Origin: Planctomycetota bacterium
GTDB lineage: Bacteria; Planctomycetota; UBA1135; UBA2386
Assembly (NCBI GenBank): GCA_027621295.1
Contig: JAQCBR010000005.1
Location: 1-64,000, forward strand
DNA length: 64,000 bases
Direction of reading: 5' to 3'
Part shown: in pieces, positions 1 to 64,000 of the stretch
Layout of the letters: every line of letters starts with the position of its first letter
Numbering within the stretch: the first letter of the stretch is position 1
Program-made: the position numbers and the translations under genes
The notes under the pieces: model-generated
What the model was told of the DNA's origin: nothing
The model's input: only the letters and a program-made list of their open reading frames with translations
Databases searched by the model: none

Positions 1-1959
1 GGACGGGGCGAGCTGGATGTTGACCTCACCGAAGTGGCTGCCGCTGTAGCCCTGGGCCACGACCCTGCCGCCGCCCTCCTCCTGGACCTTGCGGTACGGC
101 TGCTCACCGATCGCCGTCAGAACGTGGCGGATCGGCGGGGCGGAACCCTCCGGCGCCTTCGCCGCGAGCTCGTCGCGGAGCTTCAGCGCGGCGGCTTCCA
201 TGCGCTGGACGGCCGCGCGCGTCACGTCGACCGGGGTGCCCTGCGGCATCGTCAGCGTGGCGACCACGTTGTCGCCGTCGACCGGCGGGAAGAACACGAA
301 GCGCACGTAGCCACCCGCGACCGCACCGCCGGTAAGCATCAGCAGCGTCACCATCGCCGCGACCGTCAGGTAGCGATTGCGCAGAGCGAACTCGAGCGAC
401 GGCCGGTAGAGGCGGACGGCGAACGCCTCGAGCGTGTCGGCGAACAGGCTCTGGAAACGCCGCCACAGGCCGGAGATCCCACGTCGTGCGTCGAGCTTCT
501 TCGGATCGATGTGCCGGAGGTGTGCTGGCAGGATCAGCTTCGACTCGACCATCGACCACCCGAGCGTCGGGATCACCGCGAGGCCGATGACCGCCCAGAA
601 CGGTCCCGTGTTTCCCGGCACGTTGAGGAGGGGGAGGAACGCCGCGATCGTCGTCAGGATCGCGAAGGTCACGGGAATCGCGACCTCCTGCGTGCCTTCG
701 ATCGCGGCCTGCAGCCCTGACTTGCCGCGCTGCAGGTGTGAGAACACGTTCTCGCCGACCACGATCGCGTCGTCGACGACGATGCCGAGCACGACGATGA
801 ACGCGAACAGCGACAGCATGTTGATCGACACGTCCATCCACGGCATCAGCGCGAGCGTGCCGAGGAAGGAGATCGGGATGCCGACGCTGACCCAGATCGC
901 GAGCTCGAACCGGAGGAAGAGCGCGAGCACCAGGAACACCAGCAGGAAGCCCTGGAGACCGTTCCGGACCAGGAGCTCCTGGCGGCTGCGCAACAGCTCG
1001 GCCTGGTCGAGCCAGGGCGTCACCGTCACGCCTTCGGGCAGCCAGGAGGCGGCGTCCGCGCAGAACTGGTTGACGCTGTCCGAGATCGCCAGCGCGTCCT
1101 GGTCCCCGATGCGGAACACCTGGACCAGCGCTGCGGGCCGGCCGTCGAAGCGTGCCGCCTGGTCCGAGTCGGCGAACGCGTCGCGCACCGTGGCCACGTC
1201 GCGGACCAGCACGCGGGTGCCGTCCGGACGGCGGAGCACGACCAGGTCCTCGAAGTCCCTTCCGACGTAGGCCTGGCCCCTCGCGCGGAGCAGGATCTCG
1301 CCCGAACTCGTCTTCACCGAGCCGCCGGGCAGGTCGATCGAACCCTGCCGGATCGCCTGGGCCACGTCATCGAAACGGAGCCCGTGACGGCGCAACGCGT
1401 CCTCGGACACCTCGACCGCGATCTCGTAGGGGCGCGTGCTGACGACGTCCGCCTGCGTGATCCCGGGCAGGTTGGTCACCCTGTCGCGCACCAGCTCCGC
1501 GGTCTCCTTCAGCGACCGCTCGTCGAGATCGCCGGAGACCGCGATGTTCAGCACCTGTCGACGGAACGACAGTTCGCGCACGACCGGCTCCTCGGCCTCG
1601 TCCGGGAACGTCTCGATGGCGTCGATCCGGGACTTGATGTCGTCGAGGACCTTCTGGTTGTCGGCGTCGTCGAGCAGTTCGACCAGCACCAGTCCGCCGC
1701 CCTCGGACGCGGTCGAGGACACGCGCTCCACGCCGTCGACGCCCTCGACCTCTTCCTCCACCTTGATGCAGATGGACTCCTCGACCTCCTCGGGTGACGC
1801 GCCTGGATAGGCGACGGCGACCGAGATCGTGTCGATCGAGAACTCGGGGAAGATCTCGCGCTTGATCCGGGGCAGGGTCAGGAACCCCGTCCCGACCACG
1901 CAGAGCATCAGCAGGTTCGACGCGACCGGGTTGCGCGCGAACCACGCGACGACGCTCAT
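1..1959 (-). CDS. RND-family efflux permease (AcrB/MexF-like), C-terminus missing at window edge
   Basis: Inner-membrane proton-driven pump of a tripartite RND efflux system. The frame stays open from the ATG at 1959 to base 1, giving 653 residues of a family usually about 1020-1070 long, so the rest lies left of the window. The N-terminus has the usual short cytoplasmic start and first membrane segment (NPVASNLLML). A porter region with IFPEFS and YPGASPEEVE follows. A block of membrane helices begins near residue 330, and the signature GIVVDDAIVVGENVF is near residue 390. The ATG overlaps the stop of the fusion-protein gene (ATGA), so the two are probably translationally coupled. The substrate cannot be read from the sequence. 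Confidence 0.95.
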   Translation of the reverse strand, partial: MSVVAWFARNPVASNLLMLCVVGTGFLTLPRIKREIFPEFSIDTISVAVAYPGASPEEVEESICIKVEEEVEGVDGVERVSSTASEGGGLVLVELLDDADNQKVLDDIKSRIDAIETFPDEAEEPVVRELSFRRQVLNIAVSGDLDERSLKETAELVRDRVTNLPGITQADVVSTRPYEIAVEVSEDALRRHGLRFDDVAQAIRQGSIDLPGGSVKTSSGEILLRARGQAYVGRDFEDLVVLRRPDGTRVLVRDVATVRDAFADSDQAARFDGRPAALVQVFRIGDQDALAISDSVNQFCADAASWLPEGVTVTPWLDQAELLRSRQELLVRNGLQGFLLVFLVLALFLRFELAIWVSVGIPISFLGTLALMPWMDVSINMLSLFAFIVVLGIVVDDAIVVGENVFSHLQRGKSGLQAAIEGTQEVAIPVTFAILTTIAAFLPLLNVPGNTGPFWAVIGLAVIPTLGWSMVESKLILPAHLRHIDPKKLDARRGISGLWRRFQSLFADTLEAFAVRLYRPSLEFALRNRYLTVAAMVTLLMLTGGAVAGGYVRFVFFPPVDGDNVVATLTMPQGTPVDVTRAAVQRMEAAALKLRDELAAKAPEGSAPPIRHVLTAIGEQPYRKVQEEGGGRVVAQGYSGSHFGEVNIQLAPS

Positions 1960-3131
1960 CGACCTTCCTCCGTCGCGACGCGGACCGACATGCCTTCGAC
2001 CACCGCCTCGAGCGGCGTCGAGCACACGCGTTCGCCGGCTTCGAGGCCTGTGGCGACGATGATCGACTCGCGCTCGGTCCGAAGGATGTCGACGGAGCGG
2101 CTGTGGAGGCGGTCGTCCCCGTCGATGACGAGGACCTGGTCCTGCCCGCGCAGCACCCGGCGCGGGAGCACGAAAACGTTGCTGTAGGTCGGGCCCAGGA
2201 TCTCGGCGGTCACGAAGAGGTTCGCGACCATCGGCACGTCCTCCGGCCCCGCCGCGGCGTAGGGCGCATCGACGTGCGCGACCAGTCGGACCATCCGGCT
2301 CTGACCGTCCAGCTCACCCTCGGTGCGGACGACGCGCCCCTTCCAGGAACGCTGCCTGCCGGCGAACTCGGCGGACAGCGTGACTTCGGGCGCACCCTCG
2401 GCGATGCCGTCCGCCTGGACGACCCCGATGTCCAAGAACGCGAGCTCCGAGTCCGGGATCGGCAGGCGGACCTCGGCGGCCGCGGTCGCGTAGACCCGAG
2501 CGACGCGCGCGTTGCGGCCGACATACTGGCCGAGGTCGACGAACTTCGACAGCACGCGCCCGTCGTAGGGCGCGCGGATCACGCAGCGCTCGACGTCGCG
2601 GCGCGCGGCCTCGAGGCGCGCGGACGCTGCCTCCAGACGGGCCGCGGCCTCGGCGAGCTGCGGCTTCCGCAGCACGAGGTCGGTCGGCTCGCCGGGGCGC
2701 TGCATCGCCTGCCATTCGCGGAGCGCGGCCTCGCTCTCCTCCCGCTGGAGCTCGACGGCGAGCGCCGCCTGGGCGACCTCGGCGGTGGCCTGGACGACCG
2801 CGAGCTCGTAGTCGCTCGGGTCGAAGCGGGCGAGCACGTCGCCCGCCGTGAAGAACGAGCCCTCTGCCAGCGCGACCTCGACCACGCGGGCTGCGACCTC
2901 GGACGTGACGTCGCTCTCGACTGCCGGACGAACGGTGCCGGTCGTCCGGATGCGTGCCTGCCAGGTGACCGGCTCGGCGACGACGGCGCGGACGCGCGGG
3001 ATCGCGCGCGGCGGCGCGACGGTCGGAGCCTCTTCTCGGGACTTGGCGAGGGCGACGGCAGCGGCGGCGCCCGCGCCGAGCACGAGGAGCGGCAGCAGGA
3101 TCCGCAGGAGGACGCGGAGGAAGGAGATCAT
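1956..3131 (-). CDS. RND efflux membrane fusion protein (HlyD/AcrA family)
   Basis: Periplasmic adaptor of 391 residues that links the RND pump to the outer-membrane factor. An N-terminal hydrophobic anchor (LLLPLLVLGAGAAAAVALA) is followed by a lipoyl half-motif, a helical hairpin (about residues 90-180, rich in Ala, Glu and Arg) and the second lipoyl half with IRAPYDGRVLSKFVDLGQYV near residue 190. Beta-barrel and membrane-proximal domains make up the rest. The start at 3131 fits the anchor and a 4-base ATGA overlap with the upstream NodT-type gene. The downstream end overlaps the permease start the same way, giving one compact operon. Confidence 0.93.
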   Translation of the reverse strand: MISFLRVLLRILLPLLVLGAGAAAAVALAKSREEAPTVAPPRAIPRVRAVVAEPVTWQARIRTTGTVRPAVESDVTSEVAARVVEVALAEGSFFTAGDVLARFDPSDYELAVVQATAEVAQAALAVELQREESEAALREWQAMQRPGEPTDLVLRKPQLAEAAARLEAASARLEAARRDVERCVIRAPYDGRVLSKFVDLGQYVGRNARVARVYATAAAEVRLPIPDSELAFLDIGVVQADGIAEGAPEVTLSAEFAGRQRSWKGRVVRTEGELDGQSRMVRLVAHVDAPYAAAGPEDVPMVANLFVTAEILGPTYSNVFVLPRRVLRGQDQVLVIDGDDRLHSRSVDILRTERESIIVATGLEAGERVCSTPLEAVVEGMSVRVATEEGR

Positions 3132-4552
3132 GGGCGGGTGGTGGAGGCGGGTGCGGCGATGCCCTCGTCGTCGAAGCCGCCCCCCAGGGAGAGGATCAGC
3201 TGGACGCGGTTGTCGAGGCGTTGCCGGGAGACGGAGAGGAACTGGGTGCGCGCGGCGAGCGCGCGGCGCTGCGCGTTCAGCAGCGTGTCGATCGGAACGA
3301 GTCCGCGTGCGTAGCGGTCCTCGGACAGCCCGCGTGCCGCGTCGGCCTCGTCGACCGCTGCGACGCGACGCTCCCACTCGGCGTCGAGGATCGACGTGGC
3401 GGCGAGTGCGGTCTCGACCTCGCGGTAGGCCTGCAGCGCGGTCGTGCCGAACAGCGCGAGCGCCTCGCGGCGGCGTGCGTCGGCCTCGTCGATGCCGGCG
3501 CGGATGCGACCGCCCTCGAAGATCGGTGCGAAGAGGTTCGCGCCCACCGACCACACGCGGAAGTCGAGGTCGCCGAGATCGGCGAGGTCGTTGCTCGACG
3601 TCCCGGCCGAGGAGGTCAGCGCGATGCGCGGATAGAGGTTCGCGCGGGAGGAAGCGAGTCGTGCGTCGGTGGCCGCGAGACGGTGCTCTGCGGCCGCGAG
3701 GTCGGGGCGCCTCCGCACGAGCTCGGCAGACAGACCGCCGGGGACCGGTCCGGGCAGTGCGGGGAGTTCGGCGGCCGGCTCGAGCGCGGACCCCGGGTAG
3801 CGCCCGGTCAGGACCTCGAGCTGTCGCGTCAGGTCGTCGAGCTGCCGTCGGCGGACTTCGACGAGGGCGAGTGCCTCCTGGTGGTCGGAGCGGGCGAGGC
3901 GGAAGTCGAGCGCGGGCCGGACGCCGCGCTCGAAGCGTTCCCGGACCATCTCCTCGGTGCGCGCGAAGCTCGCGGCCGTCGCTTCGGCGAGCTCCAGCTG
4001 CTGTCTCGCCTCGATGCACGCGAACCACGCCCGTGCGGTCCGTGCTGCCAGCGAGAGCTGGACGCCGCGGAAGTCCTCGGCGGCGGCGGCGAGATCGGCC
4101 TCGGCGGCGGCGGTCGCTGCGCGGACGCGGCCCCAGAGGTCGACTTCCCAGCTCAGGTTCAGCGACGCGGCGAACTGGCTCGTCGTCACGCTCGTCACGC
4201 CGCTGGAGCCTGGGATCGGCAGACCGATGAAGTTGAGCCGCTGGCGCCGCAGGTCCGGTCCCGCCTCCAGCGTCGGCCAGAGCTCGGAGCCGGCCAGCCT
4301 CGCTCGCGCGGCGGCCGCGTCGAGGCGTGCGAGCGCCGCATCGATGTCCTGGTTGTGCGCGAGTGCCTGCTCGACGGTCTCGTCCAGCGCCGCAGAGCCG
4401 AAGTCCCGCCACCACGAGGCGCGTGGGGAAGCACCCGGGCCGAGCTCCGGCGGCGCACCCGGCTCCAGGTCGCGAGGGGTGGGCTCGGGGACGGCCGTGC
4501 ACGCCGCGCATCCGAGCGCGGTGACGAGGGCGGCCAGTGGGCGAAGGTGCAT
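3128..4552 (-). CDS. TolC/NodT-family outer-membrane efflux factor
   Basis: Outer-membrane channel of 474 residues completing the tripartite pump. It begins with a signal sequence containing two cysteines (ALGCAAC), consistent with the lipidation usual in the NodT subfamily, although the lipobox is not canonical. Two homologous OEP regions are visible, with Ala/Arg-rich helices and family phrases such as NLSWEVDLWGRVRA and RRPDLAAAEHRLAATDARL. The ATG at 4552 follows the TetR stop by 26 bases. The gene overlaps the fusion-protein gene by four bases. It is very probably expressed with the TetR gene upstream. Confidence 0.93.
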   Translation of the reverse strand: MHLRPLAALVTALGCAACTAVPEPTPRDLEPGAPPELGPGASPRASWWRDFGSAALDETVEQALAHNQDIDAALARLDAAAARARLAGSELWPTLEAGPDLRRQRLNFIGLPIPGSSGVTSVTTSQFAASLNLSWEVDLWGRVRAATAAAEADLAAAAEDFRGVQLSLAARTARAWFACIEARQQLELAEATAASFARTEEMVRERFERGVRPALDFRLARSDHQEALALVEVRRRQLDDLTRQLEVLTGRYPGSALEPAAELPALPGPVPGGLSAELVRRRPDLAAAEHRLAATDARLASSRANLYPRIALTSSAGTSSNDLADLGDLDFRVWSVGANLFAPIFEGGRIRAGIDEADARRREALALFGTTALQAYREVETALAATSILDAEWERRVAAVDEADAARGLSEDRYARGLVPIDTLLNAQRRALAARTQFLSVSRQRLDNRVQLILSLGGGFDDEGIAAPASTTRP

Positions 4553-4578
4553 CGTTTCTCGGCTCCAGGAAGCGACGG

Positions 4579-5223
4579 TCAGATCTCCGGGTCGGCCTTC
4601 GCGGCCGGCGCGCCGCGAAGGCCTGCGCCGACGAAGCGGATCAGGTGGTCGGCGACGTCGACGGCCCCTTCGTCGCCGGCGGCGCCGTCCGACATCCAGC
4701 GGAGCACGGCGCGGCTGGTCATCGCGTTCGCCATCGCGCCCATCGTGAGGTGAAGCCGCCAGCACAGCTCGTCGTGCGCGAGCTCGGGGAGACAGCGGGT
4801 GAGTTGGGGGACGAACCGCGCACGCACCTCGCCGAACAGCTCGAGCACCGAACCCAGCGTGCCGAAAGCCTCCGGATCGGTGTGGAGGCGGCCGAGCAGC
4901 CGCAGGAAGTCGGTGCCGCCCGGCTGGTCGGCCATGCGCAGAGCCGGCTCGAACAGCGCCCGCAGCAAGTCGTCGAGATCGGGCTCCGGACAGCGCTGGA
5001 GGAGCTCCGCAAGCGCGGCGAGGCGCTCCGCGTTCAGCGGCTCCAGACGCCTCGCGAACACCGCCTGGACGAGCCCATCCTTGGACCCGAAGTGGTAGTT
5101 CACCGCCGCGAGGTGGACGCCCGCCGTGCTCGTCACCGCGCGCACCGACGTCGCGTCGACGCCGAACTCGGCGAACAGGCGCTCGGCCGCGTCCAGGATC
5201 TGGTGCTTGGTCGAAGGTTCCAT
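4579..5223 (-). CDS. TetR/AcrR-family transcriptional regulator of the efflux operon
   Basis: DNA-binding repressor candidate of 214 residues. The N-terminal helix-turn-helix is clear (ILDAAERLFAEFGVDATSVR, then AAVNYHFGSKDGLV). The C-terminal all-helical ligand domain resembles the CecR-like TetR branch. It is the first gene of the efflux operon, 26 bases before the outer-membrane factor, so autoregulation together with the pump is the simple model. A longer reading from 5262 would add 13 residues but would start inside the palindrome, so the ATG at 5223 is preferred. The inducer is unknown. Confidence 0.93.
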   Translation of the reverse strand: MEPSTKHQILDAAERLFAEFGVDATSVRAVTSTAGVHLAAVNYHFGSKDGLVQAVFARRLEPLNAERLAALAELLQRCPEPDLDDLLRALFEPALRMADQPGGTDFLRLLGRLHTDPEAFGTLGSVLELFGEVRARFVPQLTRCLPELAHDELCWRLHLTMGAMANAMTSRAVLRWMSDGAAGDEGAVDVADHLIRFVGAGLRGAPAAKADPEI

Positions 5224-5262
5224 GGCTTGCGGTTCGGAGACCGGCTGGGGGCGAACGATCAT

Positions 5263-5280
5263 TTCAAACGAACGTTCGAA
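5263..5280. promoter_or_regulatory. Palindromic operator candidate upstream of the TetR gene
   Basis: TTCAAACGAACGTTCGAA has a perfect 10-bp core palindrome, CGAACGTTCG at 5269-5278, and 14 of 18 bases match in the full dyad. It sits about 40 bases upstream of the TetR start and is AT-rich compared with its surroundings. Position and symmetry fit a TetR-type operator over the promoter of the efflux operon. Binding is inferred. Confidence 0.6.
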
Positions 5281-5337
5281 TTTCCATCCGCCCGGAGCTC
5301 GGTTGGCAGAAGCGTGCGCCCGTCCAGCGCGGGGCCG

Positions 5338-6585
5338 TCAGTCGAGCAGCGCGCGCGCCCGACGCTCGCGGTCGCCCTCTAGGCGGCCCTTCTCGAGCGC
5401 GACACGGCGATCGATCTCGAACGTGTCGAGGATCGAGCCGTCGACCGCGTGGGCCTGGAGTCGCAGCGTCGGGCCGTGGACCGTGACGTCGCAGACGTGG
5501 TAGGCGGACTCCGCGACGACGAGGCCCTCCGGCTCCGAGCGGATCTCGTAGAGGCTCTTGCCGCCGCCGCCGGTGACGATCTGGATCGTGTCGTCGGGGC
5601 CGCCGAAGCGCTGGTAGTTGTGGTCGTGCCCCGCGCAGACGAGGTCCACGCAGAGTTCGCGGCAGAGCGGCAGGTAGTGCGTCTCCAGGTCCGCGCGCGG
5701 CTCCTTGCGGTACGCCGACTGGACCGGGAAGTGGCTGTAGACGACGAGCCAGGGCTCGGAGCTCTCGGCGGCGACCCTGCGGAGGAAGGCCAGGGCCTCG
5801 TGGTCGGCGTCGACCCTCTCGTTCAGGTCCAGGCCGACGAAGCGGACCGGCCCGGCGCGGAACGTGAAGTTGCGCTCGCTCTCGCCGGGCTCGACCGGGA
5901 GCGCGAAGTGCTCGACGAAGGGAGCGCCGTTCCCTGCCTTGACGTCGTGGTTGCCGAGGACGGGGTAGAACGCGTGGTCGCGCATCCAGTCGCCGAACGG
6001 CCCGTACAGCCCGGTGCCGTAGTGGCGGTGCTCGCCGGCCGGGTAGATCACGTCGCCCATGTGCAGGCAGAACGACGGGTCGAGCGCGGCGAGGACCGTC
6101 GCGACTGCGCGCGGCTCGTCCTCGATCGGCAGCCAGCTCGACGCCCCGGTCAGCTGGAACAGCGGCGCAGTCTGCAGGTCGACCCACCACGGCTGGCCGC
6201 CGGAGTCGCCCAGCATCGCGAAGTGGGTGGGAGCGCGGTCGTCGGTCGTCTGCGTGTTGAACGAGCCGCCGGCCTCCCAGTCGTCGAGAGCGCGCCGCAG
6301 CTCGTAGGCGTAGCGCGTCGCGGGCTGGAGCCCGGTGATCCGGAACTCGTGGTGCGCGTTCGCCGGGGCGTCCGCCTCGTGCACCCACGGTCCGGCATCG
6401 TCGCCGAACGACCGCACGCGGATGCCGCAGGGCTCGGCGTCACCGAGCCAGACGGCGACGATCGCCGAGTTCTCGGTGACCGCCTGGACGTAGGGCTCGG
6501 TCACGAGTGCTGGCCCTTCACCGAGAGGGATCAGCAGGACGGCGAGGACGAGGCTCGACGCGAGCAGGGTTTTCTTGCGGGGCAC
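5338..6585 (-). CDS. Secreted purple-acid-phosphatase-like metallophosphoesterase
   Basis: Predicted exported binuclear-metal phosphoesterase of 415 residues. The GTG at 6585 is chosen because it gives a clean signal peptide (KKTLLASSLVLAVLLIPLG) and has AGGA upstream. A fibronectin-like N-terminal domain typical of purple acid phosphatases (about residues 30-115) precedes the catalytic domain. All five metal-binding blocks are present: GDSGG near 121, HMGDVIY, GNHD near 212, YSHFP and GHDHNYQRF near 320. It is the last gene of a six-gene minus-strand run, 19 bases after the aminotransferase gene. The substrate is unknown; phosphate scavenging from organic esters is possible. Confidence 0.9.
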   Translation of the reverse strand: MPRKKTLLASSLVLAVLLIPLGEGPALVTEPYVQAVTENSAIVAVWLGDAEPCGIRVRSFGDDAGPWVHEADAPANAHHEFRITGLQPATRYAYELRRALDDWEAGGSFNTQTTDDRAPTHFAMLGDSGGQPWWVDLQTAPLFQLTGASSWLPIEDEPRAVATVLAALDPSFCLHMGDVIYPAGEHRHYGTGLYGPFGDWMRDHAFYPVLGNHDVKAGNGAPFVEHFALPVEPGESERNFTFRAGPVRFVGLDLNERVDADHEALAFLRRVAAESSEPWLVVYSHFPVQSAYRKEPRADLETHYLPLCRELCVDLVCAGHDHNYQRFGGPDDTIQIVTGGGGKSLYEIRSEPEGLVVAESAYHVCDVTVHGPTLRLQAHAVDGSILDTFEIDRRVALEKGRLEGDRERRARALLD

Positions 6586-6604
6586 GGTTCCGGGCTTCCT
6601 CGGG

Positions 6605-7792
6605 TCACGAGCGGAGCAGGCGCGGCAGCGCCGCGGCCAGCCGCTCGTACTGGCCTGGGTCGTTGTAGGCCTGCGCGGAGATGCGGACCAGCCGATGCGG
6701 TGGCCTGGGCCAGGGCATGACGGGGACTTCGATCGATTCCTGCTCGAAGAGCGCTGTGTGCAGCGGGTCGAGCCCGAGCGGTGAGATCTCCGTGCCCGCT
6801 CCGTCCGGCAGCGGCAGCGACGCCAGCGAGCCGAGCATCGACTCGGGGCAGGGCGCCTCGACGCCGAGCGCGTCGAGCAGGAGCCTGCGCCCGCGGACGA
6901 CGAGGTCGTGGTTGTGTCGCCGCAGGCCGTTCCAGCCGTCCTCGAACAGCGAACCCATGAACTCGATCGCGGCCGGGATGCACAGCCAGGCCGACGGATC
7001 GAGCGTCCCGATCCAGTCGTGCTCGACGCGGAAGCGCGATCGGTCGGTGCGGGTCGCGTTCGCACCGTGGCTGATGGAGAGCGGGCGGATCAGGTCGCGC
7101 CGGTCGGCGCGCACGTGCAGGAACGCCGATCCCTTCGGCGTGCACAGCCACTTGTGGCAGTTGCCGGTGTAGTAGGGCGCGGCGAGGGCGGTCAGATCGA
7201 GGTCGAGCTGGCCCGGGGCGTGGGCTCCGTCGACGAGCACGTCGATCCCGCGTGCGTCGAGCGCGGCGACGAGCTCCGCCACCGGGAGGATCATCCCGGT
7301 CTGCGACGTCACGTGGTCGATGAGGACGAGCTTCGTCCGCTCGGTCACGCCGGCCAGAACGGCTCGGACCACCAGCTCGGGACCCTCGATCGGGAACGGG
7401 ACCGGGACGACGACGACCCGGGCCCCGGCTCTCTCGGCGGCGAAACAGAGCGCGTTGCGACTCGCGTTGTACTCCTGGTCGGTGCACAGAACCTCGTCGC
7501 CAGGGGCGAGGGCCAAGCGCTGCAGCACCGTGTTCACGCCCGTCGTCGCGTTCTGGACGAAGGCGATGCCTTCGGCGTCGGCGTTCAGGAACCGTGCGAG
7601 CGCGTGCCGCGCGCGGTCCAGGTGTCCCTCGAGTTCGCGGTGCAGGAAGCGGACCGGCTCCGCCTCGAGGCGCGCCTGCCACGCCTGCTGCTCCTCGCGG
7701 ATCACGCGCGGCGTCGCGCCGAACGACCCGTGGTTCAGGAACGTGACCGTCGGATCGAGGTCCCAGTGCGCGCGGTGGGGGGAGGTGGTCAT
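6605..7792 (-). CDS. Class V PLP-dependent aminotransferase, isopenicillin-N epimerase-like
   Basis: Fold-type I PLP enzyme of 395 residues, closest in style to the CefD (isopenicillin N epimerase) and cysteine-desulfurase-like group. The N-terminal block LNHGSFGATPRVI and the phosphate region NATTGVNTVL are visible. The Asp of LVDGAHAPGQ and the Schiff-base lysine in GNCHKWLCTPKG, near residue 212, complete the active site. The ATG at 7792 overlaps the stop of the methyltransferase gene by four bases. The name CefD-like describes the family only; nothing shows beta-lactam chemistry, and desulfurase, lyase or racemase activity is equally possible. Confidence 0.9.
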   Translation of the reverse strand: MTTSPHRAHWDLDPTVTFLNHGSFGATPRVIREEQQAWQARLEAEPVRFLHRELEGHLDRARHALARFLNADAEGIAFVQNATTGVNTVLQRLALAPGDEVLCTDQEYNASRNALCFAAERAGARVVVVPVPFPIEGPELVVRAVLAGVTERTKLVLIDHVTSQTGMILPVAELVAALDARGIDVLVDGAHAPGQLDLDLTALAAPYYTGNCHKWLCTPKGSAFLHVRADRRDLIRPLSISHGANATRTDRSRFRVEHDWIGTLDPSAWLCIPAAIEFMGSLFEDGWNGLRRHNHDLVVRGRRLLLDALGVEAPCPESMLGSLASLPLPDGAGTEISPLGLDPLHTALFEQESIEVPVMPWPRPPHRLVRISAQAYNDPGQYERLAAALPRLLRS

Positions 7793-8538
7793 GCGTCTCT
7801 CCGCGCGATCGCGATCAGCCGGTCGGAGTCTGCTTCGAACGGCTCGCCGCTCCCGTCGAAGAACTCGACGTTGCGGAAGCCTGCTCCTTCGAGCCATGCG
7901 CCGAGCTCGGGCGGCGTGAACAGCCGGACCCAGAACGACAGGGATCGCGGCGCGCGGCCTGGGCGGGTCACCGTCCGGTCACAGTGCTGACGCCCGCTCT
8001 CGGCGTCGAATTGGCGTCGGTCGACCATCAGCTCGCCCGGTCCCAGCTCGAGGACCTCGCACGAGGCTCCCTCGTAGGCGACCTGGAACACGTTCAGCGA
8101 CTCGAGGAGCAGTCTGCCGCCCGGCGCGAGCGCGGCGTGCAGGCCGCGCAGCACCTGCTTCAGCTCCTCGTCCTCGCTGTAGCCGAACGACGTGAACCAG
8201 CAGAGCGCCGCGTCGAAGCCCTGTCCGACGTCGAGCTGCCGCATGTCCTGCCGGACGAGCGAGACCTCGACCCCGGCGGCGTGCGCGCGCCGTGCCGCTC
8301 CGTCGAGGAGGAGCGTGGATCGGTCCACCCCGGTCACCCGGCAGCCGCGCATCGCCAGGTCGACCGCGATGCGGCCGTCGCCGCACGCGAGGTCGAGCAC
8401 GCGCTCGTCCGCGGCGACGCCGAGGAGACCGGCGATGACCGCCGCCTCCGACGACGTCACCTCGTCGGTGAGGCAGGTCGCGTAGAAGTCCAGGTAGTCC
8501 TGATCGAACGCAGCGTCGAGGTCCCAGGGATCTTGCAC
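7789..8538 (-). CDS. Class I SAM-dependent methyltransferase
   Basis: Cytoplasmic methyltransferase of 249 residues. Motif I is VLDLACGDGR at residues 47-56, followed by VTGVDRS (motif II acidic end), QDMRQLD and a LAPGGRLLLESLN post-motif. The C-terminal half is the beta-rich insertion seen in small-molecule methyltransferases. The ATG at 8538 follows the deacylase stop by 11 bases. The 3' end overlaps the aminotransferase start (ATGA), so the two enzymes may act on related substrates. The acceptor cannot be deduced. Confidence 0.9.
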   Translation of the reverse strand: MQDPWDLDAAFDQDYLDFYATCLTDEVTSSEAAVIAGLLGVAADERVLDLACGDGRIAVDLAMRGCRVTGVDRSTLLLDGAARRAHAAGVEVSLVRQDMRQLDVGQGFDAALCWFTSFGYSEDEELKQVLRGLHAALAPGGRLLLESLNVFQVAYEGASCEVLELGPGELMVDRRQFDAESGRQHCDRTVTRPGRAPRSLSFWVRLFTPPELGAWLEGAGFRNVEFFDGSGEPFEADSDRLIAIARRDA

Positions 8539-8549
8539 GGGTGCAAACC

Positions 8550-10115
8550 TTAGCGACGCGCCTCCTCGGCGCGCGCGTGTGCTGCCCGGAGCACGCCACC
8601 CGGCCGGGCGCCGGTCGGCGCGTCGTCCCGGACGACCGCTTCGCCGGCGACGAAGACCGCACGGAAGCCGGTGGCGCGGTCGAAGGGCGCGGTGAACGTC
8701 GCGTTGTCCTGGACGCGCTCCGGGTCGAAGACGACCAGGTCGGCCGCGGCTCCGGCGGCGATCGTGCCACGGTCGCCGAGCCCCAGCAGCGCGGCCGGGA
8801 GTCCGGTCATCCGGTGCACGGCGTCCTCGAGCGTCAGCGCACCGCGTTCGCGCACGTGGTGGGCCAGCACCCGCGGGAACGTGCCGTGGCCGCGCGGGTG
8901 CCGCATCGTCGGGCTGCCGTCGGACGCGACCATCGCGCCTTCGCTGGTCAACAGCGCCTCCATCACGCCCTCGTCCATCACGAAGTAGGCGGCACTCGCG
9001 CCGTCGGGTCCGAGGTCGGCGAGGACTTCCTCGAACGGCCGCTGTTCGGTCGAAGCGATCTCGGCCAGCGTCCGTCCGGCGTACGGGCCCGAGCCGAACA
9101 GCGTCGCGGCCGGACCGTTCCTGGACTCGACGCGGCGGCGGAGGTGGTCGAGGAGATCGGCGCGCCGGTCGGCGAGGACCTCAGGCGTGCCGAGGGGTGG
9201 GCGCGCCCAGTCCGGGAACAGGATCGACACGCCGGTGTAGCTCGCGGTGTAGGGGTAGACGTCGGCGCTGACCGAGAGGCCCTCTGCGCGTGCCTTCTCC
9301 ATCCGATCGAGGATCACCGCCGCCCGCGCGGGGTCGTGGGCGTGGACGACCTTGGCGTGGGACAGGTGCGCGCGGGCGCCGGGCGCGGCGCGGCACTGGT
9401 CCAGGAGCTCGTCGACCGCGGCTGCGACAGCCCCGTCGTCCTCGTTCCGCACGTGGCTCGCGATGAACGCGCGCCGTGCGGCGACCGGGGCTGCGATCGC
9501 GGCCAGCTCGGCTGCGTCCGCGGAGCGACCGGGCGTGTACTCGAGTCCGGTCGACAGGCCGACGGCGCCGGCGTCGAGCGCGGCGTCCACGAGGTCGACC
9601 ATGCGCTGGATCGCCGCGGCATCCGGGCCCGCGGATGCCCCGATCCCGGCCTGGTCGCGGGCGCTGCCGTGCCCGATGCACGCAGTGACGTGCACCGCAG
9701 GCCTCCTCCGGTCGACCGCGTCGAACCAGGCGCCGAAGTCCTCCGAACCGGCCGGTGAAGAGCCGTCGAGCCCGAGGCAGATCGTCGTCACTCCCATCGT
9801 GACGAAGTTGCGGAACTCCGGCGTGCGGAGCGGGTCGCCGTGCGCGTGCACGTCGATGAAGCCGGGCGCGACCACCATGCCGGTCGCGTCGAGGACCTCG
9901 CGAGGCCGGAACGCGCTGGCGCCCTGGCCCGCGTCCGTCAGCGCCGCGATCTGCCCCGCTCGGATCACGACGTCACCGGCGAATGCCGCTCCGCCGGTTC
10001 CGTCGACGATGAGGCCACGCTCGATCACCAGGTCGCAGGCGGGCCGCGCGTCGGCGGGCGGGGTCGTGCAGGCTGCGACGACGCACGCGAGAACAGCCCC
10101 CGAGAACCTGCGCAT
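8550..10115 (-). CDS. N-acyl-D-amino-acid deacylase-like amidohydrolase, predicted lipoprotein
   Basis: Metal-dependent amidohydrolase (D-aminoacylase family) of 521 residues. It starts with a lipoprotein signal whose lipobox is VAAC (Cys at residue 16), so it is probably tethered on the periplasmic side. The metal-binding strand FIDVHAHGD is near residue 84. SHVRNEDDG, LSHAKV and the late block SDGSPTMRHPRGHG also match the family. A C-terminal beta-sandwich closes the protein. The ATG overlaps the stop of the DUF72 gene (TGATG). It would release D-amino acids from N-acyl derivatives, perhaps for recycling; the exact substrate is open. Confidence 0.9.
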   Translation of the reverse strand: MRRFSGAVLACVVAACTTPPADARPACDLVIERGLIVDGTGGAAFAGDVVIRAGQIAALTDAGQGASAFRPREVLDATGMVVAPGFIDVHAHGDPLRTPEFRNFVTMGVTTICLGLDGSSPAGSEDFGAWFDAVDRRRPAVHVTACIGHGSARDQAGIGASAGPDAAAIQRMVDLVDAALDAGAVGLSTGLEYTPGRSADAAELAAIAAPVAARRAFIASHVRNEDDGAVAAAVDELLDQCRAAPGARAHLSHAKVVHAHDPARAAVILDRMEKARAEGLSVSADVYPYTASYTGVSILFPDWARPPLGTPEVLADRRADLLDHLRRRVESRNGPAATLFGSGPYAGRTLAEIASTEQRPFEEVLADLGPDGASAAYFVMDEGVMEALLTSEGAMVASDGSPTMRHPRGHGTFPRVLAHHVRERGALTLEDAVHRMTGLPAALLGLGDRGTIAAGAAADLVVFDPERVQDNATFTAPFDRATGFRAVFVAGEAVVRDDAPTGARPGGVLRAAHARAEEARR

Positions 10116-10945
10116 CAACCGTTCACCCTGGCGACCAAGTCGCGGATCGAGGCCGGGCCGTGGCCCGCGTAGTGGTTGTTCGCGTACACGTACGCCTCCG
10201 GGACCGCGTCCAGCAGCTGCCGGAGCAGGGATGCCCAGCGGTCGAGGCGTTCGCCCTGGTCGATGACGATCCGGTCGAAGGTCTCGGTCTTCGCGTCGAC
10301 GGCCTTGCGGTCGCCGATCAGCCGCCCGTAGCAGAAGTCCGCCGTCACGACGTCGAGCTTCTCGGCGACCTCGGCGGGGTGCGGCATGTAGAGCAGGTCG
10401 ACGAGGACCAGCGCTATGTTCCGTGCGCGGAGCAGCGCGAGCAGCGGCTCGCCGAGCCAGGTGCGGTTCCGGACCTCGACCGCGTAGCGGAACGTCTTCG
10501 GCAGTCCGTCCAGGTACTCCGCGAGCCGGTCGAGGAAGGGGTCGAGCTTCGCGAACGCATCCTTCGCCAGGTACGGGAACTGCAGGACCAGTGGGCCACA
10601 GCGGGGCCCCAGCCGTTCCATCGCCCGCAGGAAGCGGCCGGTGTCGTCGTCCTCGCCCTCGCGCACCATGATCCGGGCGCCGTTCGGGCGCGCGCCGTCG
10701 CCGGCGTGCACGATCGTGCGCGGGAACTTCGCGGCGAGCTCGAAGCCGTCCGGCGTCTTCTCCCGCCAGCCGTCGACGAGTCGCGCGTCGGGCACGCGGT
10801 AGTAGGTGACGTCCGCCTCGACCGTGTCGAACTGCGACGCGTAGTAGGTCAGCCAGTCTCCGGGGAGCATGCCCTCGGGGTAGAAGACGCCCGACCAGGA
10901 CTTCTCCGACCAGCTCGACGTCCCGTAGCGCAGTCGTCCCGTCAC
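10115..10945 (-). CDS. DUF72 domain protein
   Basis: Protein of 276 residues of the widespread DUF72 (YecE-like) family, which has a TIM-barrel-like fold and no firmly established reaction. Family phrases are visible: GTSSWSEKSWSG at the N-terminus, FDTVEADVTYYRVP, FELAAKFPRTIVH, LVLQFPY, RYAVEVRNRTW and the C-terminal AYVYANNHYAGH. The GTG at 10945 overlaps the upstream stop as GTGA, which decides the start. It lies inside the six-gene run and overlaps the deacylase start by one base. Confidence 0.92.
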   Translation of the reverse strand: MTGRLRYGTSSWSEKSWSGVFYPEGMLPGDWLTYYASQFDTVEADVTYYRVPDARLVDGWREKTPDGFELAAKFPRTIVHAGDGARPNGARIMVREGEDDDTGRFLRAMERLGPRCGPLVLQFPYLAKDAFAKLDPFLDRLAEYLDGLPKTFRYAVEVRNRTWLGEPLLALLRARNIALVLVDLLYMPHPAEVAEKLDVVTADFCYGRLIGDRKAVDAKTETFDRIVIDQGERLDRWASLLRQLLDAVPEAYVYANNHYAGHGPASIRDLVARVNG

Positions 10946-11793
10946 CGCCGTTCTCCGCGGACCGGGAGAACGGTGACGGTCGCGGTGACCGCGTAGTGGT
11001 CGGATGCGTCGCGGTCCGTGTAGCGCGTGCGGTCGATGGACGCGCTGTCGACGCCGAGTCGGCGGTTGACGAGCACGTAGTCGATCTTCGCGCCGTCGAT
11101 CGACCCGCGGAATCCGCCGAACGTGCCGACCTTCTCGGCTTCCGGGTGCGCTGCGCGGAACGAGTCGGCGAGCCCGGCTCCGCGGAGAGCGTCGAGTGGT
11201 GCGGAGTCCTCGCCGGCGTTCAGGTCGCCGAGCACGAGCGTCGGTGTCTCGGGCTCTCCACGGACGCGCGAGCCGATCATCCGGGCCGACTCGAGCCGCG
11301 CGCGTTCTCCTCGATGGTCGAAGTGGGCGTTGAGCACGAGGAGTGGAGTGCCGTCGACCCGATCGACGAGCCGGGCCCAGGTGCAGACCCGAGGCAGCGC
11401 GGCGTCCCATCCGCGCGCGCCCGGCGTCTCCGAGTCCGGCGCGAGCCAGAACGTGCCCGAGTCCGCGATCTCGAACCGGCGTTCGTCGACGAACAGCGCA
11501 GCGTGTTCGCCGCCCCCGTCCGCGTCGCGCCCGATGCCGATGCGACGGTGGTGGGGGAATGCCTCCTCGAGGAACCGGAGCTGGAACGCCAGCGCCTCCT
11601 GGACGCCGAGCACGTGCGGCTGATGCCGGTCGATCGTGTCCGCGACGAGATCCTGTCGCCGCGCCCAGTGGTTCCGCCCGTCGTTCGCCGTGCCGTAGCG
11701 GATGTTGAAGCTCATCACCCGGATGGGCTCGGCCGTCGTGGTCTCGGGCGCGAGCGAAGTGAGCAGGAGTGCTGCGATGGCGAGTGTGGGCAC
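10942..11793 (-). CDS. Exported endonuclease/exonuclease/phosphatase-family hydrolase
   Basis: EEP-superfamily phosphodiesterase of 283 residues. Every catalytic block of the fold is visible: MSFNIRYG, GVQEAL, NAHFDHRG, LGDLNAGE, IDYVLVN and SDHYAV. The only plausible start before the fold is the GTG at 11793, which gives a short signal peptide (LAIAALLLTSLAPETTTAEP), so the enzyme is probably periplasmic or secreted. It is the first gene of the six-gene run and is divergent from the ATP-grasp gene. Members of this family cleave nucleic acids, inositol phosphates or sphingomyelin; which applies here is unknown. Confidence 0.9.
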   Translation of the reverse strand: MPTLAIAALLLTSLAPETTTAEPIRVMSFNIRYGTANDGRNHWARRQDLVADTIDRHQPHVLGVQEALAFQLRFLEEAFPHHRRIGIGRDADGGGEHAALFVDERRFEIADSGTFWLAPDSETPGARGWDAALPRVCTWARLVDRVDGTPLLVLNAHFDHRGERARLESARMIGSRVRGEPETPTLVLGDLNAGEDSAPLDALRGAGLADSFRAAHPEAEKVGTFGGFRGSIDGAKIDYVLVNRRLGVDSASIDRTRYTDRDASDHYAVTATVTVLPVRGERR

Positions 11794-11932
11794 GATGGGA
11801 TCGGAGGAGGTTCGGGGTTCGATGCGGACGCGGCTCGCGGCGGCCGGTTTCGCCCGTGGCAGCGGAGAATCGGGACCGGCATCCACGTTGCGTGATGCGC
11901 CGTCCGGGAATGGACGATAGAGGAAGAGCACC

Positions 11933-13165
11933 GTGTCGTCCGCCCGCCACAAGACCCCGGTCCTCCTGACCGCCCTGAACCTCAACGGTCTCGGGGTCGC
12001 GCGTGTCCTCTGGGAGCACGGGGTCGAGGTCCATGCGCTGCACGACGGGCCCGACGACGCGCCGGAACTCCAGACGTGCGCCGTCCGCCGCGTGTGGCGG
12101 AGGCCGATCGGCGAGGACCTCGTCGACTTCCTGGCTCGGATCGGTCCCGAGATCGGCGCCGACCGTCCGGTGCTGATGCCGATCACCGACGAGTCCGTCG
12201 AGAGGATCACGGCGGCCCACGCGCGGCTCGAGGCGATCTACCGTCTCCCTTACGGCGACCCCCGTGCGGTGAACGAGCTGCTCAGCAAGAAGGGCATCGA
12301 CGCCGCGGCGCGTGCGCACGGCGTTCCCGTGCCGGCGACGTTCGCGGTGGAGTCCGTCGCGGACATGGAGGGCGTGGCCCGGGAGGTCCGCTACCCGTGC
12401 ATCCTGAAGCCCCAGGACAAGTCGCCGGCGTTCGCGACGACGGGCGCCAAGAAGGCGTCGCGGCTCGAGGACGCGGCGTCGCTGATGGCGGCCTACCGCG
12501 GGTTCTGCGACGCCGAGCCGCGCGCGGTCGTGCAGGAGTTCATCCCCGGCAGCGATGCCGACGTCCACTTCTGCCTCGTGGCCCTCGGGCAGGACGGTCG
12601 TCTGCTGGGTTCGTTCGTCGGTCACAAGATCCGCCAGTGGCCGCCGCGCTGCGGCGGGACCGCCTCCTGCGGACCCGCGCGGGCTCCCGAGCTGGTCGAG
12701 CGGACCGCGGGGTTCCTCGCGGCGGCGGGCGTGCGCGGCGTCGCGTCGTGTGAGTACAAGCGGGACCCCAGGGACGGGCGGTTCCTGCTGATCGAGCCCA
12801 CCGTGGGGCGGAGCGACTGGCAGAACGCCGTCGCGGACATCAACGGCGTGCCGATCCCCTACCTGGTCTACGCCGACGTGGTCGGAGCACCGATTCCGGA
12901 GGTCCGACCGTCGAGGTGGCCCCGGAAGTGGGTGCATTTCACCTCCGACCTTCGTTCCGCCGATGAATACCGGAAACGCGGGGAGCTCAGCCGCCTCGGC
13001 TGGCTGTGGTCCCTCCGTCCTCCGATCCGCTGGTCGTACTTCCACCGTGCGGACACCGGGCCCGCGCGCGCCATCTGGGCCGCGTCGCTCCGGCGTCTGG
13101 CGAAGAAGCTCGGTCTTCCGACGGGGGGCGGTTCCCCCGAGGAGACCGAGGAACGCCCAGCATGA
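11933..13165 (+). CDS. ATP-grasp carboxylate-amine/thiol ligase-like protein
   Basis: Predicted ATP-dependent ligase of 410 residues. The N-terminal Rossmann-like subdomain (PVLLTALNLNGLGVARVLWE) precedes the ATP-grasp core, with ATP-binding phrases YPCILKPQDKSP (about residue 155), AVVQEFIPGSD and the metal-binding FLLIEPTVGRSDW. It resembles the carbamoyl-phosphate-synthase-like and D-aspartate-ligase-like ATP-grasp enzymes often found in surface-polysaccharide clusters. The GTG at 11933 has AGGAAGAG 5 bases upstream. The stop overlaps the next gene (ATGA), so the two products probably work together. An amide- or peptide-type decoration of a glycan or lipid carrier is a possible role. Confidence 0.85.
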   Translation: MSSARHKTPVLLTALNLNGLGVARVLWEHGVEVHALHDGPDDAPELQTCAVRRVWRRPIGEDLVDFLARIGPEIGADRPVLMPITDESVERITAAHARLEAIYRLPYGDPRAVNELLSKKGIDAAARAHGVPVPATFAVESVADMEGVAREVRYPCILKPQDKSPAFATTGAKKASRLEDAASLMAAYRGFCDAEPRAVVQEFIPGSDADVHFCLVALGQDGRLLGSFVGHKIRQWPPRCGGTASCGPARAPELVERTAGFLAAAGVRGVASCEYKRDPRDGRFLLIEPTVGRSDWQNAVADINGVPIPYLVYADVVGAPIPEVRPSRWPRKWVHFTSDLRSADEYRKRGELSRLGWLWSLRPPIRWSYFHRADTGPARAIWAASLRRLAKKLGLPTGGGSPEETEERPA

Positions 13166-14358
13166 CCGTGATCAGCCGGACCGAGACGATGAACCCGCAG
13201 CAGGAGGCCATCACCGCGACGTTCCGCGATCGGTTCGTGCCGGTCGCGCTGCGCGGTCTCGAGCGGATGCTCGTCGACGATGGCCGCTGGTTCTCGTTCC
13301 GTGCGTTCGCCGGGGCTGGCGCCGAAGAGCTCCGCAACGAGGGGATCTCCGAGCGCTACTCGGTGATGTCCCTGCTCGGCCTCGACGCACAGCGCGCGCT
13401 CGGTCGTAGCGATTTAGTCGAGACCGGACCCGTCGTCGAGAGTCTCGCCGCGTGGGCGCCGCGGGCACCGAGCCTCGGGGATGCGGGGCTCGTCCTCTGG
13501 AACCACATCCAGCGCGGCGACGACCGCGCGGAAGCGCTCGCGCGTGCGATCGTCGATCGGCGTGCCGAGCTGGACCGACGCGAGTTCGGATTCGCCAGCA
13601 TGGACATGGGCTGCCTCGTCCTCGGTCTCTCGGAGGCGCTGCGCGCTGGCTGCGAGGTCCACGGGCAGCGCGAGCTCGCGGCCAGCGTCGCTGGACGGCT
13701 GATGGAGCAGCAGGACCCGGCGACCCGGCTGTTCTCGTTCGGTCGCAAGACCCGCCGCAAGAACCTGATCCGCCTGCGTTCGGACACCCACCTGGGCAGC
13801 TTCGCCTCGCAGGTCTACCCGACGATGGGTCTCTCGGCGCACGCGCGTGCGACCGGCGACGAACGTTCGGCGGCCGGCGCCGCCGGCTGCGCCCAGCGCA
13901 TCTGCGCGCTCCAGGGCGAGGCCGGGCAGTGGTGGTGGGTCTACCACGTGAAGACGGGTCGCGAGGCCGTCCGCTACCCGGTCTACACCGTCCACCAGGA
14001 CGCGATGGGGCCGATGATGCTCGCCGCGGCTGCGCTCGGCGTGGGCGACGACTCCCGCTACCACGACGCGATCGCCAAGAGCCTCGGCTGGTTCGATCGG
14101 CGTCCGGAACTCCCGAACGCAGAGTTCGTCGACGAAGCGCGCGGTGCGGTCTGGCGCGCAGCCCAACACGACGACCCGTCCTCGACCGGCCTGCTCGGCC
14201 TCGGCTCGGGCGAACTCAAGCGCATGCACTTCGGTGCGTGGACCGGTCGCGCGGACGAGCGGCCGCTCCACGGTGGCCACGTCTGCGGCGAGTGCCGCTC
14301 CTACCACCTCGGCTGGATCCTGCTGGCGGACGCGATGTACGCCGAGGTCGTGGGGTGA
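13162..14358 (+). CDS. Uncharacterised predicted alpha/alpha-toroid protein coupled to ATP-grasp
   Basis: Not recognised as a named family. The 398-residue product has no signal peptide or membrane segment and is a series of alpha-helices. Gly/Ala-rich turns and aromatic clusters (QWWWVYHVKTG, RYPVYTVHQDAMGPMML, ELKRMHFGAWTGRA) give the look of an alpha/alpha toroid such as terpene-cyclase-like or unsaturated-glycan-hydrolase folds. It ends with a Cys pair (GGHVCGECRSYH) that could bind metal. The ATG at 13162 overlaps the ATP-grasp stop by four bases. The strict coupling argues for a joint role, possibly making or processing the ATP-grasp product. Confidence 0.8.
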   Translation: MTVISRTETMNPQQEAITATFRDRFVPVALRGLERMLVDDGRWFSFRAFAGAGAEELRNEGISERYSVMSLLGLDAQRALGRSDLVETGPVVESLAAWAPRAPSLGDAGLVLWNHIQRGDDRAEALARAIVDRRAELDRREFGFASMDMGCLVLGLSEALRAGCEVHGQRELAASVAGRLMEQQDPATRLFSFGRKTRRKNLIRLRSDTHLGSFASQVYPTMGLSAHARATGDERSAAGAAGCAQRICALQGEAGQWWWVYHVKTGREAVRYPVYTVHQDAMGPMMLAAAALGVGDDSRYHDAIAKSLGWFDRRPELPNAEFVDEARGAVWRAAQHDDPSSTGLLGLGSGELKRMHFGAWTGRADERPLHGGHVCGECRSYHLGWILLADAMYAEVVG

Positions 14359-14365
14359 TGCCGTG

Positions 14366-14508
14366 CGGGGTTCCCCGTGCCCGTTCCGTGGCACAGGGAC
14401 CTCCCGAGCACTCGGAGTCCGTGACCGAATCGGGTCGCGGGCTCTGCCGCAGCCGCGGAGCGGCTGCCAATCAAGCAATCGAGGGGCCGTAGACTGATTC
14501 GGTCACGG
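14366..14508. repeat. Cluster of inverted repeats in the 14359-14533 spacer
   Basis: The spacer between two converging genes holds nested dyads. CGGGG/CCCCG lies at 14366-14377 and GTGCC/GGCAC at 14377-14394. A perfect 13-bp inverted repeat, CCGTGACCGAATC at 14419-14431 against GATTCGGTCACGG at 14496-14508, encloses a perfect 8-bp hairpin, GCAGCCGC-GGA-GCGGCTGC at 14449-14467. No T-tract follows on either strand. It may be a bidirectional terminator, a structured RNA or a small palindromic repeat element. No gene was seen in the spacer. Confidence 0.6.
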
Positions 14509-14533
14509 CCTCTCCGGGCGGTCGGGGCTGCGG

Positions 14534-14752
14534 TCAGGATGCGCCCGACGATTCCCTCAGTCGCCGCAGCTGCATACGCGCTTCACCGAGGTTCTCGATG
14601 AGCCATGTCGTCTGGTCGGCGAGAGCCGCGCGGCTGTCGCGCTCATGCTGGAGGGCCGAACGCAAGGACTCGATTTCGGGGAGAGCCTGCTCGATGCGCG
14701 AAAGGCGCTCATCGATGGCTTCGAGCTTCCTCAGGACTTGGTCTGGTTCCAT
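14534..14752 (-). CDS. Small coiled-coil protein (72 residues)
   Basis: Short open frame of 72 residues reading MEPDQVLRKLEAIDERLSRI at its start and continuing in heptad-like Leu/Ile/Ala spacing to the end. The whole product looks like one parallel coiled coil. It lies 51 bases after the GT2 gene on the same strand and is the last gene of that run. The ribosome-binding site is weak. Helical composition resembles the coiled-coil linker in the 1652-residue fusion protein upstream, so it could help assemble the glycosyltransferases. That role is a guess. Confidence 0.55.
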   Translation of the reverse strand: MEPDQVLRKLEAIDERLSRIEQALPEIESLRSALQHERDSRAALADQTTWLIENLGEARMQLRRLRESSGAS

Positions 14753-14803
14753 GGGCTGGATGGGGATGTCGGAGCTGTGGCTCGGCAGGAGGTGGCGTCG
14801 GGA

Positions 14804-15775
14804 TCAGATGCCTCGGTGCATCCTCGCGTCGACTTCGAGGAAGAGCGCGTTCGCGGAGTCGGCTGGTCGGGTGATCGAGCTTGCCCCGAGGAACATCCCG
14901 AGTGGCGCCGCCTGCGCGTATGCGCGTGCCCATTCATGCATCTCGCGCAGCGCATCGCTGTCCTCGATGCCCAGGTCGTCGACGATGCGGGCATACTCTT
15001 CTTGGCCCCACCGGACGGCGGCGCGGTAATCCGCGTGGGTCTTCATCAGATGGACTCCGAACAGATCGCGGAGGTTCTGATGATCACAGTAGATGCGGCG
15101 GCCCTCTTCGCGCGCCGAGCGGTTGTGGCTGTGGATCACCGTCGAACGGGGCTCGAAGGCGATCCGGTAGCCTGACAGGATCAGGCGCTTGCCGAACGCG
15201 ACATCCTCACCGAACGGGCGCTCTCCGAACCCCCCGACCGCCGCCCAGGCTGCGCGCCGCACGGAGCCCGCGACGTTGTCGTAGGCGCAGCGCTGCAGGC
15301 GCTGCATCGGCTCCAGGGAGGCGAACTCATCGGGGGTGCAGGGCTGCTGGACGACTTTCGTGTTCGTGCCGGCCGTCCATTCTCGGAGCCGGCGAGCAAT
15401 GAAGGGGTTGCAGTCGGGACGAGGCAGCTGGCGACAGTATGCGGCCCCGACGTCGGGATCTTCATAGCCCGATATGAGTGCGTCCAGCCAATCGTCGGTG
15501 GCGGGAGTCGCGTCCTGGGTCAGCAGCACGACGACGTCGCCCTCGGCGCGCCCGATCATGCGGTCCCGGGTCCGGCCGTGATCGAAGTCGGCCTGATCGA
15601 TGCCCTCGACCGCGAAGCCGTGGGCTGCCAGCAGATCCTGCGTCCCGTCGGTCGAGCCGCTGTCGATCGCGATCTTCTCCAGCTCGGAGGCGCGAGGCTG
15701 GCGATCGATGGCTTCCAGCACTTCGGCCAGGAGAGGGCCGCCCTGGAACGTTGGAATGGCGATGCTGATCCGCAC
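14804..15775 (-). CDS. GT2-family glycosyltransferase, rhamnosyltransferase-like
   Basis: GT-A fold transferase of 323 residues, cytoplasmic, using a nucleotide sugar. The N-terminal ISIAIPTFQGG and IDSGSTDGTQ mark the nucleotide-binding half. The metal-site region reads LLTQDATPAT, the form typical of dTDP-rhamnose transferases. A later acceptor-site block is GERPFGEDVAFGKRLI. It starts with GTG at 15775, ten bases after the GT4 stop, so the two are co-transcribed. It probably adds a deoxyhexose to a surface glycan; sugar and linkage are inferred from family resemblance only. Confidence 0.9.
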   Translation of the reverse strand: MRISIAIPTFQGGPLLAEVLEAIDRQPRASELEKIAIDSGSTDGTQDLLAAHGFAVEGIDQADFDHGRTRDRMIGRAEGDVVVLLTQDATPATDDWLDALISGYEDPDVGAAYCRQLPRPDCNPFIARRLREWTAGTNTKVVQQPCTPDEFASLEPMQRLQRCAYDNVAGSVRRAAWAAVGGFGERPFGEDVAFGKRLILSGYRIAFEPRSTVIHSHNRSAREEGRRIYCDHQNLRDLFGVHLMKTHADYRAAVRWGQEEYARIVDDLGIEDSDALREMHEWARAYAQAAPLGMFLGASSITRPADSANALFLEVDARMHRGI

Positions 15776-15785
15776 GGTCCCAAGC

Positions 15786-17126
15786 CTACGTGGGGGCCCC
15801 GAGTTCTCGGTAGATTCCCGCTATCTCCTCGACGTTTTCCTGCAATGTCTTCACCGGTGGCAGGGCGGTCCGATAGCGGGTGAGTCTGTCTGGTTCGGCG
15901 GCGAGTCGGTCGATGCGATGCCTGAGCTCCGTCTCGTCTCCGGCCGGGAACAGGTCGCCGTGGACGCCATCGGCGACGATCTCGCTCATGCCGCCAAGGT
16001 CGGAGGCAATGACTGGGACTCCCGCTGCGTAGGCCTCGAGGATGACGAACGGGGTGTTCTCGTACCACTTCGACGGCGCGACCAGAACGTCGACCCCGGC
16101 GAGGACCGACCCGAGTCGTTCGCGGGGAAAGGGGCCCTCGAAGCGGACCCTGGGATCGGAAGCAGCTTCTTCGGCGAGCTTCGGCGCGAAGTCGGGGAAG
16201 TCCGTGAGTCGTCCGTGGACCGACAGCGTCACGTCGGATCGGCTCGCGAGGACGGCTCGGACGAGGACGTCCGTCCCCTTGTACTCGGCGATCGAGCCGA
16301 AGAACGCGAGGCGGAGCGGCGCGCCGTCGGGGCGGGGTGCACGCTCTGCCCCCGCCAGGCGGCTGGTGTCGACGCCGTAGGTCAACACGTCGATGCGGTC
16401 GCTCGGGTAGCCGTTCTTCACGAACATGTCTCGTAGGAACCGGGAGGGAGCGAGCACGCGGTCGGCTCCCAGCAATGCGTCGTGGAGTCGGCGGGGGCGG
16501 AGCCCGAGGGTCATCGCACGGCCGGTGGGGCCGCGTCCGACGTATTGCTGGCTCGGCACCAGCGGCGCGATCCGAGCGAGTGCGTCCTCGAGTTCGCGGT
16601 CTTGGATCTTCTGCTCCAGGTCCGGCCGCATGCAGGGAATGCATCCGAGGCCGCCCTGCGGCGGTCCCTCGCACAGCGTGCCGTCCGGCCTGCGTAGGAC
16701 GATGGCCGGGCACAGGTACCAGAAGTCCATCAAGTGGACGACGGTCGGGATCGCGAGGGCTCGCGCCTCCGCAATGAGTTCGGCACCGAGGTAGCGGAGA
16801 TGGAAGAAGTGGACGAGGTCGGGCCGTGTCTCCGCGAGTCGCTTCGATATCTGAGCGGCGACATAGGGGTGGGCGACCTCCATGCGCTCGAAGTCCCGAT
16901 CGAGGCAGTGCCAGAAGCGGAGCCGCCAGACCGGCAGGTCGTCTACGGCTTCCTCCCAGGCTTCGAAGAGCACCTCACGTTCCGCGAAGTTCGGCTCGAG
17001 CGATATCACGCTCACGTCGTGTCCGAGCTTCTGCATGCCCTTCGCCACCGAATACGCGTACTGCTCGGTGCCGGTGAAGTAGCGCGGCAGGAATTGATGG
17101 ACGACCAGAGTGATTCGCGCGGTCAT
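15786..17126 (-). CDS. GT4-family glycosyltransferase with a Cys-rich insertion
   Basis: GT-B fold retaining glycosyltransferase of 446 residues. The N-terminal half begins ITLVVHQFLPRYFTGTEQYA. The C-terminal nucleotide-sugar half carries LAFFGSIAEYKGTDVLV and the E-x7-E region EAYAAGVPVIASDLGGMSEIV. Between residues about 150 and 167 there is an inserted segment with three cysteines (LCEG, then GCIPC), which could bind metal and is not part of the common GT4 core. The ATG at 17126 heads a short run with the GT2 and coiled-coil genes. It probably builds an exopolysaccharide or O-antigen-like glycan. Confidence 0.9.
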   Translation of the reverse strand: MTARITLVVHQFLPRYFTGTEQYAYSVAKGMQKLGHDVSVISLEPNFAEREVLFEAWEEAVDDLPVWRLRFWHCLDRDFERMEVAHPYVAAQISKRLAETRPDLVHFFHLRYLGAELIAEARALAIPTVVHLMDFWYLCPAIVLRRPDGTLCEGPPQGGLGCIPCMRPDLEQKIQDRELEDALARIAPLVPSQQYVGRGPTGRAMTLGLRPRRLHDALLGADRVLAPSRFLRDMFVKNGYPSDRIDVLTYGVDTSRLAGAERAPRPDGAPLRLAFFGSIAEYKGTDVLVRAVLASRSDVTLSVHGRLTDFPDFAPKLAEEAASDPRVRFEGPFPRERLGSVLAGVDVLVAPSKWYENTPFVILEAYAAGVPVIASDLGGMSEIVADGVHGDLFPAGDETELRHRIDRLAAEPDRLTRYRTALPPVKTLQENVEEIAGIYRELGAPT

Positions 17127-17190
17127 GACCCCCCTCTCTCAACCTCGCTGATGCTCCTAGACGGGTGGCGCCAAGAGGTCAATCGTCCCT

Positions 17191-17847
17191 TCAGGTCCGC
17201 TCGATCCGGATCGCCAGCGCTTCGTGGCCTGCCTCACGCGCGAGCGCCGCGGCATCGCGGCCATCCTCGCCGGTGAGGCCGGGTACCGCGCCGGAGCGCA
17301 GCAGGAGTTCGACCATGTCCGCGTCGCCGCGGTGTGCGGCCCCGTGCAGCGCGGTCCAGCCGCCGCGTTGGGGTGCGTCGATCTCCGCGCCGTGATCCAG
17401 GAGGATCCTCACCACGCGCACGGAGCCAGCGGCGACCCCGCTGTGCAGTGGGCGGACCAGGGTCGGGTTGGCGGCGATCGCGTCGATCGGGGCGCCGTAG
17501 CGCGCGAGGCGGTCGACGGTGTCCGCGTGGCCGAAGAACGCCGACAGATGGAGCACCGTGTATCCGTCGGGAGAGCGGTTGGTGAGCGTGCTCGGTGCCC
17601 GCGTCATCGCGCTCATCAGGTCGGGGGTCCGACCGAGGGCCGCGCATTCGAACGGGTCGATGGTCGACAGCAGGCCGAGCAGTGCCTCGACCAACTCGCC
17701 GGATCGGTGGTAGAGCGCGGTCATCAACAGCGAGACCCCGTCGACGTCCCGCGCGAGCGCCCGGGCAGGATCGACGGCGAGCACGGCCCGGATCGATGCG
17801 ACGTCACCGGCGCGCAGCGCGAGGAAGAGATCGGAGTCGGCCGGCAT
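17191..17847 (-). CDS. Ankyrin-repeat protein
   Basis: Protein of 218 residues made almost entirely of ankyrin repeats, without signal peptide or membrane segment. Repeat signatures are DGVSLLMTALYHRSGELVEALL, DGYTVLHLSAFFGHADTVDRL, then VRPLHSGVAAGSVRVVRILL and GWTALHGAAHRGDADMVELL. It most likely acts as a protein-binding scaffold in the cytoplasm. It ends 64 bases from the GT4 start and lies 5 bases after the Nif3-like gene on the same strand, so it may be transcribed with that gene. No partner can be named. Confidence 0.88.
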   Translation of the reverse strand: MPADSDLFLALRAGDVASIRAVLAVDPARALARDVDGVSLLMTALYHRSGELVEALLGLLSTIDPFECAALGRTPDLMSAMTRAPSTLTNRSPDGYTVLHLSAFFGHADTVDRLARYGAPIDAIAANPTLVRPLHSGVAAGSVRVVRILLDHGAEIDAPQRGGWTALHGAAHRGDADMVELLLRSGAVPGLTGEDGRDAAALAREAGHEALAIRIERT

Positions 17848-17852
17848 GCGGA

Positions 17853-18881
17853 TCAGCAGGTGCGTAGGGGGTCGGCGTCAGCGCGGCTGACATCGATGAG
17901 GACTTCGCCGTCGAGCTCCGCGTCGAGGCGCTCCCGGAGCACCGGCAGGTAGCCCCGCTCGGTGTGGGTGTGTTCGGACAGGATCACCGACGTGCCCCGG
18001 TCGAGCGCGGCCAACACGTCATGGTGACGCATCTCGCCGGTCCAGTAGAGGTCGGCGGGCCTGGGTGCCAGAGCTGACCCTCCCGCACCCGCGCAGAGCA
18101 GGACGCGTTCGACCGGGGCGCCCTCGGCGTGGCGGGGAGCGGTCGCGATCCGGAGGCTCTGGACGCCCAGGTGGGTCTTGATCCTCCGGGCGATCTGCGC
18201 GAGGCGCGCAGGACGGCGGAGCGTCACGCCTCGGGCCTGGCCCGCGGTAGGGACGAGGGCGGGTTCGCGGCGGACGATCTCGCAGTGGGCACGCAGCTCC
18301 GGCGGGAGCGCGCCGATCCTCCGGCGAGGTCCGTCTCCGTCGAAGGTGAGGCGGACGATGCTGCCGGCGTCGTGTGCTTCGATCGCGGCCGCGTGGCCGT
18401 CAGCGTCCAGGGTGGCGACGAGCGCTTCCGCGGCCGCATGCGGCAGGCGGGCCTCGAGACGGTAGCCGGCGCCTCCCGACTGGGGGATCGCGGTCAGGCA
18501 CTCGCGCGAGCGCAGCGGGCCGAGCCCGTCGGCCAGCCAGTCGTTGACGCCTCCCTGCGCTGCATCGAGAGCAGTGTGTGGGGAGTAGATCGCGATGCCG
18601 GCCCGCGCCGCGCGGAGGATGCGGGCTTCGGCCGGCACGGTGCCGCGGAGCCGTCGCAGCGGGGCGAAGATCGGTGGGTGGTAGCTGACGATCAGCTCGT
18701 GTCCGCCGGCGAGGGCCTCGTCGAGGACCGCGTCGGTCAGATCGATCGTCAGCAGGCAGCGACGCACCCGGCGCGGCTTCGCGTGGTCGACGAGCAGGCC
18801 CGTGTTGTCCCAGTCCTCGGCGAGCCCGAGCGGCGCCAAGCGCTCCAGGGCAGCGACGGCTTCGGGCAACGAACAGGGCAT
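17853..18881 (-). CDS. Nif3-like dinuclear-metal-centre protein
   Basis: Member of the Nif3/YbgI/YqfO family, 342 residues, slightly shorter than the versions with a full PII-like insertion. Family landmarks are EDWDNTGLLVD at the N-terminus, LIVSYHPPIFAPL, IYSPHTALDAAQGGVNDWLADGLG and, at the C-terminus, DLYWTGEMRHHDVLAA and ILSEHTHTERGYLP. The metal-binding His/Asp/Glu residues lie in these segments. The middle part (residues about 130-210) is the inserted domain. The biochemical role of the family is still unsettled; GTP-cyclohydrolase-like and metal-handling roles have been proposed. Confidence 0.92.
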   Translation of the reverse strand: MPCSLPEAVAALERLAPLGLAEDWDNTGLLVDHAKPRRVRRCLLTIDLTDAVLDEALAGGHELIVSYHPPIFAPLRRLRGTVPAEARILRAARAGIAIYSPHTALDAAQGGVNDWLADGLGPLRSRECLTAIPQSGGAGYRLEARLPHAAAEALVATLDADGHAAAIEAHDAGSIVRLTFDGDGPRRRIGALPPELRAHCEIVRREPALVPTAGQARGVTLRRPARLAQIARRIKTHLGVQSLRIATAPRHAEGAPVERVLLCAGAGGSALAPRPADLYWTGEMRHHDVLAALDRGTSVILSEHTHTERGYLPVLRERLDAELDGEVLIDVSRADADPLRTC

Positions 18882-18934
18882 CGATCCAGCTTCGGCGCCC
18901 TGTGCCCGTCGCGCAAGGGCGCGGAACGCCGCGT

Positions 18935-19657
18935 TCAGCCCAGCTCGAGGCCGAGTTCGGCGAAGGCTGCGTCGGCGGCCTCGTCCCAGCCTCGGTTGGC
19001 GAGCGGGCTGGCGGGGCTGGGGTGGGGGATGCGCCCGAACCTCAGCGAGTCACCGCGGCCGGCGAGCGCGCGCCGAGCCCGGTCCTCGGCGAATGCGCCG
19101 ACCCCGACCACCCAGGACGGGCGGAGCGCATCGACCACATCGCGGAGATACGCGTCGCAGACGGCCAGCAGCGGTTCGCGTTCGCTCGTCTTGAGCTTGT
19201 CCGGAGTCACGTTCCTGCCGCCTTCCTCCATGAAGGCGAGCGGGCAGAAGTTGTGGATGAAGAACCTGGCGAAGAAGTCCTCGGGCGTCCGGCATCGAGC
19301 CGCGACGTAGTTCCACAGCCGGCGGCCGCTGACCTCGCTGCGCCGGCACGCGAACCCCTCGACCGGACGCTTCGGGTGTTCGGGCACAGGGCGGTCGACG
19401 GGCTCCTCGATGCCCAGCCAGTCGCGGACCGCGGCCACTTCGCCGAACGGCACGCCGGTCTGCACCATGCCGAAGGGGCCCGGGTTCATGCCGACGAGCA
19501 GCACTTCCTTTTCCCCACTGCCGAAGCGCTGCAGGAACGCCTCGTGGCTGCGCCGCGCGTGGACCAGCGGGTTGTAGACGTAGGCGACCGGTGGACCGAA
19601 GCGCAGTGGGGCGAGCGCTCCGAGCGCGCGTTGCGTTGCGGCTTTCAGCTCAGACAT
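18935..19657 (-). CDS. SMUG1-like uracil-DNA glycosylase
   Basis: Single-strand-selective monofunctional uracil-DNA glycosylase homologue of 240 residues for base-excision repair. The catalytic motif is GMNPGPFGMVQTGVPFGE near residue 56. The second active-site motif HPSPASPLANRGW is near the C-terminus, and a typical central block is RLWNYVAARC followed by FFIHNFCPLAFMEEGG. It starts at the ATG at 19657 and is separated by 53 bases from the Nif3-like gene. It lies downstream of the glycosyltransferase fusion, beyond that gene's probable terminator. Confidence 0.92.
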   Translation of the reverse strand: MSELKAATQRALGALAPLRFGPPVAYVYNPLVHARRSHEAFLQRFGSGEKEVLLVGMNPGPFGMVQTGVPFGEVAAVRDWLGIEEPVDRPVPEHPKRPVEGFACRRSEVSGRRLWNYVAARCRTPEDFFARFFIHNFCPLAFMEEGGRNVTPDKLKTSEREPLLAVCDAYLRDVVDALRPSWVVGVGAFAEDRARRALAGRGDSLRFGRIPHPSPASPLANRGWDEAADAAFAELGLELG

Positions 19658-19705
19658 CGCCGCTGATGCTAGCAGCGGCGGGTTGCGAGTTCAGATCCGC
19701 GCCCG

Positions 19706-19733
19706 GACCGGCCTGTGGGAGGCCCACCCGGTC
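19706..19733 (-). terminator. Terminator-like hairpin after the giant glycosyltransferase gene
   Basis: Directly after the stop codon at 19736, reading leftwards, GACCGG plus GTGGG can pair with CCCAC plus CCGGTC around an AGG loop, giving 11 base pairs with a 3-base bulge. No U-tract follows, as is common in GC-rich genomes. It fits the end of the transcript from 25920. Confidence 0.5.
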
Positions 19734-19735
19734 GG

Positions 19736-22700
19736 TCACGCCCGTGCGCGGAGCTTCTTGCGGACCGAGGCCAGGATGCGCTCGTGGAGCCGCGGCTCGG
19801 TCGCACGGATGTCGAACTCCTTGTCGAAGCGCTTCCGTGCGGCTTGGCCGAGGCGCGGAGCGATCGACGGGTCGTCGTGCAGGCGGCGGATCGCGGCGGC
19901 GAGCGCCGCGGGATCGCGCTGGGGAACGAGGAAGCCCTCGACCCCGTCGTCCAGGATCTCCGGGATCGATCCCGCCGTGGTCGCGACGACCGGGAGTCCG
20001 GTGGCGATCGCCTCGAGGATGGCGGTCGGGATGCCGTCCTTGTCGCCGGTCTCGGTCTCGACGAAGGGCGCGACGAACGCATCCCAGGTCGCCATCAGCG
20101 GTCGCATCTCCTCCTGGCGCATGCGGCCGTGACGGATCACGACGTCGCCGACGCCGAGGGCCTCGATCCGGTTCTCGAACTCTTCTGCGTAGGCCTCACT
20201 CGAAGCGGAACCGACGTCGGCAGAGCCGATGATGTGGATGCGCACGTCGACACCCTGGTCGACCAGGAGCCGTGCCGCCTCGGCGAGCTCGAGCATCCCC
20301 TTCTTGGGCTCGATCCGCGTCACGCAGCCCAGCTCGAGCGCTCGGCCCTTCCGCGGCTCGCGAGCGACGAACGTGAAGCGGCTGCCGTCGACGCCGTTCG
20401 GCTTGACGATCACCTTGCCGGCGATCTCGGGGCCGGCGATGCCGATCAGCTCGTCGCGGATGCGGCGCGAGGTCGCGACGATCACGTCGGCGGTGCGCAG
20501 GTGCAGGGCGGTAACCTTGAGCGGCCAGTCCTGCATCATGTGGTCGGCGTAGGTCGACACGCCGCGCGGCAGACCGTTCATCCACGACGAGACGAGCGCG
20601 CACAGCGCCTGGTCGTAGAAGAAGTAGCTGTGGACGTAGTCGGCGCCCCAGAGCGCGTGCCGGCGGGCGAACGTGAACGCGAGCCGGAACTCGAACCGCT
20701 TCTCGATGTCCTCACGCTGCAGTCCGGATTCCCGGGCGACAGCCTCGACGAGCGCGTGGTACCGCTCGGGCTGCGTACGCCGGTAGTACTCCATGTCGGC
20801 GGCGTGCACTTCCCACGCCGGCTGGATGAACTCCCGGTCGTCGTCGAGTCCCTGGAACGCTGCGTGCAGCGCGTTCCGGTCCCCGTCCTGGGTGTGGAAG
20901 ACCTTCACGTCGCCGCCGAGCATCTCCCGCATCGCGGTCAGCTCCTGGTAGACGAACGTGTGTGAGATCACCGGGAACTGGGCCGTCGACCCAGCGGCGA
21001 TCTTCAGTTCCGGCTTCGGACCGGACTTGCGGGCGCCCCAGAGCTTCTTCAGGAACAGCATGGTTCGTGTTGCCGCTTCTCGGGAGCGGCGCCAGGTGGC
21101 GCGCAGCGCGCGCCGGGTCTTCGCGAACAGGGGCAGCTTGCGCCACAGCAGGACGCCGATCCGCCACTCGATCGACTGGTGGATTCGTTCGATCTCGGAC
21201 CGCGTCGCCTCCAGGTCGGTGCGGCCGGCCTCGACCTCACGGCGGAGCCTGTGCAGTGACGCGGCCTCGCCCTCTGACTTGTCGGCTGGGACTTCGGGCT
21301 CGCTGGAGACGAAGCCCGCACTTCTTCCCGCTGCAGCGCCCGAGCTGCGAAGCCTTCTCACCGAGCCCTCGAGGTCGCGCCGCGCGGACTCGATCGTCCC
21401 GATCTCGGTCTCGAGCCGCTCGACTTCCGATGCGCGGCGGTCGCGCTCGCCCTCGAGCCGTGCGACCTGCTGTTCTCTCGCTGTCGACTCGGCCGCGAGC
21501 TTCGCGTCGTGATCCGCGATCAGCTCTTCGATGCGCCGGTCACGCTCCTCCTCGGTGCGGCGCAGTCTCTCGGTCTGCACCGTGATCTGACGCTCGAGGG
21601 TCCGGCGCTCCTCGCGCAGGGCTTCGTTCGCTCTGCGGGAGTCCTGCAGGTCCATCCGGACCTCGTCGACCCGCGCGCGCAGCTCGGCGATCAGGGAGCG
21701 GTCTGCAACCAGCCGGCTCTGGGCCTCGGCGAGCTCCTGCTCGGCCTTGTCGCGAGCGGCGACCAGGAGGGGGCGTTCGCCCTCCAAGCGGAGCAGTTGG
21801 TCTCGACCCGCCTGTGCGGTCGCCTGTTCGCGCTCGAGTGCACGGCGGACATCGACGAGTTCTGTTGCGGTCCGCTGCGCGGCCTGGACCCAGACGGCGA
21901 CGACCCGCTCGAGTCGGTCGATCGGGTCCTCGCCTTCGCGCGCGTCGAGTCCACCCAGTTCCTCGGAGAGCCGGAGTCCCGCCGCGTTCGCGGTCCGCAG
22001 CGCTCGACGGAGCTGCTCCGCGGTGGCGCGCTCGCGTCGACGGAGTTCCTGGACCGCGTGCTGCACTTCGCCGAGTCGCTGCCTCGTCTGGGCCTCGGCA
22101 TTCCGGGCCCAGCGCTCCGCGTCCCGTCCGGCGCGTGCATCGTCACGGGCCAGCGCCAGTCCGATGCGCGCGACTTCGAGGCGCGCGACCCGTGACAGGG
22201 CGCCCAGACCTTGCTCCAGCCGGTCGTCGCCGAGTTCACGGGCGGCATATCCGAGTCGGACCGCGCGCTCCGCGCGCTGACAGAGGGCGGCGATGGACTG
22301 CTGGAGCGCGGGATCGACTTCGCTCTGGCGTTCGAGCTCGAAGCCCCCGAGCAGCTCGTTGAGCCACGCGGCCATGCCGTCGAACTCGGTGTTCCGTGCG
22401 ACGTGCCCCTCGACGAGCTGCACGGCGCCACGAGTCGCGTCTGCGCCGCTGCGCGCGAAGTCCCGCAGCGCCTGCGCGGCTACGCGGTTGACCTCCAGGT
22501 AGTAGCGCCAGCGGCGTCCCTCGCGGAACCAGACCGTGTTGCCGCGGTGCATCCGATACGCGGCGAGGCGATCGGGGATGTGGCGCAGGACGCCGCGTCG
22601 CGCCGCGTCGAGGAAGACCCGCCAATCGAGGCAGTACTTCAGGCTGCGGAGCGACTCGGACTGCTCGCGGAGGTAGTCCGTCCGGCAGACGAAGTTCGTG

Positions 22701-24694
22701 CTGGTCGCGAGGAAGTTGTGCTCGAGCAGCGTCGCGAAGAGGTCGTCGCCCTGCTGTGGCTGGGCGCCCTCGTACCAGTGCACCCAGTCGTGGACGAGCT
22801 TGCCGTCGGTCAGCCTGTTCGTGTTGTCGACGGTCAGCTCGCCGTCGCGTTCGTCGACGAGGTGGAGGCCCGTGGTGACGACCTGCACGTCGGGTTCCGC
22901 AGCGAACACGGCGATGCAGCGCGCGATGCGTTCCGGGTGGAACAGGTCGTCGGAGTTCAGCAGCGCCACGTAGGGCGTGGTCACGCGCTCGAGGGCGTCG
23001 AGCACGCTGTTCGCGAGCCCTCGGTTCTCGGCGTTGACCGAGACCTCGAGTCGCGGGTCGCTGAGTTCCCGGGTGCGTTCGACAGTTCCGTCGGGTGACC
23101 GGTCGTCGACGACCATCACGCGGACACGCCGGTGAGTTTGCGCGAGGGCGCTCCGGACGCAGTCGCGCACGAACGACTCGTGCCGGAAGCTCGGCACGAG
23201 GATCGTGACGTCCGCGGCGGAGGACTCCTCTTCGGTGCCCGGTTCGAAGTCCGGAACCGCGAAAGGCGCGCGTCGATCGGAGACGCGGTCGACGCCGAGC
23301 CACGTGCGCCAGTAGTTCCACGCGGACATGATCTCCGCGCGTTCGGCCTCCGCCTCGTCCTCGGCGAGGCGCCGCTCTCGTTCCGCGGCCGAAACCTCCT
23401 CTCCGTAGAGCTTCTGGAGTGCCGTGATCGCGCGCTCGGTCGGTTCCGCGCATGCGATGCGGGCGAGGGCGAGTCGGAGTGCGGGTTGCTCTGCGAAGAC
23501 CTTGCGGAAGCCGCGTTGGTCGGTGGAGGAGTCGACCCAATCCTGGAACGCGGGCGAGGACTCCAGCCCTGCGAGCCAGCCGAGCAGGACCGCGCGGTCC
23601 TTCGGATCGCTCCAGAACGGGTGTGCGCGGGGAGGCAGGCGGATCGGGGACGTTCCGGAGATCAGTTCGTCGGGGTCCGCGTGCTCCCGGTCCTGGATCT
23701 GGCTGTCGATCTGACGCCGGAGATCGACGCGCAGTCTCTCGAGCTCGTCGGCGGCGAGACTCAACGGCCGGTCGGTCCCGGAGAAGCGGTACCAGAGGCT
23801 GCCGATGACGCCGAGCACGAAGCGCTGTTCGGCGAGCGGCGCGGTCAGGAGCGGCGTCGTGCCGTGCAGATCGGTCGCCCGGAGGTGGATCTCCACGCCG
23901 CGGGCTGCGCAGGTCATCGCTGCGGTGTGGATGTCGAACCAGTTCGACGGCGACAGCGTGTAGCGGACCGTGGGCGCAGTTCCGTTCGGCAGGATCATCG
24001 CGCTCGCGGCGAGCTTCGCGTCGAGGTCCGTCGGGTCGAGGATCGTCAGCGCCGCGAGTTCGACGCCGTGGAGCTGCTCCCGCAGCGCTTCGGCCGCGTC
24101 GATTCCACACAGCGCGAGCTCGACCAGCGGTCGCTGCGGAGACTCGGCGATGCTCGCCATGAGCGCGCCGAAGAGCGCGTCATCCGCCGGCCGATCGCAG
24201 ACGACGGTGACGACGGGCGCCTCCGCGAGCGCGGTTCGGAGCCGGCGCAGGAACGCCTTCGCGTCGCCGGGCCGTGCCCCTCGGTCGAGGCGGACGATCA
24301 GTCGCGCGAGGTGAAGGTCTGCCGTGTCGGCCGTGTCCCGGCCGTGGCGCTCGATCAGCGTTGCCTGGGAAGGCAGGTCGAGCTTCAGCCGGTGGATGCA
24401 GCGCTCGCAGTGGTCACGCGGGAGCTCGCCAGACCGGATGGACGCGCGGAGCCGGTCGGCGCTGTTGCCCCGGAACGCGCGGAGCACGTCGGCCGGCCTC
24501 CGCTTGAGGAGCAGTTCGTCCGTGCCCTCGCAGGCGCGGACTTCCCCTGAGGCGTCGACGACCAGGACCGCGAACGGTGCCGTGCAGATCGGTTGGGCTG
24601 CGGCGTCGTGCCCGAGGGCCGACGTCCGAGCCCGCTCGACGCCGCTGCGGTCGAGCTGGGCTCCGGGTTCCCCGCCGATGCGGATCGAGTCCAT
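19736..24694 (-). CDS. Multidomain SPASM-like/GT2/coiled-coil/GT4 glycosyltransferase fusion
   Basis: A 1652-residue cytoplasmic protein. Residues about 35-105 look like a SPASM-type iron-sulfur region (Cys 37, 55, 96 and 99; CTAPF, RACEG, HCERC) but without the radical-SAM CxxxCxxC. A mixed alpha/beta region runs to about 490. A GT2 domain (VTILVPSFRHESFV, VVDDRSPDGT, LLNSDDLFHPERIA) spans about 493-735. Long heptad coiled coil follows at about 855-1180. A GT4 domain fills about 1230-1652, with FPVISHTFVYQE, RIEPKKGMLELAEA and EAIATGLPVVATTAGSIPEI. It starts 12 bases after the next GT4 gene. It probably builds a surface glycan with two linked transferase activities. Confidence 0.88.
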   Translation of the reverse strand: MDSIRIGGEPGAQLDRSGVERARTSALGHDAAAQPICTAPFAVLVVDASGEVRACEGTDELLLKRRPADVLRAFRGNSADRLRASIRSGELPRDHCERCIHRLKLDLPSQATLIERHGRDTADTADLHLARLIVRLDRGARPGDAKAFLRRLRTALAEAPVVTVVCDRPADDALFGALMASIAESPQRPLVELALCGIDAAEALREQLHGVELAALTILDPTDLDAKLAASAMILPNGTAPTVRYTLSPSNWFDIHTAAMTCAARGVEIHLRATDLHGTTPLLTAPLAEQRFVLGVIGSLWYRFSGTDRPLSLAADELERLRVDLRRQIDSQIQDREHADPDELISGTSPIRLPPRAHPFWSDPKDRAVLLGWLAGLESSPAFQDWVDSSTDQRGFRKVFAEQPALRLALARIACAEPTERAITALQKLYGEEVSAAERERRLAEDEAEAERAEIMSAWNYWRTWLGVDRVSDRRAPFAVPDFEPGTEEESSAADVTILVPSFRHESFVRDCVRSALAQTHRRVRVMVVDDRSPDGTVERTRELSDPRLEVSVNAENRGLANSVLDALERVTTPYVALLNSDDLFHPERIARCIAVFAAEPDVQVVTTGLHLVDERDGELTVDNTNRLTDGKLVHDWVHWYEGAQPQQGDDLFATLLEHNFLATSTNFVCRTDYLREQSESLRSLKYCLDWRVFLDAARRGVLRHIPDRLAAYRMHRGNTVWFREGRRWRYYLEVNRVAAQALRDFARSGADATRGAVQLVEGHVARNTEFDGMAAWLNELLGGFELERQSEVDPALQQSIAALCQRAERAVRLGYAARELGDDRLEQGLGALSRVARLEVARIGLALARDDARAGRDAERWARNAEAQTRQRLGEVQHAVQELRRRERATAEQLRRALRTANAAGLRLSEELGGLDAREGEDPIDRLERVVAVWVQAAQRTATELVDVRRALEREQATAQAGRDQLLRLEGERPLLVAARDKAEQELAEAQSRLVADRSLIAELRARVDEVRMDLQDSRRANEALREERRTLERQITVQTERLRRTEEERDRRIEELIADHDAKLAAESTAREQQVARLEGERDRRASEVERLETEIGTIESARRDLEGSVRRLRSSGAAAGRSAGFVSSEPEVPADKSEGEAASLHRLRREVEAGRTDLEATRSEIERIHQSIEWRIGVLLWRKLPLFAKTRRALRATWRRSREAATRTMLFLKKLWGARKSGPKPELKIAAGSTAQFPVISHTFVYQELTAMREMLGGDVKVFHTQDGDRNALHAAFQGLDDDREFIQPAWEVHAADMEYYRRTQPERYHALVEAVARESGLQREDIEKRFEFRLAFTFARRHALWGADYVHSYFFYDQALCALVSSWMNGLPRGVSTYADHMMQDWPLKVTALHLRTADVIVATSRRIRDELIGIAGPEIAGKVIVKPNGVDGSRFTFVAREPRKGRALELGCVTRIEPKKGMLELAEAARLLVDQGVDVRIHIIGSADVGSASSEAYAEEFENRIEALGVGDVVIRHGRMRQEEMRPLMATWDAFVAPFVETETGDKDGIPTAILEAIATGLPVVATTAGSIPEILDDGVEGFLVPQRDPAALAAAIRRLHDDPSIAPRLGQAARKRFDKEFDIRATEPRLHERILASVRKKLRARA

Positions 24695-24705
24695 CGGGCG
24701 TCGGC

Positions 24706-25920
24706 TCAGCGCGCGCCGGCGAGCCCCTCTCGGTAGACCTTGACGGACAGGTCGGCGATGCCGGTGTCCGTGTAGCGGGCTTCGACCGTGCGGCGCGCCT
24801 CGGCTCCCGTCCGTTGCCGCAGGTCAGCGTCCTCGATCATCCGTTCGAGCGCCGCGATGTAGGAGTTCGCGTCGTTGTTCTGGGCGAGCATGCCGTTGTG
24901 CTCGTGCTGGATCAGCTCGGGGAGACCGCCGCAGTTGGAGGCCACGATGGCACGCCCCGCGGCCATCGCCTCGAGGCACGAGTAGGGAGCGTTCTCCCAC
25001 AGACTCGGGATCAGGAAGATGTCGATGCGCTTGAGGATCGCCCGGACCTCGGCGAGCTGGAGCTTGCCGAAGTAGTGCACGCGATGGCGCAGCTGGTTCT
25101 GGTCCAGGAACGGCTGGATCTCTCGCGTCATGTAGCCGAACAGGTCGTCGCCGGCGAACGCGAAGTGCACGTGCGGATACTTCCGCAGCACGTGGAAGCA
25201 CATGTCGCGGACCAGGTGGATGCCCTTCCGCGGCTCCAGCCGGTTGGCGAAGAAGATCGTCAGCCCATCCTTCACCGGCAGCCCGAACTGGCGAGGGACG
25301 TCGATGCCCTCGTCCTGGTCGAAGAGGTCGAGGTCGAGGCCGTTCGGCACGACGTGGATCGGCTGCCGCACGTTCATCTTGGTCGCGACCTCGTCCGCGA
25401 GGAACTGCGAGCACGAGGTGCGCACGGTCGCCTGGTTGATCGAGACCTGCTCGACGAAGGCCGTCAGCTCACGGTCCATCTTGGCGGTGTCGTACATGTC
25501 CATGATCAGCCGCGCCGGGCTGTGGAACTTGACCGCCGTGGGGACGTCGAGGAGCGTCGAGACGAGCATCCCGTCGCCGCCGCACTCGGGGAACTCGATG
25601 ATGTCGAACTGCTCCTTCTCGAGCGCCTTGCGCAGCGCGTAGTAGGCGCCGTAGCCGGTCTCGATGCGGTTCTGGGACCACCAGCAGCGCCGGTCACGCA
25701 GACCCTTCACGAGTCCGTGCAGCCAGCCTTCCTTCTTGATCCGGGTCACACGCACGCCGTCGTGCTCGCTGTGGAACGTCCCCGGCTTGGTCGATCCCGC
25801 GAAGACGTGCACGTCGTGGCCGAGCTTGGCGAGGCCGCGCGCCTGGTACCAGCTGTAGGTGCCGATGCCGCCGAAGCCTGTCTCCGGGGGATACTCGTAG
25901 GAGAGGATGCCGATCTTCAT
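24706..25920 (-). CDS. GT4-family glycosyltransferase
   Basis: GT-B retaining glycosyltransferase of 404 residues. It begins MKIGILSYEYPPETGFGGIG, the classic start of this family. The nucleotide-sugar half has IFFANRLEPRKGIHLV and the E-x7-E region CLEAMAAGRAIVASNCGGLPEL. The ATG at 25920 is the first residue of the fold; reading from 26022 would add an unrelated tail. It heads the transcript that continues into the giant fusion gene 11 bases downstream and is divergent from the sulfotransferase gene. Sugar donor and acceptor are unknown. Confidence 0.92.
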   Translation of the reverse strand: MKIGILSYEYPPETGFGGIGTYSWYQARGLAKLGHDVHVFAGSTKPGTFHSEHDGVRVTRIKKEGWLHGLVKGLRDRRCWWSQNRIETGYGAYYALRKALEKEQFDIIEFPECGGDGMLVSTLLDVPTAVKFHSPARLIMDMYDTAKMDRELTAFVEQVSINQATVRTSCSQFLADEVATKMNVRQPIHVVPNGLDLDLFDQDEGIDVPRQFGLPVKDGLTIFFANRLEPRKGIHLVRDMCFHVLRKYPHVHFAFAGDDLFGYMTREIQPFLDQNQLRHRVHYFGKLQLAEVRAILKRIDIFLIPSLWENAPYSCLEAMAAGRAIVASNCGGLPELIQHEHNGMLAQNNDANSYIAALERMIEDADLRQRTGAEARRTVEARYTDTGIADLSVKVYREGLAGAR

Positions 25921-26034
25921 GGGGAGGTCGCTGCTGCGTGCCGCGGCGTCGGGCAGGGCGGCCTTCAGAGGCCTCGTGCGGTCGGGCCCCGTGGAGCCCA
26001 CACATCCTGCCATGGGCAACATCGAATCGCCGGT

Positions 26035-26088
26035 CGTGAAACCTTGATGGTTTCGCGGGCCTTGCGCACGCGCCCCTCTGCGCGTGTG
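26035..26088. promoter_or_regulatory. Two adjacent hairpins in the divergent GT4/sulfotransferase spacer
   Basis: The 283-base divergent spacer contains GAAACC-TTGAT-GGTTTC (26038-26054, extendable with a G-U pair to 26035-26057) and a perfect CACGCGC-CCTCT-type hairpin, left arm 26067-26073 and right arm GCGCGTG at 26080-26086. They could be operators or leader structures for either gene. No promoter could be assigned with confidence. Confidence 0.35.
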
Positions 26089-26203
26089 AACGGCCTACGG
26101 TCCGGTCGGACATGCGGGGTGTAGGGGATCCAGCTAACCTCACACTGCCGCCTCGACCGATCGACGGGAGGGGCGTCTCGTCGGGACCGCCTCCCCGCAG
26201 ACC

Positions 26204-27796
26204 ATGTCCGAGAACCGATTCGATCGACCGACCGGGCGGCCGCGCTTGGCCGCGTTCCACGGCTGGCGATACCCGGTTGCGGAGGAGCTCGACTCGTATC
26301 TCGAGGTCGAGCGGATCGCGGAGGCCGCTGCCGCAGAAGTCCGGTTCTTCCACGCGGACTTTCCGGACCTCGCGGAGATGGGATCGGAGCTGCGTGCGCG
26401 AGCGGGACGGAGTGGCTTCTTCGTGCCCTTCCGGGATCAGATCCACGAGAACGACTTCCACCACTTCAAGCGGACCCGTCCGGATCAGACGGCCGCGCTG
26501 ATGGTCGGTCTCGCGAAGATCGCCAACGAAGGAGAAGGCGAGGTCTGGCAGCACCCAGCCGTACGGGCGTCGTTCAGCTGCGCCCGTTGGGCGCAGGGCT
26601 GGGGCGCCGACCTGGTGGTCGCGCGCGGCCAGTACGAGCCCGCCGTCCACGCGCTCCTGACGTCGGTCCTTCTCGGCGTGCCGATGTGTCTGCACCTCCC
26701 GTGGCTGGCAGACGACAGTCGGTTCGCCGTTCTGCTGCCGGCGCAGGTCGAAACGGCGGATTTCATCTGGACCGGCAGCGAGCAGGTCGAGCGTGTCCTG
26801 CTCGAACGCTTCGGTGACAGCGTGCGGCACAAGCTGGTCGGGCCGGGCGCGGAAGGGGCGGTTCTCGTCGCGCGGGTGCAGGACGCGCTGTCTCGCTCGC
26901 ATGATCCGGGGCGGCTCGCCTTCGGGCCGCAGGCGGCGTTCCGTCCGACGGGCGCACCCATCGCCAAGCCGCTCGAGACCGAGCCCAGCGAAGTCGGGCG
27001 GGCGAAGCCCTTCGTCATCCTCGGCTCCGAACGCACCGGTTCGAATCTCCTGGTCGGGCTTCTGGGTCAACAACCCGGCATCGTCTGCGCGGGGGAGATG
27101 TTCAATCCGCGGAGCATCGAGGAGGGGACGATCTCCTGGATCGAGAACCACGAGGTGCACGTCGACACCGACGAACTCGTCCACCTGCGCGGACTGTCCC
27201 CCGACGCCCTCTGTGACCGTCTGCTCCGGGATGGTGCCGAACTCGGGGGCGACTGGGCGGGCTTCAAGCTGCTCTACTACCACGGCCTCGTCGACGACCG
27301 GATCGTGCGCTTCCTCGCCGACCACCCGGACATACGGGTCATCCATCTCCGCCGCAGGGACCGGCTGGCGCGCTGGCTGTCGTTCGCACGCGCGGAGGCC
27401 CACGATGACTGGTTCACCGCGCGCCGTGACAAGGTGGAAGGCGGTGGGCCGCGGTCGTTCGAGTTGGATCCGGTGGAGACCGTCGCCGACTTCGAGTGGC
27501 AGCCGATGGTCGAGGAGCGCTTTGCTGCGGTCTTCGAGGGGCGGCCCGTGCTGGAGATCGACTACGAGGACTTCGCGGCGGACCTCGCGGGGACGGCGCT
27601 GCGGCTCGCCGATTTCTTCGGCCGGGAGTTCGGCGAGATGGTGCCCCGTTCGCGCAAGACCGGCGCGAAGAGCGCTCGGGACGGGATCGCGAACTACCGG
27701 GAACTGCTTGCCTCGGTCCGAGGCACGGTCTGGGAGCCGCTCGTCGCCGAGCTCGAGGTGGTCGAGGAGATTCCTGTCGACGGCTCCTCGGCCTGA
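26204..27796 (+). CDS. GT4-like half-domain fused to a sulfotransferase
   Basis: A 530-residue cytoplasmic protein. The C-terminal part, from about residue 268, is a Stf0/LPS-type sulfotransferase: the PAPS-binding loop is VILGSERTGSNLL near residue 271, followed by FKLLYYHG, VIHLRRRDRLARWLS and a C-terminal VLEIDYEDF block. Residues about 12-250 resemble only the N-terminal Rossmann half of a GT4 enzyme (ADLVVARGQYEPAVHALL, ADFIWTGSEQVERVLL), with no donor-sugar half. Product: a sulfated glycan or glycolipid is likely, given the GT genes next door. The ATG at 26204 is 284 bases from the divergent GT4 gene. Confidence 0.85.
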   Translation: MSENRFDRPTGRPRLAAFHGWRYPVAEELDSYLEVERIAEAAAAEVRFFHADFPDLAEMGSELRARAGRSGFFVPFRDQIHENDFHHFKRTRPDQTAALMVGLAKIANEGEGEVWQHPAVRASFSCARWAQGWGADLVVARGQYEPAVHALLTSVLLGVPMCLHLPWLADDSRFAVLLPAQVETADFIWTGSEQVERVLLERFGDSVRHKLVGPGAEGAVLVARVQDALSRSHDPGRLAFGPQAAFRPTGAPIAKPLETEPSEVGRAKPFVILGSERTGSNLLVGLLGQQPGIVCAGEMFNPRSIEEGTISWIENHEVHVDTDELVHLRGLSPDALCDRLLRDGAELGGDWAGFKLLYYHGLVDDRIVRFLADHPDIRVIHLRRRDRLARWLSFARAEAHDDWFTARRDKVEGGGPRSFELDPVETVADFEWQPMVEERFAAVFEGRPVLEIDYEDFAADLAGTALRLADFFGREFGEMVPRSRKTGAKSARDGIANYRELLASVRGTVWEPLVAELEVVEEIPVDGSSA

Positions 27797-27828
27797 TCCG
27801 CGTGTGCGGACCGAGCTCCTCGGATCAG
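27793..27828. terminator. Bidirectional terminator candidate between converging genes
   Basis: CTGATCCG at 27793-27800 is a perfect inverted copy of CGGATCAG at 27821-27828. The two arms contain the stop codons of the sulfotransferase gene and of the converging FG-GAP gene. A second, alternative hairpin CCGAG-CTC-CTCGG lies at 27811-27823. It fits a shared terminator for both strands, without T-tracts. Confidence 0.5.
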
Positions 27829-29861
27829 CGCCTGACAATGCGCAGCACCCGGTCGGCCGGGACGTTCGTGTACTCGTCGATCTGGCCATCCGCCCACGTG
27901 ATCCGGAGGAGGTCGACGGAAGTTGCCGAGCCGAGCCCCAGGTGGATGCGTCGGTCGTCCTGGCTGAACCGGTGGCTCCCACCGTCCTGCCAGCGATCGA
28001 TGCGACTCGAGCCGACCCAGGCGGTGACGCGCGTGCCCCAGGCGTCGGCGTTCAGCGTCGTGCTCGACAGGTCGAGCATCAGCCAGTGGTTGTCGTTCGG
28101 GGTGCCTCGGAACAGCTCGACCGGACCATCGGCGAAGAACGGCGCGGAGCCCTCGCCGTTGGTCACGCAGAGGTCGAGGAACCCGTCGCCGTCGAAGTCC
28201 GCGACGGACACAGTGTCCCCGCGTCCTGCTGCCGACCCCGGTGCACCGTCGGCGTCCGGGATCTGCAGGAATGTCCCGTCGCCGCGGTTGCGGAAGTACA
28301 GGTTCGGTCGGTTCGACACGGTGCCGGTGGAGACGAGGTAGAGGTCGACGTCGCCGTCGTTGTCGAAGTCCGCTGCAGCGCAGGACATCGCGTCGGTCGA
28401 TGTCGAGAAGCCGCCTGTCGCGGATGCCTCGACGAATCGACCGCCCTCCCACAGGAAGAGCCGATCGGGCACTCCGACCGCGTTCGGATCGAAGCCCACG
28501 GCGTGTGGAGCGAGCATCCCGCCGACGGCGTGCGCGACGACCGTCACCCGGTAGAAGACGTTCGACGACGCGCGGAGCTGCCAGACGCCTGATGCGGGGT
28601 CGAATCCGACGTAGACGCCCCGGTCCTGGCCTGCCGTATGCGGCGTGATCCCGTGGGTTGCGGTGTCGCTCGGGTCGACGGTGAACGTCAGGTGGTTGGG
28701 ATGGGTTCCCTGGCTACCGATGTAGACGTCGTTCGGGCTCGGGTAGTCGCGCAGTTCGAACGTGATCGGCGTCTGCGGAACCGCTGGCGCCACGTCGAGC
28801 CCGCTCTCACCTCCGTTGGCGATGATGCATGCCTCGACGGCACCGTCGCCCGTGAGCTCGGCTCCGGATCGCTCGCGCGCTGTCGTGACGAAGAGATCGA
28901 AGTCCCCGTCGCCGTCGAAGTCTGCGAACGCTGAGTCGGTCATCCAGTGGATGCCCGCGAGCCCGAGGGCCGCCGTCCGATCCTGCGCCGGAAACGCGCC
29001 GAGGCGATACATCTGGGCGGGGAAGCCGTGCATCCAGAAGCCGATGCCACCATCCGGCAGCGGGACGGTCTGCGTGAAGTACGACGTGCCGACCGGCAGT
29101 TGGAGCGACGCTGCGGCGTCGACGAACGCAGGGTTCGTGCGGGAGCCGACGTTCAGGAAGAGGGTGCGCGGGGCCCGACCGTCCGGACGGGGCATCGCCG
29201 ACAGGAAGTAGTCGGTGCCACCATCGCCGTCCCAGTCGATCGCGTGGAATGCGCGTGAACGTGCCAGCGGCGCGTCGAGGCCGTACCAGGGTGCGAGATC
29301 GACCCCGATCCGCGACTCGAACCGGAGCACGCGGTTCGGACCGGTTCCGGTGCCGAAGTCGGCGCCATAGGTGATCATCAGCTCCTGCCGGCCGTCGGCG
29401 TCGACGTCACTCCACGTGCCTGCGTGTCGATCGCCCCGAACGACGTTCGGGTCGTCGAAGATCTCGTCGGTGATGTCGAGGAAGTCGCCGCCACACTGGT
29501 TGCGCAGGATGCGCGGGAGCGCGCCGATGTAGTGCATGGCGAGGAAGAGGTCCGGATCCCCGTCCGCGTCCATGTCGCCCCACGACGATCCGAAAGTCGC
29601 GCCCTCGGGCTGCGGGTTGCTGTCGAGGACCCACGGCTGGAAGGTCGTCGGTCCGCGAGCGGTCGACGACGCGTCCGCAGGCTCGGTCCCGGCGGTCTTG
29701 GCTGTGAACGCGCCGGGCGCCCCGGCAGCGCCCGTCCTCGCGACGGTCTGCGCTCCGAGCTGGCACGCGCAGAGCAGAGCGGCGAGTGCTCCCAGGCGCT
29801 CTCGCATGCGGCCAGCAGCTCCGTCCGCTTCCCGGGTCGGGCGGACTCGACGTTCTTCCAT
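27825..29861 (-). CDS. Secreted FG-GAP/VCBS and ASPIC/UnbV repeat protein
   Basis: Exported protein of 678 residues. Six calcium-loop-type repeats are visible: DMDADGDPDLFLA, DVDADGRQELMI, DWDGDGGTDYFLS, DFDGDGDFDLFVT, DFDNDGDVDLYLV and DFDGDGFLDLCVT. They suggest a seven-bladed integrin-alpha-like propeller. The C-terminus is an ASPIC/UnbV region (GTRVTAWVG, IHLGLGSATSVDLLRITWADG). The ATG at 29861 is favoured by GAGGAG seven bases upstream. The ATG at 29807 gives a shorter, cleaner signal peptide (RERLGALAALLCACQLGAQ) and remains possible. Such proteins are abundant in planctomycetes; the ligand is unknown. Confidence 0.9.
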   Translation of the reverse strand: MEERRVRPTREADGAAGRMRERLGALAALLCACQLGAQTVARTGAAGAPGAFTAKTAGTEPADASSTARGPTTFQPWVLDSNPQPEGATFGSSWGDMDADGDPDLFLAMHYIGALPRILRNQCGGDFLDITDEIFDDPNVVRGDRHAGTWSDVDADGRQELMITYGADFGTGTGPNRVLRFESRIGVDLAPWYGLDAPLARSRAFHAIDWDGDGGTDYFLSAMPRPDGRAPRTLFLNVGSRTNPAFVDAAASLQLPVGTSYFTQTVPLPDGGIGFWMHGFPAQMYRLGAFPAQDRTAALGLAGIHWMTDSAFADFDGDGDFDLFVTTARERSGAELTGDGAVEACIIANGGESGLDVAPAVPQTPITFELRDYPSPNDVYIGSQGTHPNHLTFTVDPSDTATHGITPHTAGQDRGVYVGFDPASGVWQLRASSNVFYRVTVVAHAVGGMLAPHAVGFDPNAVGVPDRLFLWEGGRFVEASATGGFSTSTDAMSCAAADFDNDGDVDLYLVSTGTVSNRPNLYFRNRGDGTFLQIPDADGAPGSAAGRGDTVSVADFDGDGFLDLCVTNGEGSAPFFADGPVELFRGTPNDNHWLMLDLSSTTLNADAWGTRVTAWVGSSRIDRWQDGGSHRFSQDDRRIHLGLGSATSVDLLRITWADGQIDEYTNVPADRVLRIVRR

Positions 29862-30050
29862 ACGACTTCTCCTCGATCGGGCCGGTGCCCCTTGCAGGTT
29901 CTCCCCGTGGGTCCCGGCGGAACGGCGTCCGTGCCGTCGCGCTTTCGGCATCTGTCGAGGGGATCTGCCCGGGAGCTGCCGATCGGCGTGGCGGTCGCTG
30001 TGGAATCCCCCGCGATGAGCCCGTTCTCTGGCAGCACTAGAGGTGACCCC

Positions 30051-31004
30051 ATGACTCCGAGACTGTTTCCTGCGCTCGTGCTGGCTCCGCTGGCCTTCCT
30101 CTCTCCGCTGCACGCCCAGGGGCGGTCAGAGCTTCGCGATACGCCGAACCGCCCGAACGCCGCCCGTCGCGCGGAGCCGCAGCAGGCGCCGCAGGGCGGG
30201 CAGCTCAACGCCAACGAGCGCGAGCGTCTGATCCGCGCGGTCCGCGAACTGCGTCAGCAGGTCGACGCGCTGCAGCAGCGGGTGGACGAGATGGCGAGCC
30301 GTTCGCCGCGTGGCCCGAACGGGCGTCCCGACGGAGATCGCGCTCGGCGTGACCACGACCAGCGCCCCGGTCGCGGGCCGGACCAGAGCGCGGCTCCAGG
30401 AGCCGGGCGGATCGTCGAGCGGATCCGTGCGATGCGTGGCGCGGTGCCGATGCGCGGCGAGATGCTGATGCGTGGCCGAGCGCTCCGGGGCCGGATGCCC
30501 ATGGCCGGCCAGAACCCGATGCGGGGCCGGATGATGCAGGGGCGGATGCCGATGCCCGGCTTCTCGCCGATGCCCGGACCGTTCGGCGGGCCGGACTGGT
30601 CCCCGATGCAGGGTGAGGCGCCGCAGCGCGGGCGGCGCGGGCAGCGCCGGGCCGACGAAGGGCGCCCGGGCCCGCAGGAGATCGAGATCGAGGGCGTCGT
30701 CATCCCCGAAGCCGGTGACGAAGACGTCCGCGTCTGGGTCCAGGGGCCGGACGGTCTTCCCGGTGGCCAGCCGATGTTCCTGCGTCAGCTGATGCAGGGG
30801 GGAGACGTGCGCGGCGAGGATCTCCCCGAGCCGATCCGCGTGATGATGCAGCGCCGCGGTGGCCAGCCCGGAGGCGAAGGTGCCGGTCAGCTGCGGGAGC
30901 GCATCCGCCAGCGCGTCCTCGAACAGGTCGAAGAGGCGGTCGAGGAGTCGACGGGCGAAGGCGAAGCTCGCCCCGCACGGCGCGCTTCCCGCCGCAAGGC
31001 GTGA
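30051..31004 (+). CDS. Secreted Met/Arg/Gly-rich low-complexity protein
   Basis: Product of 317 residues with a signal peptide (LFPALVLAPLAFLSPLHAQ). A short coiled-coil stretch at about residues 55-85 (RAVRELRQQVDALQQRVDEM) is followed by a charged Arg/Asp/Gly linker. Residues 128-186 form a Met-rich segment with 13 methionines in 59 positions, built on variants of MRGRMPM. The C-terminal region is acidic, then ends in Arg/Lys. The ATG at 30051 has GAGGTG upstream. No family is recognised. Met-rich motifs of this sort bind Cu(I) in some proteins, but structural low complexity is as likely. Confidence 0.75.
   Translation: MTPRLFPALVLAPLAFLSPLHAQGRSELRDTPNRPNAARRAEPQQAPQGGQLNANERERLIRAVRELRQQVDALQQRVDEMASRSPRGPNGRPDGDRARRDHDQRPGRGPDQSAAPGAGRIVERIRAMRGAVPMRGEMLMRGRALRGRMPMAGQNPMRGRMMQGRMPMPGFSPMPGPFGGPDWSPMQGEAPQRGRRGQRRADEGRPGPQEIEIEGVVIPEAGDEDVRVWVQGPDGLPGGQPMFLRQLMQGGDVRGEDLPEPIRVMMQRRGGQPGGEGAGQLRERIRQRVLEQVEEAVEESTGEGEARPARRASRRKA
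30432..30608 (+). repeat. Imperfect tandem coding repeat (ATG-CGN-GGN units)
   Basis: The DNA for residues 128-186 of the Met-rich protein is a string of imperfect units around ATGCGTGGC and CGGATGCCGATG, consistent with slippage-driven expansion. Unit length varies, so it is not a strict tandem array. Confidence 0.6.
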
Positions 31005-31008
31005 GCTG

Positions 31009-31034
31009 CGCGCGGGCCGTACCGTGCCCGCGCG
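31009..31034. terminator. Strong hairpin between converging genes
   Basis: CGCGCGGGC at 31009-31017 pairs perfectly with GCCCGCGCG at 31026-31034 across an 8-base loop. It begins 5 bases after the stop of the Met-rich protein gene and lies 22 bases from the end of the converging TPR-redoxin gene, so it could stop both transcripts. No T-tract. Confidence 0.55.
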
Positions 31035-31055
31035 GCGCCAGCGGTCACGGGGAAC

Positions 31056-33380
31056 TCATCGCCCTGCGGCCGCAGGCGCAGCCGGCAGCGAGAAGCGCAG
31101 CAGCCGCTGCGCTTCGCCGAGCAGGAATCCGAGGTCCATGAACGGCTCGTAGCCGATGTCCTGCCAGCGGATCTGGCCGGCCCCGTCGATGAGGAACGTG
31201 CCGTGCAGCGGCATCCCCTCGAAGTCGTCGTGGCAGCGGTAGGCGCGGAACACGTCGAGTTCCGGATCCGCGAGGATGGGGAAGCGGTAGGCCTCGTCCG
31301 GCTTGTCGCCCTCCTGGGACGCGGCGAGGTCTGCGACGGTGTCGGTGCCGATCGCGACGACCTCGATGCCCGCATCGCGGAACGCGTCGGTCATCGGCTT
31401 GAGGGCCTGCAGCTGCTCGACGCAGTGCACGCATCCGAATCCGAGGAAGAACACGACCAGCACCGGCCGTCCGGCGTACTTGGCGAGCCCGAGTTCCTGA
31501 TCGCGGCCGTCCTTCAGCGACCAGCCCGGTGCTGCGACGGGGGCCCAGCGGAACGGGCCGAGCGAGTCCAGCGGCGGTCGTTCCCCGGTATCGGCAGGCT
31601 GCTCGTAGGCGACCCGCCAATCGGCGCCGAGACCTGCGGCCTCGGCGAGCGGGCGCACGCGACGGAACGGAGCGAACTCGAGGTCGAATCGGGCCGACAT
31701 CGCGCTCAGCTTGGCGAAGGTCTCGGCGGCCTCTTCGGCCTTTCCCACCGCGTGCAGCACGTAGGCCAGGTCCGCGAGCGGTTGGGCGCGACCGGCCTCC
31801 CGCGCAGCTTCTCGGGCGAGCTTCTCGGCCTTCTCCTGATCTCCTGCGAGGAGCTGGAGGCGTGCGAGCGCGGACTTGTCGAAGCGCACCCTCTCCAGCG
31901 TGGCCAGTCCTCCCTCGAAGTCGCCTGCGTCACAGGCGAGCAGCGCTTCGAGGGTGTCCCGGGCCTTCGTGATCGCGCGGATCTCCGCGGTCACCGGCTT
32001 ACGGGCGGCTTCCATCGCTGCGTCGACGTCGGTGTCCGACTTGCCGGCTGCGAGCGCCTCGGCCTCGGCGGAGTCGACGGCCGCCGAGCGCCGCTGCCGT
32101 GCGTCGGCGAGCATCGAGCGGAGCAGCTCGACCTCGCGCTCGGCGAGATCCCGGTGGCCACGCCCGAGCTGCGCGCGTCCGAGCCCCAGATGGAGGGCGG
32201 CGCGGTCGGCCGGCGCCTCACCCGGATCGAGGTAGACCGTGTCCGACAGCGCGACGAACTCGTCCCAGGCCTCGTAGGTCTCGAGCGTCTCGCGCAGCCG
32301 AAGCGGTCCGTAGCGCGCGCTGGAGCGCTTCGAGGGGAGGTTCCACGCCGGGTGCTGCGGCAGCTCGACCATGTTCTTCGCGAGGTCGATCGATTCGTGC
32401 ACGCGTCCGACGTGACGCAGGCTGCGGCACAGCCACTCGTTGTTGTGCGCGTAGTTGTGGATCTGATCGGGCATCACCCCGTCGCGCATCATGTAGGCGT
32501 GGTCGACGCGTGCGGAGGCCTCCTGCTGCCACGCTGCATCGTCGTGCCGATCGAGGCGGGACCAGATGTGGCCGCCCATGTGCCAGAGGTGCGCGATCGC
32601 CGGCGACGCATGGCCGATCGCTGCGGCCGAGTCCGTCACGCGCGCGGCGGTGGACTTCGTGTCCCACAGGTGGACCCGGTAGTGGTGGGCCGGGTGCATC
32701 GGCTGCGCGGCGAACACGTGGTCGAGCAGCCCCTGGTTCGCCTGGCGGCTCCGGATCTTCTGGCCGGCGTCGCGTGAGTCGATCCAGATCTGGTTCGCGA
32801 GCAGCGCCTTCGCCTCGATGTCGTCCGGGAAGCGATCGATGATCTCCTCGAGATCCTCGATCAGTCGCTGCCGCCGTCGCTCGTCGTCGTTGCCCTTCGG
32901 CTCCTCGTAGGACTTGCCCTCGGCGAGCGGCTCGAGAGCGCTGTAGTAGCGGGCATAGGCGTCGATCCACAGCCGCTCACGCTCGGACGCGGACGCCCGT
33001 CGCGCGTGGGCTTCCCGCGCGAAGCTGTGGGCACGCGCCTCGTTCTCGATGTTGGCGAGGCACATACCCCAGTAGGTCATCGCGCAGTCGGGATCGAGGA
33101 CCGCCGCCTGCCGGAAGGACCGTTCGGCCTCGAAGTACCAGAAGCCGTGGAGCTGTACGAGGCCCTGATCGAAGAAACGCTGCGCGAGCGGGGCCGACGT
33201 CGTCACCTCGAAGTGGACGTCCGGGTTGATCCCGTCCATCAGGTAGGCCGCCTGCCGGGCACCCTCGTTGAACGCCTCGCCGATGTGCGAGTGCCCCTCG
33301 GGAGGAGGCGGCGTCTGCTCCTGGGCCGTGAGCGTGGGCAGGAGGAAGAGGAGGCAGAGGGCGACGCGGAGCGTGAGCAT
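31056..33380 (-). CDS. Exported TPR protein with C-terminal redoxin (AhpC/TSA-like) domain
   Basis: A 774-residue protein with a signal peptide (LRVALCLLFLLPTLTAQ). Residues about 60-600 are TPR-like helical pairs (FYWFEAERSFRQAAVLDPDCA-type units, a His-rich segment HYRVHLWD and LWHMGGHIWSRL). The C-terminal 150 residues form a thioredoxin-fold redoxin with the active-site CVHC in FFLGFGCVHCVEQL. A second pair of half-conserved elements (FPILADPELDVFRAYRC, LHGTFLIDGAGQIRW) matches peroxiredoxin-type folds. It probably performs thiol chemistry in the periplasm, with the TPR part docking a partner. It ends 52 bases from the converging Met-rich gene. Confidence 0.88.
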   Translation of the reverse strand: MLTLRVALCLLFLLPTLTAQEQTPPPPEGHSHIGEAFNEGARQAAYLMDGINPDVHFEVTTSAPLAQRFFDQGLVQLHGFWYFEAERSFRQAAVLDPDCAMTYWGMCLANIENEARAHSFAREAHARRASASERERLWIDAYARYYSALEPLAEGKSYEEPKGNDDERRRQRLIEDLEEIIDRFPDDIEAKALLANQIWIDSRDAGQKIRSRQANQGLLDHVFAAQPMHPAHHYRVHLWDTKSTAARVTDSAAAIGHASPAIAHLWHMGGHIWSRLDRHDDAAWQQEASARVDHAYMMRDGVMPDQIHNYAHNNEWLCRSLRHVGRVHESIDLAKNMVELPQHPAWNLPSKRSSARYGPLRLRETLETYEAWDEFVALSDTVYLDPGEAPADRAALHLGLGRAQLGRGHRDLAEREVELLRSMLADARQRRSAAVDSAEAEALAAGKSDTDVDAAMEAARKPVTAEIRAITKARDTLEALLACDAGDFEGGLATLERVRFDKSALARLQLLAGDQEKAEKLAREAAREAGRAQPLADLAYVLHAVGKAEEAAETFAKLSAMSARFDLEFAPFRRVRPLAEAAGLGADWRVAYEQPADTGERPPLDSLGPFRWAPVAAPGWSLKDGRDQELGLAKYAGRPVLVVFFLGFGCVHCVEQLQALKPMTDAFRDAGIEVVAIGTDTVADLAASQEGDKPDEAYRFPILADPELDVFRAYRCHDDFEGMPLHGTFLIDGAGQIRWQDIGYEPFMDLGFLLGEAQRLLRFSLPAAPAAAGR

Positions 33381-33474
33381 GGGCAGTGGGGGGGGGCGCA
33401 GCGGAGAGCGGCGAGCAGCGGCGAGGAGTATCGAGCGGCCCGGCCGCGAGGTCCACCGGGCCTCTCGCCGGCGC

Positions 33475-34326
33475 CTACGCCCGTTGCGCGCCGGCCGCAG
33501 ACTTCCGGACGACGAGGAACGTCAGATCGTCCGGCTTGGAGGGCGCATCGCGGCTCTCCTCGTCCATGCGCCTCCGGGCGAGTTCGGCGAGCCGGCCCGA
33601 CGCCGTCCGCAGGTTCCCCTTCCTCGCGAAACCGGTGATCTCATCCAGGCGCAGGTTGTCGAAGAGACCGTCGCTGCCGAGCACCAGCGTGTGGCGCGGG
33701 CGCCAGCCGAGAACCGGGCCGAGCTCGATCTTCATCGGGCCCAGACCGACCGCGTTCGAGACGATGTGGCGGTCGACGTGGACGATGGCCTCGTCCTCGT
33801 CGAGCAGCCCGGCCTCGAGCGCATAGCCGACCGGGGAGTGGGAGGCGGTCGCATGCACGACGCGGCCCTGCCCGGTCATCAGCACGGCAGCCGCATCGCC
33901 GACGTGGATCGTCCGGACCTCATCGCCTTCGATCGTCGCGGCGACGAGGGTCGTCCCACCGTCGCCCTGCAGCGCCTGCACCGCGGCATGCGCAGCGTCG
34001 ATGCCGTCGACCACCCCGGCGCGTAGACCGCGCCCCTGGGCGAGCGCCTTGCGGACGCCCTCCTCGATCGCGCGCAGCGCGGTGGCCGCAGCCTGTTCTC
34101 CGGCCGCGTGTCCGCCCATCCCGTCCGCGACGGCGACGACGAGCGAGCCGTCCGAGAGTCCGAGGCAGAGCGCGCCGTCCTCGTTCGCGCCCTCCTTGTC
34201 CGGGCGCCTCGACGAGTGGATTCCTAGTCGGAACGACCCCGTGTCGATGCACTCCGGACGAGCGAGGTTCGCGTCCAGGTAGACGTGGCGTTCGACGATC
34301 TCCGGGTGCACGGGATCAGCTGCCAT
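33475..34326 (-). CDS. PP2C-family Ser/Thr protein phosphatase
   Basis: Metal-dependent protein phosphatase of 283 residues. The conserved motifs are in order: NEDGALCLG, VADGMGGHAAGEQAA, GGTTLVAA, IHVGDAAAVL, LGSDGLFDNL and a final DDLTFLVV. The metal-binding aspartates lie in these blocks. It begins with the ATG at 34326 inside the 3' end of the kinase gene (11-base overlap), so kinase and phosphatase form a translationally coupled pair that probably switches the same cytoplasmic targets. Confidence 0.93.
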   Translation of the reverse strand: MAADPVHPEIVERHVYLDANLARPECIDTGSFRLGIHSSRRPDKEGANEDGALCLGLSDGSLVVAVADGMGGHAAGEQAAATALRAIEEGVRKALAQGRGLRAGVVDGIDAAHAAVQALQGDGGTTLVAATIEGDEVRTIHVGDAAAVLMTGQGRVVHATASHSPVGYALEAGLLDEDEAIVHVDRHIVSNAVGLGPMKIELGPVLGWRPRHTLVLGSDGLFDNLRLDEITGFARKGNLRTASGRLAELARRRMDEESRDAPSKPDDLTFLVVRKSAAGAQRA

Positions 34327-35761
34327 CACCCAACCTCGTGGTGCACCACGGGCAGCGGCTCCAGAAGTCCTTGGCGATGCCCCAACCACACTTGGGGCAG
34401 GTGCTGCGGACGCCGGTGATCCGCCAGCGGTTGGTGGTCTTGCGGCGGCACCAGGGACAGTAGCGCGAGAACGGGATCAGCGGGTTGCGGCAGCCGCCGC
34501 ATCGGCCGGCGTAGCGCGCATCGGAGTAGCTCCGCGAATCGACGGTTTCGAAGCCCTTGCCGTGGCAGAACGCGCAGAACTTCCAGTCGAGCTTGCGGCC
34601 ACGTTGGCATCGCTCGCACCGGTCCGGGAAGCGGGTGCGCTCCTGCTCCGGGTGCGCGTCCGATCCACACCACGGACAGCAGTGCATCGCTTCCGACATC
34701 GGACCCTGGCAATCCCCGCAGTTGCGATCGAGCGCCAGCTCCTGCCGGAACTGTTGCTGGAACTGCCGAAAACGGACCTGGCGCCAGTCACGACTCTGCG
34801 CGGTCTTGCTGCCCGTCTTCGCGCGGCGTCGGGTTCGTTCGCCGCGCGCGAAGCGCCGCACCGAAGGTTCGAGCTTCTCGAACACGGCGAGCATCCGCCG
34901 TGCGTCGGCGAAGCGTGCCTTCGGGTCGACCTGGAGTGCGCGGCGCAGGAACGCGATGAACTCGACGGGGACCTTGCGCTTCAGCCGAGCCAGCCCGGGT
35001 AGCGGGTCCGCGAACGGATACTCGGGCAGCTCGCCGCTCAGCATCTCCCAGAAGATGAGGCCGAGCGAGAACACGTCGCTGCTCAGCTTCGGTTTGCCCA
35101 TCGCCTGCTCGGGCGCGATGTAGCCGATCGTGCCCGAGCCCGATCCGGCGATCGTCCGCTGCGCGATGCGCGCGATCCCGAAGTCCGCGAGCCGCACGCG
35201 GTCCTTGCCGAAGAGCAGGAAGTTCTCCGGCTTGACGTCGCAGTGGGCGATGCGGTGTTCGTGCGCGTGCGCGACGGCCTCCAACATCTGGCGCGCGTAG
35301 CCGAGCGCGGTGTCGATCGACATCCTGCGCCGCATGCGCTGATCGAGCGATCCCTTGCCCAGCGGGATCGCGATCACGAAACGCTCGTCGACGAGGTCGG
35401 CGTTCTTGATCGGCAGGATGTTGGGGTGATCGAGCGCTGCGTGCGTGCGGACTTCGCGCCGGAACTGCTCGAGGTTGGACTCGGTGACGAACTCGGCGCG
35501 CGGAATCTTCAGCGCGACGTGGGTGCCCTCGACCTTGTCGAGCGCCTCGTAGACGATCGCGAAGCCGCCGCCGCCGATGCGGCGCAGGATCCGGTACTTG
35601 CCGAGCCGGTCCCGGGCGCGGAGCGGCTTGTTGGGGGAGGGCTCACCGCGCTTCTTCCGCTTGGCGCGCGGCTCGGCTTCGACGCCATGCCCGAACGGAC
35701 GATCGTAAGGCCGGTCATCGACCGGTTCGCCTTGGTCTGGAGGTCGTCGTTTCGGGTCCAA
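34316..35761 (-). CDS. Ser/Thr protein kinase with C-terminal zinc-ribbon tail
   Basis: A 481-residue kinase without a membrane segment. Kinase domain about residues 55-310: Gly loop IGGGGFAIVYEA, lysine in VALKIPR, catalytic loop HCDVKPENFLL near residue 172 (Cys replaces the Arg of HRD), DFGIARIA and GTIGYIAPEQ. Residues about 342-481 carry four Cys-rich ribbon modules (CGDC/CCPWC, CERC/CAFC, CGGC/CPWC, CPKC/CPWC). No ATG or GTG precedes the Gly loop, so the TTG at 35761 is taken as start. It overlaps the PP2C gene and follows the CBS gene by 37 bases. The tail may read metal, redox state or nucleic acid. Confidence 0.88.
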   Translation of the reverse strand: MDPKRRPPDQGEPVDDRPYDRPFGHGVEAEPRAKRKKRGEPSPNKPLRARDRLGKYRILRRIGGGGFAIVYEALDKVEGTHVALKIPRAEFVTESNLEQFRREVRTHAALDHPNILPIKNADLVDERFVIAIPLGKGSLDQRMRRRMSIDTALGYARQMLEAVAHAHEHRIAHCDVKPENFLLFGKDRVRLADFGIARIAQRTIAGSGSGTIGYIAPEQAMGKPKLSSDVFSLGLIFWEMLSGELPEYPFADPLPGLARLKRKVPVEFIAFLRRALQVDPKARFADARRMLAVFEKLEPSVRRFARGERTRRRAKTGSKTAQSRDWRQVRFRQFQQQFRQELALDRNCGDCQGPMSEAMHCCPWCGSDAHPEQERTRFPDRCERCQRGRKLDWKFCAFCHGKGFETVDSRSYSDARYAGRCGGCRNPLIPFSRYCPWCRRKTTNRWRITGVRSTCPKCGWGIAKDFWSRCPWCTTRLGDGS

Positions 35762-35798
35762 GCGGGGCGCGGGACTGTAGCGCCGGCCCCGTTCTCCG

Positions 35799-36323
35799 TC
35801 AGCGCGAACCGCTCTTCGAGGTGGCCCTCTGGGGCGTGGTCCGGCCCTGCGTTCGGCTGGTCTCCGCTGCGCTCGGGATCGTCACTGGCGCGTTCCGGCG
35901 CTTCGCGATCGCGGCAACGGTCCGGATCGCATCGTCGGCGTCCTTGCTGCCCGGTGCCGCCAGGACCGCGTCGCTGAGTGCCAGCACCCCGACCACGTGC
36001 CGCCCGTCGTCGACGACCGGAAGCCGGAGAACCTGGGCGTCGGCCATCGCCTCGAGAGCGTCGTGCACGGAGGCATCCCGGTCGACGGAGATCGCCCGCG
36101 ACCCCATGACCTGGCCGACCGGGATGCGGCCGAGTGCGTTGCCGGTCAGGTGGGCGGCCATCGCGATGTCGCGGTCGGTGATGACTCCGACGAGGCGGCG
36201 TTCGTCGTCGGTGACGGGCACACAGCCGCAGTCGTGTTCCCACATGATCTGTGCGGCGGCGTGGCAGGATTCCTGGGGGGCGCAGGTCTGCGCCGGAGAG
36301 CTCATCAGTTCGGAGACTTTCAT
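35799..36323 (-). CDS. Tandem CBS-domain protein
   Basis: Cytoplasmic protein of 174 residues made of two CBS domains (Bateman module). The first runs KVSELMSSPAQTC to VGVITDRDIAMAAH, the second VGQVMGSRAISVDRDASV to VVGVLALSDAVL. The TDRDIA and LSDAVL ends are the usual adenosyl-binding positions. A charged, disordered tail follows. The ATG at 36323 matches the family start; upstream codons are not needed. It precedes the kinase gene by 37 bases on the same strand, which suggests an energy-sensing input to the kinase/phosphatase pair. Confidence 0.92.
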   Translation of the reverse strand: MKVSELMSSPAQTCAPQESCHAAAQIMWEHDCGCVPVTDDERRLVGVITDRDIAMAAHLTGNALGRIPVGQVMGSRAISVDRDASVHDALEAMADAQVLRLPVVDDGRHVVGVLALSDAVLAAPGSKDADDAIRTVAAIAKRRNAPVTIPSAAETSRTQGRTTPQRATSKSGSR

Positions 36324-36434
36324 GGCGGTTCGGGTGGGGACGGTTCGTCCGTCCGGCACCGCAGTCCACGCCGCTTCGGGCCCTGGGATTTCGGAGCGGG
36401 TGGGTCTCCGCCCGCCCGTGGATTCCGCCCCGGT

Positions 36435-37589
36435 TCAGGTCCCGGCGAGCAGGCCGGCAGCGGCGAATCCGAGGTAGTTGCCGACGGCGACGCCGAGCGA
36501 ACCGACGAGGATCGCGGGCAGCTCCAGGTCGGCCCTGCCCAGCGACCGCGCGAGCGCGAGCGCGGTCGTGCCGCCGCCGATGTTCGCCTGGGATGCGATC
36601 GCAGCTGCGCCGACGTCGATGCGGAAGACCCGCGCCGCGCCGAACACCAGGAATCCGTGCACGAGCACGGTGATCCCGATCAGCCCGATCAGCGCCGGGG
36701 CGAGATCGCCGATCCGCAGCAGCGCGTCGACGTCACAGAGCGCGCCGATCACCGCGAGGAAGAGCTGGACCGCGAGCAGCCCGAGGAGCCGCGTGCCGCG
36801 CAGGCGGCGGACGGTCGGAACCTGCGCGAGCAGGAGCGCGATCGTCGTCAGCACCACGGCGTCGGGCACGGAGGGGCCGAGCTGCGAGGAGATGCCTCGG
36901 CTCGCGGCGAGTCCGGCGCAGCCGAGTGCCGCGACGAACGCGAGGTCCAGGACCGTGACCGCCTCGACCTCGTCGTCGACGGGCAGCCTGTCCCTGGGTT
37001 CCGGTCGTCCGCGCCGTGCGTCCGTCGCCGGCCAGAAGCGCCCGAGCACGCGGGGGGCGGCGAGCGTCGCGGCCATCCAGAGGGTGGTCACCGCGTTGTC
37101 GACGGCGGCTGCTCCGGCGAACAATGCCGGGTCGCGCGCGACGTCGTACTCCTGCGCGATCGCCTGGAAGTTGACGGACCCACCGACGTAGGTGCCGACG
37201 ATCATTCCGGTCAGTGCATGGTGGAGTTCGCCGAACGTCCCTGCGCCGCCGCAGATGGCCTGGGCCGCGAGAGCGCCGCCGAAAGTGCCGACAGCGCCGA
37301 CCGCGAACAGGAGCAGCGTCGGTCCGCCGGCCCGCACGATGCTGCCGAGGTCGACGAGCAGCAGGAGCCAGAAGATCCCGAGCGGTGCGATGTCCGCGAA
37401 GATCGCGTCGTAGACAGCGTGCCCGTTCCCGTAGGTGGGGATGATCCCCGCGTTCGCGGCGGCCGCCGCGAGCAGGATCGTCAGCAGCGCGGCGCCGATG
37501 TGGCGGAGCGGCGTCCGCCTCGCGAGGCACTCGGCCGCGCCGATCAGGGCGAAGAGCGCGGCGAGCAGCGGGAGCGCGGCGGAGAACAC
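36435..37589 (-). CDS. DUF819-family multi-spanning membrane protein
   Basis: Inner-membrane protein of 384 residues, about ten predicted helices (for example LPLLAALFALIGAAECLA and LGIFWLLLLVDLGSIV). Family phrases are AVGTFGGALAAQAICG, MIVGTYVGGSVNFQAIAQEY and DNAVTTLWMAAT, with a second repeat near the C-terminus (ASQANIGGGTTALALARSLG). The family resembles ion or amino-acid transporters, but no substrate is known. The GTG at 37589 is the first plausible start before the first helix. It lies between the CBS gene and a secreted-protein gene on the same strand. Confidence 0.88.
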   Translation of the reverse strand: MFSAALPLLAALFALIGAAECLARRTPLRHIGAALLTILLAAAAANAGIIPTYGNGHAVYDAIFADIAPLGIFWLLLLVDLGSIVRAGGPTLLLFAVGAVGTFGGALAAQAICGGAGTFGELHHALTGMIVGTYVGGSVNFQAIAQEYDVARDPALFAGAAAVDNAVTTLWMAATLAAPRVLGRFWPATDARRGRPEPRDRLPVDDEVEAVTVLDLAFVAALGCAGLAASRGISSQLGPSVPDAVVLTTIALLLAQVPTVRRLRGTRLLGLLAVQLFLAVIGALCDVDALLRIGDLAPALIGLIGITVLVHGFLVFGAARVFRIDVGAAAIASQANIGGGTTALALARSLGRADLELPAILVGSLGVAVGNYLGFAAAGLLAGT

Positions 37590-37641
37590 GCGCCGGATCG
37601 TCGAGGATCGGCCGTCGCCGGGCCAGCCTCGACCGCTTCGA

Positions 37642-38688
37642 TCAGCGGTCGCCGATGTGCAGGTCGAGGCGGTCCGTCGCGACGAGACGCGTGAACCCGC
37701 CGTAGACGTCAGAGAACAGTCCCTGCATGTAGAAGGACTGGCCGACGAGGCTCTGTACGTTCGGGATCTGCAGCGGGACCCGGATCGGCTGGTTGGGCCC
37801 GTAGAACGTCCCGGCGATGTAGCCGAGCGGCTGCGGGTTGCCCGGCGAGACGAGCAGTTCGCCGACGCCGCCGTTCGCACCGATTCCGAGCACGGGGATG
37901 CCGCAGGGCTCGAGCGCGGTCACGCTCGGCGAGAACAGCATGAAGCCGAGCGTCGCGCCGCTGCTGAACTGCGCCTCGTCGTGCGGGTCGCCCATCAGGA
38001 TGCGGACAGTCTCACCGACGACCGGGCGGTCGGGCAGGCGCTCGGACTCCGGCAGGCTGAGGTCTTCGAGGCGACCGAACGCACGCGGGAAGATGTGGAG
38101 GCGGTCGAACTTGAAGTTCTGGGATCGGCCGGAGATGCGCAGCTCGTTGAGGCCGGGCTGCAGGTCGAACTCGAACCAGCCGTGTCCGGGGTCGACGCGG
38201 GTGTGCCAGTTCCAGACCCGCGCGTTCCGGTTGTCGTTCGAATAGATCTTCCGCCAGTTGGCGCCGTTCAGACTCATCCAGAGGTCGTTCTCGAGCGACG
38301 GATCCGGATGGTCGTGGCGGTTGTGCATCTGCAGCCGGAATCGCTGCGGCTGCTCGCACCAGAGCCCGTAGGTCATCACGCCCTGGCCGGGGGAGTTGAA
38401 CAGGTTGCCGCCGTTCCAGCGGAGATAAGAGCTCCCCGAGTGACCGCCGATGCTGGTCTCCGCGACCCAGCGGCCCTGCAGCGGCACGGACTCCGCTTCG
38501 ATCACGAAGATGCCCTCGCTGTCGTGCCGGAACACGTAGGCGTCGGCAGTCTCGGTGCGGAGGCTGTCGGTCGGCGCGGCGCCGATACAGCCGCGAGAGA
38601 TCTCGGTGCGGGCGAGGGTCTGGGCGTCCGCAGTGCTGGCGGCGAAGAGCGTGGCGGCGAGTGCGGCGAGATGGATGCCCTTGGGCAT
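37642..38688 (-). CDS. Secreted protein with carbohydrate-binding-like domain and C-terminal lineage module
   Basis: Exported protein of 348 residues. The ATG at 38688 is set by AAGGAG five bases upstream and gives a signal peptide (HLAALAATLFAASTADAQ). Residues about 55-205 look like a beta-sandwich glycan-binding domain (FVIEAESVPLQGRWVAETS, WFEFDLQPGLNELRISGRS). The last about 110 residues are a separate beta module, with VPLQIPNVQSLVGQSFYMQG and ending DRLDLHIGD. Similar modules end three other secreted proteins here. It is divergent from another module carrier at 38972. Enzymatic residues were not seen; a binding or surface role is more likely. Confidence 0.75.
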   Translation of the reverse strand: MPKGIHLAALAATLFAASTADAQTLARTEISRGCIGAAPTDSLRTETADAYVFRHDSEGIFVIEAESVPLQGRWVAETSIGGHSGSSYLRWNGGNLFNSPGQGVMTYGLWCEQPQRFRLQMHNRHDHPDPSLENDLWMSLNGANWRKIYSNDNRNARVWNWHTRVDPGHGWFEFDLQPGLNELRISGRSQNFKFDRLHIFPRAFGRLEDLSLPESERLPDRPVVGETVRILMGDPHDEAQFSSGATLGFMLFSPSVTALEPCGIPVLGIGANGGVGELLVSPGNPQPLGYIAGTFYGPNQPIRVPLQIPNVQSLVGQSFYMQGLFSDVYGGFTRLVATDRLDLHIGDR

Positions 38689-38816
38689 CCCGGCTCCTTG
38701 GGTGCGTTGCATGGCGTGCTCCGTGCTTCGTTCGAGTTGGATGGTGATCTCTGATTTCTCTGCGAGACACGGTATCGGCGGATTCCTCGACAGGGCGCCA
38801 GGGTCACGGATCAATC

Positions 38817-38833
38817 TGTCCACTTCTTGGACA
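38817..38833. promoter_or_regulatory. Dyad operator candidate in a divergent promoter region
   Basis: TGTCCA-CTTCT-TGGACA is a perfect 6-bp inverted repeat with a 5-base spacer, midway between two divergent genes for secreted module proteins. CTGTC also flanks it on both sides as a direct repeat. Regulation of the pair is inferred from position. Confidence 0.4.
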
Positions 38834-38971
38834 CTCTGTCGCAATCCACTGCACGGTAGCATGTTGAGGCGAGCAGCGAGGTCGCCCGCCCGAGGATGTA
38901 GCGGTCGGGTTCCGTCCCCGGGGCGAGCACACCCGGCGGACTCGGCTCCGGTCCGACCGTTTCATGGGACG

Positions 38972-40090
38972 ATGAACGGCGAGTCGATGACGCGCTCCGC
39001 TGACACCCCTGCCTTCCTGCGTGCGCTCGTCGGAGGGCTCGTCCTGCTCGCCTCCGCCCAGGGTCAGCAGCAGGTCGTCGCGCCGTCCGGGTTCGGCTAC
39101 CGGGCGGGTCCGGGCGAGGGCCGGATCGGCACGGCGTTCTCGTCGGGCTACCAGCGCGAGCTGACGCTCTTCGACCGCCAGCATCTCGGCTTCGGCGTGG
39201 CGGTCATCGAAGAGCTCGCGTGGCGCCACGCGTCCACAGCCGCCCAGCCTTCGCCCGGTCACACGGCGCAGGTCGTCGTGCGGATCGCGCAGACGGCGCA
39301 GGAGCCGGAGAGCATGGGCTACCGGTTCTCGTCGTTGCTCGGCGCGAGCCCGGTGGAGGTGTTCCGAGGGCCGGTCGTGCTCCCGCCGGTCACCGCGAAC
39401 GGGACGTTGCGGCCCTTCGACGTCGTCGTTCCTCTCTCGACGCCGTTCGCGTTCGACCCAGCGCTGGGCAACCTGGCGATCGACGTCGAGGTGCAGAGTC
39501 CGTTCCAGGCCGGATGGCCGCGCGATGCGCGGGACGTGCGGACGCGGACTGCGGGCGCGTTCCGCGCCATCGCACAGCCCTGCGTCAACTCGGCGGGCTT
39601 CCCGATGACGCAGCGCGTGACGGCGACCGACAACTGCGTGCCCGGGGGCGTCGTCCAGACCTTCGTCGCGGGGACGATCTACACCGCACCGTCGGTCGTC
39701 ACCTGGGTCGGCGTCGCGTCCCCTTCGCCGTTCGACCTGACGTCGATCGGCGCGCCTGGTTGCACGTTCGCGGTCGAGCCGTGGGCGGTGCTTCCCGCCG
39801 TGCCGGTGTTCCCGGCGACGACGTCCTTCGGCTACGCGTGGGCCGAGCATCCGATCCCGAACCTGCCGCAGCTGTCTGGGGTCGTGTTCGCGAGCCAGTG
39901 GTTCGAACTCGACACCCCGCCGGGCAACACGCTGGGCGTCGTGCTGTCGGATGCGATCGAGATCACGATCGGCGCGCCCGGCGCCGCCGACTACGCGACG
40001 AAGACGCTGGTCACGAGCCTCCAGGGCAGCGACGTCGGCCAGCAGCCGCCGGGTGACCGCGGCGCGATCACCCGATTCGGGCTGCGCTGA
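38972..40090 (+). CDS. Secreted protein of unknown function with C-terminal lineage module
   Basis: Product of 372 residues with a signal peptide (LRALVGGLVLLASAQGQ). Residues about 30-220 form a beta-rich domain starting VVAPSGFGYRAGPGEGRIG, containing QRELTLFDRQHLGFG. Residues about 255-345 match the C-terminal module of neighbouring secreted proteins (DLTSIGAPGCTFAVEP, HPIPNLPQLSGVVFASQWF, ending DAIEITIGA). A Gly/Asp-rich tail closes the protein. The start could be the ATG at 38972 or 38987; ribosome-binding sites do not decide. It ends one base before the converging fucosidase gene, leaving no room for a separate terminator. Confidence 0.75.
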   Translation: MNGESMTRSADTPAFLRALVGGLVLLASAQGQQQVVAPSGFGYRAGPGEGRIGTAFSSGYQRELTLFDRQHLGFGVAVIEELAWRHASTAAQPSPGHTAQVVVRIAQTAQEPESMGYRFSSLLGASPVEVFRGPVVLPPVTANGTLRPFDVVVPLSTPFAFDPALGNLAIDVEVQSPFQAGWPRDARDVRTRTAGAFRAIAQPCVNSAGFPMTQRVTATDNCVPGGVVQTFVAGTIYTAPSVVTWVGVASPSPFDLTSIGAPGCTFAVEPWAVLPAVPVFPATTSFGYAWAEHPIPNLPQLSGVVFASQWFELDTPPGNTLGVVLSDAIEITIGAPGAADYATKTLVTSLQGSDVGQQPPGDRGAITRFGLR

Positions 40091-40091
40091 G

Positions 40092-42221
40092 CTACCGGTC
40101 GCCGGTCGGCGTGGCGACGAGCACGCCGATCTCTGCGGCGGAAGCCCACGGCTTGTCGTCGACCGCGCGCAGCGAGCGGAACTCCACGTAGCGGGCCCGC
40201 TGCGGGGTCTCGAACCGGATCACCTGCTGCACCGGGTTGTTGCGCACGTTCGCGAACTCGTGGTCCGAGGCTGCGGCCACGAACGCCTCGCCGTCGACGC
40301 TGACCGACACCGTGCAGTGTGTGACCGTGCCGTTCGCGCCGCCGTCCTGCCGCGGCAGATAGGTGAGGCCCGTGACGTTCCGGATCTCACCGAGGTCCAG
40401 CACGATGCGGTGGGGGTGATCCGGGACGTCGGGCGACCAGCGGCTGTGCCAAAGGGTGTCGGGGTCCCCGTCGATGCACATTGCGGCAGACTCGTCCGGG
40501 GCCTGCTCGCTCGAGCTCGTGACGATCCGGAGGTCGGCGCGGCGTAGACCCAAGGTCACCGACGCATCGGTCTCCGCCGGCACGTCGATGGTCGCACCCT
40601 CCGCGTAGCTCCGCGCGCGGATCGTGCCGCCGAAGGGCATCGACACCGGGTCGACGAAGCGCGGCGCTTCGGGTCCGGGTTCCGTGCCGTCGGTCGTGAA
40701 GCGCGCGAAGGTGCCCGGAGTCGTGCGGATCGTGACGGTGCCTTCCGCGTCGCGTTCGATCACCGGTGCGCGCAGCACGGTTGGCCGTCGGTGGAGGCTG
40801 AAGGTCGCGAGCGCCGGCTCCGCGCGGTCGCCGGTGATCCGGACCCGGAACGCGTCCGAGGTCACCGGCTCGGTGCGGACGATGCGCTTCGGCCCGATCG
40901 TCGCACCCGTGGCGATCTCGGTCCAAGCACCGTCGCTGCCGCGTGCTTCGACGACGAACGCCTCCACGCGCTGGCCGTGGTTGCGGACGTCCTCGGCGAG
41001 GACGACGACGTCGACCTGGGCTGGCGCCGCGAGGTGGACTTCTCGCTGGCGGGGCCCCGAGTCGACGACGCGGGCGCCGTCGGACAGCGAGGTCCCGTAG
41101 GTCGCCCGCAGCACGGCGCCGATCTCGCGGAGTCGCGCGACGTCGTTCTCATGGATCAGGCCGCGCCGGTCCGGCGGGATGTTCAAGAGGAACTGCGTGC
41201 CGCCGCCGACCGAGCGTTCGTACACGTCGAGCAGGTGGTCGAGGCTCTTCACCTGGCCGTCCTGCGACGCGTGGTAGAACCAGCCGGGGCGGATCGACGT
41301 GTTGGTCATCGCCGGCCACCAGACGAGGCGGCGCGCCCCCTCGAGCTTGGCGCGGCTGCCGAGGTCGCGCGCCGTCACCTCGACGCCGAAGTACGCGCCG
41401 GCCACCGGCCACGACGCGGAGGCGTCGCGGTCGTCCTCGGTGGACATCGGGATCACGTTCCACTCCGCGTCCCGCGTGTGGCCCGCCTCGTTGCCGCACC
41501 AGCGCACGTCCGGCCCCATCACCGAGATGCAGGCGCCGGGCTGGAGCTCGCGGATCAGCGCGTAGTGGCCGACCCAGTCGAAGGTCTCGGGGTCGTCCTT
41601 CGGCGCGTGCGCGCCGTCGAACCACACGTCGTGCAGGTCGCCGTAGCCGGTGAGCAGCTCGCGGAGCTGCGCGCGGAACACGTCGTTGTAGCCCTTGGTC
41701 CCGAACTCCGGGTGGTTGCGGTCCCACGGTGACAGATAGATCCCGAACTCGAGACCCGCCTCACGGCACGCGTCGGCGACCTCGCGGACCACGTCGCCCT
41801 CGCCGTCCTTCCACGTCGTGGCCTTCACCGAATGCCCGGTTGTCTCGGTCGGCCAGAGGCAGAACCCGTCGTGGTGCTTGCAGGTCAGCACGACGCCCCG
41901 CATCCCGGCCGCACGGAAGCTCCGTGCCCACTGTCGCGCGTCGAAGTCCGTGGGCGCGAACGTGTCCGGGTCTTCTGTGCCGTCACCCCACTCCCGGTCG
42001 GTGAACGTGTTCATCCCGAAGTGGACGAACGCGGTGAATTCGAGTCCGAGCCAGCGGTGCTGGCGTGCGGACGGCACGACGCGCGTCGCGAGGGTCGTGA
42101 TCTGCTCGAGGGTCGCCCCGGCCGGCACCATCTGGCTGGGTGCCGGCGGCGGGAGCTCCTGGGCCAGCCCGGGGGCGGCCAGCAGGAGGCACGGGAGGAC
42201 AGCGTTGCGCATGGCCGTCAT
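40092..42221 (-). CDS. GH29 alpha-L-fucosidase with C-terminal binding domains
   Basis: Exported glycoside hydrolase of 709 residues that should release alpha-linked L-fucose. Signal peptide PCLLLAAPGLAQ. The catalytic barrel carries FVHFGMNTFTDREWGDG, the substrate-binding HHDGFCLWP and the nucleophile Asp in DVWFDGAH near residue 203. After about residue 430 come a beta-sandwich, a chitobiase-type C-terminal region (ARFTTDGTEPGPEAPRF) and an F5/8-type CBM32 sequence (IRNVTGLTYLPRQDGG). ATGs at 42221 and 42212 are both possible. Fucose-rich algal polysaccharides are a plausible substrate, inferred. Confidence 0.92.
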   Translation of the reverse strand: MTAMRNAVLPCLLLAAPGLAQELPPPAPSQMVPAGATLEQITTLATRVVPSARQHRWLGLEFTAFVHFGMNTFTDREWGDGTEDPDTFAPTDFDARQWARSFRAAGMRGVVLTCKHHDGFCLWPTETTGHSVKATTWKDGEGDVVREVADACREAGLEFGIYLSPWDRNHPEFGTKGYNDVFRAQLRELLTGYGDLHDVWFDGAHAPKDDPETFDWVGHYALIRELQPGACISVMGPDVRWCGNEAGHTRDAEWNVIPMSTEDDRDASASWPVAGAYFGVEVTARDLGSRAKLEGARRLVWWPAMTNTSIRPGWFYHASQDGQVKSLDHLLDVYERSVGGGTQFLLNIPPDRRGLIHENDVARLREIGAVLRATYGTSLSDGARVVDSGPRQREVHLAAPAQVDVVVLAEDVRNHGQRVEAFVVEARGSDGAWTEIATGATIGPKRIVRTEPVTSDAFRVRITGDRAEPALATFSLHRRPTVLRAPVIERDAEGTVTIRTTPGTFARFTTDGTEPGPEAPRFVDPVSMPFGGTIRARSYAEGATIDVPAETDASVTLGLRRADLRIVTSSSEQAPDESAAMCIDGDPDTLWHSRWSPDVPDHPHRIVLDLGEIRNVTGLTYLPRQDGGANGTVTHCTVSVSVDGEAFVAAASDHEFANVRNNPVQQVIRFETPQRARYVEFRSLRAVDDKPWASAAEIGVLVATPTGDR

Positions 42222-42313
42222 CGGAGCGCGGCCCGCGCCCGGCCGCGAGCCGGAGCCCGCGGAATCCTCGTGCCGAGCGCTGCGATAGCGATGCCTACGC
42301 CGCGCTCTCCGGA

Positions 42314-43927
42314 TCAGAACATCACGAACTCGGTCGCTGGCGTGGTGGCGAAGCCCCACGTCGCAGCTGCACCAGCGTCGACGACGAAGCCCTGCACGAA
42401 GATCGACGCGCCGCGGAACTGCGGGATCGCCGGGATCGGCAGAGGCAGCGTCGTCAGGCCGTCGCCGGCACCCTGGCCACCGAGCTGCGCGCCGAAGGTG
42501 CGGCCGATGTCCAGGTCGACAGCGATCGGGACAGGCACGGGGTAGGTCCGGGTCGCGAAGCTCAGCGCGAACACCGCCGGCGCACCGCCGAGACCGTCCG
42601 CGAGGCCGACCTTGAAGTCGGGGCTACCGACGACGGCCGGCTGCTGGTCGAGCAGGCGCGGGGCGAAGCCGCCGGTGCCGATGCTGGCGATCCCGATCTG
42701 GCGGTTCGGGGCGCGTTCGCTGCGGAGCCGCGGCCGGTCGAACGGGGGCAGCTCCTGCGCGACGCGCGGGTCGGTCAGACCGTTGACCAGGAAGTCGGTG
42801 ATCACCGGACGGGCCTGCGGCGGCACGCGGACCTGGTTCAGGATCGGGTCCCGGTTGTCCGGGAAGTTGGGCAGCTGCCGGTCGTAGAAGCGGAGCACTT
42901 CGTCGAGCGTCGTGAACCCGCCGTTGTGCATGAAGGTCCGCTTGAGGCCGACGTTGCGCAGGCTCGGCACCTTGAAGCGGCCGCGGTCCGCGACGTTGTT
43001 GGTCACGCCCTGGCGGCCGTTGTCTTCCTGGACCGGACGCAGCCCGAGCGTGCGGAACGAGTGGTCGGTGAAGAACGGCGGCGTGTGGCAGCGCGCGCAC
43101 TGCGACTGGCTGAACGCCTGCATGCCCATCCGCTGCGATTGCGTGAGCGCCGTCGGGTCGCCCGCCACGAAGCGGTCCCACGGCGTCTGGTCGGCGACGA
43201 GCGTCCGCTCGTAGGTCGCGATCGCGAACGCGATGCGCACCGGCGTGATCGCCGGGTCGCCGAACGCGGCCTGGAACAGGTCCGGGTAGCTCGTCCCGGC
43301 AGCGAGCGCCTGCGCGATGTCGGCCGGGTGGTTGGTCGCGACCGACAGCGGCTTCACCTGCGCGAGCTTGCTGGTCAGCTCGGCCCAGGTCCGCCCCTCG
43401 TGGGCCATCTCGGTCGAGTCCATCAGCGGGTGCAGCGACTGCGCCTCCAGCGAGCCGCCGTCAGGGATCACCACGCGTCCGGTCAGCGGGTCGTTGAACG
43501 CCGGTCCCGCGCGGCCGTCCCAGAACTGCCGCGGCGCGAACTGGCTCGTGATCGCCGACTGGGCGGCGCGCCGCGTCACCTGCCGATCGAGGCCGAACGT
43601 CGCCGAAGGCGCGAAGTCGTTGGCCGCATCCTGGTGGACGATGCCGAGCGACGCGAGCACGTCGTCCGGCGTGTTCTCACGGCCGTCGAGGCCGGGGTGC
43701 AGTCCGAGGCGCGGGTCGGCGCCGCCGGCGGTCGCCGGACGGTGGCAGGTCCCGCAGGCGACGGTGTCGTCGCTCGACAGCTGCTCGTCCCAGAACAGGA
43801 TCTTGCCGAGGACGGCCTTCTCGGCCGTGATCGGGTTCTGCGCAGGCGCCGGGACCGGCGGCAGGCCCTGCGCGGTCAGCGACGCCGCGAGGTGGAGCAC
43901 CGAGAGGGCGAAGAAGGTGTTTCGCAT
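42314..43927 (-). CDS. Di-haem cytochrome-c peroxidase/MauG-like protein with C-terminal module
   Basis: Exported protein of 537 residues. Signal peptide MRNTFFALSVLHLAASLTAQ. Two haem-c motifs, CGTCH near residue 58 and CARCH near 277, with intervening family phrases (KILFWDEQLSSDD, FAPRQFWDGRAGPAFNDP, RFKVPSLRNVGLKRTFMHNG). These match the bacterial di-haem peroxidase/MauG family, so peroxide reduction or oxidation of a periplasmic protein is expected. The last about 100 residues (LPLPIPAIPQFRGASIFVQG) are a further beta module like those of other secreted proteins here, an unusual addition for this family. The ATG at 43927 is clear. Confidence 0.9.
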   Translation of the reverse strand: MRNTFFALSVLHLAASLTAQGLPPVPAPAQNPITAEKAVLGKILFWDEQLSSDDTVACGTCHRPATAGGADPRLGLHPGLDGRENTPDDVLASLGIVHQDAANDFAPSATFGLDRQVTRRAAQSAITSQFAPRQFWDGRAGPAFNDPLTGRVVIPDGGSLEAQSLHPLMDSTEMAHEGRTWAELTSKLAQVKPLSVATNHPADIAQALAAGTSYPDLFQAAFGDPAITPVRIAFAIATYERTLVADQTPWDRFVAGDPTALTQSQRMGMQAFSQSQCARCHTPPFFTDHSFRTLGLRPVQEDNGRQGVTNNVADRGRFKVPSLRNVGLKRTFMHNGGFTTLDEVLRFYDRQLPNFPDNRDPILNQVRVPPQARPVITDFLVNGLTDPRVAQELPPFDRPRLRSERAPNRQIGIASIGTGGFAPRLLDQQPAVVGSPDFKVGLADGLGGAPAVFALSFATRTYPVPVPIAVDLDIGRTFGAQLGGQGAGDGLTTLPLPIPAIPQFRGASIFVQGFVVDAGAAATWGFATTPATEFVMF

Positions 43928-44194
43928 GGGGATTCCCGTTCGAGAGGGTCGGGATGTTCGGGGGCGCGCTGCGGAACGGGGCGCCCGGGCGGGTATCCAC
44001 CGGAGGTCTCAGAATTGTGTCGACGGCGTGCGGGCCCGCTCGGAACAAGGCATTCCGCCGTGCGGAACCGAACGAATGAGCGCCGCCAGAGGGCTCGATC
44101 CAGGCCCGTGCGGCACGACCGCGAGAGGCTTCGGACAACGATATCCCCCGACGACCGCGGCCGCGGCCGCAGGCGCACGGGGCGGTCGGTCTGC

Positions 44195-44323
44195 TCACCA
44201 GGTAGCGGCCGCGAACGCCGCGGCGAACGCCACCGCGAACGCGATCAGGGTGCTGACGACGAGCGTTCGGCGGTCGGGCACTCGGGAGCCGCCGCCTCCC
44301 GTTGGGGTGATGTCGCCAGTCAT
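44195..44323 (-). CDS. Small single-span membrane protein (42 residues)
   Basis: A 42-residue open frame with one hydrophobic helix at the end (TLVVSTLIAFAVAFAAAFAA) after a Gly/Thr-rich, positively charged N-terminus. Its ATG overlaps the stop of the M1 peptidase gene by four bases (ATGA), the same coupling used by many real gene pairs in the window; this is the main reason to accept it. No family is recognised. It may be a membrane-bound partner of the peptidase or a small regulatory peptide. Confidence 0.55.
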   Translation of the reverse strand: MTGDITPTGGGGSRVPDRRTLVVSTLIAFAVAFAAAFAAATW

Positions 44324-45969
44324 CGTCGCCCCGTCGTCCGCAGCAGCCAGCTGTCGGGGTCGACCTCGTGTTCGCGGCCCGCGAGATCGACCTGCCCCTT
44401 CCCGTTCTCCATCTCCACCCGCACGACCTCGTCCCCGATCCGCACCGGCACTGGCATCGGGAAGGGCAGGTCGTCCGGCGTCTCCCAGCGAAGGTGCAGC
44501 ACGCCGTCCCGAACCTCCTGTTCGAGCGTCGGCAGCTTCGGCTGGTGGACGTAGACGTCGAAGAACCACCGGAGGTCGCGTTCCGCGATGCTCTCGGCGA
44601 TCTCGCGGATCTCGTCGGTGTCGGTGAAGCGGCACTGGCTGCCGTCGGTCAACTTCTCCATCGCCGGGTCGGGATAGGCCCAGCGGCGAACGACCTTGAA
44701 GAAGGTCTCGTCGCCGATCAGGTAGCGCAGCGAGTGGCAGATCCAGCTGCCCTTGTAGTAGATGTCGTTGCCGCTGCCCGCGAAGTAGATGCCCTGCGAG
44801 TCGACGCCGCCGCGCGGGGCGACCGCGACCCTGTTGACGAGGCTGCGGCGCTTGATGCCCATCTCGGTGCGGTAGGCCTCGGGTCCCATCCGGCTCTCGA
44901 TGTACAGCGCCTGCATGTAGGTGCCGATGCCCTCGTGGATCCACATGTCCTTCCAGTTCCGGTTGGTCACGAGGTTCGCCCACCACTCGTGACACATCTC
45001 GTGGTGGTGGAGCCAGTCGTAGTCGAAGCCCGTCCGCCGGTAGCGGTTGCCGTAGGCGATGATCGTCTGGTGCTCCATGCCGAGGTGCGGCGTCTCGACG
45101 ATGCCGTACTTCTCGTTGCGGAACGGGTAGGGGCCGCAGACCTCCTCCATGTGCCGCACGTGGTCGAGGAACTCGGGCAGCGCCTTCTCCGCGCGGCCGC
45201 GGTTCTCCGGCAGCACCCAGAAGAACACCGGCAGCTCGGTGCCGTCGACGCAGGTGTAGGTCGTCTCGATGACCTCGTAGGGCGCGATGTTCAGCGCGAC
45301 GCCGTAGTTGGCGATCGGGTTGATCGTCTGCCAGTGGAACGTCGTCCAGCCGTCGGCGGTCTCGGCGCCCTTCAGCACGCCGTTCGACGCGCAGACCAGG
45401 CCCTCCGGCACGCTGATCCACAGGTCCATGCCGTCCGGCTCGTCGTCCGGCCGGTCCTTGCAAGGCCACCACAGGTCCGCGCCCTCACCCTGGCACGACG
45501 TCGCGATCCAGGGCGCGCCGGACTTGGTCTCCGCCCACGTGAAGCCACCCTTCCACGGCGGACTCGGCGCGACGCGCGGCTCACCCTCGTAGTCCACCGT
45601 CACCTCGAGCGACTCGCCCTCCTTGGCCGGCGGCGCGAAGTCGACGAACACCCGAAGGTCCCGGTGCTCGAACTTCGCCTTCTTGCCGGCGACCCGCACC
45701 CCGCTGACCGTGAACGCCTCGTCCAGGTCCAGCGCGATCCGCGCCGTGCCCGCCGCCACGTCAGAGCGCATCGTCAGCGACCCGCCGATCCACTTCCGGG
45801 CAGGATCGACCCTCAGCCGCAGGTCGTAGTGCCGGACGTCGTAGGCGTCCTGCTCGGGAATCGGGGCTCCGCCCGAGGTCTGCTGCGCGTCGAGCGCAGC
45901 CACCCCGGCCAGCGAGCCCACCGAGACGAACAGCGCGTTCCGCGCCCACTGCGTCAGCGTCGAGTGCAC
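44320..45969 (-). CDS. Exported M1-family metallopeptidase
   Basis: Zinc aminopeptidase-like protein of 549 residues. It has a signal peptide after the GTG at 45969 (ARNALFVSVGSLAGVAALDAQ). The zinc-binding HEMCH, near residue 322, sits in HHHEMCHEWWANLV, and the third ligand Glu lies in WIHEGIGTYMQ. The N-terminal beta-domain (YDVRHYDLRLRVD, PSPPWKGGFTWAE) matches M1 proteins. The exopeptidase GxMEN motif appears as LGMEHQ, so the N-terminal specificity may differ from classic aminopeptidase N. It is shorter than full M1 enzymes because the C-terminal helical domain is absent. It overlaps a 42-residue gene at its 3' end. Confidence 0.9.
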   Translation of the reverse strand: MHSTLTQWARNALFVSVGSLAGVAALDAQQTSGGAPIPEQDAYDVRHYDLRLRVDPARKWIGGSLTMRSDVAAGTARIALDLDEAFTVSGVRVAGKKAKFEHRDLRVFVDFAPPAKEGESLEVTVDYEGEPRVAPSPPWKGGFTWAETKSGAPWIATSCQGEGADLWWPCKDRPDDEPDGMDLWISVPEGLVCASNGVLKGAETADGWTTFHWQTINPIANYGVALNIAPYEVIETTYTCVDGTELPVFFWVLPENRGRAEKALPEFLDHVRHMEEVCGPYPFRNEKYGIVETPHLGMEHQTIIAYGNRYRRTGFDYDWLHHHEMCHEWWANLVTNRNWKDMWIHEGIGTYMQALYIESRMGPEAYRTEMGIKRRSLVNRVAVAPRGGVDSQGIYFAGSGNDIYYKGSWICHSLRYLIGDETFFKVVRRWAYPDPAMEKLTDGSQCRFTDTDEIREIAESIAERDLRWFFDVYVHQPKLPTLEQEVRDGVLHLRWETPDDLPFPMPVPVRIGDEVVRVEMENGKGQVDLAGREHEVDPDSWLLRTTGRR

Positions 45970-46064
45970 GCGGCGGATGGTAGCAGGCGACGCGCACTGT
46001 CACGGACAGTCCCGTGCCCGCCTTGTCGAGACCCTCGCACCGCTGGCGGGCTCGGCGCGACGGC

Positions 46065-46427
46065 CTACGCCCGCAGCACGCTCTCCATCTTCTTTCCCTT
46101 CGCCAACTCGTCGACCAGCTTGTCGAGGTAGCGGACCTTCTGCGTCAGTGGGTTCTCGATGTCCTCGACGCGGTGCCCGCAGATCACGCCGGTGATCTTG
46201 CCGGCGTTGGCGTTCAGCTTCGCCTGCGCGAAGAAGGCCTCGAAGGTCGTGCCCTTGTCGATGTGCTTCTGGACCGCTGCGGGCGTGTAGCCCGTCAGCC
46301 AGCGGATCACCTGCAGCAGCTCGTCCTCGGTCCGGCCCTTCTTGACGACCTTGTTGACGTAGTGCGGGTAGACGGTCCCGAAGGCCATCTCTGCAATGCG
46401 TTCGTCCGAGGACTTGGGTGGAGCCAT
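46065..46427 (-). CDS. DUF2200-family protein
   Basis: Cytoplasmic protein of 120 residues matching the DUF2200 family over its full length (IAEMAFGTVYPHYVNKVV, RTEDELLQVIRWLTGYT, ICGHRVEDIENPLTQKVRYLDKLVDELAKG). The ATG at 46427 is the family-consistent start. It lies 95 bases before the M1 peptidase start and 44 bases after the aminotransferase stop, on the same strand. Function unknown. Confidence 0.92.
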   Translation of the reverse strand: MAPPKSSDERIAEMAFGTVYPHYVNKVVKKGRTEDELLQVIRWLTGYTPAAVQKHIDKGTTFEAFFAQAKLNANAGKITGVICGHRVEDIENPLTQKVRYLDKLVDELAKGKKMESVLRA

Positions 46428-46471
46428 GGTCCTGAGCATCGGCGCCGCCGAAGGCGCCAGCAACCGCCTGG

Positions 46472-47722
46472 TCAGGCCCTACCCGCGGCCACGTCCGCCC
46501 GATACTCGTCCAGCACCCTCTTCAGGATCGCCACGTCCGACTCGAAGGTCTCCGGCAGCAGCGGGCCGAACGAGAAGCGGAAGTAGGACTCGTAGGGCGA
46601 ACGGTAGTTCGGGTCCTTGGAGTGGGGGCGAGCCATGTCGCAGTCGAAGCCTTCGAGGATCGCCGCGCCGTGGCGGAAGAGGCGCTTGTTGAGCTCGTTC
46701 GCGTTGAGGCCGTCTGGGAGCTCGAGCCAGTGGTAGAAGCCACCGTCGCCGGTGTGGACCTTCAGGCCCATGTTCGCGAAGGCCTCGCCGTAGCGAGCGC
46801 GCTGCATGCCGTAGTGCCGCTCGACGGCGTCGCGGGCCTGTGCGACGCGGTTCGGCTCCAGCAGCTTGGCGGCGTAGAGCTGCGATGGGTGGGAGACGCC
46901 GCCCATGCCGAAGCTCGAGTAGTTGGCCATCGTCTCGACGTTCTTCTTGCTGGCGATGATCCAGCCGATGCGGATGCCGGGGCACTGCAGGCCCTTGGTG
47001 CACGCGCCGGCGAGGAACACGTTGCTGTTGTCGAGGTCCTTCACGTAGCGGATGCCGCTGACGCCCTTCGAGCCGTGGAACATCTCGTAGGCCTCATCGA
47101 GCAGGATGCCGTTGCCGGGCTGTTCGGCGAACGCGATCAGCTCTTCGAGCTCGGCGCCAGCCCGCGTGTGGCCGGTCGGGTTGCCGGGGTTCGAGATGAT
47201 CGGCAGCAGGTGGGTCTTGGCGTTGAGGCCCGACCGATCGAAGTACTCGGCGTTCGACGGGTGGAAGCCGTTCTCCTTCGTGAACGGCACCACGCGCCAG
47301 CTGCTGTCCGTCTGCGTCAGGATGTCGAGGTAGGCCGGCCACTCGGCGTTGCCGATCCGCACTTCGACGTGCTTCTTGAGGAAGGCGAGGATCGTGTAGA
47401 TGCCCGGCCGACCTCCCGCGAAGACCATCACGTTCTCCGGCGTGATGTTCGACCCGTAGAAGCTGTTGTAGTGCTCGGCGATCGCGTCCCGCAGCAGCGG
47501 GTGCCCCCAGGCCTTCGGGTAGAACCGGTCTTCCCACGTCACGTCGACGCTGCTCGGCAGCTCGGGGCCGCCCTCGAGCTGCGTCGTCAGCGGAAAGCCC
47601 TGCGACCACGGGTGCGTGCCCGGCGTGCCCATGAACTGCCCGAAGCTGTCCCGGAACGCGTAGAGCGTCTCGTAGATCCCCATCGGCGGGCAGTTGTCGG
47701 AGAGGAAGGAGGGGCGATTCAT
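46472..47722 (-). CDS. Class I/II PLP-dependent aminotransferase
   Basis: Fold-type I aminotransferase of 416 residues. PLP-binding lysine in GACTKGLQCPGIRIGW. Other family blocks are VFAGGRPGIYTILAFL, IISNPGNPTGHTRAGAELEE, ILLDEAYEMFHG and FRFSFGPLLPETF. The amino-donor specificity cannot be told from these motifs. It starts with ATG at 47722. The following DUF2200 gene is 44 bases away. A housekeeping role in amino-acid metabolism is most likely. Confidence 0.9.
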   Translation of the reverse strand: MNRPSFLSDNCPPMGIYETLYAFRDSFGQFMGTPGTHPWSQGFPLTTQLEGGPELPSSVDVTWEDRFYPKAWGHPLLRDAIAEHYNSFYGSNITPENVMVFAGGRPGIYTILAFLKKHVEVRIGNAEWPAYLDILTQTDSSWRVVPFTKENGFHPSNAEYFDRSGLNAKTHLLPIISNPGNPTGHTRAGAELEELIAFAEQPGNGILLDEAYEMFHGSKGVSGIRYVKDLDNSNVFLAGACTKGLQCPGIRIGWIIASKKNVETMANYSSFGMGGVSHPSQLYAAKLLEPNRVAQARDAVERHYGMQRARYGEAFANMGLKVHTGDGGFYHWLELPDGLNANELNKRLFRHGAAILEGFDCDMARPHSKDPNYRSPYESYFRFSFGPLLPETFESDVAILKRVLDEYRADVAAGRA

Positions 47723-47851
47723 CGGGGCGGATTCGGCTCGGGTCGGTGCGTGCGCCGCCGGGTCGTCCGGCGGACCGCGCTGACGATGTCGACCCTGCTG
47801 CCCCCGCGCAACTGGGAGTGCCAGGTGCTGCCTCCAGCGCTGGATCGAGCG

Positions 47852-48196
47852 TCAGCGCGGGCCGCGTGACCCCTGCCCTTCGGACCCGCGTGCCTCTGCG
47901 TCCGGCGGCGAAGGCTTCTCGGGCCTTGGGTCGCCAGGAGCGGGGTCGACGTGCGTGGGGGGAGTGGGATCGACCACAGCGGCCGCACGGCCGGGATTCG
48001 GGGACGCGCACATCGCGACCATGCCCACGAGCACGCCGCTCACCGTTGCGAGAAGGCAGCCGAGGAGAGACCACCGGCCGTCGTGCGGGACGGGGCGCGC
48101 CTCATCCGGTCGGGCGTCGTCGCGCGCGTCCGTCGAGGTCCCCAGATCCTGCCTCGGATCGTCCTCGGACATCTCTCTGTTCGAATCGTCCATCAT
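47852..48196 (-). CDS. Predicted single-span membrane protein
   Basis: Open frame of 114 residues, not recognised. A very acidic N-terminal half (EDDPRQDLGTSTDARDDARPD) precedes one hydrophobic helix (SLLGCLLATVSGVLVGMVAM), and a Pro-rich tail follows (VDPTPPTHVDPAPGDPRPE). That tail would lie on the far side of the membrane. ATGs at 48196 and 48193 adjoin, with a third possible start at 48172. It is divergent from the SDR gene. Composition favours a real gene, but coding evidence is weaker than for its neighbours. Confidence 0.55.
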   Translation of the reverse strand: MMDDSNREMSEDDPRQDLGTSTDARDDARPDEARPVPHDGRWSLLGCLLATVSGVLVGMVAMCASPNPGRAAAVVDPTPPTHVDPAPGDPRPEKPSPPDAEARGSEGQGSRGPR

Positions 48197-48309
48197 CGCG
48201 GCCCGCCGGCAGAGCGTTTCGTCGGCCGTCGGGTGGACAAGTTCGTCGAGCCCTGTCGGGCCGGAGTGATCGCTCGACCCCACGGCGCCCCGTCGCCACT
48301 CTTGGGGCG

Positions 48310-49065
48310 ATGAACCAGGATCTCGCGTTCGTCACCGGCACGTCCCGCGGAATCGGCCACGCGGTCGCCGTCGAGCTCCTGGCACGCGGAGTCGAAGTGG
48401 TCGGCGTGTCGCGCGACGAGCCCGCCGACCTCGGTGCGGGCTACCGCCACTACCGCTGCGATCTCGCCGACCTGGACGCGGTCGCGCGCGTCTTCGACGA
48501 GGTCATCCCGTCCGAGGTCTCGCTCGAGGGGCGCCGCAGGGTCGGGCTCGTCAACAACGCCGCGGTCCTCGACTGCCGAACGGTGGCGGCCTCCGATCTG
48601 GACGGCCTGGAGCGTGCGTTCCGGATCAACGCGGTCGTGCCGATCTGGCTGCACGGCTGGCTGCTGCGCCGCACAGCGCGTGACCAGCAGGTTCGGATCG
48701 TCGACGTGTCGAGCGGGGCCGCGCAATCGGCGATCCCCGGCTGGAGCGCCTATTGCGCGACGAAGGCGGCGCTCAGGATGGCGGGTGCGGTCCTCGGCGC
48801 GGAGCTCGACGAGGTGGGGGACTTGGCTGGCCGGGACCTCTCGATCGTGTCCTACGCGCCCGGCGTCGTCGCCACGGACATGCAGGCCCGTATCCGCGGT
48901 GCCGAGCTCACCGCGTTCCCGAGACGCGCGCGCTTCGATGCGCTCCACGCCGAACGTCAGCTGCTGGACCCCGAGGTGCCAGCCGCGGAGATCGCGGCAC
49001 TCCTGCGAAACGACACCCCCCGGGGGTTCTCGGAGCGGCGGGTGGGTGCTTCGAGCGGGGCGTGA
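48310..49065 (+). CDS. Short-chain dehydrogenase/reductase, sepiapterin-reductase-like
   Basis: NAD(P)-dependent oxidoreductase of 251 residues with a classic Rossmann fold. Coenzyme motif TGTSRGIG at residues 9-16, VNNAA, catalytic Ser in VSSGAAQ, and the YxxxK pair in YCATK. The basic residues after the first strand (VGVSRDE) fit NADPH preference. The pattern of the central part resembles sepiapterin reductase, but substrate is not decided by sequence alone. It starts at the ATG at 48310. The gene is flanked by non-coding spacers. Confidence 0.9.
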   Translation: MNQDLAFVTGTSRGIGHAVAVELLARGVEVVGVSRDEPADLGAGYRHYRCDLADLDAVARVFDEVIPSEVSLEGRRRVGLVNNAAVLDCRTVAASDLDGLERAFRINAVVPIWLHGWLLRRTARDQQVRIVDVSSGAAQSAIPGWSAYCATKAALRMAGAVLGAELDEVGDLAGRDLSIVSYAPGVVATDMQARIRGAELTAFPRRARFDALHAERQLLDPEVPAAEIAALLRNDTPRGFSERRVGASSGA

Positions 49066-49202
49066 GCCGCGTTGCCGTGGACAAGGGTTCGGCGCCGCGG
49101 CCGATTGCAGCCACTCGCGTGGCGGCGCTGCCCGGCCCGATGCGGAGTGCGCGTCCCCATGCCGAAGTCATCGGAGCGGTCGCCGCGGTCTAGGATGACG
49201 CG

Positions 49203-51806
49203 ATGCCTCGCATCGCGCTCTCCGTCCTGCTCGTCGCTGCTGCCGGATACGCCCACGCGCAGGTCCCCCTGACCAGCGAGCAGCTGCGCGGACTGACCTT
49301 CCGAAGCCTCGGTCCGTGCCTGACCACGGGCCGGATCGCGGACCTCGAGGTGAGTCCGCACGACCCAGATCTCTGGTTCCTCGCTTCGGCGTCGGGCGGG
49401 TTGTTCCGGAGCGAGGACGGCGGCGATCACTGGGCGGCGATCTTCGACGCACACGAGGGCTACTCGCTGGGCTGCGTCGTCGTGGACCCGCGCGACCGGA
49501 ACGTGGTCTGGCTAGGGACCGGTGAGAACACGCACAACCGCAGCACGTCGTACGGCACCGGCGTCTACAAGTCGCTCGACGGCGGCGACACGTGGTCGTG
49601 CGTCGGGCTCACCGGCACCGAGAAGATCCAGGAGATCCTGATCGACCCGCGGGACTCCGAGGTCGTCTACGTGGTTGCGCCCGGGCCCTTGTGGCGGGCA
49701 GGCGGCGAGCGCGGTCTCTACAAGACGGTCGACGGCGGCGAGACGTGGACGCGCGCGCTCCACATGAGCGACGACACGGGCATCACCGACGCCGCGTTCC
49801 GTCCCGGCGATCCCGACGTGATCTACGCCGCTGCCTACCAGCGCCGTCGTCACAACGCGATGTGTGTCGCGGGCGGTCCCGAAGCCGGCATCCTGCGGAG
49901 CACGGACGCGGGCGCGACCTGGCGCAGGATCGAGGTCGGTCTGCCGGACGTGGACATGGGGCGGATCGCGCTGGCCGTCGATCCGCGTGCACCGCTGCGT
50001 GTCTGTGCGACGGTCGTCGCGCGCGGCGAGGCAGGCGGCACGTTCGTCAGTGAGGACGGCGGCGACAGCTGGACCAAGCACAGCGACTACGCGGGCGGGG
50101 ATCCCCAGTACTACGGCGAGCTGTTCGTGGACCCGCACCGACCCGACACGCTTTGGAACGTCGACGTGCGCGTGATGCGGAGCACGGACCTCGGTCGGAC
50201 GTGGGGTCCGCTGCCGTTCGCGATGCACGTCGACAACCACGAGGTCGTCTTCGACCCCGCCGACCCGGCGCACGTCTGGATCGGCAACGACGGCGGGCTC
50301 TACGAAACGCACGGCTACGACCACGACCGACCCCAAGCCGCGCGCTGGCGCCACTTCACCAACCTGCCGCTGTCCCAGTTCTACCGGGTGTCGTGCGACC
50401 TATCGCGACCGTTCTACCGCGTCACGGGCGGCGCCCAGGACAACGGCACGATCGCGGGACCGTCGCGCAGCGAGAACCGGATCGGCGTGCGCACGAGTGA
50501 CTGGTTCACGGTCGGCGGCGGCGACGGGTTCCAGGCATTCTTCGACCCCACGCGGTCGGAGCTCGTCTACGGCCAGTCGCAGAACGGCGCGCTCTACCGA
50601 CTCGATCTGTCCACGGGCCAGCGCGCCGGCATCCGGCCGACGCAGGGTGCCGAGGACGGCGGTCGCTGGCACTGGGACAGCCCGCTGCTCGTCAGTCGCC
50701 ACGCCGACGGACGCCTCTACTACGCAGGTGAGCGGGTCTACCGCAGCGACGACCGCGGGGACGGCTGGACCGCGATCAGCGGCGACCTGACGCGCAACCT
50801 GGACCGAACTCAGCTCCCGATCATGGGCAAGGTCCAGGACGCGGACGCCGTCGGGCTACATCTCTACACGACGACGATGAGCGTCGTGACCGCGCTCGAC
50901 GAGTCGCCGCGAGTGCCGGGCCTTCTCTACGCGGGCAGCGACGACGGTCTGGTGCACGTCACCGAGAACGGCGGTCGTTCGTGGACGCGCGTCGAACGGC
51001 TGGGGCCCGCGCCCGAGCAGTCCTACGTCACCGACCTGTTCGCATCGGCGCTGGACGACGATGTCGTGTTCGCGACCGTCAACAACTGGCAGCTCGGCGA
51101 CTTCCGACCCTGGGTCCTGCGCAGCGACGACCGTGGGCGGACGTGGACCGACATCACGGGCAACCTGCCGCAGCGATCGGGCACGTGGTCGATCGTGCAG
51201 GACGGCGAGGCGGCCGGGCTGCTCTTCGTCGGCACGGAGTTCGGCGTCTACGTGACCATCGACGGCGGCGGGCACTGGACGCTGATGGAGGCAGGGATGC
51301 CGCGTATCCAGGCGCGCGACCTGCACCTGCAAGCACAGTGGCACGACCTCGTCGTGGGCACCTTCGGCCGCGGGATCTTCGTGCTCGACGACATCTCGGC
51401 GCTGCGCGATCTGACGCCGGACCTGCTCGCCTCCGAGGCGGCGCTGCTCCGCTGTCGGCCGGCGCCGCGGTTCGAGGAGCGCCGGGAGGTCCCCGCGGTG
51501 TGGGGCAACGAGACGGCCCCGAATCCGCCGTTCGGCGCCACGCTGACGTACTACGTCGGCGCCGCGCTCGGTGACCGCAGCCTCTTGCTGGCGATCTCCG
51601 ATGCGGCCGGCGAGACCGTCCGCGAGCTCGAGCTGGCGGCGACCACTGGCCTGCACCGGGTGACCTGGGACCTGCGCAACGGCGGTCGAGGCCGCGAGCT
51701 CGTGTCTGTCGCCCGCTACGCAGCGCAGCTCATGGTCGTCGGACCCGAGGGGCGAGAGCCAATCGGCGAGCCGCAGGAAGTGTGGGTCACCGACCTGGAG
51801 CGGTGA
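49203..51806 (+). CDS. Secreted sortilin/VPS10-like Asp-box beta-propeller protein
   Basis: Exported protein of 867 residues with signal peptide ALSVLLVAAAGYAHAQ. About ten Asp-box/BNR-type repeats are visible: SEDGGDHW, SLDGGDTW, TVDGGETW, STDAGATW, SEDGGDSW, STDLGRTW, SDDRGDGW, TENGGRSW, SDDRGRTW and TIDGGGHW. They predict one or two large beta-propellers. A beta-sandwich tail follows after about residue 770. The protein type is common in planctomycetes and often annotated as glycosyl hydrolase, but catalytic residues were not seen. The start at 49203 has no strong ribosome-binding site. Confidence 0.88.
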   Translation: MPRIALSVLLVAAAGYAHAQVPLTSEQLRGLTFRSLGPCLTTGRIADLEVSPHDPDLWFLASASGGLFRSEDGGDHWAAIFDAHEGYSLGCVVVDPRDRNVVWLGTGENTHNRSTSYGTGVYKSLDGGDTWSCVGLTGTEKIQEILIDPRDSEVVYVVAPGPLWRAGGERGLYKTVDGGETWTRALHMSDDTGITDAAFRPGDPDVIYAAAYQRRRHNAMCVAGGPEAGILRSTDAGATWRRIEVGLPDVDMGRIALAVDPRAPLRVCATVVARGEAGGTFVSEDGGDSWTKHSDYAGGDPQYYGELFVDPHRPDTLWNVDVRVMRSTDLGRTWGPLPFAMHVDNHEVVFDPADPAHVWIGNDGGLYETHGYDHDRPQAARWRHFTNLPLSQFYRVSCDLSRPFYRVTGGAQDNGTIAGPSRSENRIGVRTSDWFTVGGGDGFQAFFDPTRSELVYGQSQNGALYRLDLSTGQRAGIRPTQGAEDGGRWHWDSPLLVSRHADGRLYYAGERVYRSDDRGDGWTAISGDLTRNLDRTQLPIMGKVQDADAVGLHLYTTTMSVVTALDESPRVPGLLYAGSDDGLVHVTENGGRSWTRVERLGPAPEQSYVTDLFASALDDDVVFATVNNWQLGDFRPWVLRSDDRGRTWTDITGNLPQRSGTWSIVQDGEAAGLLFVGTEFGVYVTIDGGGHWTLMEAGMPRIQARDLHLQAQWHDLVVGTFGRGIFVLDDISALRDLTPDLLASEAALLRCRPAPRFEERREVPAVWGNETAPNPPFGATLTYYVGAALGDRSLLLAISDAAGETVRELELAATTGLHRVTWDLRNGGRGRELVSVARYAAQLMVVGPEGREPIGEPQEVWVTDLER

Positions 51807-51839
51807 GCCTCTCCCAAGGGAGCGATGACTTGCTGAGCC

Positions 51840-52889
51840 TCACGGCGCCCGCACGACGTAGTCGTCGTACTCGTCGTCCCACTCCAGCGTCACGTGGTCG
51901 CGGGCGGCGGCGGCCTTGCAGAACTGGAGGAAGCCGTTGTAGCCGAGGCTCTTCTCGCTGAAGCCCTGGTCGCGCTTGCGGACCTTGTTCTTGAGGCCGG
52001 AGAGGACCGGGGGTTCGCCGTTCTCCTGCTCGGCGTCGGCGCAGACGTCGGAGAGGAGGCGGAACGCGCGGTCTTCGCCAGCGCCCTGCTCGGGGAAGGT
52101 GACCTCGGGGTCGCCGCGGTTCTGGCCCTTGACGAGGTCGAGGACCTTGCGCTCCTGGAGGAAGCGGAGGAGCTCGCCGAACGCGCGGAAGCCGAAGTCG
52201 GCCTCGCTGAAGGTCGGGTCCTTGCGGAGCAGCGCGCGCTTGAGCGCGGAGGCGAGGACCGGGCCGTCGGCGGTGGCCTGGACGCCGGTCAGCGTGCGGC
52301 GCACGAGGCGCTCGAGGCCGTCGACGTCGCCGGAGCCGGGCGCCATGTCGGCGGTGGTGGGCTCCTCGGCCTCGTCGCGGCGGCGCTGCGGGCGGGGGCG
52401 ACCCTTGCGCGGTTCGACGCCCTCGAGGTTCTCGTAGAACAGGAACTCGTCGCAGGCCGCGGGGAGCAGCAGCGAGGTCGACGCCTTGATGCCGACGCCG
52501 ATCACGCGCTTGTTGTGTTCGCGGAGCTTGTGGACCAGCGGCGTGAAGTCGCTGTCGCCGGTCACGAACACGAACGTCGTCAGGTAGTCGCGCTCGAAGG
52601 ACATCTCCATCGCGTCGACGGCCATCTTGATGTCGGCGGCGTTCTTGCGGCTACCGCCCATCTTCTGGGGGATCTCGATCAGCTCGACGTGGAGGCGCGT
52701 CAGCATCTTCCGGTCGGGCTCGAACATCGTCCAATCGCCGTAGGCGCGGCGCACGACGACGCGGCCGCGCTCGGCGAGCGCGTCGGCGATCGGGCCGAAG
52801 TCGAACGGGATCCCGAGGCGCTCGCGCGAACCGATCGCGAGGTTCTCGTAGTCGATGAACAACGCGATCCGCTCTTCGTCGGGCTTCAT
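51840..52889 (-). CDS. NYN (PIN-like) nuclease domain with two LOTUS/OST-HTH domains
   Basis: Predicted RNA-acting protein of 349 residues. NYN domain at residues about 5-150 with acidic sites LFIDYENLAIG, ADIKMAVDAM and FVTGDSDFTPLV, the arrangement of the PIN-like NYN nuclease fold. A basic linker (RKGRPRPQRRRDE) leads to two LOTUS/OST-HTH domains at about 190-265 (LKRALLRKDPTFSEADFGF) and 275-345 (KVRKRDQGFSEKSLGYNGF). Such domains bind RNA. The start is the ATG at 52889; it faces the divergent DUF1080 gene across a 162-base spacer. Confidence 0.92.
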   Translation of the reverse strand: MKPDEERIALFIDYENLAIGSRERLGIPFDFGPIADALAERGRVVVRRAYGDWTMFEPDRKMLTRLHVELIEIPQKMGGSRKNAADIKMAVDAMEMSFERDYLTTFVFVTGDSDFTPLVHKLREHNKRVIGVGIKASTSLLLPAACDEFLFYENLEGVEPRKGRPRPQRRRDEAEEPTTADMAPGSGDVDGLERLVRRTLTGVQATADGPVLASALKRALLRKDPTFSEADFGFRAFGELLRFLQERKVLDLVKGQNRGDPEVTFPEQGAGEDRAFRLLSDVCADAEQENGEPPVLSGLKNKVRKRDQGFSEKSLGYNGFLQFCKAAAARDHVTLEWDDEYDDYVVRAP

Positions 52890-53005
52890 TGCCTCGGAGT
52901 CTACCGGGGGCGCAGTCCCGCTCGGCTCCGAATGTCGGAGGGCGGGCGTGATTCACCGGCGTCGGCGGAAAAACGCGTCGGACCGCGGTACGTTCGGCTC
53001 GCCTG

Positions 53006-53040
53006 CGAGCGGGCCACATGCCCGCGATCGCCCTCGCTCG
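53006..53040 (+). promoter_or_regulatory. Leader hairpin upstream of the DUF1080 gene
   Basis: GCGGGC-CACAT-GCCCGC at 53009-53025 is a perfect 6-bp hairpin, inside a looser outer pairing of CGAG (53006) with CTCG (53037). It ends 12-27 bases before the ATG at 53052, where it could affect translation. Another dyad, CTCCGA-ATG-TCGGAG, lies at 52926-52940. Confidence 0.3.
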
Positions 53041-53051
53041 AGTCACCGACC

Positions 53052-53831
53052 ATGCATCGTTCCCTCCTCGTCCTCCTCGCTCTCGCCACTCCGGTCGCCG
53101 CCCAGGACAAGAAGAGCCCTGGCTACGCCGACACGCCTCCGATCCCCGGCCAGGAATGGCGCGTCCACGACGCGACGCGCCCGCATCCGAAGGTCCTCGC
53201 GCCAACACCCGCGGGTGCGCCCGTGCCGGCACCGACGGATGCGATCGTGCTCTTCGGTGGAGCGGCCGACGACCTCGCCCAGTGGACCGGCCGTGGCGAC
53301 AAGGCCGGCTGGAAGGTCGAGGGCGAATACATGGAGGTCAACGGCACGGGTGACGTGCGGACCCGCGAGGAGTTCGGCGACTGCCAGCTCCACGTCGAGT
53401 GGTGTGCGCCCGTCGAGGTGAAGGGCGAAGGCCAGGGCCGTGGCAACTCGGGCGTGTTCCTGATGGGGCGCTACGAGGTCCAGGTGCTCGACAGCTACGA
53501 CAACGTCACCTACGCCGACGGCCAGGCGGCAGCGCTCTACGGGCAGGCGCCGCCGATGGTCAACGTTTGCCGCAAGCCGGGCGAGTGGCAGACCTACGAC
53601 ATCGTGTTCAAGGCGCCGCGCTTCGCGGAGGACGGCACGCTCGCATCGCCTGCGCGGATCACCGTGATCCACAACGGCGTCGTCGTGCATTCGAACCGCG
53701 ACCTGCTCGGCACGACGAACCACCGCGCCGCGCCGGCCTACACGCCGCACGCGCCCAAGGGGCCGCTCAAGCTGCAGGACCACGGCAACCCGGTCCGCTT
53801 CCGCAACATCTGGGTGCGGCCGCTCGACTGA
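53052..53831 (+). CDS. Secreted DUF1080 (3-keto-disaccharide hydrolase-like) protein
   Basis: Exported protein of 259 residues with signal peptide LLVLLALATPVAAQ. The rest matches DUF1080: AIVLFGGAADDLAQWTGRG, WKVEGEYMEVNGTGDV, SGVFLMGRYEVQVLDSY, PGEWQTYDIVFKAPRF, VIHNGVVVHSN and a final RNIWVRPL. The domain has a concanavalin-like beta-jellyroll; sugar hydrolysis or binding is known for relatives. Very abundant in planctomycetes. A hairpin at 53850-53872 follows the stop. Confidence 0.92.
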   Translation: MHRSLLVLLALATPVAAQDKKSPGYADTPPIPGQEWRVHDATRPHPKVLAPTPAGAPVPAPTDAIVLFGGAADDLAQWTGRGDKAGWKVEGEYMEVNGTGDVRTREEFGDCQLHVEWCAPVEVKGEGQGRGNSGVFLMGRYEVQVLDSYDNVTYADGQAAALYGQAPPMVNVCRKPGEWQTYDIVFKAPRFAEDGTLASPARITVIHNGVVVHSNRDLLGTTNHRAAPAYTPHAPKGPLKLQDHGNPVRFRNIWVRPLD

Positions 53832-54257
53832 CGCAGCGGTAGGTGCTCCGTCCGTGCGCGTCGCGCGCGGACGTCGAGCCCTCGGTGATCGGGCCTCCCT
53901 CGCGGTCGAGGCCCTCGCTGGTCGCGTCAGAACCGTCGGTTCTCGTGGGTGGCCTTGATCTTGGCTTGATGCAGGGCTCGCCGCCCGCCGAGCGAGGTCT
54001 GCGTCCAACGCGCCAATGGCGGTCGATCTCGGGCTTTGCGGGGTTTCCGAGCTTCGCGGGCGAGTGGCGCGATGGATCGCGTCGCGTCCACCGAAGCCTG
54101 ACCCGGGCTTGACGTTGGCTTGATCCCAGATCGTCAGCCTACTCGCCGTCGACGAGCCGGGATGCCCTGGCTCGCCACGAAACCGTCCGCCCGTGGATCG
54201 ACCGCCGGCGTGCGGAGCCTTTCCAACGCAGTTCCTCCACAGACTTCAACACCAACC
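53832..54257. other. Long spacer before the beta-helix gene
   Basis: 426 bases without a convincing gene. A short frame at 53843-54112 has no recognisable product. Visible elements are the hairpin at 53850-53872, a perfect AGAACC-GTC-GGTTCT hairpin at 53929-53943, repeated GGCTTGAT at about 53968 and 54116, and a -35-like TTGACG at 54109 without a matching -10. It probably carries the promoter and 5' leader of the downstream operon, but I cannot place the start site. Confidence 0.5.
53850..53872 (+). terminator. Hairpin after the DUF1080 gene
   Basis: GTCC plus GCGCG pairs with CGCGC plus GGAC around a TCG loop, with a 2-base bulge. It lies 18 bases after the stop at 53831. There is no T-tract. 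Confidence 0.4.
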
Positions 54258-56156
54258 ATGGTTTGCTCCAACCTCCAACACATCCTGGCCGCGGCGGCGG
54301 TCGGCGCGGGTCTCGTCAGCGTCGCTCAGGCGCAGAACGAGATCCTCGTCTCATCCGACATCACCACGTCCACCACGTGGACGGCAAGCAACACCTACAA
54401 CCTGACCCGTCAGATCTACGTCCGTCCGGGCGCGACGCTGACGATTGAGGCCGGCACGCTCGTCGCGAGCTCGACGAACATCGGCGGCAGCCTCGCGGTC
54501 TCGCGCGGCGGCCAGATCTTCGTCCAGGGCACGGCCGAGAACCCGGTCATCATGACCTCGAAGGCCGACGTCCAGACCTGGACGAACGGCAACCGCCGCA
54601 CCGGCACCTGGCGCGAGTCCGCCAACGAGTGGGGCAACCTGACGATCATGGGTCGCGGCTACATCGCGGAGAACGCGGTGCTCTCCAACACCCCGACGCC
54701 GAACGCCAGCAACTACGCGCCGATGGAAGGCCTCCTCGCCGCGTTCCCCGGCGACCCGAGCGTCCTCTACGGCGGCGGCAACGACGACGACGACAGCGGC
54801 AGCATCAGCTACCTGTCGCTCCGCTACGGCGGCAAGGTCATCAACCTCAACAACGAGCTGAACGGCATGTCGCTCGGCGGGATCGGTCGCGAGACCGACA
54901 TCCACCACGTCGAGATCATGAACAACGTCGACGACGGGATCGAGATCTGGGGTGGCACCGTCAACCTCAACCACTTCGCGATCTGGAACATCGGCGACGA
55001 CAGCCTCGACATCGACCAGGGCTGGCGCGGCAAGGCCCAGTTCGGCCTGATCGTCCAGGGTCACAGCCTCGACGCCTCGCAGGGCTCGGGTGTTGGCGAC
55101 AACACGATCGAGATGGACGGTGCGGAAGACGCGGACTACCAGCCGGTCACGACCGCGTCGATCTACAACATGACCGTCATCGGTCAGCCGGTCGACGGCG
55201 ACGGCCTGACGGCCTGGCGTGACAACGCGCGCGTCCAGTTCCGCAACTCGATCTTCATGGACTGCGGCGAGAAGGTCGTCCGCTTCGACAACGTCGACGG
55301 TGACGGCGCGAACGGCTACGGCTTCAACAACACGCTGTCGTGGGCCGCGACCTGGACCACGCCCTACACCGCCTACTCGACGGTCAACGCTCCGGCCAAC
55401 CCGGCCGCGTTCTACACCGCGCAGACCTCGGGCAACCTGATCGAGATCACCAACTCGGTCTTCTACAACAACAACAACGGCGCGGCCTACACCGAGGCGG
55501 ACGCTCGTGACGTGTTCAACGTTGCGAACAACAACGTCCGTGAGCCGTCGACCAGCCCGATCGTGTCGATCACCCGCGGCGCTGCGGTCGTCCGCGGCGG
55601 CAAGGTCATGCAGCCGGTCACGTCCCTCGACCCGCGCCCGGCGGGCGACGCGCTGACCTCGGTCGGCTTCGCGCCGAACGACGGCTTCTTCACGCAGGCC
55701 AACTTCCGCGGCGCGTTCGCGCCGGGCGCCAACTGGCTCGGCGGCTGGACCGCTTCCGAAGCGTTCGGCTTCACGCCGAACGACGGCTGGAGCGACCTGG
55801 GCCTCGGCCTCGGCGGCGGCAGCAAGGGCCAGCCGGTCCTCGCCGGCTCGGGCACGCTCACCGGCGGCTCGGCCCTGACGCTGACGCTGTCGAACGCGCA
55901 GCCGAACGCTCCGGTCGCGCTGGCGCTGTCCGCCGCTCGCGGTGACCTGCCGGTCTTCGGCGGCACGCTCGTCCCGAGCCTCGCGTTCGGCACGGTCGTC
56001 GGTCTTGCGACCAACGCGAACGGTGGGTTCACCCTGCCGCTGGGCTCCGGCCTGCCGGCCGGCGTCACCGCCTACTTCCAGGCCTGGTGCGTCGACCTGA
56101 CCGGCCCGGCCTTCGGCTTCACGGCGTCGAACGCTCTCAAGGCCGAAGTCCAGTGA
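54258..56156 (+). CDS. Secreted right-handed beta-helix protein with C-terminal lineage module
   Basis: Exported protein of 632 residues. Signal peptide HILAAAAVGAGLVSVAQAQ after the ATG at 54258. The mature start (STTWTASNTYNLTRQIYVRP, then GATLTIEAGTLV) is the cap typical of right-handed parallel beta-helices. Asn/Gly/Asp-rich coils continue to about residue 430 (IHHVEIMNNVDDGIEIWGGT, LNHFAIWNIGDDSLDID). The last about 100 residues (from GQPVLAGSGTLTGG, with YFQAWCVDLTG, to SNALKAEV) form the module shared with other secreted proteins. Codon use is very biased (nearly all Asn as AAC), suggesting high expression. A terminator-like hairpin follows, so it is a separate transcript or readthrough unit before the TonB genes. 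Confidence 0.85.
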   Translation: MVCSNLQHILAAAAVGAGLVSVAQAQNEILVSSDITTSTTWTASNTYNLTRQIYVRPGATLTIEAGTLVASSTNIGGSLAVSRGGQIFVQGTAENPVIMTSKADVQTWTNGNRRTGTWRESANEWGNLTIMGRGYIAENAVLSNTPTPNASNYAPMEGLLAAFPGDPSVLYGGGNDDDDSGSISYLSLRYGGKVINLNNELNGMSLGGIGRETDIHHVEIMNNVDDGIEIWGGTVNLNHFAIWNIGDDSLDIDQGWRGKAQFGLIVQGHSLDASQGSGVGDNTIEMDGAEDADYQPVTTASIYNMTVIGQPVDGDGLTAWRDNARVQFRNSIFMDCGEKVVRFDNVDGDGANGYGFNNTLSWAATWTTPYTAYSTVNAPANPAAFYTAQTSGNLIEITNSVFYNNNNGAAYTEADARDVFNVANNNVREPSTSPIVSITRGAAVVRGGKVMQPVTSLDPRPAGDALTSVGFAPNDGFFTQANFRGAFAPGANWLGGWTASEAFGFTPNDGWSDLGLGLGGGSKGQPVLAGSGTLTGGSALTLTLSNAQPNAPVALALSAARGDLPVFGGTLVPSLAFGTVVGLATNANGGFTLPLGSGLPAGVTAYFQAWCVDLTGPAFGFTASNALKAEVQ

Positions 56157-56162
56157 GTGCGC

Positions 56163-56182
56163 GGGAGGGGGCATCCCCTCCC
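56163..56182 (+). terminator. Hairpin after the beta-helix gene
   Basis: GGGAGGGG-GCAT-CCCCTCCC is a perfect 8-bp stem starting 7 bases after the stop at 56156. No T-tract. A second stem, AGGAGGT at 56185-56191 with ACCTCCT at 56212-56218, follows closely. Partial termination would set a high ratio of beta-helix to downstream products. Confidence 0.55.
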
Positions 56183-56253
56183 CAAGGAGGTTCCCGCCCC
56201 GTCCGGCGGTGACCTCCTCCACCGGGTCTCCGCCCGAGTTCGGAGTCCCTCTG

Positions 56254-57468
56254 ATGAACAAGCTGTCCCTGTCCCTCTCTGTGTTGCTCGGCCTCGTCGT
56301 CGGGTTCGGTGCCTGCCGTCGTGAGCAGGCGGACGAACCCGCGGGGCCGGCCGCATACCGCGTCGAGCTGCTGCAGACCGCAGCCAGCGCCGCGGCGGCG
56401 TTCCCGCTGGACCCGCACGTGAAGACGCGCTCCCGCCTGCAGCAGCAGGTGGTCGAGGCCTGCCTCGAGGTGGGCGCGATCGAGCTGGCGGCTTCCACGA
56501 CGGACGAGATCGTCAACTGGCGCCGCGGGCTCGCGCTCGCCGCGCTCGCGGAGAAGGTCGGGCTGTCGGGCGATCGAGCCGGTGCCGAGGCACGGATCGA
56601 GGCTGCACTCGCCGAAGCGCAGAAGGTGCTGCAGGACCCGGACCAGCAGGAGTGGCGGCGCGACGCGATCCTCGCGCGCGTCGGTGAGACCTGGCTCGCG
56701 CTGGGTGAGATGGAGCGCGCCGTCGGCATCCGGGCTGGTCTGGATCCGGAGCAGGCGAGGCGCCTCGATGCGGGCCTCGCCGACCGACTCGATGCCGAGC
56801 AGGCACGTGCCCAGCTCGAGATCGTCGACCGGGCGATCGCTTCGGAGAACCTCGCCGACGTCCACACCGCACTGCTGGCCTGCGTGCGGATCTTCACAGC
56901 TCTCTACGCGATCGAGGAACTCCGCGAAGCCTGTGTCGACCGCATCCAGAACGGCTACCCGAAGCTGCCGGTGATGCTGCGCCTCGAGCTCCTGGCCCAG
57001 CTCGCCGAGGCGGCTCTCGACCATGACGACGCCGCGACCGCGCGGCGACTCGCCCTCGACGTCCAGCGCCGCGGCGACGGCGTGCAGTGGGCGGCGGAGC
57101 AGCACGCTCCGCACCTCGCGCGGACCGGGCGGCTGCTCGCCCTCTGCGGGGAGGAACAAGCAGCCCGCCGTGAGATCAAGGCCGCGGAAGCAGCCTTCGA
57201 CGCCGGTCACGAGCGGATCTTCGACATCGACCGCTGCGATGCGCTGCTGCCGGTGTTCGACGCGTGGAGGACGCTCGGCGACGCCGAGAAGGCCGAGGCC
57301 ACGCTCGCTCGCGCGGTCCAGGAGGCATCGGTGAACCCGAACGCCCGCCCGCGCGCCGAAGACCTCGTCGCAACCCTGATTCTCCTCGCTCGGATCGGCT
57401 ACGAGCCGTCCGCGCCCGTCCGCCAGGCCCTGATCGAACTCCGGGAGGGTCTCGTCGACCCGTGGTGA
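56254..57468 (+). CDS. Helical-repeat lipoprotein
   Basis: Product of 404 residues with a lipoprotein signal (LSVLLGLVVGFGACRREQ, Cys at 21). The mature part is entirely alpha-helical with TPR-like pairs rich in Ala, Leu, Glu and Arg (IELAASTTDEIVNWRRGLALAA; LAQLAEAALDHDDAATARRLA). It probably serves as a periplasmic or outer-membrane scaffold for the neighbouring receptor. GGAG lies 8 bases before the ATG. The stop overlaps the receptor start (GTGA). No catalytic residues were seen. TPR-type partners are common beside TonB systems of this layout, as I recall from other phyla. Confidence 0.85.
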   Translation: MNKLSLSLSVLLGLVVGFGACRREQADEPAGPAAYRVELLQTAASAAAAFPLDPHVKTRSRLQQQVVEACLEVGAIELAASTTDEIVNWRRGLALAALAEKVGLSGDRAGAEARIEAALAEAQKVLQDPDQQEWRRDAILARVGETWLALGEMERAVGIRAGLDPEQARRLDAGLADRLDAEQARAQLEIVDRAIASENLADVHTALLACVRIFTALYAIEELREACVDRIQNGYPKLPVMLRLELLAQLAEAALDHDDAATARRLALDVQRRGDGVQWAAEQHAPHLARTGRLLALCGEEQAARREIKAAEAAFDAGHERIFDIDRCDALLPVFDAWRTLGDAEKAEATLARAVQEASVNPNARPRAEDLVATLILLARIGYEPSAPVRQALIELREGLVDPW

Positions 57469-60422
57469 ACTCGCTGCTCATCCGCTGCTTCACCGCAGCG
57501 CTCTGTCTCGGCACGCTCGCCTCGGCCCAGCAGGCGGGGGCGATCCGAGGCACGGTCTTCGACAAGGACTTCGACGCACCGCTCGCCGCGGTGAAGGTCC
57601 TCCTGGTCGAGGCCGGCGTGACCGTCGAGACGACGGACCAGGGCAACTTCCGCTTCGCGGACGTCGCGGCGGGGCGCTACACGCTCGTCTTCTCGAAGGA
57701 CGGCTACGTGCGCGAGGTCCCGCCGCCCGTCGTCGTCACCGCCGGCCAGCTGACCGACCTCGAGGTCCGCATGGCGGGCGACTACACGGACCTCGAGGAG
57801 TTCGTCGTCCAGGACATCCTGCAGCTCGGCGGTGGGTCAGAAGCTGCGCTGCTCCAGCTCCGGCTGGAGAGCCCGTCGATGATGGACTCGATCAGCGCGG
57901 AGCTGATGAGTCGATCCGGCGCGAGCGATGCGGCGTCCGCGCTGCGCCTCGTTGCCGGCGCATCGCTCAAGGACGGCAAGTCCGCGGTCATCCGCGGTCT
58001 GCCGGACCGCTACGTCAGCTCGCAGCTGAACGGCCTGCGCCTGCCGACGGCTGACAACGACAAGCGCGCGGTCGAGCTCGACCAGTTCCCGGCCTCGGTG
58101 ATCGAGAGCGTCCGGGTCAACAAGACCTTCACCCCCGACCAGCAGGGCGACGCCTCCGGCGGGGCGGTCGACGTGCGGCTCAAGGGCGTTCCGGACGAGC
58201 CGTTCTTCGTGAACTTCCAGGCCGAGCGGGGCTACAACTCGCAGGTCGGGCGTCGCGGCGACTTCCTGACGTACGACGGGGGAGGTCTGACCAACCTCGG
58301 CAAGGACGACGGCCGTCGCGACCAGCAGTTCGACAACCTCGGCGGCAACTGGGAGGGTGCGGTCGGCGTCGCTGAAGGCGATGCGCCGATCGACTACAAG
58401 CTACGCGGCTCGATGGGCGGCAAGTTCGAGATCGCCCGTGGCGTGCGTGTCGGCGGCTTCGGCAGCCTGTTCTACGAGCGCGATTCGTCCTTCTACAACA
58501 ACGGCATCGACGACCAGTGGTGGGTCGAGAACCCCGGGGATCCGATGACTCCGGCGACCCAGCAGGGCACGGCTCAGGACGGGGACTTCAAGACCCAGTT
58601 CTTCGACGTCACGCAGGCCAACCGCTCGGTGCAGTGGGGGGGGCTCGGTGCAGTCGGGATCGAGACCGATGCGCACCAGGTGAACCTCGCCTACCTCTAC
58701 TCCCGCAACGCGGCCGACGAGACGACGCTCGCGGAGGACACGCGCGGCAAGGAGTACTTCTTCCCCGGCTACGACCCGAACGACCCCACGTCGCCGGGCT
58801 ACAGCGAGGAGGACGCCGCTCCGTACGTGCGGCTCGAGACACTCGAATACACCGAGCGTCGGACCGACTCCCTCCAGCTCAGCGGTCGCCACGAATTCGA
58901 GACCGCGAAGTTCGGGATCTTCGGAGCTCCGGAGCTCGACTGGGTGTTCGCGAAGAGCTCGGCGCTCCAGGACCGCCCCGACAAGCGTCAGTTCGGTTCG
59001 ATCTGGGTGCCCCAGCGTGACGTGGTCGGGATCACGATCCCGCCGACGCACCGCGCGTACAAGCCGTCCGCGAACTTCACGCTCGGCAACCTCCAGCGGA
59101 TCTGGGAGCGCATCGAGGAGGAGAGCGACCAGTACGCGCTCAACCTCAAGCTGCCGTTCGTGCAGTGGGGGCGTGAGAAGGGCTACCTGAAGTTCGGCGT
59201 GTTCTCGGACGCGGTGCGCCGCACGTTCGATCAGGACACCTACAGCAACTTCGGCGACAACTCGTCCTACGCGGGTGACTGGGACGACCTCTGGAGTCGC
59301 AACTTCCCGTTCGAGAACCATCCGATCACCGAGTCGACGCTCGACGTCGACTACACCGGCACGCAGGACATCCGCGCCCAGTATGCGATGGTCGACCTGC
59401 CGCTCGGCTCCGACCTGAAGTTCGTCGGCGGCGCCCGCATCGAGTCGACGGACATCAGCATCATCAACGACCCCGAAGAGGACGCGACCTGGTATCCGCC
59501 GGGCTCCTCCGCGCCGGTCATCCTGAACCCGGGTGACGGCGACGTCGCGTTCTCCGACGAGCAGGTGCTGCCCGCCGCCGCGTTCGTGTGGACGCCGACC
59601 GACCAGTGGACGTTCCGTGCGTCGTACACGGAGACGGTTGCGCGGCAGACCTTCAAGGAGCTGTCGCCGATCCTGCGCCAGGAGTACCTGGGCGGCCCGA
59701 TCTTCATCGGCAATCCGGACCTCCGGATGAGCTCGCTGAAGAACTACGACCTCCGCGCCGACTACGCGCCGTACGAGGGCGGGCTCTGGTCGGTGTCCTG
59801 GTTCCACAAGGACCTGAAGGACCCGATCGAGTACGTGCAGCGGATCGCGGCGTTCAACTTCACGTCCGCGGTCAACTACCCGAAGGGCACGATCACCGGC
59901 TGGGAGTTCGAAGTGCGCCAGGACGTCGGCCGCGTCTGGGATCCGCTCGAGGGTCTCGCCATCGGCGCGAACGCGACGCTGATCGACTCGAGCGTGACGC
60001 TGCCGGAGGACGAGCAGGCGGGCTTCCGCCTGCCGAACATCCTCGCGCCGATGGAGAGCCGCGAGATGACCTCCGCGCCGGAGCATCTCTACAACCTCTA
60101 CCTGACGCACGACATCGTGCAGACGGGAACGCAGCTCGCGCTCTTCTACACGTTGACCGGGGACACGCTGATCGCCGGCGCGGGCCAGGCGGACGGCAAC
60201 TACATCCCGAACGTCTACCAGAAGAGCTACGGCCAGCTGAACTTCAGCCTGTCGCAGCGCCTCGGGGACTACCTCCGCCTGCAGTTCAAGGCGAAGAACC
60301 TCACCAACCCCGACATCCAGACCGTCTACCGCTCGGAGTACATCGGCGGCGACGTGCTGAAGACCTCCTACTCGCAGGGCATCGACTACTCGATCAGCCT
60401 CGGCGCCGAGTTCCGGTTCTGA
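57465..60422 (+). CDS. TonB-dependent outer-membrane receptor with carboxypeptidase-regulatory-like N-terminal domain
   Basis: Outer-membrane beta-barrel receptor of 985 residues. Signal peptide (IRCFTAALCLGTLASAQ), then a carboxypeptidase-regulatory-like beta-domain at residues about 25-105 (GAIRGTVFDKDFDAPLAAVK). A TonB-box-like EEFVVQD follows, and a plug domain holds AVIRGLPDRYVSSQLNGLRLP near residue 177. Barrel strands run to a C-terminal Phe (SISLGAEFRF). Two in-frame GTG codons (57462, 57465) are possible; 57465 overlaps the lipoprotein stop as GTGA. This architecture resembles the Oar-type branch, of which at least one member has been linked to protein secretion in Myxococcus. Substrate is not shown. 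Confidence 0.93.
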   Translation: MNSLLIRCFTAALCLGTLASAQQAGAIRGTVFDKDFDAPLAAVKVLLVEAGVTVETTDQGNFRFADVAAGRYTLVFSKDGYVREVPPPVVVTAGQLTDLEVRMAGDYTDLEEFVVQDILQLGGGSEAALLQLRLESPSMMDSISAELMSRSGASDAASALRLVAGASLKDGKSAVIRGLPDRYVSSQLNGLRLPTADNDKRAVELDQFPASVIESVRVNKTFTPDQQGDASGGAVDVRLKGVPDEPFFVNFQAERGYNSQVGRRGDFLTYDGGGLTNLGKDDGRRDQQFDNLGGNWEGAVGVAEGDAPIDYKLRGSMGGKFEIARGVRVGGFGSLFYERDSSFYNNGIDDQWWVENPGDPMTPATQQGTAQDGDFKTQFFDVTQANRSVQWGGLGAVGIETDAHQVNLAYLYSRNAADETTLAEDTRGKEYFFPGYDPNDPTSPGYSEEDAAPYVRLETLEYTERRTDSLQLSGRHEFETAKFGIFGAPELDWVFAKSSALQDRPDKRQFGSIWVPQRDVVGITIPPTHRAYKPSANFTLGNLQRIWERIEEESDQYALNLKLPFVQWGREKGYLKFGVFSDAVRRTFDQDTYSNFGDNSSYAGDWDDLWSRNFPFENHPITESTLDVDYTGTQDIRAQYAMVDLPLGSDLKFVGGARIESTDISIINDPEEDATWYPPGSSAPVILNPGDGDVAFSDEQVLPAAAFVWTPTDQWTFRASYTETVARQTFKELSPILRQEYLGGPIFIGNPDLRMSSLKNYDLRADYAPYEGGLWSVSWFHKDLKDPIEYVQRIAAFNFTSAVNYPKGTITGWEFEVRQDVGRVWDPLEGLAIGANATLIDSSVTLPEDEQAGFRLPNILAPMESREMTSAPEHLYNLYLTHDIVQTGTQLALFYTLTGDTLIAGAGQADGNYIPNVYQKSYGQLNFSLSQRLGDYLRLQFKAKNLTNPDIQTVYRSEYIGGDVLKTSYSQGIDYSISLGAEFRF

Positions 60423-60448
60423 CCGGAGGCCCTGCAAACCACAGCCAG

Positions 60449-61312
60449 ATGCACGCGATCCTGACCATGGAAACCAAGACGAGAGGGCGACGCGCGTCCT
60501 CGCAAATCATCCTCGCTGCGGTCGCAGCGACGGCGGCGCTCGGTCTCGGCGAGGCCGGCTCGCTCCGCGCGCAGGAGGCCGGTGCTCGCCTCGAGTCGGC
60601 GCGGACGGCGCTCGAGAAGACCGTCGAGACGCGGCGCATCCTGTCGAAGGAACGCCGGGACTGGAAGGTCGGCAAGGAGCTCCTCGAGGAGCGGATCGGC
60701 CTCGTGGGTCGGGAGACCGACGCGCTGCGCGAGCGGATCGCCGGAGCCGAGGCAAGTATCTCCGAAGCCGACAAGAGCAAGATCGAGCTCGTCGAGGAGA
60801 GCGATCGCCTCAAGGCTGCTGCAGCAGGTCTCGCGGACGGCATCGTCGCGGTCGAGGCGCGCACCCGGGCGTTGCTCGGTCGTCTGCCCGGCATGCTCCG
60901 CGATCGCGTCAAGCCGCTCAGCCAGCGCATCCCGGAGCCGGACGCGAAGGAGCCGACCAAGCTGTCGCTGTCGGAGCGCTTCCAGAACGTCGTCGGGATC
61001 CTCAACGAGGTGAACAAGTTCCAGCGCGAGATCACGATGGCGAGCGAAGTGCGCGAGCTGGGTGACGGCACGCGGATCGACGTCACCGCGCTCTATGTCG
61101 GCATCGGCCAGGGCTACTACGTGAACCAGAAGGGCACGATCGCCGGCATCGGGACCGCGACCGCGGACGGCTGGCAGTGGCGCCCGGCGAACGACGCAGC
61201 GCCCGCGATCGCCCGCACGATCGCGATCCTGGAGAACAAGGAGCCAGCCACCTTCGTGCCGCTGCCGATCCGCATCGAGAAGAACGACACCCAGAAGGAG
61301 GCCGGCCGATGA
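60449..61312 (+). CDS. DUF3450 periplasmic coiled-coil protein
   Basis: Protein of 287 residues of the DUF3450 family, which accompanies ExbB/ExbD in TonB systems of this type. A signal-anchor (LAAVAATAALGLGEAGSLRAQ) precedes a long coiled coil (residues about 45-150) and a compact domain with LSLSERFQNVVGILNEVNKFQ and LYVGIGQGYYVNQKGTIAG. The ATG at 60449 or 60467 could be the start. The stop overlaps the next ExbB start (ATGA). It probably bridges the inner-membrane motor to the receptor. Confidence 0.9.
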   Translation: MHAILTMETKTRGRRASSQIILAAVAATAALGLGEAGSLRAQEAGARLESARTALEKTVETRRILSKERRDWKVGKELLEERIGLVGRETDALRERIAGAEASISEADKSKIELVEESDRLKAAAAGLADGIVAVEARTRALLGRLPGMLRDRVKPLSQRIPEPDAKEPTKLSLSERFQNVVGILNEVNKFQREITMASEVRELGDGTRIDVTALYVGIGQGYYVNQKGTIAGIGTATADGWQWRPANDAAPAIARTIAILENKEPATFVPLPIRIEKNDTQKEAGR

Positions 61313-62904
61313 ACCGCTTCGCACGTCACGTGTCCTCTGCGGTGCTGTGCACCGCGGTCTCCGGGCTCTTCGCGAGCGCGCCCCGTGCCCAGGAACCCGA
61401 GGCCACGCAGCCGGCCCAGCAGGGCTTCGAGGCCGCTTCGGCCGCCGTGCAGGCCGATCTCGAGAAGAGCCTCGCCGAACTCGCGGCCCTGCGTGAGCAG
61501 ATCGCGGCGGACCAGGTGCCCCTGAGTCGTCGGCTGAGCGAGCTCGAGGCGGAGCTGATCACCGTCCGCTCCGAGTTCCAGCAGAAGACGCGCGTGCTCG
61601 ATGGCCGCGCGCTCGACCTCAACAACCTCAAGGGTGAGATCAAGTCCCGCGAGGAAGAGGCGAGCTACCTGCAGAGCCTGCTCGGCGAGTACGCCCGCAA
61701 CTTCGAGTCGCGTCTGCACATCGTCGAGGTGGACCGCTACGCAGCGGCGCTCGAGGCGGCACGGCTGGCGGGCGAGGACTCGAGCCTGTCCGAGGCCGAG
61801 GTCTACGCGCGCCAGCTCGACGTGCTCAACGCGTCGCTCGGGCGGATCGAGGATGCGCTCGGCGGAACCACCTTCCGCGGCGATGCCGTCGCGGACGGCG
61901 TCGTCACCGAAGGCCGGATCGCGATGGTCGGCCCGGCAGCCTGGTTCCTCTCGGACGACGGCTCTGTGGTCGGCACGGCCGAACAGCGTCTCGGTTCACT
62001 CGAACCGGCGGTGATCCCCTTCACCGTTCCCGAGATGACGGACGCGGCGCGGGACTTCGTCGAGCGAGCCGAAGGAGCCATGCCTCTCGACCCGACGCTC
62101 GGCAACGCCCACAAGATCGCGGCGATCGAGGAGACGTTCCTCGAGCACGTGATTAAGGGCGGGCCGGTCATGTATCCGATCTTCGGCATGGCTGCGGCGG
62201 CGCTGCTCGTCGCGCTGCTGAAGTGGCTGTCCCTGTCCCTGATCGGCAAGCCGTCGAAGAAGCAGGTGCAGGGACTGCTCGAAGCCGTCGCCGCGGGCGA
62301 CGAGGCGGAGGCCGGCAGCCGGGCGCGGAAGATGCGCGGTCCGGTCGGCAGGATGCTCGCCGCCGGCGTCGAGCACCTTCGCGAGCCCCGGGAGCTGATC
62401 GAAGAGGTGATGTACGAGCGCGTCCTGACGACGCGGCTCAAGGTGCAGAGCTACCTGCCCTTCGTCGCGATCTGCGCGGCGTCGGCGCCTCTGCTCGGCC
62501 TGCTCGGCACCGTGACCGGGATCATCAACACGTTCAAGCAGATCACGGTGTTCGGTACCGGCGACCCGAAGATGCTGTCCGGCGGCATCTCGGAGGCGCT
62601 GATCACGACCAAGTTCGGTCTGGTCGTCGCGATCCCGTCGCTCCTGCTCCACGCCTACCTGTCGCGGAAGGCCCGCGGCGTGGTCGGCGGCATGGAGGCG
62701 GCGGCCGTCGCGTTCTCGAACCAGGTCAGCAAGACGCCGCTCGGCGGCCGCAAGGAACCGGCCGCTCCGTCGGCGGGTGAAGGCGCGCCGGCCGTCGCAG
62801 CCACGGTCGACTCGGCCGCGGTCCGCGCCCAGGTCACGTCCATCCTCGAGGAGATCCTCGCGCCGCTGTCGGCCGAGGGCGCAGGTCGCGGCAACAGCCG
62901 CTGA
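61309..62904 (+). CDS. ExbB/TolQ-family motor protein with long periplasmic coiled coil (TtpC-like)
   Basis: Motor subunit of 531 residues, far longer than ordinary ExbB (about 240). Signal peptide, then a coiled coil at about residues 40-120 (ELAALREQIAADQVPLSRRL) and a periplasmic domain. Three membrane segments follow at about 285-305, 380-405 and 425-450, including the MotA/TolQ/ExbB core PLLGLLGTVTGIINTF and GGISEALITTKFGLVVAIPS. AAGGAGG is 7 bases before the ATG. It overlaps DUF3450 (ATGA). The arrangement resembles the TtpC protein of Vibrio TonB2 systems. Confidence 0.92.
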   Translation: MNRFARHVSSAVLCTAVSGLFASAPRAQEPEATQPAQQGFEAASAAVQADLEKSLAELAALREQIAADQVPLSRRLSELEAELITVRSEFQQKTRVLDGRALDLNNLKGEIKSREEEASYLQSLLGEYARNFESRLHIVEVDRYAAALEAARLAGEDSSLSEAEVYARQLDVLNASLGRIEDALGGTTFRGDAVADGVVTEGRIAMVGPAAWFLSDDGSVVGTAEQRLGSLEPAVIPFTVPEMTDAARDFVERAEGAMPLDPTLGNAHKIAAIEETFLEHVIKGGPVMYPIFGMAAAALLVALLKWLSLSLIGKPSKKQVQGLLEAVAAGDEAEAGSRARKMRGPVGRMLAAGVEHLREPRELIEEVMYERVLTTRLKVQSYLPFVAICAASAPLLGLLGTVTGIINTFKQITVFGTGDPKMLSGGISEALITTKFGLVVAIPSLLLHAYLSRKARGVVGGMEAAAVAFSNQVSKTPLGGRKEPAAPSAGEGAPAVAATVDSAAVRAQVTSILEEILAPLSAEGAGRGNSR

Positions 62905-62944
62905 TCCGGAGTCATTCTTCACCAACGCCCCACGGATTCGAACG

Positions 62945-63664
62945 TTGCCGACCCCTGCAGAAGCATCCTGGATCGACGAGCTCGCCGCCGTCTGGTCGCA
63001 GGCCGTGGACATCTGGCTGTCCGGCGGCTGGGCGATGTGGGCGATCGCCGTCATCGCTCTCCTGATGTTCGGGATGGGCGTCCACGTCCATCTCGCGCTG
63101 CGGACGAAGGGCTTCCTGTCGGTCCCCGAGTCGGTGTGGCGTCGCTGGATCGACCGGCCGATGGACCGCGAGGGTCCGATCGGCGAGCTGCTCGACTTCG
63201 TGACCGGCGCGCGCACGCTGGAGGACGCGGCGATCTCGTTCGAGCAGCTCCAGGTCTCCGAGGCCGCGCCGTTCGAGCGCGACCTCAAGGTGATGAAGGT
63301 CTGCGTCAGCGCGGCCCCGCTCGTCGGCCTGCTCGGCACCGTGACCGGGATGCTCGCGACGTTCGGCGCGCTGTCGTCCGGGTCCGGCGGCGACAAGACG
63401 ATGGCGATGATCGCCGACGGCATCTCGGAGGCGCTGATCACCACCGAGACCGGCCTCGTGATCGCGCTGCCCGGCCTGTTCTTCCAGTACCAGCTCAACC
63501 GGGGCTTCCAGGCCTACACGGCGTTCCTCGCCCACCTGGAGTCCGTGTGCAACCAGACCCTCTACCGCGAGCTCAGGGAGTCGCGTGACCGGGACGTGCG
63601 GCGTGAGGCGCAGCGTGAGATCGCTGCGCGCCTCCGCGAGCTGCGTTCGGCTCCGACCGCCTGA
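62945..63664 (+). CDS. ExbB/TolQ-family proton channel subunit
   Basis: Second, conventional ExbB of 239 residues. First membrane helix GGWAMWAIAVIALLMFG. The motor core is PLVGLLGTVTGMLATFGALS and DGISEALITTETGLVIALPG, and polar helix-3 Thr residues are present. A charged C-terminal tail follows. No ATG or GTG lies between the previous stop and the first helix, so the TTG at 62945 is taken as start. It presumably pairs with the ExbD that follows 27 bases downstream to form a proton channel. Confidence 0.9.
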   Translation: MPTPAEASWIDELAAVWSQAVDIWLSGGWAMWAIAVIALLMFGMGVHVHLALRTKGFLSVPESVWRRWIDRPMDREGPIGELLDFVTGARTLEDAAISFEQLQVSEAAPFERDLKVMKVCVSAAPLVGLLGTVTGMLATFGALSSGSGGDKTMAMIADGISEALITTETGLVIALPGLFFQYQLNRGFQAYTAFLAHLESVCNQTLYRELRESRDRDVRREAQREIAARLRELRSAPTA

Positions 63665-63691
63665 TCCGCGCAACCGACCGAAGCGAGAACG

Positions 63692-64000
63692 ATGGCACGA
63701 TTCCGCGAAATGGCAGGAGACGACGACGGCGAGACCGGCATCGACATGTCGCCGCTGATCGACTGCGTCTTCATCCTGCTGATCTTCTTCATCGTCACGA
63801 CGGTCTTCGTCGAGGAGACGGGCGTCGAGGTCGACAAGCCGCAGGCGGCGTCGGCGTCGCAGCTGGAGAAGACCAGCATCCTGATCGCGCTGACCGACAA
63901 GGGGCAGATCGTCTACGGCGGTCGAGAGATCGGGATCAGCGGCGTGCAGCCGCTCGTCAAGCGGATGCTCCAGAAGGAGGACATCCCGGTGATCATCCAG
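63692..64000 (+). CDS. ExbD/TolR-family protein, C-terminus missing at window edge
   Basis: Start of an ExbD-type subunit; the frame stays open to base 64000 (103 of about 135-140 residues). The membrane helix with the proton-carrying aspartate is visible: [21 protein letters not shown] periplasmic domain begins after it. It completes the ExbB/ExbD pair. A second ExbD and a TonB gene are expected to the right, outside the window. Confidence 0.92.

Follow-up and report, generated by a model that had tools for sequence, protein, structure and literature searches.

The window analysed here, a 64,000-nucleotide stretch of a planctomycete contig, carries at its right end a run of genes that all lie on the forward strand. 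The first of these (54258–56156, start at 54258) codes for a secreted, probably ElpS-related β-helix protein of 632 residues, in which a Sec signal (residues ~1–25, ending in AQA) precedes a conserved core (~28–506) and a variable C-terminal domain (~510–632). It is followed by a 404-residue TPR-like lipoprotein (56254–57468) and by a TonB-dependent receptor (57465–60422, GTG start) with the TonB box EEFVVQD, whose Pfam architecture combines an N-terminal CarboxypepD_reg domain, a plug and the TonB-dependent barrel. Downstream lie genes for a TtpB-like DUF3450 protein (60449–61312; 77.9 bits against a Pfam cut-off of 32.6) and for two proteins of the MotA/TolQ/ExbB family, namely a long, TtpC-like version with a coiled-coil-like N-terminal region (61309–62904) and an ordinary ExbB (62945–63664), the start of which is uncertain, with the TTG at 62945 being likely. 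The run continues with ExbD, which begins at 63692 and runs on past the window to 64105, and then, to the right of the window, with TonB (64119–64793, end approximate; TonB_C, 58 bits) and a TtpD-like lipoprotein with Pfam TPR repeats (64801–66363, end approximate).

The open reading frames, together with Pfam for the named families, bear out the gene set and order given in the original prediction. Its statement that starts overlap from the lipoprotein onward holds for the lipoprotein/receptor and DUF3450/TtpC junctions, with 4 bp each, but the remaining junctions are short gaps. Likewise, the TonB and TPR genes that it placed beyond position 64000 were found there, but the second ExbD was not; the run has a single ExbD. 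Close to the start of ExbB, a stretch resembling a tRNA T-arm yielded no tRNA with ARAGORN, and an Rfam match to mir-1842 scored far under its cut-off and was regarded as chance.

Several flanking genes may be recorded alongside this run. On the 3' side of the TPR gene there is a probable lipoprotein of 413 residues (66400–67641 in window numbering; 12401–13642 of locus L002), which matches no Pfam or NCBIfam model and has no conserved counterpart in the other cassettes. On the 5' side are a secreted BNR/sortilin-like β-propeller protein of 867 residues (49203–51806) and, on the reverse strand, an NYN-domain protein (51840–52889) with a marginal OST-HTH/LOTUS match. In the source genome (4.6 Mb, 89.7% complete) just two TonB-dependent receptors were found. 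Its other ExbD genes form a pair on contig C244 (5402–16486), away from the TonB2-type unit and near two secretin-like reading frames, and this region may be a locus of its own, serving secretion or trafficking.

The β-helix protein recovered no match in Pfam or NCBIfam and no significant one among PDB sequences. AlphaFold2 models its core with confidence (pLDDT 89.6), and when this model was compared with PDB folds the top matches were nearly all β-helix enzymes or phage tailspikes, albeit weak ones (best E 0.013, TM-score ~0.3 or less). Since the matches are almost all β-helical yet none is significant, the β-helix fold class is likely on the basis of the model, in a subtype without a close solved relative. 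Numerous Asp, Glu, Arg and Trp positions of the core are invariant. The C-terminus, by comparison, has been swapped between lineages, and in the window protein it is a domain that also occurs in four other proteins of the same genome (contigs C140, C251, C67 and C156). A terminus that is both swapped between lineages and shared by several proteins of one genome suggests a general export or anchoring route; in this lineage the domain may serve broadly in sorting or anchoring. The window protein lacks a lipobox. The adjoining lipoprotein is modeled as an all-helical, TPR-like solenoid (pLDDT 93.5).

Searches of GTDB planctomycete genomes with the helix protein alone recovered 46 loci. The same receptor is present in all 39 of those with a long enough contig, the other seven contigs ending too early, and the TPR-like lipoprotein adjoins the helix gene in at least 42 of the 46 by automatic count, with one further case (L031) concealed by reading-frame boundaries. 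Among 343 evenly drawn planctomycete genomes the helix protein occurs in 54, DUF3450 in 68 and both in 48; that is, DUF3450 is found in 48 of the 54 genomes with the helix protein as against 20 of the 289 others (Fisher p ~1e-35, uncorrected for genome relatedness), and in nearly all shared cases the two genes lie within 8 kb of each other. This association is far beyond chance. The gene order is permuted across the phylum—the helix and lipoprotein genes stand first in some loci and last in others, or the power unit lies ahead of the helix-receptor pair—a pattern more indicative of functional linkage than of one frozen operon. Five planctomycete loci have a shorter power unit, distant in sequence and with one ExbB, indicating that the energizer is replaceable without loss of the helix, lipoprotein or receptor. 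No consistent additional neighbor emerged among 113 flanking proteins. The run is a strongly conserved planctomycete cassette, and it is also carried by the cultured planctomycete Pla86.

Beyond the phylum, plasmid and chromid records were searched by tblastn, and distant helix homologs were confirmed by HMM (hmmsearch E ~1e-48 for Sphingomonas and ~1e-74 for Indioceanicola). The original prediction had placed comparable runs beside β-helix proteins in Gammaproteobacteria, and such runs do exist: Pseudoalteromonas has the order DUF3450-ExbB-ExbB-ExbD-TonB-TPR-helix-receptor, and an Alteromonas macleodii plasmid has phoB-phoR-pstS-2OG oxygenase-helix-receptor-DUF3450-ExbB-ExbB-ExbD-TonB-TPR. 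In Bacteroidota, Parabacteroides, Hymenobacter, Aureibacter, Bacteroides and Phocaeicola possess the receptor-helix pair only, and in Sphingomonas and Indioceanicola the order is helix-receptor-gspC/N-gspD-gspE. An exception to the pairing is a Marinobacter salarius plasmid, where a helix homolog (L058, 7578–9155) has no adjoining TonB receptor. The receptors of the non-planctomycete pairs are homologous to that of the window, and the TonB box is kept in the receptors across all lineages. Most helix relatives outside Planctomycetota have a lipobox. Several homologs consist of two or three tandem helix domains (loci L055, L056, L066 and L060, and G311 C1 at 2183958–2186906), with the three-domain versions reaching ~1360 residues.

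The position ahead of the gsp genes is that published for Caulobacter cc0170 and cc0171, which precede the type II secretion genes, with homologs in the same position in Sphingomonas alaskensis and Hyphomonas and further cc0170 homologs in Shewanella and Bacteroides (Le Blastier et al., PMC2996285). By homology to proteins in the cc0170 position, the window protein is probably a relative of CC0170 (ElpS), the identity of the latter being taken from gene position and its published description. According to that study, cells make the lipoprotein ElpS when starved of phosphate, and it is repressed by phosphate and not induced by iron depletion; its surface exposure is independent of the type II system, its release step is type-II-dependent, and it is found together with CC0171 in stalks (PMC2996285). 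A 2024 study assigns several TonB receptors, along with the type II system, to the Caulobacter PhoB regulon (PMC11208175).

Phosphate genes also occur beside some of the planctomycete cassettes. In one genome, G275 (L093, L109), a co-directional series comes after the cassette: a small lipoprotein-like gene, a porin O/P gene, another small gene and then pstS, pstC, pstA, pstB and phoU; PstB, PhoU, PstA and PstS exceed their NCBIfam cut-offs and PstC falls slightly under its own. Elsewhere, pstS and phoU lie immediately upstream of the cassette (L040), ppk and ppx are found near it (L045), and two loci (L021 and L032) have upstream regulators for which PhoB is the closest family, with scores under its cut-off. 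Overall, a Pho gene is nearby in five of ~60 planctomycete loci as against one of 60 control regions, a comparison that is suggestive only because the queries were partly drawn from the tested loci. The window's own neighbors, including those of the upstream flank, comprise no Pho gene, and when the regions preceding the helix gene in 47 planctomycete sequences were scanned for a proteobacterial Pho box, no signal rose above shuffled sequence. Taken together, the planctomycete Pho neighbors, ElpS and the Alteromonas locus form a pattern that favors phosphorus.

We therefore propose that the cassette is probably a phosphorus-acquisition surface module with a dedicated TonB2-type energizer; that phosphate is the signal, that transport runs inward and what each protein does are inferred. 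The β-helix protein would be exported by Sec and then cross the outer membrane by a general route, staying at or near the surface, possibly tethered there through its C-terminal domain or by the adjoining TPR lipoprotein. There it would capture or mobilize a phosphorus source, and the TonB-dependent receptor, working with it, would import the ligand, with the TtpB-TtpC-ExbB-ExbD-TonB-TtpD unit delivering proton-motive energy to the receptor. In favor of such a module we count the conservation of the cassette, the cross-phylum helix-receptor pair, the ElpS position, the Pho neighbors, the TonB box, the six-gene TonB2 operon of Vibrio vulnificus, which energizes import, and the detection of only two TonB receptors in the genome. 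Against it we count the window's lack of Pho neighbors, the small share of planctomycete loci that have a Pho gene nearby, the negative Pho-box scan, the missing ElpS-type lipobox and the iron-uptake role of the characterized TonB2 system, as well as two observations from Caulobacter, namely that no change in intracellular phosphate was seen and that cc0171 was constitutive (PMC2996285).

What the helix protein does within the phosphorus module could take the form of catalysis: it might attack phosphorus compounds outside the cell, for instance as a phosphatase or phosphodiesterase, with the receptor importing the product. The many invariant charged and Trp residues of the core speak for this, as does the rise in secreted alkaline phosphatase activity on ElpS overproduction, although ElpS itself was not shown to be an enzyme (PMC2996285). 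As the helix protein also matches no known phosphatase or hydrolase family in Pfam or NCBIfam, we regard this more specific version as a rather tentative one. We rate it as unlikely that the module instead imports another nutrient, such as an iron-siderophore, haem or a glycan, with the helix protein as its surface binder. Such a role would fit the V. vulnificus system, where siderophore uptake requires both TtpB2 (DUF3450) and TtpD2 (TPR) (2019, PMC6957404). In addition, binding or cleavage of polysaccharides is common among β-helix folds, and the weak matches in the PDB fold comparison are enzymes of this sort. However, none of those matches is significant, siderophore and glycan genes are not recurrent among the flanking proteins whereas Pho genes appear at several loci, and the regulation of ElpS described above follows phosphate and not iron.

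The direction of transport could also be reversed: as the original prediction suggested for the receptor, it might, with its TonB unit, move the β-helix protein across the outer membrane or load it on the surface, a role that Oar reportedly has for PopC in Myxococcus. The strictness of the helix-receptor pairing is in keeping with this. Export through the receptor is also conceivable in that ElpS becomes surface-exposed without the type II system by no described route, and no surface test of a cc0171 mutant is reported in the consulted sections of the Caulobacter study (PMC2996285), but no result here points to it. Were it true, loading by the receptor would explain that exposure and would add to Oar another TonB-dependent receptor that exports a protein. 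The proposed link to Oar was not supported. The receptor matches PF00593 and, under its cut-off, TIGR01782; neither it nor any other protein of the genome matches PF25183, which we take to be an Oar-like barrel family, and this speaks against its membership in the Oar group. Further, the helix protein is made with a Sec signal, while PopC has no signal peptide; its C-terminus is variable and resembles that of other proteins in the genome; its relatives adjoin type II secretion or Pho genes; and the ~1360-residue homologs with three tandem domains would be a hard cargo for a barrel. Secretin-like genes exist in the genome, and import receptors are commonly paired with surface proteins. We accordingly view receptor-driven export or loading as quite improbable, and import with a surface partner as the most likely mode of action.

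The phosphorus-import reading has several implications. On this reading, TonB2-type units would in some cases drive the acquisition of phosphorus and not iron uptake alone, and a protein family that neither Pfam nor NCBIfam models would gain a candidate function. It also joins two little-known findings, ElpS and the TtpB/TtpC/TtpD components, as one conserved multi-phylum module. Caulobacter and Pla86 provide direct test grounds for the role of the helix protein and for its route to the surface.

The view of the locus as a little-studied TonB2-type system built around a β-helix protein is upheld. The cassette order DUF3450-long ExbB-ExbB-ExbD-TonB-TPR is that of Vibrio TtpB-TtpC-ExbB-ExbD-TonB-TtpD, with the six components in identical order to the V. 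vulnificus TtpB2-TtpC2-ExbB2-ExbD2-TonB2-TtpD2. The Vibrio system as described, however, is a six-gene operon for siderophore uptake with neither a helix protein nor a member of the window's TPR-like lipoprotein family, whereas the window has the receptor and the helix gene within the same run. ElpS and CC0171 share with the window a helix-family protein adjoining a TonB receptor, and the same-position alphaproteobacterial pairs match the window proteins by sequence; in contrast, ElpS is itself a lipoprotein encoded beside type II secretion genes, and the window combines a helix protein lacking a lipobox with a distinct TPR lipoprotein and an attached, complete TonB2-type unit. The Alteromonas and Pseudoalteromonas loci have the helix family, the receptor and a complete TonB2-type unit in permuted order, but their helix proteins are lipoproteins in which the domain is often repeated two or three times in tandem, and no separate TPR lipoprotein lies between helix and receptor, this component being found only in planctomycete cassettes. 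Myxococcus Oar/PopC resembles the window in linking a TonB receptor with its own Ton genes to an extracellular protein, and differs in the missing signal peptide of PopC and in the barrel family of the receptor. The claim of an undescribed system stands in part: both halves have been published separately, ElpS with its TonB receptor and the phosphate-starvation link in 2010 (PMC2996285) and the TtpB and TtpD components of TonB2 in 2019 (PMC6957404), but the union of the helix-receptor pair with the TonB2 unit, the planctomycete form and the linkage to pst genes are new.
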